Of a stretch of 36,167 bases of DNA, positions 1 to 36,167 are shown piece after piece; the stretch's first letter is position 1, and each line of letters begins with the position of its first letter. Origin of the DNA: Ilumatobacteraceae bacterium. GTDB taxonomy: Bacteria > Actinomycetota > Acidimicrobiia > Acidimicrobiales > Ilumatobacteraceae. The notes beneath the pieces were generated by a model. That model was not told the DNA's origin, did not search any database, and saw only the letters and a program-made list of their open reading frames with translations. Both the position numbers and the translations under genes were made by a program. The DNA is taken from contig JAFMJR010000010.1 in the NCBI GenBank assembly GCA_017853385.1, forward strand, positions 1-36,167, given 5' to 3'.

Positions 1-10
1 GAGTGGCTAG

Positions 11-382
11 TTAAGCAACGCGCGGCTGATCTGCCGACAAATGCATGTCGCACTCTTGTGTTGCCACATAGCCATGAATTGAAAGTATTGACCACAGCGC
101 AGTTCGTACGTGATCTGAACTCGGAGCATCAAGCTGATTGACAACGACTACGCCTTCAATCATGTCGCCAAGGATGGCAACAAAAGGACGGTCGCGTAAA
201 GCCACAGCAACCACCCCACCACCTTCTCGGCGACGCACAGTGCGATTGACACCAACCACTCTGGGAGGGCTGCGAAAACTCGGTGCCACCAGACCGAAAC
301 GCAGTGTTTCCTGTGCAATGAGGCGTGCTACAGCCGCAAATTGCATGGTGGTCGAGGTGCTCATGGCCACAGCATGACACAC
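11..382 (-). CDS. conserved hypothetical protein (actinobacterial-type small protein)
   Basis: Minus ORF; alternative ATG start at 364 (MSTSTTMQFAAVARLIAQETLRFGLVAPSFRSPPRVVGVNRTVRRR). Divergent from the nuclease gene at 403. Confidence 0.6.
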   Translation of the reverse strand: MCHAVAMSTSTTMQFAAVARLIAQETLRFGLVAPSFRSPPRVVGVNRTVRRREGGGVVAVALRDRPFVAILGDMIEGVVVVNQLDAPSSDHVRTALWSILSIHGYVATQECDMHLSADQPRVA

Positions 383-402
383 CCATGTGACAGAGTGACC
401 AC

Positions 403-1341
403 GTGGCTGAAATCGAACTCAACGCTATGCAACAAGCAGTTCTTGATGCATTGGGCAAGGAGCCAGACTGGGTTCCTATTCCGCGCGAAGTAATTGAAAC
501 CATACGTACCCAGCTTCACGATGGGCTCGCCGACATCGCCCCTCGCCTCACACCAGAAAATGCCTTATGGGTAAGTAAACACAAACTCACCACTGTGCAT
601 GGCTGTGAGGCAAACCATCTTGCGGGGCTCACCGGATTTGAATGGACATTGGGCAACGTTAAAGGAACGGTTCTGCACAAAGCAGTCGAGTTAGGGCTCA
701 ACTGGCGCGGAGTCATTGTTCCCGCAGATGTTGTAGATGAAGCACTCGCCCAACTTGCCGACGACGAACGTGAAAGCGCGGGACCATTTATTGACAACTT
801 GCCGGCCGGAGATCGTGCTCAACTTCGAAGTTCTGCAATCGATTTGTACACCAAGTTTGACGAGTGCTTTCCTCCTCTAAAGGCCGCATGGCGACCAGTA
901 CTTGAGAGTTCCGCACGTTATGAAATGTTTGATCAGCGAATCAATTTGAGTACTCGCGCCGACCTCACACTTGGTGCAGTCGGATCAAAAGTCATCATCG
1001 ACCTGAAGTCGGGTCGAGTGCAACCAAACCACCGTGAAGAGTTGCGTTTTTACGCGCTAGTCGAAGCTATGCGCACTGGTGCCGCGCCACGACGATTGGC
1101 CAGTTACTCACTTGTTACCGCCCGAGCTGATGTTGAAGATGTAACCGAAGGCGTGCTGCAGGCCGCAGTGCGAAAAACTGTTGACGGCATTCGCAAAATG
1201 GTCGAACTTCAACGTGATGGCCGCGAGCCAACAGTACGTAGCGGTTACTTTTGTTCGTGGTGTCCTCTACTTGAATCGTGCAGCGAAGGCACAAAATTCA
1301 TTGCTCGTCGTGACGACCCAGATGCAACTGATGATTATTAG
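403..1341 (+). CDS. RecB-like PD-(D/E)XK nuclease family protein with probable Fe-S cluster cysteines
   Basis: Motif ADLTLGAVGSKVIIDLKSGR (D...DLK), C-terminal CSWCPLLESC (CX2CX5C) and an upstream Cys in VHGCEANHL, as in Cas4/AddB-type nucleases. Confidence 0.8.
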   Translation: MAEIELNAMQQAVLDALGKEPDWVPIPREVIETIRTQLHDGLADIAPRLTPENALWVSKHKLTTVHGCEANHLAGLTGFEWTLGNVKGTVLHKAVELGLNWRGVIVPADVVDEALAQLADDERESAGPFIDNLPAGDRAQLRSSAIDLYTKFDECFPPLKAAWRPVLESSARYEMFDQRINLSTRADLTLGAVGSKVIIDLKSGRVQPNHREELRFYALVEAMRTGAAPRRLASYSLVTARADVEDVTEGVLQAAVRKTVDGIRKMVELQRDGREPTVRSGYFCSWCPLLESCSEGTKFIARRDDPDATDDY

Positions 1342-1973
1342 CAATCACTCATCAGCGCAATAGGAACTCCAAGACCTGCAGCACTACGAAACGTTGAAAT
1401 CAATCTGTTCTTTTGCACCGCAGTTTTTGGCGGGCTCAACACATCTGGCCCCAAAAATCGCGCAGCTTCGTGCACATCGGACACATTGAGCACAAAACCC
1501 CAAAGTGAGGCTTTTCCACTTTCCATTGTCGGGGCGCTAACGATTTCAACAATCACGCTTCCCAAACGATGAAAACCTTGGCGCATGCCATTACCTGCAT
1601 CGCGAATCCGTTTCAACGGTGCATGTGTTGCAGCTTCTAACGCGCGAGATGTTCGCTCAAGATCTGGCGTATTAATCACCACGTGATCAACTCCAAGGAT
1701 CTGTAATGAAAACGTTTCGGAAGTGTGAACTTCAGATTCGCTGATTTCTTTAGCGACAGCAGTTTCAATTCCATCGATCTCTGTTATTTGCGAGTCAAGC
1801 CCAAACAATGACCAGCGATGCAAACCTGGCGGAAGTGATTCGTCGCAGCGAATGACAACATCGCCAGCAAGGCACACTCCGGATTCTGAAAACGTGATCC
1901 CAACACTCGCCCAGTTGGCGCGTGAACCACCAATGACCAATTCACCTATTCGCGCCGAACTTAGTTCTGGCAC
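1338..1973 (-). CDS. VOC (glyoxalase-like) family protein
   Basis: LQILGVDHVVINTPDLERTSRALEAATHAPLKRIRDAGNGMRQGFHRLGSVIVEIV typical of VOC domains. Confidence 0.75.
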   Translation of the reverse strand: MPELSSARIGELVIGGSRANWASVGITFSESGVCLAGDVVIRCDESLPPGLHRWSLFGLDSQITEIDGIETAVAKEISESEVHTSETFSLQILGVDHVVINTPDLERTSRALEAATHAPLKRIRDAGNGMRQGFHRLGSVIVEIVSAPTMESGKASLWGFVLNVSDVHEAARFLGPDVLSPPKTAVQKNRLISTFRSAAGLGVPIALMSDC

Positions 1974-1987
1974 GTCAGCGCTATTGC

Positions 1988-2074
1988 TCAGCCACGCCCC
2001 ATGTTTGGACGCTTACCGTGGTTGGCCTTCGAGCGACGCATCTTGGCTTTTTTCTTCTTGGTCTTCTTCGACAT
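1988..2074 (-). CDS. bL37-like small 50S ribosomal protein (28 aa)
   Basis: Manual translation: MSKKTKKKKAKMRRSKANHGKRPNMGRG*. Very basic N-terminus plus KANHGKRPN motif recalled from actinobacterial bL37. Below the ORF-track length cutoff. Confidence 0.75.
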   Translation of the reverse strand: MSKKTKKKKAKMRRSKANHGKRPNMGRG

Positions 2075-2115
2075 AGTCCCGCCATGCTAACGGGAAATAG
2101 ACAGTTTTCCGATGG

Positions 2116-3516
2116 CTACGCCCTGCGCCAGCGGGCCCGACCGCCTGAATACGGCACACCATTGGCATCGGTTTTTGAACAGATATAGGTCGTTGGGGTG
2201 CTGCTCCCACTCAATGTGTAATAACCAATCGCACCTTCTGGCGAGCAGTATGACCCCGGGTTGATCTGTGTAGCTACTGCACCAGTACTTGTAGTCGTTG
2301 ACGCTGTCGAAGTTGCACCAGGGTTGGTGACCACCGTTGTGCCACCAGAAATACTTGGCAGCGCTGGAATTGGGGCGATATCTAATCCATTGCACGTTGA
2401 TTGCAACAGATTCTTCAGTCGTCCAAATTCACTTGAATCCATGGACAAGTTCCATCGTGCTTTTACCGCGATCCAATTTCCAATGTACGTGCATGTATAC
2501 GACTGCAGTGGTGGCAACCAATTTGATGGGTCTTTATCGCTCTTTGATTGATTTACCGAATCGGTAACCGCAAGCAAGGTGCGACTATCCGAAGTGTCGT
2601 TTGCATACGCCTTTCGCTGTGCCGCACTCCATGCCCATGCACCCGAATCCCACGCTTCTTTCAGTGCAACAACATGATCAATATCGATATCTGCTGGGTT
2701 GCTCCAACGACCTCCGTCATAAGGTGACACCCAGTCGCCTGCAACCACATCACAACTAATTGGATCAACTTGTGGCAACGAAAGACTGTCACGCTTCAGC
2801 ACCTGGTCGCGCGAATCACAGCCATCTCCATCAACATCGCGCCAGTGCTCGAATAGCGATCTGTCATAACCGGATGCAAATTCATTTTCAACGCGAATTG
2901 TTTGCAAGATTGCAAGAGCACTTCCCACAACGATTGGCTTCCCAGTGGTCGTGGTTATTGCATTTCCATTTGACGCTGCCGTATTCGCAACCGTCGAAGT
3001 TGTTCGAGAATTACTCACGCATTGCTGAGTGAAAGCAGTTCTTGTATTGATGAACTCGCGTGTATCCATCGAAAGGCCCCAGCGCGCCTTTATGGATACC
3101 CACGCACTCAGGTACGCACAGGTCTGCGCAGAATTGCTCGGCAACCAACTTGCTGGGTCTCTGTCTCCGCGAAGTTGAGCATTTCGAGCGACGTTCAAAG
3201 CCACTGAATTTCGGTCAAGTGTGTCATTAACAAAGCTTTTCCGCTTTGCTGCACTCCATTCCCAAGCACCAGATTTCCACGCCTCACGCGCAGTCACGAT
3301 GTTTGCAATGGTTATTGCCGAGTTGGACTGGCTTCGATGTACATCAAATAGGGTCTGCCTGAACCCTGCAGGTCGCTCAACAGCAATCCTGATTCCACCC
3401 AACTGACTAAGCGTGCTATCTGCAGAAGTAGCCGAAGATGGCTGAGAAAACGCAAGCATCGAGACGCTGATTGTCACGATTGCCATTGCGCCGTTTACAG
3501 ATAGACGCCACTTCAC
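2116..3516 (-). CDS. secreted HNH endonuclease family protein (DUF1524/GmrSD-like) with tandem domains, first degenerate
   Basis: N-terminal signal peptide; GYDRSLFEHWRDVDGDGCDSRDQVL...DIDIDHVVALKEAWDSGAWAWSAAQRKAYANDTSDSRTLLAVTDSVNQSKSDKDPSNWLPP; an upstream similar block (EAWKSGAWEWSAAKRKSFVNDT...GDRDPASWLPS...IKARWGLSMD). Confidence 0.85.
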   Translation of the reverse strand: MKWRLSVNGAMAIVTISVSMLAFSQPSSATSADSTLSQLGGIRIAVERPAGFRQTLFDVHRSQSNSAITIANIVTAREAWKSGAWEWSAAKRKSFVNDTLDRNSVALNVARNAQLRGDRDPASWLPSNSAQTCAYLSAWVSIKARWGLSMDTREFINTRTAFTQQCVSNSRTTSTVANTAASNGNAITTTTGKPIVVGSALAILQTIRVENEFASGYDRSLFEHWRDVDGDGCDSRDQVLKRDSLSLPQVDPISCDVVAGDWVSPYDGGRWSNPADIDIDHVVALKEAWDSGAWAWSAAQRKAYANDTSDSRTLLAVTDSVNQSKSDKDPSNWLPPLQSYTCTYIGNWIAVKARWNLSMDSSEFGRLKNLLQSTCNGLDIAPIPALPSISGGTTVVTNPGATSTASTTTSTGAVATQINPGSYCSPEGAIGYYTLSGSSTPTTYICSKTDANGVPYSGGRARWRRA

Positions 3517-3529
3517 AACTTCACTCTAC

Positions 3530-3784
3530 CTACGGCGTAATTGTTGGTACATCCATCTCAATAAAGATGCATTCACCAGGGCAAACTTCTGCAGCCTTCA
3601 CCACATCAGACTGATGTCGATGTTCCACAACAGCAAGACTTCCTGAACTACCAGGATCATTTAATACTGCACCGTTTTGAACCACATAGGCAATGCCGTC
3701 TTCTAGTTGCACGAACACTTCAGGACAATGATCAACACACAGACCGTCGCCCGTACATAAGTCCTGATCTATCCACACGCGCAC
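3530..3784 (-). CDS. ferredoxin (single cluster, CxxDxxC type)
   Basis: DQDLCTGDGLCVDHCPEVF ... AAEVCPGECIFIE. Confidence 0.85.
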   Translation of the reverse strand: MRVWIDQDLCTGDGLCVDHCPEVFVQLEDGIAYVVQNGAVLNDPGSSGSLAVVEHRHQSDVVKAAEVCPGECIFIEMDVPTITP

Positions 3785-3793
3785 GCCTGCACG

Positions 3794-4186
3794 CTAACGA
3801 ACTGCAGCACCAACCAAGAGAGCGAGCATCAATAAATTTCGCATGATGTTGTTCCAGCCAATTGGCTTGGTTGAGCGAAAGCTTAAACATGCACAAGGAG
3901 GTCGATCCCCAGAAATAAGGCGCAGAGCGAGCAATACCGTGAAGCTGGTTAATGCGACAATTGACGCAATAACAACAGGAACCGCGGCAATGCCCGAAAT
4001 GAGTAGCGACCCAAGAATCACCTCAATGTATGGCACAGTCGGAATTGCAAAAGCTGGTGCGCCTAATCGTTTCGCTTGAGATGGCCATAGTTCTCGTGCC
4101 ACAAACTTTTGGATGCCAGCGAAGATAAAGATCACTCCAACGATTGATACCATCCACCAATTCAGAGTAAACAGTGGCTCATTCAT
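3794..4186 (-). CDS. MauE/DoxX-like integral membrane protein
   Basis: Four hydrophobic segments; WWMVSIVGVIFIFAGIQKFVARE... and RPPCACLSFRSTKPIGWNNIMRN (CxC) typical of MauE-like proteins. Confidence 0.7.
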   Translation of the reverse strand: MNEPLFTLNWWMVSIVGVIFIFAGIQKFVARELWPSQAKRLGAPAFAIPTVPYIEVILGSLLISGIAAVPVVIASIVALTSFTVLLALRLISGDRPPCACLSFRSTKPIGWNNIMRNLLMLALLVGAAVR

Positions 4187-4707
4187 TCGTGAGATGAAAC
4201 GCCCGAAACCTTGCCGCGATAAAACACCATTGCCTCGTGACTCGCAACATTCGTTGACAACTGCTGTACGCGACCAAGAACGAAATGATGATCACCTGCC
4301 GGAGTTACCGACTCTACGCTGCATTCAATCACTGCTAACGCGCCATCGAGTATCGGCATCCCACTCGACGACTTCGTCCACTTCACGCCATCAAATCGGG
4401 TGGCCAGTCCGCCCTCAGGTTCTTGCGCAAATCGCCAACACAGTTCCGATTGATTATCAGTTAAGACATTTGCACAAAATCCATTTCCTTGTGCAATGTG
4501 CGCCCAACTTCGCGAGGCCTGGCCTGGGAAAAAGCCAACTAGTGGTGGATCGAGCGACACAGAAACAAAACTGCCAATAGTGATTCCGGCGGGCTCGCCT
4601 AATGCATCTACACCTGTAACCACAACAACACCAGTTGGCAGATGTCCTAGCACCTTCCTAAATGTCGCGCTATCAAAGTTGGCACTCACCTGTGCAATGT
4701 TACCCAA
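4183..4707 (-). CDS. flavin reductase family protein (FMN-binding split barrel)
   Basis: FRKVLGHLPTGVVVVTGVDALGEPAGITIGSFVSVSLDPPLVGFFPGQASRSW; 4-nt overlap with the downstream MauE-like gene. Confidence 0.85.
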   Translation of the reverse strand: MGNIAQVSANFDSATFRKVLGHLPTGVVVVTGVDALGEPAGITIGSFVSVSLDPPLVGFFPGQASRSWAHIAQGNGFCANVLTDNQSELCWRFAQEPEGGLATRFDGVKWTKSSSGMPILDGALAVIECSVESVTPAGDHHFVLGRVQQLSTNVASHEAMVFYRGKVSGVSSHE

Positions 4708-4720
4708 CTATGGTTTGAGC

Positions 4721-5617
4721 ATGGCCGCTCAGCACAGCATTACAACTCATGAAGTCAACGCAAATGATTTGTCGTTCACGTACTTTGAATGTGGCAGCGG
4801 TCCTCTTGCTTTGTGCCTTCACGGATTTCCCGACTCTGCGAACACATGGCGATACTTGCTCCCCGAACTTGCTGCAGCTGGATATCGCGCCGTCGCTCCA
4901 TTTATGCGTGGATACTTTCCCACTGGAATTCCAGCAAACGGTGCTTATCAGACTGCCGCATTAGCAACAGACGCAAATGCATTGCATGAAGTTCTCGGTG
5001 GCAATTCAGATGCAGTAATCATTGGCCATGATTGGGGCGCACCAGCTGTTTATGGCGCAGCAATTCTTGAACCAACACGCTGGAAAACTGTGGTTGGAAT
5101 GTCTGTTCCACCGTGGGGCGCAATGGGTAATGCATTTATCTCTAATCTCAATCAGGTTCAGAAGAGTTGGTATATGTTTTTCTTTCAACATGGTCTTTCA
5201 GACTTTGTTGTTGGTGCAAACAATTTGGCGTTTATTGACATGTTGTGGGAGCAATGGTCGCCCGGGTTTTCAGCGCACATCGATATTGAACACGCAAAGG
5301 CAACAATTGCGCGTCCCGAGCATTTAGCAGCAGCACTTGGTTATTACCGCGCAACGCTTGGTGCCGGCTACCGCGACCCATCGCTCCATGATGCGCAAAC
5401 ACAAATGCAAAGTGAAACACCGACTCAACCAGTCCTCTACCTTCACGGCGAAAACGACGGTTGCATTGGAATTGAAGTAGCGCGTGACGCGGCTAGCAAA
5501 GCACCAGCCAATGCGCGAGTGGAATTAGTTGCTCATGCAGGTCACTTTATGCAGCTTGAGCAGCCTGAAAAAGTAAATCAACTCATCTTGAACTGGATTA
5601 CGAGCAACGCGTCATAA
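4721..5617 (+). CDS. alpha/beta hydrolase (epoxide hydrolase-like)
   Basis: LALCLHGFPDSANTWRYLLPELAAAGYRAVAPFMRGY, IIGHDWGA, C-terminal HAGHFMQLEQPE. Start moved to ATG 4721; the listed ORF starts inside the antisense flavin reductase. Confidence 0.85.
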   Translation: MAAQHSITTHEVNANDLSFTYFECGSGPLALCLHGFPDSANTWRYLLPELAAAGYRAVAPFMRGYFPTGIPANGAYQTAALATDANALHEVLGGNSDAVIIGHDWGAPAVYGAAILEPTRWKTVVGMSVPPWGAMGNAFISNLNQVQKSWYMFFFQHGLSDFVVGANNLAFIDMLWEQWSPGFSAHIDIEHAKATIARPEHLAAALGYYRATLGAGYRDPSLHDAQTQMQSETPTQPVLYLHGENDGCIGIEVARDAASKAPANARVELVAHAGHFMQLEQPEKVNQLILNWITSNAS

Positions 5618-6433
5618 CGCCAACTGAAGCACACCATCAACTTCAATAATCAGGCGATCTACAAGTAACGATTCGATTATGAGATCTGCACGTTCATGTT
5701 GATCTTCTAGCCCCATCACTCGCTTTGCTTTTTCGCGCGACAACCCAGATGTCACGAGTGCTTTCATCAACTTGCCACGCGCCTGACGATTTGAGCCTTC
5801 AAAACGAGCTTGCGGCTTGCTTGTACCAGCAGATGCTGGCGCTGGGTCATCACCACCCTTCTCACGCCACATACAACTCTGCGAAATCGGGCATTCAACA
5901 CACTTTGGTGTGCGTGCAGTGCAGCACGTCGCACCAAAGTCCATCATCACCTGGTTCCACTCCCACGACAGTCCACTGGGCACAATGTGGTCTGCAACAT
6001 TTTGAGCCTCACGTTTACCTAACGGCTTATTCATCACGCGTGCAAGAACGCGAGTGACGTTGGTATCGACTACGCCAACTTCTGTGTGTTCAGCAAAGGC
6101 AAGCACTGCTCGTGCTGTGTAATCGCCAATTCCCGGAAGCGCTAATAACTGATCAAGATCGGCAGGCACATGAGCATCGTGATGCTGCACCATTTCTTTT
6201 GCTGCTTCATGCAAGTTTCGACAGCGACGCGGGTAACCCAACCCTTGCCAAATCGTGAGTAAATCGGAAAGTGGCGCTTGTGCACATTCCTTTGGCGATG
6301 GGAAGGCACGAATGAACGCTTCAAACTTTGGCACTACGCGGTCAATTTGAGTTTGCTGGGACATCACCTCGCTCACTAATACGTGCCAACGATTACGAGT
6401 TGCCCGCCATGGAAAATCGCGAAGCTGAGGCAA
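5612..6433 (-). CDS. mutY: A/G-specific adenine glycosylase
   Basis: DFPWRATRNRWHVLVSEVMSQQTQ, LLALPGIGDYTARAVLAFAE, GVVDTNVTRVLAR, Fe-S motif CTARTPKCVECPISQSC. True start may lie slightly upstream (QWGLPQLRDFPWR). Confidence 0.9.
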   Translation of the reverse strand: MPQLRDFPWRATRNRWHVLVSEVMSQQTQIDRVVPKFEAFIRAFPSPKECAQAPLSDLLTIWQGLGYPRRCRNLHEAAKEMVQHHDAHVPADLDQLLALPGIGDYTARAVLAFAEHTEVGVVDTNVTRVLARVMNKPLGKREAQNVADHIVPSGLSWEWNQVMMDFGATCCTARTPKCVECPISQSCMWREKGGDDPAPASAGTSKPQARFEGSNRQARGKLMKALVTSGLSREKAKRVMGLEDQHERADLIIESLLVDRLIIEVDGVLQLAL

Positions 6434-6465
6434 ACCCCACTGCAGCAGGGGGTCAACTATGTGAG

Positions 6466-6981
6466 TTAGTTGTTCCAGACGTCTTGACCGTCGTATGGAC
6501 GAGCACGCTTGGGCATGAAATCACGCTTCCACACCATTACTCGCCTGCGGAAGTAGCACACTTCTTTGCCGTCTTGATTGAAACCTTTGGTTTCTACGGT
6601 CACTACTCCACGATCATTTTTTGATTTTGATTCCTGCACATCAAGCACGCGAGTCTCTGCGTGAATCGTGTCGCCATGAAATGTTGGGAATTTGTGCTGC
6701 AATGTTTCAACTTCAAGGTTTGCAATTGCCGCGCCACTTACGTCGGGAACACTCATACCCAACACCAACGAATACACCAAATTGCCGACAACCACATTTC
6801 GACCTTGCACGCTTTGCGAAGCAAACCAATCGTTGGTGTGTAATGGGTGGTGATTCATGGTGATCATGCAAAACAAATGATCGTCTGCCTCGGTAATGGT
6901 TTTACCCGGCCAGTGTCGATACACATCGCCAACAGTGAAATCTTCTAATGCTCGGCCAAACGGACGCTCGTAAACGGTCAT
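6466..6981 (-). CDS. MaoC family dehydratase
   Basis: DFTVGDVYRHWPGKTITEADDHLFCMITMNHHPLHTN...GRNVVVGNLVYSLVLGMSV. Confidence 0.85.
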   Translation of the reverse strand: MTVYERPFGRALEDFTVGDVYRHWPGKTITEADDHLFCMITMNHHPLHTNDWFASQSVQGRNVVVGNLVYSLVLGMSVPDVSGAAIANLEVETLQHKFPTFHGDTIHAETRVLDVQESKSKNDRGVVTVETKGFNQDGKEVCYFRRRVMVWKRDFMPKRARPYDGQDVWNN

Positions 6982-6990
6982 AGCAACAAA

Positions 6991-8157
6991 CTACTCCTCT
7001 TCGTCATCACCCAATAAAAATTTGTTCTTCACTTCTGGAAGCGGAAACTGACCTGTGCGATCTCGAGGCGCATATTGCTCAAGGAATTCATACTTTGTTG
7101 TCGGATGTTCGGTTGCAAGCCTGGTGACTTTGCGTAGCGAGCGCAACCTGTCTGGGCGCTCAATCGCAAAAGGTCCAACGCGTAGCGACAAGTAAGTGAA
7201 TCCGCCAACAACGATCGGCAACCAATATTGCGCAATGCGATATGTCAACACACCAAGAGTCGCAGTGTTCCGGGTGAGACCGAAACCAACGAGTGACGGA
7301 ATGTAAATACCTTCAACAATTCCAAGACCACCAGGAGTGATCGGCACTACTGACAAAATGTTTGCCAGACCAAAAGAGACTATGAGAGCGTCTGGCGCAA
7401 CATCTCCACCAAATGCGCGAATAAACACCCATAGCGCGAGCATGTCAAGTACCCAGTTCACTAGCGCCCAACCCAACACTCGCGTCAACAGTTTTGGTTC
7501 AGAAGCCAAACCTTGAAGACGATTGCCTAAATGTTCAAGCACTTCTGCAGCATGGTCTTCATCAAGATGCAATTTGCGTGCGCACCATCGCAAGAAACGC
7601 TCTGCTCTACCTTGACCGTCAATCAAACCAAATATCAGCGCAGCCGCAATCAACATCAAAATGATTCCAATGATTGCGGCGGTTCCATACGCAGCGTTCA
7701 CTCCACGTCCTGCCGACACAATGAGTCCGACCCACAAAATTAAATTCAACATCACCGCAGAACCCAAACCTGCAGTTGCTAATGCGAATCCTGCATCTGG
7801 TCCGGCCACGCCAGACAATGTCAGCATTCGATAACCAAGTGCAGTGCTCGCAGCACTGCCCCCAGGCAAAACGTTGCCCACTGATTTGGTACTCAACTGA
7901 ATGCGGAACAATCGCATCACCGAAATTTCATTGTGATGCTCTGCAAGTGCTGCTTTGGTAAGTAGCGAATAACTAAACAGTGCGGCGAATTCAAGACCGA
8001 GCCCAAGAACCAGAAGCGATGGTTTGATCTGGGAAAGATCAGCCACTGCTTTTCGAAAGCCGGGGATCAGCGGAAGCACGAAAAAGTAAACAATTGCTGC
8101 GAAGAGCACCCACTTCGCGGTGGTGAAGACAGATTTCAACCCACTCAGCCGCGACAT
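6991..8157 (-). CDS. lysylphosphatidylglycerol synthase transmembrane/flippase-like protein (YbhN/UPF0104 family)
   Basis: Multi-TM; NVLPGGSAASTALGYRMLTLSGV, VPITPGGLGIVEGIYI signatures. Confidence 0.8.
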   Translation of the reverse strand: MSRLSGLKSVFTTAKWVLFAAIVYFFVLPLIPGFRKAVADLSQIKPSLLVLGLGLEFAALFSYSLLTKAALAEHHNEISVMRLFRIQLSTKSVGNVLPGGSAASTALGYRMLTLSGVAGPDAGFALATAGLGSAVMLNLILWVGLIVSAGRGVNAAYGTAAIIGIILMLIAAALIFGLIDGQGRAERFLRWCARKLHLDEDHAAEVLEHLGNRLQGLASEPKLLTRVLGWALVNWVLDMLALWVFIRAFGGDVAPDALIVSFGLANILSVVPITPGGLGIVEGIYIPSLVGFGLTRNTATLGVLTYRIAQYWLPIVVGGFTYLSLRVGPFAIERPDRLRSLRKVTRLATEHPTTKYEFLEQYAPRDRTGQFPLPEVKNKFLLGDDEEE

Positions 8158-8228
8158 GCCCTAAATCGTAGGTGACAACACCGTGCTGGGTTAGGCCCTA
8201 TGACCCAGTGCTCACTAGCGTTTAACGA

Positions 8229-9848
8229 ATGGCGACCTCAAAATCCTCTCCAACACCCGATCTCACACGCGCAGCCGAGGTCACCGACCTTGCTCGTCGA
8301 GTTGTAGGAAAAGGAGTTCGCACACTCGCAGAACAGGGCGGCCCAGAGGTTCACCAGGTACTGGCATACGACCTTGCGCACAGTGCTGCTGCAATTGAGA
8401 CGGCACGCTCGCTTATTGACTACGGCGGTAAGGGCACGACTGAAGCACTCATCACATGCGCATTCGTTGCAGACATGTTGCATGAAGTGAGCTCTCGCCT
8501 GCTCGGTCGTGAATCAATGTGGGGAGTTACACCGAACCCATTGGCGCAAGCTCATGACTTCATGACCACTTTCCGAGAGCCAGAGTTCTTGGCTTCACTC
8601 GCATCAGTACAAGGCCCTCGCCATCTTGAGGACGAATTTGAAATGGTGCAAGACACGTTCCGCAGTTTTGCAACGAAGGTGATTGCACCACATGCAGAAC
8701 ATGTTCACCGCCACAATGCCGATGTTCCAGAAGAAATTATTTCTGGATTGTCAGAACTTGGCGCGTTTGGTCTTTCCGTTCCTTCGGAATACGGCGGCTT
8801 CAGCGAAGGCGGCGATGGTGAATACATGGCCAACTGCATTGCGACTGAAGAGCTGTCGCGCGCATCGCTCGGAATTGGTGGCTCGCTAATTACGCGCCCA
8901 GAAATTCTTACTCGCGCATTGGTTAACGGCGGCACCGAAGCACAAAAGCAAGAGTGGCTGCCAAAACTTGCAACGGCAGAAGTAATGGCTGCAGTTGCAG
9001 TAACTGAACCTGACTACGGCAGCGACGTAGCCAATCTCACCACCATGGCGGTGAAAGGCAAAAACGAAGAAGGCGTTGAGGGCTACATCATCAATGGCGT
9101 AAAAACTTGGTGCACCTTTGCTGCCCGCGCAAACGTGTTGATGTTGCTTGCACGCACCGACCCAGATCGCAGCAAAACCCACCGTGGTCTCAGCTTGTTC
9201 ATTGTTCCTAAACCGCAAGGTGATGCACATGGCTTCATGTTCAAACAACCAGGTGGCGGAAAAATGGAAGGTCGACCAATTGACACCATTGGCTATCGCG
9301 GTATGCACAGTTACGAAATCGCGATCGAGAATTGGTTTGTTCCGGCAGACCACTTAATTGGTGAAGAATCTGGGCTTGGCAAAGGTTTCTATTACCAGAT
9401 GAGCGGTTTTGAAAACGGTCGACTGCAGACAGCTGCACGCGCAGTTGGCGTGATGCAAGCGTCGTACGAAGCAGCGTTTGAATACGCAAACAACCGCAAA
9501 GTGTTTGGCAACAACATTGCCGAATACCAACTCACACAAGTCAAGCTTGGACGAATGGCAGTAATTACTCAGGCCTCACGTCAATTCGCTTACACCGTCG
9601 CAAAATTGATGGGTAAAGGCGAGGGTCAAATGGAAGCCAGCATGGTGAAGGCATATGTTTGCAAAGCCGCCGAATGGGTTTCGCGCGAAGCGATGCAAAT
9701 TCATGGCGGTTTTGGTTACGCCGAGGAATACTCCGTCAGTCGCCTATTTGTTGATGCACGAGTGCTTTCAATTTTTGAAGGCGCAGACGAAACGCTGTGC
9801 CTCAAGGTGATTGCTCGACGAATGGTTGAAGAATCAACCGTTAAATAA
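8229..9848 (+). CDS. acyl-CoA dehydrogenase with N-terminal helical extension
   Basis: AVAVTEPDYGSDVANLTTMAVK, GFENGRLQTAARAVGVMQASYEAAFEYANNRKVFG, MQIHGGFGYAEEYSVSRLFVDARVLSIFEGADE. Confidence 0.92.
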   Translation: MATSKSSPTPDLTRAAEVTDLARRVVGKGVRTLAEQGGPEVHQVLAYDLAHSAAAIETARSLIDYGGKGTTEALITCAFVADMLHEVSSRLLGRESMWGVTPNPLAQAHDFMTTFREPEFLASLASVQGPRHLEDEFEMVQDTFRSFATKVIAPHAEHVHRHNADVPEEIISGLSELGAFGLSVPSEYGGFSEGGDGEYMANCIATEELSRASLGIGGSLITRPEILTRALVNGGTEAQKQEWLPKLATAEVMAAVAVTEPDYGSDVANLTTMAVKGKNEEGVEGYIINGVKTWCTFAARANVLMLLARTDPDRSKTHRGLSLFIVPKPQGDAHGFMFKQPGGGKMEGRPIDTIGYRGMHSYEIAIENWFVPADHLIGEESGLGKGFYYQMSGFENGRLQTAARAVGVMQASYEAAFEYANNRKVFGNNIAEYQLTQVKLGRMAVITQASRQFAYTVAKLMGKGEGQMEASMVKAYVCKAAEWVSREAMQIHGGFGYAEEYSVSRLFVDARVLSIFEGADETLCLKVIARRMVEESTVK

Positions 9849-10554
9849 ACGAGAGCAAATCGTGCAGCGAGCTAATGCGCTCGCAGTCATATTGCGCATG
9901 ATCGTTGTAAGGGTCTAACAGGATTGGGTGAATGCCCGCGTTACGTGCACCCTCAACATCGTTCACGTACGAGTCGCCAACATATGCGATGCGATCATTG
10001 CCAATTCCCTTGTCGTTCATAACAGCTAATGCATCACGGAAAATGCCGGCGTGAGGTTTTGCCGTGCCAATGACATGTGAATCGGTCACGATAAGCACGG
10101 GTACACCAGCACCAGTTCCCACTTGACAAATACACTGATTGGCCAGCGTTGCCTCTACCTGACCACTGGCATTCGAAACGATTCCGATTGGAAGTCCGTG
10201 TAAGTGCATTCGCCACAACGCTGCAGCTGATTCAAGAATTGGATAGCGCCATAAAAATGGTGAAAACATTTTGCGAAGTTGCTCACTTGCGCTTTGTGCT
10301 GATTGCCCCGAAAGTCCCGCAGCCTCTACATAGGCATCGCGGTAAGGGTCCCAACTGAATCCGTCAATGGTTTCTTTTTCCGAAGCACGCGCAACGCTGT
10401 CCAGTCTTTCCATCCCTGCGTAATGCGCACGCATGAGTCGCTCAATTGATCCGTCACCACCATGCGCGCGAACAATTGCGCCTAATGAGATTGGGTCTGG
10501 CAGTAAAAAGATGCCGCCAGCATCAAAGAGAATTGCGTCAAATCGCTTGGTCAC
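9841..10554 (-). CDS. HAD family hydrolase
   Basis: DAILFDAGGIFLLPDP, GIVSNASG, KPHAGIFRDAL, AYVGDSYVNDVEGARNAGIHPILLDP. Confidence 0.88.
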   Translation of the reverse strand: MTKRFDAILFDAGGIFLLPDPISLGAIVRAHGGDGSIERLMRAHYAGMERLDSVARASEKETIDGFSWDPYRDAYVEAAGLSGQSAQSASEQLRKMFSPFLWRYPILESAAALWRMHLHGLPIGIVSNASGQVEATLANQCICQVGTGAGVPVLIVTDSHVIGTAKPHAGIFRDALAVMNDKGIGNDRIAYVGDSYVNDVEGARNAGIHPILLDPYNDHAQYDCERISSLHDLLSFI

Positions 10555-11492
10555 GCTTGTGGTGAACGCTTGCGACCTGCACGCTCGCCGCGTGAGATGA
10601 ACTTCAATGCCATCTTGCGACTTGCCTCATCAATCATTTCGTTACCAAACATGACAGCACCCTTGCCTTCACCTTCGGTTGCTTCCTTGTAAGCATCAAT
10701 GATCGACCAAGCTTTATCAAACTGCTCTTGTGTTGGTGAAAACACGTCGTTCAAAACTGTCACTTGATCTGGATGCAACGCCCACTTGCCGTCGTAGCCG
10801 AGAATGCGTGAGCGCATGCTGTATTCACGAAGTGCTTCGCTATCACGAACATGCAAGAACGGCCCGTCAATAACCTGCAATCCGTTGGCGCGACCAGCCA
10901 TCAAGATCTTGTTGTATACGTAGTGGAAGTGATCTCCTGGGTATTCATCAATTTTCACGCCACCGGTAAGAACAGGCATTTCCATGCTTGCTGCAAAGTC
11001 TGCTGGACCAAAAATAATTGTTTCTAGTCGCGGACTTGCTGCGCAAATTTCTTCAACATTGATGAGGCCGCGTGCTGTTTCTATTTGCGCCTCAATTCCA
11101 ATGTGTCCGATTGGAAGGCCAGCCGAAATTTCAACTTGGCGTAGCAACATGTCGGTAGCAACAATCTGCGCCGCCGATTCGACTTTTGGCAACATAATCT
11201 CATCGAGGCGCTCGCCTGCATTGCCGACTACTTCAATGATGTCAAATGCTGTCCACTTTGTGCTCCAGTCATTGACACGAACACACAAAACTTTGTCGCC
11301 CCAGTCATTACCGCGAATTGCTGCTGCGATCTTTGCTCGTGAGGCTTCCTTTTCTTTTGGTGCAACTGCGTCTTCAAGATCTAAAAACACCATGTCGGCA
11401 GGAATGCCAGGCCCTTTGGCCAACATCTTTTCAGATGAGCCTGGAATTGAAAGACAGGAACGGCGTGGAAGATTGCGTGAGCGTGCAGACAT
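10551..11492 (-). CDS. HpcH/HpaI aldolase / citrate lyase beta-like CoA ester lyase
   Basis: RRSCLSIPGSSEKMLAKGPGIPADMVFLDLEDAVAPKEKEASR, IGIEAQIETARGLINVEEI, IIFGPADFAASM. Confidence 0.9.
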   Translation of the reverse strand: MSARSRNLPRRSCLSIPGSSEKMLAKGPGIPADMVFLDLEDAVAPKEKEASRAKIAAAIRGNDWGDKVLCVRVNDWSTKWTAFDIIEVVGNAGERLDEIMLPKVESAAQIVATDMLLRQVEISAGLPIGHIGIEAQIETARGLINVEEICAASPRLETIIFGPADFAASMEMPVLTGGVKIDEYPGDHFHYVYNKILMAGRANGLQVIDGPFLHVRDSEALREYSMRSRILGYDGKWALHPDQVTVLNDVFSPTQEQFDKAWSIIDAYKEATEGEGKGAVMFGNEMIDEASRKMALKFISRGERAGRKRSPQA

Positions 11493-11502
11493 GGCTTACA
11501 GG

Positions 11503-12303
11503 TTACATCGCACTTCGCACGAGCATCTCAGTCGTAGGGGCGCACTCCGCAACTACTGATGTGCTCGCAGAGGTTGTTCCCGTTGGCCCTACTACCGATT
11601 GCACCAATGTTCTTGGGACAATATCTACTTGCGAACCCCACGGGCGGTCTGCACTGACATTGCGGTCTTTCATTGCATTCCACAATTCTGCGGGCAAACG
11701 AGTACCACGACGTGCTGTGACAAGTGATGGTTTTTCCGCAACATAGGCAAGTGCTGCAGCTGCACGCGACCCTGAGCTCATTAAAAATTCATCAGGTCCA
11801 CATCCGAGTGCATCCAGCACCAACATGTCACACAAGTCAATTGCTATTGCTGCATGCTCGCTTGACACCACCTCTGCTTCAACATCTACACGTTCGAGTG
11901 CGTTCACCGCATTATCGGCCGACCCGAACGAATCAATCACCAATGCTTTGCAATCGCCACGTTGTACAAGTGCTTCAAGTGCTGTTGGGCTCCACCCAAC
12001 AATGCACAACACCTGTGCGTCACGCATTTGGTCCAGCAAATGATCTGTTGTGGCATCTTTTTCGATTTCAGCTTCAAGTTCGTATAAACGTTCAAAGGGA
12101 TCCATTGCTGAAAGCGCTTGAGCGCATAACCACCACAACGGCGCACATGTCGGATGCCGCTCCACAATGCGACGAGCCGCCAAAACCAAGCCCGCCGGCT
12201 CCATATGCAGTCCAAACAGAGCCTGCGCCGTCTCGCTCACCAGCGCAACTGGATCGGCGCCAGTGGCACGCGCCACATAGCGCAAATGCTCAATTGGGTG
12301 CAT
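11503..12303 (-). CDS. hypothetical protein, distant similarity to eIF2B-alpha/MtnA-like fold
   Basis: VIDSFGSADNAVNALERVDVEAEVVSSEHAAIAIDLCDMLVLDALGCGPDEFLMSSGSRAAAALAYVAEKPSLVTARRGTRLP follows the eIF2B-type order (ligand loop, D-x-VLVGAD-like strand, nKiGT-like loop). Confidence 0.5.
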   Translation of the reverse strand: MHPIEHLRYVARATGADPVALVSETAQALFGLHMEPAGLVLAARRIVERHPTCAPLWWLCAQALSAMDPFERLYELEAEIEKDATTDHLLDQMRDAQVLCIVGWSPTALEALVQRGDCKALVIDSFGSADNAVNALERVDVEAEVVSSEHAAIAIDLCDMLVLDALGCGPDEFLMSSGSRAAAALAYVAEKPSLVTARRGTRLPAELWNAMKDRNVSADRPWGSQVDIVPRTLVQSVVGPTGTTSASTSVVAECAPTTEMLVRSAM

Positions 12304-12344
12304 TGTTGAGACGCTAGTCCTCTAACTTGCTACCGTCTCATCCT

Positions 12345-12833
12345 GTGGCAAACGCACCTTCTCTCGATACCTCACTGAAACCCCTCAATGGCGAAGCCCG
12401 CCCCTTGCGCGAATGGCTGATGACTTTTCACCTCACTTCGATCGTGATTGACCCTTACACCAACGAGAGTGCCTGGATTTTGAAAACAGCCGAGCGCATC
12501 ATGCACCAGTTTGCAGGCGCGGCAACTCGAGTGAACTTCGTTGTGACCGCATCTGAAGCTGACACCAAGAAGTTTCTCGGACCACTAGCCGATCGTTTTC
12601 TCACTTTTGCCGACCCAGACCGCGTGCTTGTTAAGCAGCTTGGACTCACCGAACTTCCTGCGTTTGTTTTCATTCAGTCTGATGGAACTGTTCCACAGAG
12701 TGCGGAAGGTTGGAGCCCTGCATCGTGGCGAAAAGTGTCGGATTACATCGCTGACACCGTGAAATGGTCTCGCCCATTAATTCCTGCAGCTGGTGATCCG
12801 GGTACCTTTAAGGGCTCACCGGCACTCGTGTAA
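12345..12833 (+). CDS. thioredoxin-fold-like protein lacking the CxxC motif
   Basis: GTG start; [52 protein letters not shown] (cis-Pro-like LPAFVFI) with no cysteines. Stop codon TAATG overlaps the fumarase start. Confidence 0.6.
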
Positions 12834-14491
12834 TGGCTACACCTTCGCCTGCGCCTTTCGAATTTTCTGAACTGCTCCCACTCGGTGCAGACACCACTCA
12901 ATACAGATTTCTTGGTAACGAAGGTGTCTCTACTTTCGAAACCAGCGAAGGAACATTTCTCAAAGTAGATCCTTCCGCAATCACTTTGCTCACGGAACAT
13001 GCGATGCGAGATATTGCTCACTTGCTCCGACCAAGCCATTTGCAACAACTTGCCAACATCATGGTTGATCCTGAGGCAAGTGATAACGATCGATTCGTTG
13101 CGCTCGACCTGTTGAAGAATGCGAGCATTGCAGCTGGCGGAGTGCTTCCTATGTGTCAAGACACCGGAACCGCAATCGTGAAAGGCAAGAAAGGCCAGTT
13201 TGTGTTTACTGGCGGCGGCGATGAAGAGGCAATTTCGCGCGGCGTGTACAACACCTACCTCACGAGCAACTTGCGTTACAGCCAGCTCGCTCCCCTGTCG
13301 ATGTACGAAGAAGTAAACACCAACACCAACTTGCCTGCGGAAATCAAAATCTCTGCAGTAGATGGTGATGAATACAAGTTCTTGTTTATGGCTAAAGGTG
13401 GCGGGTCGGCAAACAAGAGTTACTTATTTCAAGAAACAAAAGCCTTGCTCAATGAGAAATCTCTGTTGCCTTGGGCTTTTGAAAAAATGAAAACCCTTGG
13501 CACTGCTGCGTGCCCTCCGTATCACTTAGCAATTGTGATTGGTGGAACATCTGCTGAATATGCAGTAGAGACAGCAAAGCTTGCCAGCGCCCATTACCTC
13601 GATTCGCTACCAACATCTGGCAGCAAACTCGGTCATGCATTCAGAGATCTTGAGCTCGAACAAAAAATGCTCACGCTTTCACAACAAACCGGTATCGGTG
13701 CTCAGTTTGGTGGCAAATACTTCTGCCACGACGTGCGAGTTATTCGCTTGCCGCGACACGGAGCAAGTTGCCCAGTTGCTATGGCCGTAAGTTGCAGCGC
13801 AGATCGACAAGCCCTCGGAAAGATCAACAGCAAAGGCATTTTCCTCGAAGAGCTAGAAACCGACCCTGCACGCTTTCTTCCCGAGATCACCGAGGAGCAT
13901 TTGACGACCGAAGTGGTTTCTATAGATCTCAATTTGCCGATGGCGGAAATTCGCGACACATTGTCGAAATACCCTGTGAAGACACGCGTCATGCTTACGG
14001 GCCCAATGGTGGTTGCACGAGACATTGCTCACGCAAAGATCAAAGAACGACTTGACGCTGGTCAGGGCCTTCCTCAATACATGAAAGATCACTGCGTGTA
14101 TTACGCGGGCCCTGCAAAGACTCCAGAAGGATTCGCATCAGGTTCGTTTGGTCCAACCACTGCCGGTCGCATGGATAGCTACGTTGCCGACTTCCAAGCT
14201 GCTGGTGGCAGTTTCGTCATGTTGGCCAAGGGCAATCGTTCGCGGCAAGTTACCGATGCCTGCAATACCTACGGTGGTTTTTACCTTGGCTCAATTGGTG
14301 GACCAGCTGCTCGCTTGGCTCAAGACTGCATCACCAAAGTTGAAGTGTTGGAGTATGCAGAGCTTGGCATGGAAGCGGTGTGGAAAATTGAAGTGCAAGA
14401 TTTCCCTGCCTTCATCGTGGTGGATGACAAAGGCAATGACTTCTTTGATGCAATTAACGCCAACACTGGCGTCAAGTTAACTATTCGCTAA
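12833..14491 (+). CDS. class I (Fe-S) fumarate hydratase
   Basis: [90 protein letters not shown]. Confidence 0.93.
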
Positions 14492-14498
14492 TTGCGCG

Positions 14499-15419
14499 TT
14501 ATCGCTTGAGCAGCGACTTCAGCATTTCACGAGTGTCGTGTTGCTCATCTGGTGTTGCACCAAACTCCACACCACCAAAATCGGTCACGCCAACTTCTTG
14601 CAATGCAGCAACTTTGTCGAACACCTCGCTTGCTGAACCAATGATCGCCACGTCGGCAGGACCAGCAGCACCTTCGTGATCAAGCATTGCGCGATAGCTC
14701 GGTAATTGTCCATACACCGCAAACACTTGTGCTGCGCGAGCGCGAGCGCCTTCAACATCTTTTGTTACACACACTGGTAGCGCAGCAATCACTCGAGGCT
14801 TTGGCTTGCCCAACTTCTCTGCCGCTTCAGTAATTGTTGGAACAGTCAATGTTCGCAGTGTCTCTGGACCGGTGCACCATGTCAGCGTTCCCTGAGTCAT
14901 AGCTGCTGCCAAACGCAGCATTTGTGGTCCGAGTGCAGCAATCACCACGTCGCAACTCTGCGGTTTACCAATGGTGAGTTCTGCATGCGTTGTCAAAGTC
15001 TCTCCAGCAAATGAGACCTTTTGGTCATGAATCAGTGGCATCAAAATGGAGAGGTATTCCTTCATGTGGCGCAATGGCTTGTCAAAGGAAAGATTCAACA
15101 TTCCTTCAATAACCACTTGGTGGCTCAAACCAATACCCAGGCACAAACGACCGCCACTTGCTTGATTTGCAGTTAACGCTTGTTGCGCCAACATCATCGG
15201 GTGGCGTGGGTATGTAGGAATGACGCTTGTTCCAAGTTCAATTCGAGGAACTTCATGGCCAACAACAGACAAGGTGCTTAGTGCGTCTAACCCGAAAATC
15301 TGCGATTGCCAATACGAAGCAAAGCCGTCGCGCTCTGCTGCCTTTGCTTCTGCCAGCACACCATCAACAGTGCTGTCGTTATTTGATCCAAAAATACCTA
15401 TGTTCATGCGGTTGGTCAT
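14499..15419 (-). CDS. LLM class flavin-dependent oxidoreductase (F420-dependent type)
   Basis: MNIGIFGSNNDSTVDGVLAEAKAAERDGFASYWQSQIFGLDALSTLSVVG...ELGTSVIPTYPRHPMMLAQQALT. Confidence 0.85.
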   Translation of the reverse strand: MTNRMNIGIFGSNNDSTVDGVLAEAKAAERDGFASYWQSQIFGLDALSTLSVVGHEVPRIELGTSVIPTYPRHPMMLAQQALTANQASGGRLCLGIGLSHQVVIEGMLNLSFDKPLRHMKEYLSILMPLIHDQKVSFAGETLTTHAELTIGKPQSCDVVIAALGPQMLRLAAAMTQGTLTWCTGPETLRTLTVPTITEAAEKLGKPKPRVIAALPVCVTKDVEGARARAAQVFAVYGQLPSYRAMLDHEGAAGPADVAIIGSASEVFDKVAALQEVGVTDFGGVEFGATPDEQHDTREMLKSLLKR

Positions 15420-16264
15420 GGAACAACCGTAGTTGCTCCTGCCCCACCCGCTGCATCTGTTGTGATCGTTTCCTCAGGAATTGTTGTCGGCATTGCATCA
15501 AGAACTTTTGAGTCATTTTCAAAGACCGAAGGGAGGCACTTTCCATTTGTCCGATCACGTGCAAATTCAAGTGAGCGAGCAACTGCGGTCGCAAACACTG
15601 CTCGACCATCTGCAGTCAAATGCACGCCATCTGTTCCAATTAAACCGTTATTACGTGCAACTGCTGCCCAGTCAAGAACCGTCACGTTGCCGTACTCGCT
15701 AGCGACACGCTTGATGATTTCATTGATTTGCAGTTGCTTCGGACGAAACTCGGCTGTGGTTAACACCACAAACGGGTTCTCCGACAGCACGTCAAACATT
15801 TCGCGGAGCTTTTGCTCATAAGCCGTCATGTTGTCGTCGTTGTTGGTACCAAGAAACACCACTGCAGTGTCCCAACCTTCTTCCCACCTACGACCCAGCA
15901 CTTTGGCGCCAAAACCAATGAATTCTCCAGCTTGAGCCTCGACAGCAACCTGCCATCCAAGTTTGGTGAGCGTGTTGCACATTTCATTTCCATAGCGGCT
16001 CGACGTTGAAGCCATAATCGAATCGCCAATCATCAGCACGCGATTACCTTCAATTTGTGGCCCAATCATTTTCCCAATGAGTTCAGGGAACGTGAGATCT
16101 ACCCCGTCTGGCAAGGTGATGAGCGTATTGAAGTCGCCACCTGGAATGCGTCCAACTCCACTGAGATACTCGCTTCGGTTGACAACAAAACGGTAAGCAC
16201 CAAACGAAACAACAATTACAAGCGAAGCAGCTATGACTCCAAGGAAAAAAGAATTGCGACGCAT
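15416..16264 (-). CDS. SGNH/GDSL hydrolase family protein, membrane-anchored
   Basis: N-terminal TM; RVLMIGDSIMASTSSRYG, FLGTNND, DGVHLTADGRAVFA. Confidence 0.8.
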   Translation of the reverse strand: MRRNSFFLGVIAASLVIVVSFGAYRFVVNRSEYLSGVGRIPGGDFNTLITLPDGVDLTFPELIGKMIGPQIEGNRVLMIGDSIMASTSSRYGNEMCNTLTKLGWQVAVEAQAGEFIGFGAKVLGRRWEEGWDTAVVFLGTNNDDNMTAYEQKLREMFDVLSENPFVVLTTAEFRPKQLQINEIIKRVASEYGNVTVLDWAAVARNNGLIGTDGVHLTADGRAVFATAVARSLEFARDRTNGKCLPSVFENDSKVLDAMPTTIPEETITTDAAGGAGATTVVP

Positions 16265-16684
16265 TTACTTGTTGCGTTGCTCGCGTAATTCATTGCGAAT
16301 TGAAGCAAGGAGTTCGTTCGTAGTTTCCTCCTGCTTTGCACTGCGAAACCTGCCATAAGCCTTAATGACGAAAAACATCACGGTGCTGACCATCAAAAAG
16401 TTCAATACCGCCGTCAGTAATCCACCAACAGGAATAAAACTTCCATTCAACGTGACGCCTTTGTCATTGAAATTTGGTCGGTTGCCGCCGAACACTGCTC
16501 CAACAAGACCCCCAAGAATTCCTTGATTGTCTTTTCCATCACCTGCAACGGCATCAATAACCGTCTTGAAAGTTGCACCCATAACAAAGGCAACAGCCAC
16601 ATCAACAACGCTCCCGCGATTGATAAAGGCTTTAAATTCATGGACAATTCCACTTGTCTTGAGGGGTTTAGACATGTCTTTCAC
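16265..16684 (-). CDS. mscL: large-conductance mechanosensitive channel
   Basis: HEFKAFINRGSVVDVAVAFVMGATFKTVIDAV, GSFIPVGGLLTAVLNFLMVSTVMFFVIKAYG. Confidence 0.92.
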   Translation of the reverse strand: MKDMSKPLKTSGIVHEFKAFINRGSVVDVAVAFVMGATFKTVIDAVAGDGKDNQGILGGLVGAVFGGNRPNFNDKGVTLNGSFIPVGGLLTAVLNFLMVSTVMFFVIKAYGRFRSAKQEETTNELLASIRNELREQRNK

Positions 16685-16704
16685 AGTAGTTGCCTAATCG
16701 ATTT

Positions 16705-17985
16705 CTATGCGGGGTTCTCGCTGGTATCTAAGTCGCTGAATTGATCTATATCACGCAGTGCAGGGAAACCCATCCACCACACACCAACAATTGCCACAGT
16801 TGCTATTCCTCCGCCAATTACTGCAGCAGGCGTGCCAAATGCTTGAGCGGCCAAACCGGACTCGAATGATCCAAGTTCATTAGTTGCACCAATGAACACA
16901 TTTTCTACTGCAGAAACGCGACCACGTTTTTCATCAGGGGTAACCAACGGAACGATTGATCCTCGTACAAAAACACTGACCATGTCGGCTGCGCTCAACA
17001 CAATCATGGCAATGAATGCAACGGTGTATGAATGGGTATCACCAAGCACAATTGTTCCCAGTCCAAAAACGCCAACTGCAATCAGAAGTGAGCGACCTAC
17101 ATTTCGACGAAGAGGGCGAATAGCAAGAAAAGCTGCCATAGAAGCAGCGCCAATTCCACCAGCAGCGCGTAGCCACCCATACTTCACGTCACCGACATTG
17201 AGTTGCTCTTCAGCAATTACTGGTAAAAGCGCAACTGCTCCACCGAACAACACAGCGAATAAATCAAGAGAAATTGCAGCAAGCAAAATTGGAGTGCGAC
17301 GAATAAATCGCAATCCTTCCATTGCTGAGTGCAATGTCACTTTTTCATCAGGATCTCGCGGTGCAGGCTCACGCAAATACTGAACGCGCAAAATTCCAAC
17401 AATTCCAATCACGATCAGCACCGAGGTAGTTGCATATGCGATCCACGGGTCTGCGCTGTACAGGAAGCCCGAAGCCGCTGGCCCAAGAATCATTGCCGAA
17501 GTCCAAACAGCAGAACTCATGGCAACGATTGGAGGCAAGCCGCCATCTGGAGCGATCATGGGGTAGATCGAGCGTGTTGCAGGCGAGAGAAAAGCGCGGC
17601 TCGTTCCAAACAAGATGCCAATTGCAAAAAATGGCCATACCGCAGGATTTTCGTCACCGCGAATTGCAATTGAATACGCCACAAGAGTGAGAGCGCACCC
17701 AAGCTCGCCTGCTAGTGACAAGGCAGCAACATATTTGCGATTAAATCGGTCTGCAACGCTTCCGCTCACAAATACCAACAACGCAATTGGTGCAAATTCG
17801 GCAAGGCCGAGCCATCCAATATCTAGCGAGCGCCCTGTGATGTCGAAAATATGCTTGCCAAGCGTTGCTGCCTGCAACATCACGCCTACATAAAAGGCAA
17901 AGCTCGAAGTGAGCATGCGACGCACCGATGAAGATTTCAATACGTCCCGCGCAGTAAGTTGCGGGGTGGCTTCAGAACTACTCAC
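16705..17985 (-). CDS. MFS transporter
   Basis: About 12 hydrophobic segments; SGSVADRFNRKYVAALSLAGELG, KRGRVSAVENVFIGATNELGSFESGL (EntS/DitE-like). Confidence 0.88.
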   Translation of the reverse strand: MSSSEATPQLTARDVLKSSSVRRMLTSSFAFYVGVMLQAATLGKHIFDITGRSLDIGWLGLAEFAPIALLVFVSGSVADRFNRKYVAALSLAGELGCALTLVAYSIAIRGDENPAVWPFFAIGILFGTSRAFLSPATRSIYPMIAPDGGLPPIVAMSSAVWTSAMILGPAASGFLYSADPWIAYATTSVLIVIGIVGILRVQYLREPAPRDPDEKVTLHSAMEGLRFIRRTPILLAAISLDLFAVLFGGAVALLPVIAEEQLNVGDVKYGWLRAAGGIGAASMAAFLAIRPLRRNVGRSLLIAVGVFGLGTIVLGDTHSYTVAFIAMIVLSAADMVSVFVRGSIVPLVTPDEKRGRVSAVENVFIGATNELGSFESGLAAQAFGTPAAVIGGGIATVAIVGVWWMGFPALRDIDQFSDLDTSENPA

Positions 17986-18020
17986 AGACCGTAAACCCTA
18001 ACCAACCGGAAGGAAATGCC

Positions 18021-19475
18021 ATGTCATCGCTCGCCAAGGACACCCAATGGGTGGATGCAATTGATCAGGCAGAACTCGTCCGTTCGGGAAAGGTTTCACC
18101 AATTGAACTTCTTGACGCAGCAATAGAGCGCGCAGAACAACTGAACCCGGCGATCAATGCGCTCACATACACATGGTTTGATCAAGCACGTGAGATGGCA
18201 AAAAATCTTCCGAAGAGTTCGTCGATGCCATTGCGCGGTGTGCCATTTATCCTCAAAGATCTCCACGCAGCTATGAAAGGTTTTCCGCTGTCAAACGGAA
18301 ACAAAGCCATGAAGGCTGCATCACTTAATTCTGAGTACACAGCTGAAATTGTGAACCGATTCATTAATGCAGGTCTTCTTATTTTCGGTCGAGGTAATTC
18401 GCCAGAATTTGGAAGTGTTCCAACAACCGAACCTGAAGCGTGGGGCCCCACACGCACTCCGTGGGATACGAGCCGTATGGCAGGCGGATCAAGCGGTGGA
18501 AGTGCTGCGGCGGTTGCGGCAGGAATTGTTCCAGCTGCACATGCAACGGATGGAGGTGGCTCGGTTCGAGTTCCTGCAGCATGCTGCGGTCTCGTCGGCC
18601 TCAAAGTGAGTCAAGGGCGAATCACGGGTGCGCCACTTCGAGATGAAACCAACCTTGGTGTTGAACTTGCAGTCACTCGAACTGTTCGAGACACGGCAAT
18701 CATGCTTGACATCACTCAAGGGCCAGCAGTTGGAGACCGCGTCATTGCCCCACCTCCAACGCGTCCTTACCTCGAAGAAGTGGGAGCACCCACAGGCAAG
18801 TTGAAAATCGGATTCCTTGACCATCGCCCAATTTCTGGTGAACTTGACGAAGATTGTGCAGAAGGCGTTCGCATTGTTGCCAAAGTGCTGGAAGGTCTTG
18901 GTCACCATGTTGAAGCTGCGTGGCCAAAAGCGTTAGAAGATGCATCGTTCCCACCAAAATTCACCGCACTGTGGGGCACCAACATGGCAGTTGCCCGAGA
19001 AGGTGTTGCAGCATTACTTGGCCGCGAAGTGACTCAAGACGATTTTGAGCTTGTCAATTGGACAATGGCCGAATATTCAAAGCGCACCTCCGCGACCGAC
19101 TATGCAAATGCAATTCTTTCCACTTCGCATTACCGACGCGCAGTTCAACAATGGTGGGCAGATGGTTGGGACATTCTCGTCACTCCAACAACTGGACATA
19201 TTCCCCTTCCAATCGGTTCATTTGATAACGATCCAAGTGACCCAATGAAGCCGATGAAGGTTGCCGCTGATTTTGTTCCATTTACCCCGGCGTTTAACAC
19301 GAGCGGTCAGCCCGCCATCAGTTTGCCTTTGCACTGGACAGCTGATGGTTTACCAGTTGGCATTCAATTTGTTGCTGCTTATGGTCGTGAAGATTTGCTC
19401 ATTCGACTTGCAGCACAACTTGAAACTGCTATGCCTTGGGCACATCGACGCCCTGTTGCTAGCCAACTGAAATAG
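18021..19475 (+). CDS. amidase
   Basis: [58 protein letters not shown] amidase signature. Confidence 0.93.
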
Positions 19476-19770
19476 CAGTAACAACACCCAGCGTGATCGT
19501 CACGGTCACGCGTTGCTGCGAGTAATCAGCAGTTACTGCGAAATTTTCTCCATCACGTGAACCGACGCGGTATGCCCAACCAAGATCTGCAGCGCATTTT
19601 TCTGCATCAGCTTCAAGCATTCCAACAAGCAGTTCTGCTCGCTCAGGTGTAATTGCTGTTGCATCTGCTGCATCAATAGCCGGACACGTAACTTGATCAC
19701 TTGTTTGCTCAGACGAAGAGCACGCAGCAATTGTTAAAGCGCAAAGAAGTGTGACAACAAGACGTTTCAT
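19459..19770 (-). CDS. small lipoprotein, possible I78-type protease inhibitor-like
   Basis: Lipobox LTIAAC; C-terminal [39 protein letters not shown] resembles the I78 inhibitor core. Confidence 0.5.
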   Translation of the reverse strand: MKRLVVTLLCALTIAACSSSEQTSDQVTCPAIDAADATAITPERAELLVGMLEADAEKCAADLGWAYRVGSRDGENFAVTADYSQQRVTVTITLGVVTAISVG

Positions 19771-19780
19771 AACGAATTTG

Positions 19781-19853
19781 CAGCCCCAACGGGATTCGAA
19801 CCCGTGCCGCTACCTTGAGAGGGTAGTGTCCTAGGCCACTAGACGATGGGGCC
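19781..19853 (-). tRNA. tRNA-Glu(CTC)
   Basis: Minus: GGCCCCATCGTCTAGTGGCCTAGGACACTACCCTCTCAAGGTAGCGGCACGGGTTCGAATCCCGTTGGGGCTG; anticodon stem CTACC/GGTAG, loop CTCTCAA. CCA not encoded. Confidence 0.95.
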
Positions 19854-19909
19854 AAGTAGCCATATAAGGCTACCGATTGTCGTTCTGAAATATCTCTAGT
19901 GTTGGTGCC

Positions 19910-20914
19910 GTGAAAGCTGTTGTTACAACGGGAAATGGCGGCTTTGAGCAATTGAAATATTGCGATGTTGACATGCCCAAACTCAGTGAGGGTGAAGTAC
20001 TGATCAGAGTTCTTGCAGCCGGCGTAAACAACACCGAAATCAATACACGGCTCGGCTGGTACTCGGGTGGTGGCTGGCACATCCCTACCCCATTCCCATT
20101 TATTCAAGGAACTGATTGCTGTGGCATAGTCACCGCAGTTGCATCATCTGGTGACACGTCTCTTGTTGGCAAACGTGTACTCGTTCGACCTTGCATGCGA
20201 CCAAACGGTTTTGCATCCATGATCAACATTTGGATGGGTTCAGATTTTGATGGCGCATTTGCTGAATACGTGAAAGTTCCGGCAAGTGAAGTATTCCCCA
20301 TTAACTCCTCATGGTCAGATGCAGAACTCGGATCTATTCCCTGCAGTTATGGCTCTGCCGAAAATATGGTGCATCGTGCAGCCATTACTCACAGCGACCA
20401 CGTTCTTGTTGCCGGCGCATCTGGTGGAGTTGGTTCTGCAGTTGTGCAACTTGCGAAGCGACGAGGAGCATACGTAACCGCAATTGTTGGTGGTTCAAAA
20501 AAAGATGAAGTCCTTCGCGTCGGTGCGGATCGCGTAATTGACCGAGATTCTGATCTCGTTGCAGAACTTGGCGAAGAAAGCGTCGACGCCGTAATTGACA
20601 ATGTTGGTGGACCTCACTTTGAAGGAGAACTCAAAGTTTTAAAGCGAGGCGGTAGATACGCATCTTCCGGCGCAATTGGTGGCCCGCTTGTGCAACTTGA
20701 CTTGCGCACGATGTATTTGAAAGATCTCACCTTGATCGGATGTACGGCATGGGACGAACCGGTATTTCCAAATCTCATTTCATATATTGAACACAACCAG
20801 ATTCGACCACTTGTTGCAAAAACGTTTGACCTTGCCGACATCGCGCAAGCCCAACAAGAGTTTTTAGAGAAGCAGCATGTAGGCAAATTTGTGCTCATTC
20901 CGCCACATGCTTAG
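19910..20914 (+). CDS. zinc-type alcohol dehydrogenase/quinone oxidoreductase family protein
   Basis: MKAVVTTGNGGFEQLKYCDVDMPKLSEGEVLIRVLAAGVNNTEINTRLGWY, VLVAGASGGVGSAVVQLAKRRGAYVTAIVG. Confidence 0.9.
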   Translation: MKAVVTTGNGGFEQLKYCDVDMPKLSEGEVLIRVLAAGVNNTEINTRLGWYSGGGWHIPTPFPFIQGTDCCGIVTAVASSGDTSLVGKRVLVRPCMRPNGFASMINIWMGSDFDGAFAEYVKVPASEVFPINSSWSDAELGSIPCSYGSAENMVHRAAITHSDHVLVAGASGGVGSAVVQLAKRRGAYVTAIVGGSKKDEVLRVGADRVIDRDSDLVAELGEESVDAVIDNVGGPHFEGELKVLKRGGRYASSGAIGGPLVQLDLRTMYLKDLTLIGCTAWDEPVFPNLISYIEHNQIRPLVAKTFDLADIAQAQQEFLEKQHVGKFVLIPPHA

Positions 20915-20924
20915 AAGCAATTTG

Positions 20925-20996
20925 TTGGGGAGCAAGGAATCGAACCCTGAATAACAGAACCAGAATCTGCTGTGTTGCCAGTTACACCACTCCCCA
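20925..20996 (-). tRNA. tRNA-Gln(CTG)
   Basis: Minus: TGGGGAGTGGTGTAACTGGCAACACAGCAGATTCTGGTTCTGTTATTCAGGGTTCGATTCCTTGCTCCCCAA; anticodon stem GCAGA/TCTGT, loop TTCTGGT; acceptor and T-arm pair. Confidence 0.93.
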
Positions 20997-21051
20997 GAGT
21001 GATGCTTGAAGGATATCGGCAACCCTAAATCGACCGCAATGTCTGGTTGCC

Positions 21052-21654
21052 CTAATTGGTCAAGGCATCTAACTGTTTGAATCCAGCAACGTGAGCCAAC
21101 GACAGGCCCAAACCTTCATTAAGTATTCGCCGTAATTCTGCCGATCCGGTAACCGTTGAGGTTGGTGTTGGCGACACGTAGGCAACGAGTCCAAGGTCTT
21201 GCGCAATGAGTCGCGAGCGCAGAGCGTGATACGGGTCGGTCACAATCAACACTGACTCCAACCCTCGACTGCGCAAAATCTGAGCAACACCAACGAGGGA
21301 TTGTCGTGAAGTTGCACCAACATCTTCCATTGCAATTGACGATTCGGGAATGCCCGCTTCCGATAAATAATCAGCAGAAGCTCGTGCTTCGGTAAAACGA
21401 TCGCCAGGTTGATTTCCACCAGTGGTTATGACCAACGTCGATTTACCCTCGTTCCACAGCGTGATTACATGATCAAGTCGTGCCTGCAACTGTGGCGAAG
21501 GTTTGCCGTCATATTGGGCAACGCCCATCACCACGATCGCATCAACTTTCCGCGCCTGATCGCTACGAGCAACTGACCACACCTGCCCGATGTTGAGACA
21601 AACATAAACAACACCTGCAAGTACAAGCACCGCCACCGTGCCAGCGCGTTTCAT
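21052..21654 (-). CDS. YdcF family protein (DUF218/SanA-like)
   Basis: VDAIVVMGVAQYDGKPSPQLQARLDHVITLWNEGKSTLVITTGG, EDVGATSRQSLVGV, VTDPYHALRSRLIAQDLG. Confidence 0.88.
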   Translation of the reverse strand: MKRAGTVAVLVLAGVVYVCLNIGQVWSVARSDQARKVDAIVVMGVAQYDGKPSPQLQARLDHVITLWNEGKSTLVITTGGNQPGDRFTEARASADYLSEAGIPESSIAMEDVGATSRQSLVGVAQILRSRGLESVLIVTDPYHALRSRLIAQDLGLVAYVSPTPTSTVTGSAELRRILNEGLGLSLAHVAGFKQLDALTN

Positions 21655-21663
21655 ATTCGTAAG

Positions 21664-23076
21664 TTAGCCAGCGCTGCGTGCGAGTGCTGCACGAATTCGA
21701 CGCAAGGACTCGTCGCGTCCAAGTAATTCAATTGGCTCAAACAGCGGTGGGCCCACTGTGCGACCAGTAATCGCAATACGAAGTGGCCCTTGCAACTTGC
21801 CGAGCTTCACATCGTTACGCGTTCCAACTTCTTCAACAGCAGCTTTGATGCTTTCGGATGTCCATTCAATGGTCTCAAAAGCTGTTGCTATTTCGGTCAA
21901 CGTTGGTTTGGCAAAATCTGCGGCAAAAGCCTTAGTGAATGCCGCCTCATCAATTGGTGGTTCAGCAAGGAAGAGGAAGTCGACCATGCCAATTACTTCC
22001 GACATCACTGCAACACGGGTTTGCACCAGAGGCGCCATCGCTGCAAATACTTCTGGCCTGTATCGATCTGCTGGCCAAGGTGCAGCTGCGCTGGTCAACA
22101 CATCGGTTGCAGCAGCGATGAAACCGTCAAGCGGCATTAAGCGAATGTATTCGCCGTTAAATGCTTGCAACTTCTTGATGTCAAAGAATGCTGGCGAGTG
22201 ATTCACATCCTCAAGTCGAAATTCATCTTGAATCTGTTGCAACGGAACTATTTCAGTATCGCCACTTGGAGCCCACCCAAGAGTCATCAAGTAGTTCACC
22301 ATTGCCTCAGGAAGAATTCCCTCTTCGCGATATTGCTCAACAGCAACTTTGTCGCGACGCTTTGACAACTTTTTACGCTGCTCGTTTACCAAAACTGGAA
22401 CGTGTGCCCAAACAGGTGGCTTGTGGCCAAGTGCTTCCCACAACATTTGCTGCTTTGGAGTATTTGGCAAATGTTCTTCGGCGCGCACGACATGCGTGAT
22501 GTTCATGGTGATGTCGTCAACCACATTGGCAATCAAAAACACAGGCGTTCCATTGCCGCGCAGTAATACAAAATCTTCAATTGTTGTGTTCTCAAACTCC
22601 ACAGCACCACGAACCGTGTCCTGCACAATGGTCTTGCCCTCTGGCACGCGGAAACGAAGTACTCGCCCTGGTCCAGGACCCAATTGACGATCGCGCGAAT
22701 AGCCGTCATATCCGTTTAGGCCAGCCGCTTTTGCCCGCTCTTGAATTTGCTCGGTCGTGAGATCGCAGTAATACGCCTTGCCCGATTCAAAAAGCTTGTG
22801 GGCTGCTGCAACGTGTTCGGCTGCATATGTCGATTGAAAATATGGCCCTTCAAAATGGGAATCCTTGCTGTCAATTCCAATCCAAGCGAGAGCATCGATA
22901 ATTCCTTGCGTCCACTGCGGTTCATTTCGAGACTCGTCCGTGTCTTCGATGCGCAAAACGAAGGTGCCGTTGTGTTTTAGAGCCAATAACCAGTTGTACA
23001 AAGCGGTTCGAGCGCCACCTACGTGAAAGTAGCCAGTTGGCGAAGGCGCGAATCGATAACGAGGAGTTGTAGACAT
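21664..23076 (-). CDS. gltX: glutamyl-tRNA synthetase
   Basis: [54 protein letters not shown]. Confidence 0.96.
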
Positions 23077-23134
23077 GTGTAATCAGGCTATCTGAGCAAA
23101 GCACCTGCATTCGGCGAACACTAAGTTGACATTC

Positions 23135-23503
23135 ATGACTATTGGAACTCAAGTAAACGTGTACGGCAACCCAATTGAAACATGTTGCACTTCTCCGCTT
23201 ACAGGCTGGTATCGCACGGGTTGTTGCGAGACAGGTGGAGACGACACTGGAGTGCACACGGTGTGCGCAGTCATGACCGATGAATTTCTCGCGTTTTCAA
23301 AATCGCGTGGCAATGATTTGTCGACCCCAATGCCACAATACGGTTTTGCAGGATTAAAAGCTGGCGATCACTGGTGCTTGTGTGCGTCTCGTTGGCAAGA
23401 AGCATTTGAAGCCGGCATGGCGCCGAAGGTGAACTTACAAGCAACACATATTCACACGCTTGAGTTTGTGAATCTTGCAGATTTAGAAAAGTTTGCTCTG
23501 TAA
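23135..23503 (+). CDS. DUF2237 family protein
   Basis: QVNVYGNPIETCCTSPLTGWYRTGCCETGGDDTGVHTVCAVMTDEFLAFSKSRGNDLSTP...FAGLKAGDHWCLCASRWQEA; start set at ATG 23135. Confidence 0.85.
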   Translation: MTIGTQVNVYGNPIETCCTSPLTGWYRTGCCETGGDDTGVHTVCAVMTDEFLAFSKSRGNDLSTPMPQYGFAGLKAGDHWCLCASRWQEAFEAGMAPKVNLQATHIHTLEFVNLADLEKFAL

Positions 23504-23513
23504 AAAACTGAAA

Positions 23514-24056
23514 CTAAATAAAATCCATCGGGCGATGAACACCTGTTGGAAGTTTGACCTCTATTGAATCTTGTGGTGACACAACACCACTTGCGGTCAC
23601 CACTCCGAGCACTCCTACTGGTCGGCGATACTCGCCATCTTCATTTCTCTCGCGCACCGCAGCGAGCAAACCGTCTTGAAACTGATTTAGTTGTTTGCAC
23701 GGAGTGCGAATACCAGTGAGTTCAATGGTTGCACCACTTGGAAACACCAATTGAGATCCATGAGGAAGTGATGTGAGTTGCATTCCACTCGTGGTGATGT
23801 TTTCACCCATTGACCCGCGCTCAACATTAAAGCCTTCGTTGCGCAACTCTTCAATGAGTTCACTGGCGATTAAGTGAACCTGGCGAAGGTTTGGCTTATC
23901 ACTGCTCTTGCGCAACAAATGTGAGTGCTTCACCGTTGCGCCAGCGTGAGCATCACCTTTCACGCCCACACCAGCAATCAACTCGATGGACTGTTGTGCT
24001 TGCTTGGTAAATGTGTGCTCTGGTGAAAGGTGAACACCAATAACAATGTTGGGCAT
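23514..24056 (-). CDS. MOSC domain-containing protein
   Basis: GVKGDAHAGATVKHS, GSMGENITTSGMQL, IELTGIRTPCKQLNQFQDGL. Confidence 0.88.
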   Translation of the reverse strand: MPNIVIGVHLSPEHTFTKQAQQSIELIAGVGVKGDAHAGATVKHSHLLRKSSDKPNLRQVHLIASELIEELRNEGFNVERGSMGENITTSGMQLTSLPHGSQLVFPSGATIELTGIRTPCKQLNQFQDGLLAAVRERNEDGEYRRPVGVLGVVTASGVVSPQDSIEVKLPTGVHRPMDFI

Positions 24057-24059
24057 GAA

Positions 24060-24584
24060 CTAAGCGCCAGTTAATGCTCGCCACGACATTGGCGAACTCG
24101 CGGTGACCTGTTCGAGAGAAAGCTGATATGTGGTCTCGGGAACGAGTCCGGTGATTTCTCGTACTTCGTAATAGGAATGAGCAGCATCGCCAACGCCAGC
24201 AAACAATTCTTTGCGACGCACAAGTAAATCGGCTGGCACATCATCGGTTAGCCAACCCCAAATGGTGAGCGCAAACGTGAGATCGTGCATCACTGGTGCG
24301 CGGCCATACATGGACGCACGGCGCAACGCAATGCCAATTGAACCACGGATCGCATCGTCAACCGACTCGCCAGATTGAACCTTGATCTTCGGTCGCGCAA
24401 CTCGCGCAAGCGTGAGAATGTACCCCTGATCTGGACCTTGAAAGCCAAGACTCGCACCACGTGGTTGCTTACCGTCTATTTCACCTGGGCGACCTGGTGT
24501 CCACGGTGCAGGAACGTGTTGAGGAGATTCGTATGCGCGAGCAGTATCTGTCGCGTTTACTGGAGCAAATTTTGGAGCAGCCAT
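24060..24584 (-). CDS. conserved hypothetical protein
   Basis: Intact ORF between MOSC and cimA in the same orientation; no family recognised. Confidence 0.6.
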   Translation of the reverse strand: MAAPKFAPVNATDTARAYESPQHVPAPWTPGRPGEIDGKQPRGASLGFQGPDQGYILTLARVARPKIKVQSGESVDDAIRGSIGIALRRASMYGRAPVMHDLTFALTIWGWLTDDVPADLLVRRKELFAGVGDAAHSYYEVREITGLVPETTYQLSLEQVTASSPMSWRALTGA

Positions 24585-24596
24585 ACCCCTGCGAGC

Positions 24597-26171
24597 CTAC
24601 TTGGAATGCAGTAGTCCGTAGATGAGCGACTCTTCGAGTGCTCGCCACGAAGCCTCAATAATGTTTGATGAAACACCGATGGTGGTCCAATTTCGCTCAC
24701 CATCTGAAGCATCCAATAGAACGCGCGTTACTGCACCTGTCGCCGAACCCGAATCCAAGATGCGAACTTTGTAGTCGGTGAGATGCACACGCGACAACTG
24801 CGGAAATTGATTCAACAATGCAGAGCGCAGCGCAGTGTCAATGGCATTAACCGGACCATTTCCTTCCGCCGTGCACACTTCGCGATGTTCACCCACCCAT
24901 ACCTTCACAGTGGCTTCGGTAGTAAACGATCCACCTGGAGATTCATCGGTGATCACTCGCATGGATTCGACATTGAAAAACTTTTGTTCCCAACCAGTCG
25001 CACGACGCATCAGCAATTCAAGTGATGCATCGGCAGCCTCAAAGTGGTAGCCCTCGTGCTCCAAACGCTTCAAGTCATCAATCACTTGATTCACTGCTGG
25101 ACCATCCATTTTCAAACCGAGTTCTTCAGCCTTCATTGCAATAGTTGCGCGACCAGCCATTTCACTCACCAAAAAGCGAGTGCCGTTTCCAACAAGCTCT
25201 GGTGCAATGTGTTCATATGCATCTTTTGCGCGCGAGATTGCTGAAACGTGTAAGCCAGCTTTATGTGCAAATGCCGATGAACCTACATATGGAGCCTGAG
25301 GATTCAATGGGCGATTCAACACTTCGGCAACGTAGTTACTCACGGTGGTGAGTCGCTCAAGTCGACCCTCTGGCAAGCAATCAAAGCCCATCTTCAATTG
25401 CAAGTTTGGAATGACTGTGGTGAGATTCGTATTTCCTGTTCGCTCGCCCAACCCATTCAGCGTTCCTTGCACGTGACGAGCACCGCTTTGCACTGCGGCA
25501 AGCGAGTTTGCAACCGCGCAACCGGTGTCATCATGACAGTGAATGCCGATTGTTGCATCATCACCAATGTGCTTCTTTACTTCACCAACAATGTGCAGCA
25601 CATCTGATGGCAGAGATCCGCCGTTGGTATCGCACAACACCAAGTGAGTTGCTCCCCCGATAATTGCCGCTTCAAGAACGCGTAGTGAAAACTCTGGGTT
25701 TGACTTGAAGCCATCAAAGAAATGTTCCATGTCTACAAGTACTCGTCGGTTATTTCCGGTGAGGTACTTCACTGAATCAGACACCATGGCGATGCCTTCA
25801 TCGAGAGTGGTTTGCAATGCATGTTCCACGTGATAGTCCCATGCCTTGGCAACGATGCACACTGCAGAGGTTTGAGCTTCAATCAAATTTCGCAATGTTG
25901 CGTCATCGTCAACCTTGCCGAGAGGACGTCGTGTTGAACCAAAGGCAACAAGTTCAGAGGTCGTGAGGGTCAATTCTTTTTTTGCGCGTGCAAAGAATTC
26001 AATGTCTTTGGGATTGGCACCAGGCCATCCACCTTCAATGAAGTGCACTCCCAAAAAGTCCAATTGCTCAGCAATGCGAAGTTTGTCTTCAACACTTGCG
26101 GAAACACCTTCCACCTGCATGCCGTCACGCAATGTGGTGTCGAAAACTTCTACGAGTTGTTTCTGTGTCAT
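24597..26171 (-). CDS. cimA: (R)-citramalate synthase
   Basis: VEVFDTTLRDGMQVEGVSASVEDKLRIAEQLDFLGVHFIEGGWPGANPKD, GIHCHDDTGCAVANSLAAVQSGARHVQGTLNGLGERTGNTNLTTVIPNL, SAFAHKAGLHVSAI. The VEGGWPG-type motif and C-terminal regulatory domain favour CimA over LeuA. Confidence 0.92.
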   Translation of the reverse strand: MTQKQLVEVFDTTLRDGMQVEGVSASVEDKLRIAEQLDFLGVHFIEGGWPGANPKDIEFFARAKKELTLTTSELVAFGSTRRPLGKVDDDATLRNLIEAQTSAVCIVAKAWDYHVEHALQTTLDEGIAMVSDSVKYLTGNNRRVLVDMEHFFDGFKSNPEFSLRVLEAAIIGGATHLVLCDTNGGSLPSDVLHIVGEVKKHIGDDATIGIHCHDDTGCAVANSLAAVQSGARHVQGTLNGLGERTGNTNLTTVIPNLQLKMGFDCLPEGRLERLTTVSNYVAEVLNRPLNPQAPYVGSSAFAHKAGLHVSAISRAKDAYEHIAPELVGNGTRFLVSEMAGRATIAMKAEELGLKMDGPAVNQVIDDLKRLEHEGYHFEAADASLELLMRRATGWEQKFFNVESMRVITDESPGGSFTTEATVKVWVGEHREVCTAEGNGPVNAIDTALRSALLNQFPQLSRVHLTDYKVRILDSGSATGAVTRVLLDASDGERNWTTIGVSSNIIEASWRALEESLIYGLLHSK

Positions 26172-26206
26172 CTGATGCTCTTCTCTTCTGTCGAATTTTG
26201 GGGATT

Positions 26207-26232
26207 AAAAAAGCCGCCCGTGTGGGCGGCTT
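26207..26232 (-). terminator. intrinsic terminator / attenuator hairpin upstream of cimA
   Basis: Minus: AAGCCGCCC-ACAC-GGGCGGCTT followed by T-tract (GGCTTTTTTAATC). Confidence 0.85.
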
Positions 26233-26233
26233 G

Positions 26234-26257
26234 GGCGTACGTCGGGTGACGCACGCC
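26234..26257 (-). promoter_or_regulatory. 10-bp hairpin between the leader ORF and the terminator (candidate attenuator hairpin)
   Basis: Minus: GGCGTGCGTC-ACCC-GACGTACGCC. All 10 positions pair, one as G-U, which would be A.C in the plus-strand transcript. Confidence 0.7.
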
Positions 26258-26310
26258 TATCGAATAATGATGATCGCAATGCTGGACGTGTTGGCTCCGA
26301 AATGATTCAC
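26257..26310 (-). CDS. putative isoleucine-rich leader peptide of cimA (MNHFGANTSSIAIIIIR)
   Basis: GTG AAT CAT TTC GGA GCC AAC ACG TCC AGC ATT GCG ATC ATC ATT ATT CGA TAG. Five Ile in the seven codons before stop. Start codon uncertain because the GGAG is only 2 nt from GTG. Confidence 0.65.
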   Translation of the reverse strand: MNHFGANTSSIAIIIIR

Positions 26311-26475
26311 GGCTCCAGTCTGACGCCTGAAATGGCGTTCACCAACCCGCCAGAAGCCAACCTGTGAGGATGCCTGTGGATAAAGCCCTGCGGACGATAC
26401 TCCGCTTGTGGAAACGGCTGTGGATGAACTTGGGGGAAACCCCTTCCAAGTCACCTCTGTGTAATACGAGCCCTG

Positions 26476-27393
26476 TTATTTCGCGTATTCAAGCCAGCTT
26501 GAATAGCGCGGGTCTTGTCCACGCACTGCCTTGGCATAAGTCGCAGCCACAGCACGGGTAATCGGGCCAGGGCATGGAACTGGACGGTCATCCACCGAAT
26601 TCACCGAGCCAACTTCTGCTGCAGTTCCGCACGCAAAAATTTCTTCGGCAATGTACAAGTCGCTGCGAGCAATGTTGTCTACCCGTACTTCGTGACCAAG
26701 ATCGCGAGCAATTCGAGTGACGCTGTTTTGCGTGATTCCTTCGAGGGCTCCAGCAGACGTAGGAGGAGTCAAAATGATTCCATTTCGAACCACAAACAGG
26801 TTTTCTCCCGTGCATTCTGCAACCAAACCATTTGGTGCAAGCATGATGGCTTCGTCATAGCCAGCCTTCAATGCTTCAACTTTGGCAAGTGATGAGTTCA
26901 CGTAGTTGCCAACTGTCTTTGCAGCAGGAGGCATGGTGTTGTGATCATGGCGAGTCCATGAAGAAATCTTCATGCGCACACCTTTTTCTACAGCGTCATC
27001 GCCTAAGTAAGCGCCCCATGGCCAACACGCGATTGCAACATCGGTTTTGCATGGCGTGGTGTTCAGACCCATTTCGCCGTATCCGTAATACGCGATTGGG
27101 CGAATGTAACAAGCAGGCAATCCAGTTGATGCAACCGTGTCTTTCACACCTTGAACAAGTTCTTCAAGGGTGTACGGCATTGGCATTTGCAAAATCTTTG
27201 CCGAGTTAATGAAGCGTTGCATGTGCTCAGTAAGGCGGAAAATTGCTGGGCCCTTGTCGGTTTCGTATGCGCGAATACCTTCAAATACTCCAGTGCCATA
27301 GTGCAATGTGTGTGTGAGCACATGTACTTGTGCCTTGTCCCAATCAACAAGCTTGCCGTTCATCCAAATCTTTGGTGTCGTCGTAATTGGCAT
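26476..27393 (-). CDS. ilvE: branched-chain amino acid aminotransferase
   Basis: KIWMNGKLVDWDKAQVHVLTHTLHYGTGVFEGIRAYET, NSSLAKVEALKAGYDEAIML, ECTGENLFVVRNGII. Confidence 0.95.
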   Translation of the reverse strand: MPITTTPKIWMNGKLVDWDKAQVHVLTHTLHYGTGVFEGIRAYETDKGPAIFRLTEHMQRFINSAKILQMPMPYTLEELVQGVKDTVASTGLPACYIRPIAYYGYGEMGLNTTPCKTDVAIACWPWGAYLGDDAVEKGVRMKISSWTRHDHNTMPPAAKTVGNYVNSSLAKVEALKAGYDEAIMLAPNGLVAECTGENLFVVRNGIILTPPTSAGALEGITQNSVTRIARDLGHEVRVDNIARSDLYIAEEIFACGTAAEVGSVNSVDDRPVPCPGPITRAVAATYAKAVRGQDPRYSSWLEYAK

Positions 27394-27431
27394 GTCGTCC
27401 CCTTAATGAAAAATGTTGTTAAAACTTAGCG

Positions 27432-28445
27432 TTACTTGCCGGCAACTCTGGCTGCAATTTCGTCGCCAACTTGCGATGTTGTTCCAGCGCTTGGATTTAC
27501 ACAGGCTGAGCGTAATTTCGCCGCACCTGCAGTTTCGCCAAGGAATTCCAGCATGTGTGCTGCAGACAAGATTGCCGCTACTGGGTTTGCTTTACCGGTG
27601 CCCACGATGTCTGGCGCTGAGCCATGCACTGGTTCAAACATCGAAGGGCCAGTTCGTTTTGGATTGAGGTTTGCAGAAGAAGCAACACCAATTCCACCAC
27701 TCACTGCACCACCAAGGTCGGTCAAAATATCGCCAAACAAGTTGTCGGTAACAATTACGTCGTAACGCTGTGGGTCTTGCACAAAGTAAATGCATGCTGC
27801 ATCAACGTGGTTGTACGCGGTGCCAACTTGTGGAAACTCTTGTGCAACTTTGTTGAAGGTGCGCTGCCACAAGTCTCCTGCAAACGTCAGCACGTTTGTT
27901 TTGTGTACAAGTGTGAGATGCTTGCGCTCGCGTTGCGCTGCTAATTCAAATGCATATCGAACGCAACGCTCCACTCCGTGCGCCGTGTTCACACTTCCCT
28001 GCGTTGCAACTTCAAATGGAGTTCCCTTGCGCAATACTCCACCCTCGCCAACATATGGTCCTTCAGTGTTTTCGCGAATCACCACAAAATCGTGCGGCTG
28101 AGTGTGGCCTGGTGCAACTCCAGCAAACGGGCGTTGATTGATGTACAGGTCAAGTTCAAACCGCATCTTCAACAACAGTCCGCGTTCAATCACTCCAGGT
28201 GGTACCTCTGGTGTACCAACTGCGCCCAACAAGATCGCATCAAATTTGCGAAGCTCACTAAGTGTTGCATCTGACAACACTTCGCCGTCACGCAAGTAAC
28301 GAGCACCGCCAAGGTCAAAACTTGTGGTTTCCACATTGATTCCTGCGGCCTGCACAACCTTGAGTGCTTCAGTGGTGACTTCTGGTCCGATTCCGTCGCC
28401 GCCGATTACTGCAACGCGATGTGCTGATGTTGTTTTTGCCGACAT
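27432..28445 (-). CDS. leuB: 3-isopropylmalate dehydrogenase
   Basis: [69 protein letters not shown]. Confidence 0.94.
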
Positions 28446-28494
28446 AGTGATGCCCCATCGTAGGGTGGATTTGGCGCAGATAGCCTTTAGGCGT

Positions 28495-28977
28495 ATGGCA
28501 AAGCACCAACTCTCACAGTCCGCCTATAACCGCCTCAAGGCCGAATTTGACGACCTGACCACGCGCGGACGCATTGATGTTGCCTACAAAATTGAGCGAG
28601 CCCGCGAGCTTGGCGACCTGAAGGAAAACGGCGATTATCACGCTGCCAAAGACGAACAGGGCCACATGGAGGGCCGAATCCGCCAGATCGAATCCATTCT
28701 TGAAGATGCCGAAGTGGTCACTCCTCCAGCAGACGGTGTGGTTGGCCTTGGTTCAATCGTGGCCATTGTGTACGAGGGAGACTCCGACTCAGATGCCGAG
28801 TCGTATCTCATTGGCCACGTTGAAGAAAAGCCAGAAGACGACAACGTGAGCGTGATGAGCCCTTCTTCACCGCTTGGTGCCGCACTGCTTGGTGCAAAAG
28901 AAGGCGACATGGTCACCTACGAAGCACCGAATGCGAAACTCAAAGTAAAAGTGTTGTCTACTAAAGCTCAGAAATAA
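28495..28977 (+). CDS. greA: transcription elongation factor GreA
   Basis: [21 protein letters not shown]...[42 protein letters not shown]; start corrected to ATG 28495. Confidence 0.95.
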
Positions 28978-28987
28978 TTCGGAGAAT

Positions 28988-29824
28988 ATGGCCCTTCCTC
29001 CAGGTCGATTGATCGACATTCCAGAGCGCGGTCAAACATTCATCCGTGAAGTACAAGGACCCGCCGGTGCACCAACGTTGATTTTGCTGCACGGCTGGAC
29101 AGCAACTGCAGACCTCAATTGGTTTACGTGTTTTGATGAACTTGGAAAACACTTCAACGTTGTTGCACTTGATCATCGTGGTCATGGCCAAGGCATTAGA
29201 TCACGCTCTTCATTTCGACTAGAAGACTGTGCTGATGACGCTGTCGCCTTGGCAGACACACTCGGCATCAACACATTCATTCCTGTTGGATATTCCATGG
29301 GCGGCACCATTGCTCAACTCATTTGGAAACGACATGAGCATCGCGTAAACGGTCTTGTGCTGTGCAGCACCGCACCAATTTTCGCTAAGTCACGTGAAGA
29401 GCGACTTGGTTTTCTTGGACTCACTGGCTTGGCCGCAATTGCACGATTCACACCAACGCAGACTGTGGACTGGATAACCGAGCAGGTGTACCTGCAACGC
29501 AAGTCCGAAGGACTTGATCAATGGGCACTCGATGAAATGTCTGGCCATGACTGGCGTCAAATACTTGAAGCAGGAAAAGAAATTGGCAGTTTTAATTCGT
29601 TGAAGTGGCTTCCTTCAGTAGATGTTCCAACATCGGTGGTGATCACCACTCAAGATCAAGTGATTCCACCCGAGCGCCAGCAACGACTTCTTGAACTACT
29701 GAAAGACGTTGATGTTCACCTTGTTGATGGTGGACATAACGCGATTTATGCCGAGCAGCGCACCTATGTGCCCAAACTTGTTGCAGCGTGCACCAGCGTG
29801 TACCAGCGCGCAATTAAGAACTAA
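28988..29824 (+). CDS. alpha/beta hydrolase
   Basis: LILLHGWTATADLNWFTCFDELGKHFNVVALDHRGHGQG, PVGYSMGGTIAQLIWKR, DGGHNAIYAE. Confidence 0.9.
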   Translation: MALPPGRLIDIPERGQTFIREVQGPAGAPTLILLHGWTATADLNWFTCFDELGKHFNVVALDHRGHGQGIRSRSSFRLEDCADDAVALADTLGINTFIPVGYSMGGTIAQLIWKRHEHRVNGLVLCSTAPIFAKSREERLGFLGLTGLAAIARFTPTQTVDWITEQVYLQRKSEGLDQWALDEMSGHDWRQILEAGKEIGSFNSLKWLPSVDVPTSVVITTQDQVIPPERQQRLLELLKDVDVHLVDGGHNAIYAEQRTYVPKLVAACTSVYQRAIKN

Positions 29825-30744
29825 ACAACGATTGTTTCTAGATCAAGACCAATGTCGAGCACTTTTGCAGAGTGAGTGAGCGCGCCAACCGAGATGTAAT
29901 TCACTCCGGTTGCAGCAACACTCTCGGCGTTTTCTAAAGTCAATCCACCACTCGCTTCAAGCACGACAGCTCTACCCGTAGAAGCGAAGTGCTGTTTAGC
30001 AATTGCTACTGCTTCACGAAGAACGCCAGGTGCCATGTTGTCAAGCAGCACTAAATCTGCGCCCGCGCCAAGGGCTGTTTTCAATTGGTCAAGTGTGTCA
30101 ACTTCAATTTCGAGCACGATGTTTGGTGCAGCGGCGCGCACTGCGGCAAACGCTTGTGCCACACCGCCTGCAGCAACAATGTGATTGTCTTTCACAAGAG
30201 CAGCATCAGATAGTGACATTCGGTGATTTACTCCACCACCACAGCGCACTGCATACTTTTCAAGTGCGCGCATGCCCGGAGTGGTTTTGCGAGTGTCTCG
30301 CACTTTTGCACCTGTTGACGCAATGGCATCCGCCCATTGGCTCGTTGCTGTTGCAACACCCGACAGATGCCCCAGCAAATTAAGTGCGGTGCGTTCTGCT
30401 GTTAGCAACCCTCGTGTCGGACCCTCCACTGTTGCCACACGTGCGCCAGGTTGCACCCGCGCACCGTCTGCAACAAGTTGCACAAACTTCACTTGCTCGG
30501 CGCCACACACCATGTCAAATACCGCACCAGCAACTGCAAGCCCAGCGATGCAACCGGTTTGACGCGATGCAAACACTCCTGCACTGCGTTGATGTGCTGG
30601 AACCGTTGAATTCGTGGTGACGTCTGGACCATTGTGCAAATCTTCATCAAGCGCAACCGAAATCAATCGACGAACATCGTCAACAACTAGCCCTGCAGCC
30701 AAAATGTTTTCTGCTGATTGATCTGAAAGTTTGTGATGCAACAT
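29821..30744 (-). CDS. nadC: nicotinate-nucleotide diphosphorylase (carboxylating)
   Basis: DVTTNSTVPAHQRSAGVFASRQTGCIAGLAVA, ERTALNLLGHLSGVATATSQW, DTRKTTPGMRALEKYAVRCGGGVNHR. Confidence 0.95.
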   Translation of the reverse strand: MLHHKLSDQSAENILAAGLVVDDVRRLISVALDEDLHNGPDVTTNSTVPAHQRSAGVFASRQTGCIAGLAVAGAVFDMVCGAEQVKFVQLVADGARVQPGARVATVEGPTRGLLTAERTALNLLGHLSGVATATSQWADAIASTGAKVRDTRKTTPGMRALEKYAVRCGGGVNHRMSLSDAALVKDNHIVAAGGVAQAFAAVRAAAPNIVLEIEVDTLDQLKTALGAGADLVLLDNMAPGVLREAVAIAKQHFASTGRAVVLEASGGLTLENAESVAATGVNYISVGALTHSAKVLDIGLDLETIVV

Positions 30745-30752
30745 GTCTATTC

Positions 30753-32435
30753 CTATGCCTCAGTGGGCATTCCACTAATTGACAATGAATTTTCATGCAA
30801 TGAAACTTCAAGATGTCGCACCCACACATCGCGCTGCTCAGTGGCATCGGTGCGACGATGGCAGCCGCGACTTTCTGTACGGGCCAATGCACTAGCAGTT
30901 ACCGCTGTCGCAACTGTCAAAATATTCGTCGCCTCAAAATTGCGTCTTGTTGCAGCCACATGCACATCTACCTTTTCCGCTGCAACGGAAAGCGCATCAA
31001 GCGCCGACTGCATGCCAACCGGAGTGCGCAATACACCAACATGCTTGCTCATCGTGGTTCGCACATGCGTTCGCAGCGAATCATCAAGTAGTCCAATAAC
31101 AGCAGACGCTGAGCATTCTTCTGGCTCAACTCGTTCAGGAATCTTCCATGCGAGATTTCTACCCACGCGCGTACCCACTACCAAACTTTCTGTGAGCGAA
31201 TTTGAAGCCAAGCGGTTAGCACCGTGCACACCTGTGTACGCCACTTCACCAACTGCATATAAACCATCGACCTCGGTGAGACCATCAAGGTTCGAATCAA
31301 TTCCCCCGCAGGTGTAGTGAGCTGCAGGAGCTACAGGAATTCTCTGCGTCAACGGGTCAATCCCGGCTGCGCGACAAGCTTTGGTAATAAAAGGAAAACG
31401 TTCTTCAAAGTTTTCGATTGCAGTCGCATCTAGGTACACGTGATCATCAACACCAGCAGGTGCTTGTGCCATACGCGCACTGATCGCAGATGCAACCACA
31501 TCTCGTGGCGCCAAATCTTCTTGTGGATGCACGCCCTTCATGATTCGCTCACCCGCGGCGTCATACAAAATTGCGCCCTCACCTCGAACTGCTTCGCTGA
31601 TCAACATTTGTTGTTGAGTTGAACTCGCCGAATGCCACAACACAGTTGGATGAAACTGCACGAACTCCACATCGCGAAGAGTTAATCCCGCACGCAATGC
31701 GAGCGCGTGACCGTCACCTGTAACTGCGGGAGGGTTTGACGTGCTGGCAAATACCTGGCCATATCCGCCAGTTGCAATTACAACAGCCGGAGCTTTTACT
31801 AACCCAACACTTTCAACATTTCCATCTGCATCCAGCTTTGCAATGCGTACGCCTGCAATGCGCCTACGTCCACCAGATGATTTGCCAAACACTAAGTCGA
31901 GTGCAAATGCGTGATCCATCACTTCAACACCGGCATTGATGGCATTCATGTCAAGAGTGCGTTGCACTTCGGCACCCGATTGGTCACCGCCAGCGTGCAC
32001 AATACGCGAGTGAGAGTGTCCACCTTCGCGAGTGAGAGCACGTAACCCATCGCTACCTGGGTCGAAAGCGGCTCCTAAACGCTCTAAGTATTGAATTGCA
32101 GTTGGAGCATCACGCACCAGCGAGGTCACCGCTGCCTCATCACACAAACCTGCACCTGCAAGCAGTGTGTCGCGCACGTGTTCACCAAACGTGTCAGCGG
32201 GGTCAAGCACTGCAGCAAGTCCACCCTGAGCCCATGCTGTGCTACCTGCATCAAGGGTGTCTTTCGTAATGATCAATACATCACGAACAGGGCGTGCGGC
32301 CAATGCCGCAGCCAATCCAGCTGCACCAGAGCCAAGCACCACTACATCTACTTCGCGCGTCCATGAAACTTCTGGGGCGGCTAATTGTGTAGGCAGATTC
32401 ACCAGTAACTGTTGAACGCGCGAACCAGTCGGCAC
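30753..32435 (-). CDS. nadB: L-aspartate oxidase
   Basis: VVVLGSGAAGLAAALAARP, STAWAQGGLAAVLDPADT, EFVQFHPTVL, HYTCGGIDSNLDGLTEVDGLYAVGEVAYTGVHGANRLASNSLTE. Confidence 0.95.
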   Translation of the reverse strand: MPTGSRVQQLLVNLPTQLAAPEVSWTREVDVVVLGSGAAGLAAALAARPVRDVLIITKDTLDAGSTAWAQGGLAAVLDPADTFGEHVRDTLLAGAGLCDEAAVTSLVRDAPTAIQYLERLGAAFDPGSDGLRALTREGGHSHSRIVHAGGDQSGAEVQRTLDMNAINAGVEVMDHAFALDLVFGKSSGGRRRIAGVRIAKLDADGNVESVGLVKAPAVVIATGGYGQVFASTSNPPAVTGDGHALALRAGLTLRDVEFVQFHPTVLWHSASSTQQQMLISEAVRGEGAILYDAAGERIMKGVHPQEDLAPRDVVASAISARMAQAPAGVDDHVYLDATAIENFEERFPFITKACRAAGIDPLTQRIPVAPAAHYTCGGIDSNLDGLTEVDGLYAVGEVAYTGVHGANRLASNSLTESLVVGTRVGRNLAWKIPERVEPEECSASAVIGLLDDSLRTHVRTTMSKHVGVLRTPVGMQSALDALSVAAEKVDVHVAATRRNFEATNILTVATAVTASALARTESRGCHRRTDATEQRDVWVRHLEVSLHENSLSISGMPTEA

Positions 32436-32440
32436 TGTGA

Positions 32441-33442
32441 CTATTCCTTCGTGCGCGATGGTGTGCCGATAGCAATCATGCGCTCTACAGATGCACGAGC
32501 TTTGTCGGCAATGTCACGTGGCACATCAACCACATCAGTTCCTTCACGCAATGAGCGCAGCAGTTTTTCTGGCGTAATCATTTTCATGTACTTACACACA
32601 GCCGCTCTGTTTACTGGCTCAAAGATCACGAGCGGATTTGCTTTGCGCAATTGGTGCAGCATTCCAGTTTCTGTTGCTACAAGCACCTTTTTTGCATGAG
32701 TATTTTGCGCAGCAGTAATCATTCCCGAAGTGGAAAGTATGTGTGTGCGTTCTGCAGGTACTGCTCCACTAGATGCCAAATACATTGCTGATGTTGCACA
32801 GCCGCATTCTGGGTGAATAAACAGTTCTGCCTCTGGCTCGGCAGCGACCATATTTTTCAAATCTTGTCCGTTAATTCCTGCATGCACGTGGCACTCGCCC
32901 ATCCAGATGTGCATATTGGTTCGACCAGTTGCACGTTGCGCATGTGCACCAAGAAATTGATCTGGGCAGAACAAAATTTCTTGGTCAGCAGGAATTGATT
33001 GCACCACTTCAACTGCGTTTGATGAAGTGCAGCAGATGTCGGTTTCTGCTTTTACAGCTGCGGTGGTATTTACGTAACTCACTACCGCAGCACCAGGGTG
33101 CTCGGCTTTCCATGCACGCAACTGCTCGGCATTAATTGTGTCTGCAAGAGAGCACCCGGCTGCTGCATCAGGAATGATGACCGTCTTGTCGTAGCTCAGA
33201 ATCTTTGCTGTCTCGGCCATGAAGTGCACGCCACAAAAAATGATGGTGCTTGCATCTACTTGAGCAGCAATACGCGACAAAGCAAGTGAGTCACCAACAT
33301 GATGTGCGATTTCCTGAATCTCTGGCACCTGATAGTTGTGAGCAAGAATGACTGCATCGCGCTCTTTGGCAAGTGCGCGCACTTCTTGCGCCCATGCAGA
33401 ATTAGGGCCGTAGTCAACGCTGTTTGCGACGCTTGAACTCAC
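32441..33442 (-). CDS. nadA: quinolinate synthase
   Basis: [76 protein letters not shown]. Confidence 0.96.
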
Positions 33443-33458
33443 ATACTCAAGTTATCGG

Positions 33459-33989
33459 CTACTCAAGCAATGCCGAATCTGTTGAAGATTGAGCAACATT
33501 GACAGGGCAATCGAACCACATGTTGGTCACGGCATCGGCCAAACTTCCGCGAGCGGCACCTGCATCGGTCACGACATCATGTGGGGTGTCGGCAAACCTC
33601 AATACTGACCCAACCCCCGCATCGCTTACGACGACGACCAGGCGAACTCGCCTGCGCTCTGGATGTTGACTCGGTGGGGTTGCTGATTCATCGTCGTTTT
33701 CTTCATCACCACGGATTGGTGCTGCCCACCCGCAAGTCAGTACAACAGCGGCATCAAACATGCGCACGATTGCACTGGTTTGGGCTTCAAGCAGCTCATA
33801 CACGTCTCCGTGTTCTGCGAGAAACGTGATTCGCAGTGCTCCGTTTTCATTTCGAGCTACTGCCTGCTCATCAACAATGCTGATTCCATACAGTCGCGCT
33901 CGCGAGAGATCAAACCCGTCGAGTGACAGATGCAGACTGTCTTCAACGCAAGTGGCAAGTGTGACTGGACTAATGCTGTGTTGTGTCAT
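33459..33989 (-). CDS. conserved hypothetical protein upstream of nadABC
   Basis: Intact minus ORF ending 16 bp before nadA; no family recognised. Confidence 0.6.
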   Translation of the reverse strand: MTQHSISPVTLATCVEDSLHLSLDGFDLSRARLYGISIVDEQAVARNENGALRITFLAEHGDVYELLEAQTSAIVRMFDAAVVLTCGWAAPIRGDEENDDESATPPSQHPERRRVRLVVVVSDAGVGSVLRFADTPHDVVTDAGAARGSLADAVTNMWFDCPVNVAQSSTDSALLE

Positions 33990-34066
33990 GCCCCGATGTG
34001 TGTTCTAAGGCCTGTTTACGGACGCACTTGTGAGCCATTTCAGCCAATTCACGGCAGAATATAACC

Positions 34067-35482
34067 ATGGCCAATTCGAACGGCAAGCCCCTCACACTTC
34101 CGCAAAAAGTCTGGGACCGCCATGTGGTGCAGAGCGCGCCCGGCGAACCCGATCTTCTCTACATCGACTTGCATCTGGTGCACGAAGTAACCAGCCCACA
34201 GGCTTTTGATGGTCTTCGTATTAATGGTCGCACCGTGCGACGCCCTGACCTCACTGTGGCAACCGAAGATCACAACGTTCCTACCGAAAATATTCACCTT
34301 CCAATTGCAGATGAAATCTCGTCAAAGCAAATTGAAGTGTTGCGAGCGAATGCAAAAGAATTCGGTGTCACGTTGTATCCAATGGGTCACGCCAAACAAG
34401 GCATTGTTCACGTCATTGGACCAGAGCAAGGTCGCACGTTGCCAGGCATGACCATTGTTTGCGGCGACAGCCACACTGCAACACATGGTGCATTTGGTGC
34501 ACTTGCTTTCGGCATCGGCACCAGCGAAGTAGAACACGTGCTTGCAACCCAAACACTTCCCCAAGTACGTCCGAAGTGGATGAGTGTCACTGTTGACGGA
34601 AAACTTGCACCGGGTGTAACCGCAAAAGACATCATTCTGGCTGTCATTGCAAAAATCGGAACCGGTGGTGGCATTGGACATGTCATCGAATATCGCGGTT
34701 CTGCAATTCGTGCAATGTCGATGGAAGGTCGCATGACCATTTGCAACATGTCGATTGAAGCTGGCGCGCGCGCTGGTCTTGTTGCACCAGATGATGTCAC
34801 CTTCGAATACTTAAAGGGTCGCGAACACGCACCAACTGGTGCCGAGTGGGATTCTGCAGTCGCCGATTGGCGCACGCTGTGCACCGATGAAGGCGCGCAG
34901 TGGGACACCGAAGTGGTGATTGATGCATCAACACTCACGCCATTTGTTACTTGGGGAACAAACCCAGCACAAGGAATTGGAATCGATGGAAAAATTCCAA
35001 ACCCTGCCGATTACCAAGATGCAACTGCACGCAACACTGTTGAACGTGCACTTGAATACATGGGACTTACGGCAGGCACCGCAATACGCGACATTGCTGT
35101 AGACACGGTGTTCATTGGTTCATGCACAAATAGTCGTATCGAAGACTTGCGCGCAGCAGCCGGCGTGGTGAAGGGTCGCAAGGTTTCGGTCAAGCGAGCC
35201 ATGGTGGTTCCAGGTAGCCATCAAGTGAAGAAGCAAGCAGAAGCCGAAGGCTTAGACAAAATTTTCGTGGCTGCTGGCATGGACTGGCGCGAACCAGGTT
35301 GCTCAATGTGTTTGGCAATGAACCCAGACAAGCTTGCTCCGGGTGAACGTGCAGCCAGCACGAGCAACCGCAACTTTGAAGGCCGACAAGGCCGTGGCGG
35401 TCGCACCCATCTCGTTTCACCAGAAGTTGCTGCAGCAACTGCCGTTGCCGGCCACTTCGCTACTCCAGGAGACTTGGTATGA
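34067..35482 (+). CDS. leuC: 3-isopropylmalate dehydratase large subunit
   Basis: [77 protein letters not shown]. Confidence 0.96.
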
Positions 35483-36069
35483 AAGCGGTCAGCATGATTA
35501 CGGGTCGCGGCGTTCCATTGAAGCGCTCCGACGTAGACACCGACCAGATCATTCCAGCCGAATGGTTGAAGCGTGTTGAGCGAACTGGTTTCGAAAAGGG
35601 ATTGTTTTCAACATGGCGAGACGATCGCAATTTCGTATTAAACGATGAGCGGTATGCCGGCGCATCTGTTCTGGTTGCGGGCCCAAGCTTTGGTGTTGGT
35701 TCTTCGCGTGAACACGCGGTGTGGGCTATTCAGCAAGGCGGATTCGATGCGGTGATCGCACCAAGCTTTTCCGACATTTTCCGCAATAACTGCACAAAAA
35801 ATGGACTTGTTCCTGTTGTGCTCTCTGAGCCAACCGTAAACAAAATTTGGGAAGTGATTGAATCTGATGCAAATGCAGAAATCACGATTGACATGCAGCG
35901 CCTGACCGTAGAAATTCCAAGCGCTGGAATTGTTGAAAAGTTTGATATGGATGCCTCAACACAAGACCGCTTCCTTCGCGGGCTCGATGATGTTGGCATC
36001 ACCATGACCAAGGGCGACGCGATTTCAGCGTTTGAAACCTCACGCCCTGCCTGGCTGAACCAGCGCTAA
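35479..36069 (+). CDS. leuD: 3-isopropylmalate dehydratase small subunit
   Basis: [78 protein letters not shown]; 4-nt overlap with leuC. Confidence 0.96.
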
Positions 36070-36167
36070 CTACGCCGGCAAAAACGTAAACAAGTCGCGC
36101 AATCGCGCGTCATTCGAAAACACTTCAATCGGGGCTTGCGGCTCAAGCCGCAGGCCTCGTTGAATAA
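36070..36167 (-). CDS. 3' end of an unidentified CDS running off the window
   Basis: Minus frame reads ...IQRGLRLEPQAPIEVFSNDARLRDLFTFLPA* with stop directly after the leuD stop. Confidence 0.5.
   Translation of the reverse strand, partial: IQRGLRLEPQAPIEVFSNDARLRDLFTFLPA

Follow-up and report, generated by a model that had tools for sequence, protein, structure and literature searches.

A predicted isoleucine-responsive leader with two adjacent hairpins upstream of the citramalate synthase gene cimA in Ilumatobacteraceae

Organization of the cimA Upstream Region

The window analysed here is the whole stretch of 36,167 nucleotides read from contig JAFMJR010000010.1 of an Ilumatobacteraceae bacterium, a freshwater actinobacterium. 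On its minus strand, the genes leuB and ilvE lie upstream of cimA, and the segment between ilvE and cimA contains a short open reading frame (ORF), two hairpins, called A and B, and a run of T. The features are the following, in the direction of transcription.

27432–28445, minus strand: leuB, upstream gene (PRK03437 family, 493 bits)
26476–27393, minus strand: ilvE, branched-chain aminotransferase, upstream gene (PRK06606, 416 bits)
26340–26345, minus strand: predicted −35 element TTGGTG of the leader promoter (promoter scan; TTGGCG and TTGACG in relatives at a conserved position, 17-nt spacing)
26317–26322, minus strand: predicted −10 element CAGACT, 6 nt 5' of the leader start codon
26257–26310, minus strand: leader peptide ORF of 17 codons, GTG ... 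VNHFGANTSSIAIIIIR TAG (58 cimA leaders have an Ile run in frame, ATT and ATC replacing each other)
26278–26280, minus strand: additional earlier Ile codon ATT, read from the leader ORF sequence
26263–26274, minus strand: putative regulatory codons ATC ATC ATT ATT, four Ile (at least three Ile in 58 distinct Ilumatobacteraceae cimA leaders)
26260–26262, minus strand: lone codon CGA, not for Ile, separating the Ile run from the stop (always present, codon identity free)
26257–26259, minus strand: stop codon TAG; hairpin A begins with its G
26234–26257, minus strand: hairpin A, 10 bp, GGCGTGCGTC-ACCC-GACGTACGCC (folding; class-wide, 9 of the 10 pairs changed on both sides)
26211–26232, minus strand: hairpin B, stem-loop of the intrinsic terminator, 9 bp, AAGCCGCCC-ACAC-GGGCGGCTT, 1 nt past A (folding, covariation)
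26207–26212, minus strand: T-run (T6) of terminator B, which overlaps the stem end with its first bases (sequence)
26178–26189, minus strand: purine-rich AGAAGAGAAGAG, candidate Shine-Dalgarno region for cimA, left free by both hairpins (sequence)
24597–26171, minus strand: cimA, (R)-citramalate synthase, 524 aa, the regulated gene (TIGR00977 equivalog, 700 bits for a cut-off of 450)

A sequence-only reading of this DNA had described a short minus-strand ORF with Ile codons before cimA, and this ORF was recovered base for base at the positions given. The 10-bp hairpin that it saw beginning at the stop codon is present at 26257–26234, the first G being that of TAG, and one of its pairs is G-U in the minus-strand RNA, as had been said. 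The intrinsic terminator reported right after hairpin A corresponds to 26232–26211, with the T6 extending to 26207. The distance to cimA, estimated at about 35 nt, is exactly 35 nt from the T-run of terminator B to the start at 26171. The 107-nt leader RNA folded at −41.6 kcal/mol compared to −25.0 ± 2.9 in shuffled sequences (z = −5.7), and the structure is therefore not explained by chance. The sequence ATYATYATYATYNNNTAG occurred a single time in the 1.5-Mb genome, at the cimA leader. Immediately 3' of cimA, a 174-aa protein (24060–24584, minus strand) was without NCBIfam match.

The position of the predicted promoter relative to the ORF was conserved. The predicted −10 element was followed at 4–10 nt by the first in-frame start codon in 140 of 173 leaders, compared to 17.6 (maximum 26) in shuffles. 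The leader mRNA is therefore probably leaderless, and its 5' end would coincide, or nearly so, with the leader start codon. A leaderless leader-peptide mRNA has been reported in Streptomyces lividans (PMC8079986). Up to the terminator, the predicted transcript measures only about 100 nt, and hairpins A and B consequently represent nearly all of its structure.

Conservation and Covariation of the cimA Leaders

The close relatives of the window genome are labelled Acidimicrobiaceae or Ilumatobacteraceae MAGs. A set of 107 related loci yielded 58 different sequences upstream of cimA with a common layout, made of at least three Ile codons, one further codon, TAG, hairpin A beginning with the G of this stop, a spacer of 0–6 nt and terminator B. 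Desertimonas flava, a culturable actinobacterium, has a cimA leader (L092). Exactly one codon separated the last Ile codon from the stop in all 58, with 16 different codons at this place. The stop was TAG in 58/58 of these Ilumatobacteraceae cimA leaders and in 154 of the 173 leaders overall. The two Ile codons ATT (114 occurrences) and ATC (111 occurrences) interchanged, as expected if the amino acid itself matters.

Both hairpins showed compensatory variation. In an alignment of 28 sequences, 41 cells were changed on both sides of the hairpin stems compared to 12 ± 2.5 in shuffles. With 63 class-wide sequences, 166 two-sided changes were counted compared to 40 ± 7 in shuffles; they affected 16 of the 20 stem pairs, a value reached by none of 500 shuffles. 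Conserved Ile runs and hairpins with covariation in relatives were what the sequence-only reading had proposed to look for, and the 58 leaders provided them.

The 58 leaders had been gathered by demanding at least three Ile codons. When R2, a covariance model devoid of the regulatory codons, was applied to the remaining loci, only three extra cimA-proximal leaders appeared (ITII, VILI and IMLI), which indicates that the selection bias is small. No leader of the A/B kind was found before cimA in the genera g4 and g9 (L013–L021 and L035–L046); the leader element is lost or moved in this lineage. The cimA gene was within a few bases of ilvE in most of the g4/g9 loci.

Related Leaders before Other Branched-Chain Amino Acid Genes

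The same element was present before other genes. The model R1 had matches in 178 of 395 Acidimicrobiia genomes. Inspection of 59 matches placed 39 before leuB, 9 before ilvB, 9 before cimA and 2 without assigned gene, and the leaders preceding leuB belonged to an operon leuB-ilvE-cimA in 35 of 41 cases. R2 had matches in 177 of 397 Actinomycetota genomes. Its strong matches outside Acidimicrobiia, among those checked, were mostly located before ilvB. Matches with weak E-values in other classes were in part ordinary hairpins (for example L262, L271 and L273) and were discarded. Inside Ilumatobacteraceae, 28 of 30 ilvB loci and 30 of 30 leuA loci carried a leader ahead of the gene. The window's own genome possesses one such element on contig C120 (L205:1501–1573), where the leader MQSQVLDLLLT-TAA, a hairpin and a terminator directly precede leuA; this is the leucine version of the cimA leader module. 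The ilvB gene was not found in the incomplete assembly of this genome. A search for a Trp-codon version of the module (pattern TGGTGGTGG...TAG) gave, in most genomes, fewer matches than the reversed-pattern control. The cimA leader is likely to belong to a wider family of leaders for branched-chain amino acid genes in Actinomycetota.

The codons differed with the downstream gene. Their identity was scored over the four codons preceding the last codon of the leader. The cimA leaders showed 97% Ile and the leuA leaders 84% Leu. The ilvB leaders showed 69% Val and 20% Leu, and the class-wide leaders of leuB-ilvE-cimA 59% Ile and 29% Val. CimA is committed to isoleucine and LeuA to leucine, while IlvB serves all three branched-chain amino acids. 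The finder used for ilvB and leuA leaders demanded only at least two of I, L or V, a loose rule which could not by itself produce the difference in codons between the two genes. These gene-matched codons are the strongest evidence that the leaders would be read by translating ribosomes for their amino acid. They strongly support amino-acid-specific, ribosome-mediated control by these leaders.

Ribosome Position and the Two Hairpins

The effect of the ribosome was modelled by imposing its footprint as an unpaired constraint during folding. Under this constraint the mean pairing probability of hairpin A was 0.99 when the first of the four codons occupied the A site, 0.28 when the last codon did so, and 0.00 with the ribosome at the stop. 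Hairpin B stayed at 0.92–0.95 at every ribosome position. In the predicted folds, only hairpin A is switched by the position of the ribosome. The terminator forms in both ribosome states, and thermodynamic folding alone therefore predicts no switch. The sequence-only reading had proposed such a folding, with and without a masking ribosome.

The geometry was constant. In the 173 leaders, without exception, the 5' arm of A ended 9–13 nt from the stop codon, counted from its first base, and A was separated from B by 0–6 nt. Considering the footprint of a ribosome, one terminating at the stop codon would reach the end of the 5' arm of A. At the same loci and with the same strict rule, a stable hairpin abutted 80 of 123 leader terminators and 8 of 67 terminators located elsewhere, 7 of these 8 being leader copies missed by the filter. 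The sequence of A was similar across gene groups and that of B differed by gene group. According to a review, the RNA exit channel, when widened by NusA, takes one RNA duplex plus a single-stranded segment (PMC12288461).

We propose the following model. When Ile-tRNA is ample, the ribosome would proceed to the UAG codon and its leading edge would melt the 5' arm of A. With A melted, B would close and transcription would end before cimA. When isoleucine is scarce, the ribosome would wait on the first Ile codons and A would form once transcribed. The formed hairpin would touch the base of B and keep it from closing inside the exit channel, so that RNA polymerase would read through into cimA. Hairpin A would then be both the sensor of ribosome position and an antiterminator acting by crowding B out of the channel. 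This last step is deduced from the position of the arm end, the A–B geometry, the rarity of such abutment elsewhere and the capacity of the exit channel; taken by itself, we consider the case for it evenly balanced. Readthrough under starvation has the right sign for a biosynthetic gene. The model predicts that the default without translation would be ON, unlike in the E. coli trp operon.

The different parts of this interpretation are not equally firm. Translation-dependent, Ile-specific control of cimA is highly probable. That the element is an Ile-responsive, ribosome-mediated transcription attenuator controlling cimA is a prediction which we regard as likely. It is more tentatively, and with slightly less than even confidence, that we suggest a general Actinomycetota attenuator design, in which a hairpin anchored at the stop codon senses the ribosome, abuts the terminator and blocks it sterically without competing for bases. 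A single interchangeable module (regulatory codons, one codon, stop-anchored hairpin, 0–6 nt, terminator) would then carry Ile, Leu or Val codons for cimA, leuA or ilvB.

Alternative Readings of the Leader

Hairpin A might instead cause a pause that keeps RNA polymerase in step with the ribosome, B being regulated through coupling or kinetics and not by exclusion. Hairpin-stabilised pauses are a general way to synchronise the polymerase with regulatory events (PMC12288461), and A is placed where an arriving ribosome would melt it. Pausing alone, however, gives no reason for the failure of B under starvation, nor for the fixed spacing of 0–6 nt between A and B, and we consider this explanation unlikely.

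It is possible, although improbable, that the element is a classical attenuator whose antiterminator escaped detection; the leader or hairpin A would then pair with either arm of B, and terminator and antiterminator would compete for bases. The order of codons, hairpin and terminator is that of the trp, ilv and leu leaders, and in the ilvB-II leader of Corynebacterium the P1 loop region was proposed to pair with the 3' shoulder of the terminator (PMC10272879). Here, however, duplex energies calculated with swapped partners showed that the leader and A have no preference for their own B arms over the B arms from another species, and that this pairing is weaker than the one between the two arms of B (B5:B3). 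In addition, the predicted pairing of B is about 0.95 with the ribosome in either state, the sequence of B varies by gene group while that of A stays similar, and the whole transcript offers only about 100 nt. No strand shared between an antiterminator and the terminator, the mark of the trp type, was found. Two candidate pairings were examined and rejected. The first, picked by eye, opposed GGCGGGTTGG near 26350 to the 5' arm of B; it lies upstream of the predicted transcript start and was not kept in relatives. In the second, GCCGCC codons present in some leaders would pair with the 3' arm of B; a stalled ribosome would cover them, and they were not conserved.

The sequence-only reading had called the arrangement classical amino-acid attenuation. 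Its core, an Ile-responsive, ribosome-mediated leader of cimA, is supported by conservation, covariation and gene-matched codons. The term classical is not supported, as A and B have no base in common, B is predicted to fold in both ribosome states and a search for a conserved alternative pairing found none.

A switch binding a metabolite or a protein at A and B, with incidental Ile codons, seems very unlikely. The recurrent sequence GCGCAC...GTGCGC of hairpin A and the CATA loop motif recurring in leuA and ilvB leaders could be read in its favour, but the leader matched no Rfam family, the stop codon is the most conserved unpaired feature, the codons track the gene product and synonymous ATT/ATC changes are tolerated. 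Finally, an unregulated arrangement with a chance ORF between an ilvE terminator and a cimA promoter, suggested by the location of B, which would also stop ilvE transcripts, is hardly credible given the predicted leader promoter upstream of B, the family-wide conservation of Ile run, lone codon, TAG and hairpin, and the differences in codons between genes.

Comparison with Known Leaders

Taken broadly, the leader has the parts of a ribosome-mediated attenuator, namely a predicted short ORF containing consecutive codons for the pathway product, an intrinsic terminator (hairpin and T6, conserved class-wide) between this ORF and the gene, and a structure, hairpin A, dependent in silico on the position of the ribosome. 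In the trp and ilv/leu attenuators of E. coli, stalling at the regulatory codons decides the fate of an intrinsic terminator before the biosynthetic operon, and the order of codons, terminator and operon is the same here. The difference is that in E. coli the antiterminator 2:3 and the terminator 3:4 share segment 3, whereas in the cimA leader the hairpins are adjacent and share nothing. The cimA leader would work like an attenuator but lacks the overlap that defines the classical one.

A comparison with the cis-regulatory families of Rfam 15, at gathering and relaxed thresholds, gave no match for the leader, the best being Phe_leader with 31 bits for a threshold of 55. The ilvB and leuB leaders tested likewise matched no Rfam family. 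No T-box was recognized by Rfam, and the leader RNA is too short for one. In the open-licence papers searched, no leader was found for cimA, leuB or any Acidimicrobiia, and in particular no Ile leader for cimA, in agreement with the sequence-only reading, which knew of none.

Corynebacterium, Mycobacterium and Streptomyces have known leaders of ilv type, whose mechanism is unsettled (PMC1262725, PMC10272879). The actinobacterial ilvB leaders resemble the present one by a peptide rich in branched-chain residues, a hairpin, an intrinsic terminator and a biosynthetic gene (PMC10272879, PMC1262725, PMC8079986), but here the gene is cimA and nearly all the codons are for Ile. The uORF of ilvB-II extends across P1, and its proposed antiterminator overlaps P2 (PMC10272879). 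Compared by description, the cimA leader is not of this ilvB-upstream, P1-spanning kind, since its hairpin A begins precisely at the stop codon, rather than inside the uORF, and lies directly against B. The LEU element of other Actinobacteria similarly places a Leu-codon leader before leuA, with a pseudoknot, a base stem joining the Leu codons to the leuA Shine-Dalgarno box, and no typical terminator (PMC1262725); the Ilumatobacteraceae leuA leaders differ by their hairpin A and intrinsic terminator. In Streptomyces coelicolor, mutations of the ilvB leader codons were without effect and those of the leuA leader were inconsistent with classical attenuation (PMC1262725), results which count against the attenuator reading of the cimA leader.

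Leader-peptide control of citramalate synthase has apparently not been argued for before, and the present analysis brings cimA, leuA, ilvB and leuB under one leader module with product-matched codons. The lack of an overlapping antiterminator raises a testable question, the effect of adjacent RNA hairpins on intrinsic termination, and may help to explain the resistance of the actinobacterial ilvB leaders to the textbook model (PMC1262725).

The hairpins also varied in detail between gene groups. The sequence CATA occupied the loop of hairpin A in 21 of 30 leuA leaders (L306–L335) and 11 of 28 ilvB leaders of the family (L276–L305), and almost never in cimA or leuB leaders. In the leuB leaders (L144–L202), terminator B was mostly CCGTCCAC/GTGGGCGG, with a conserved U-G wobble at a place where C-G would be stronger.
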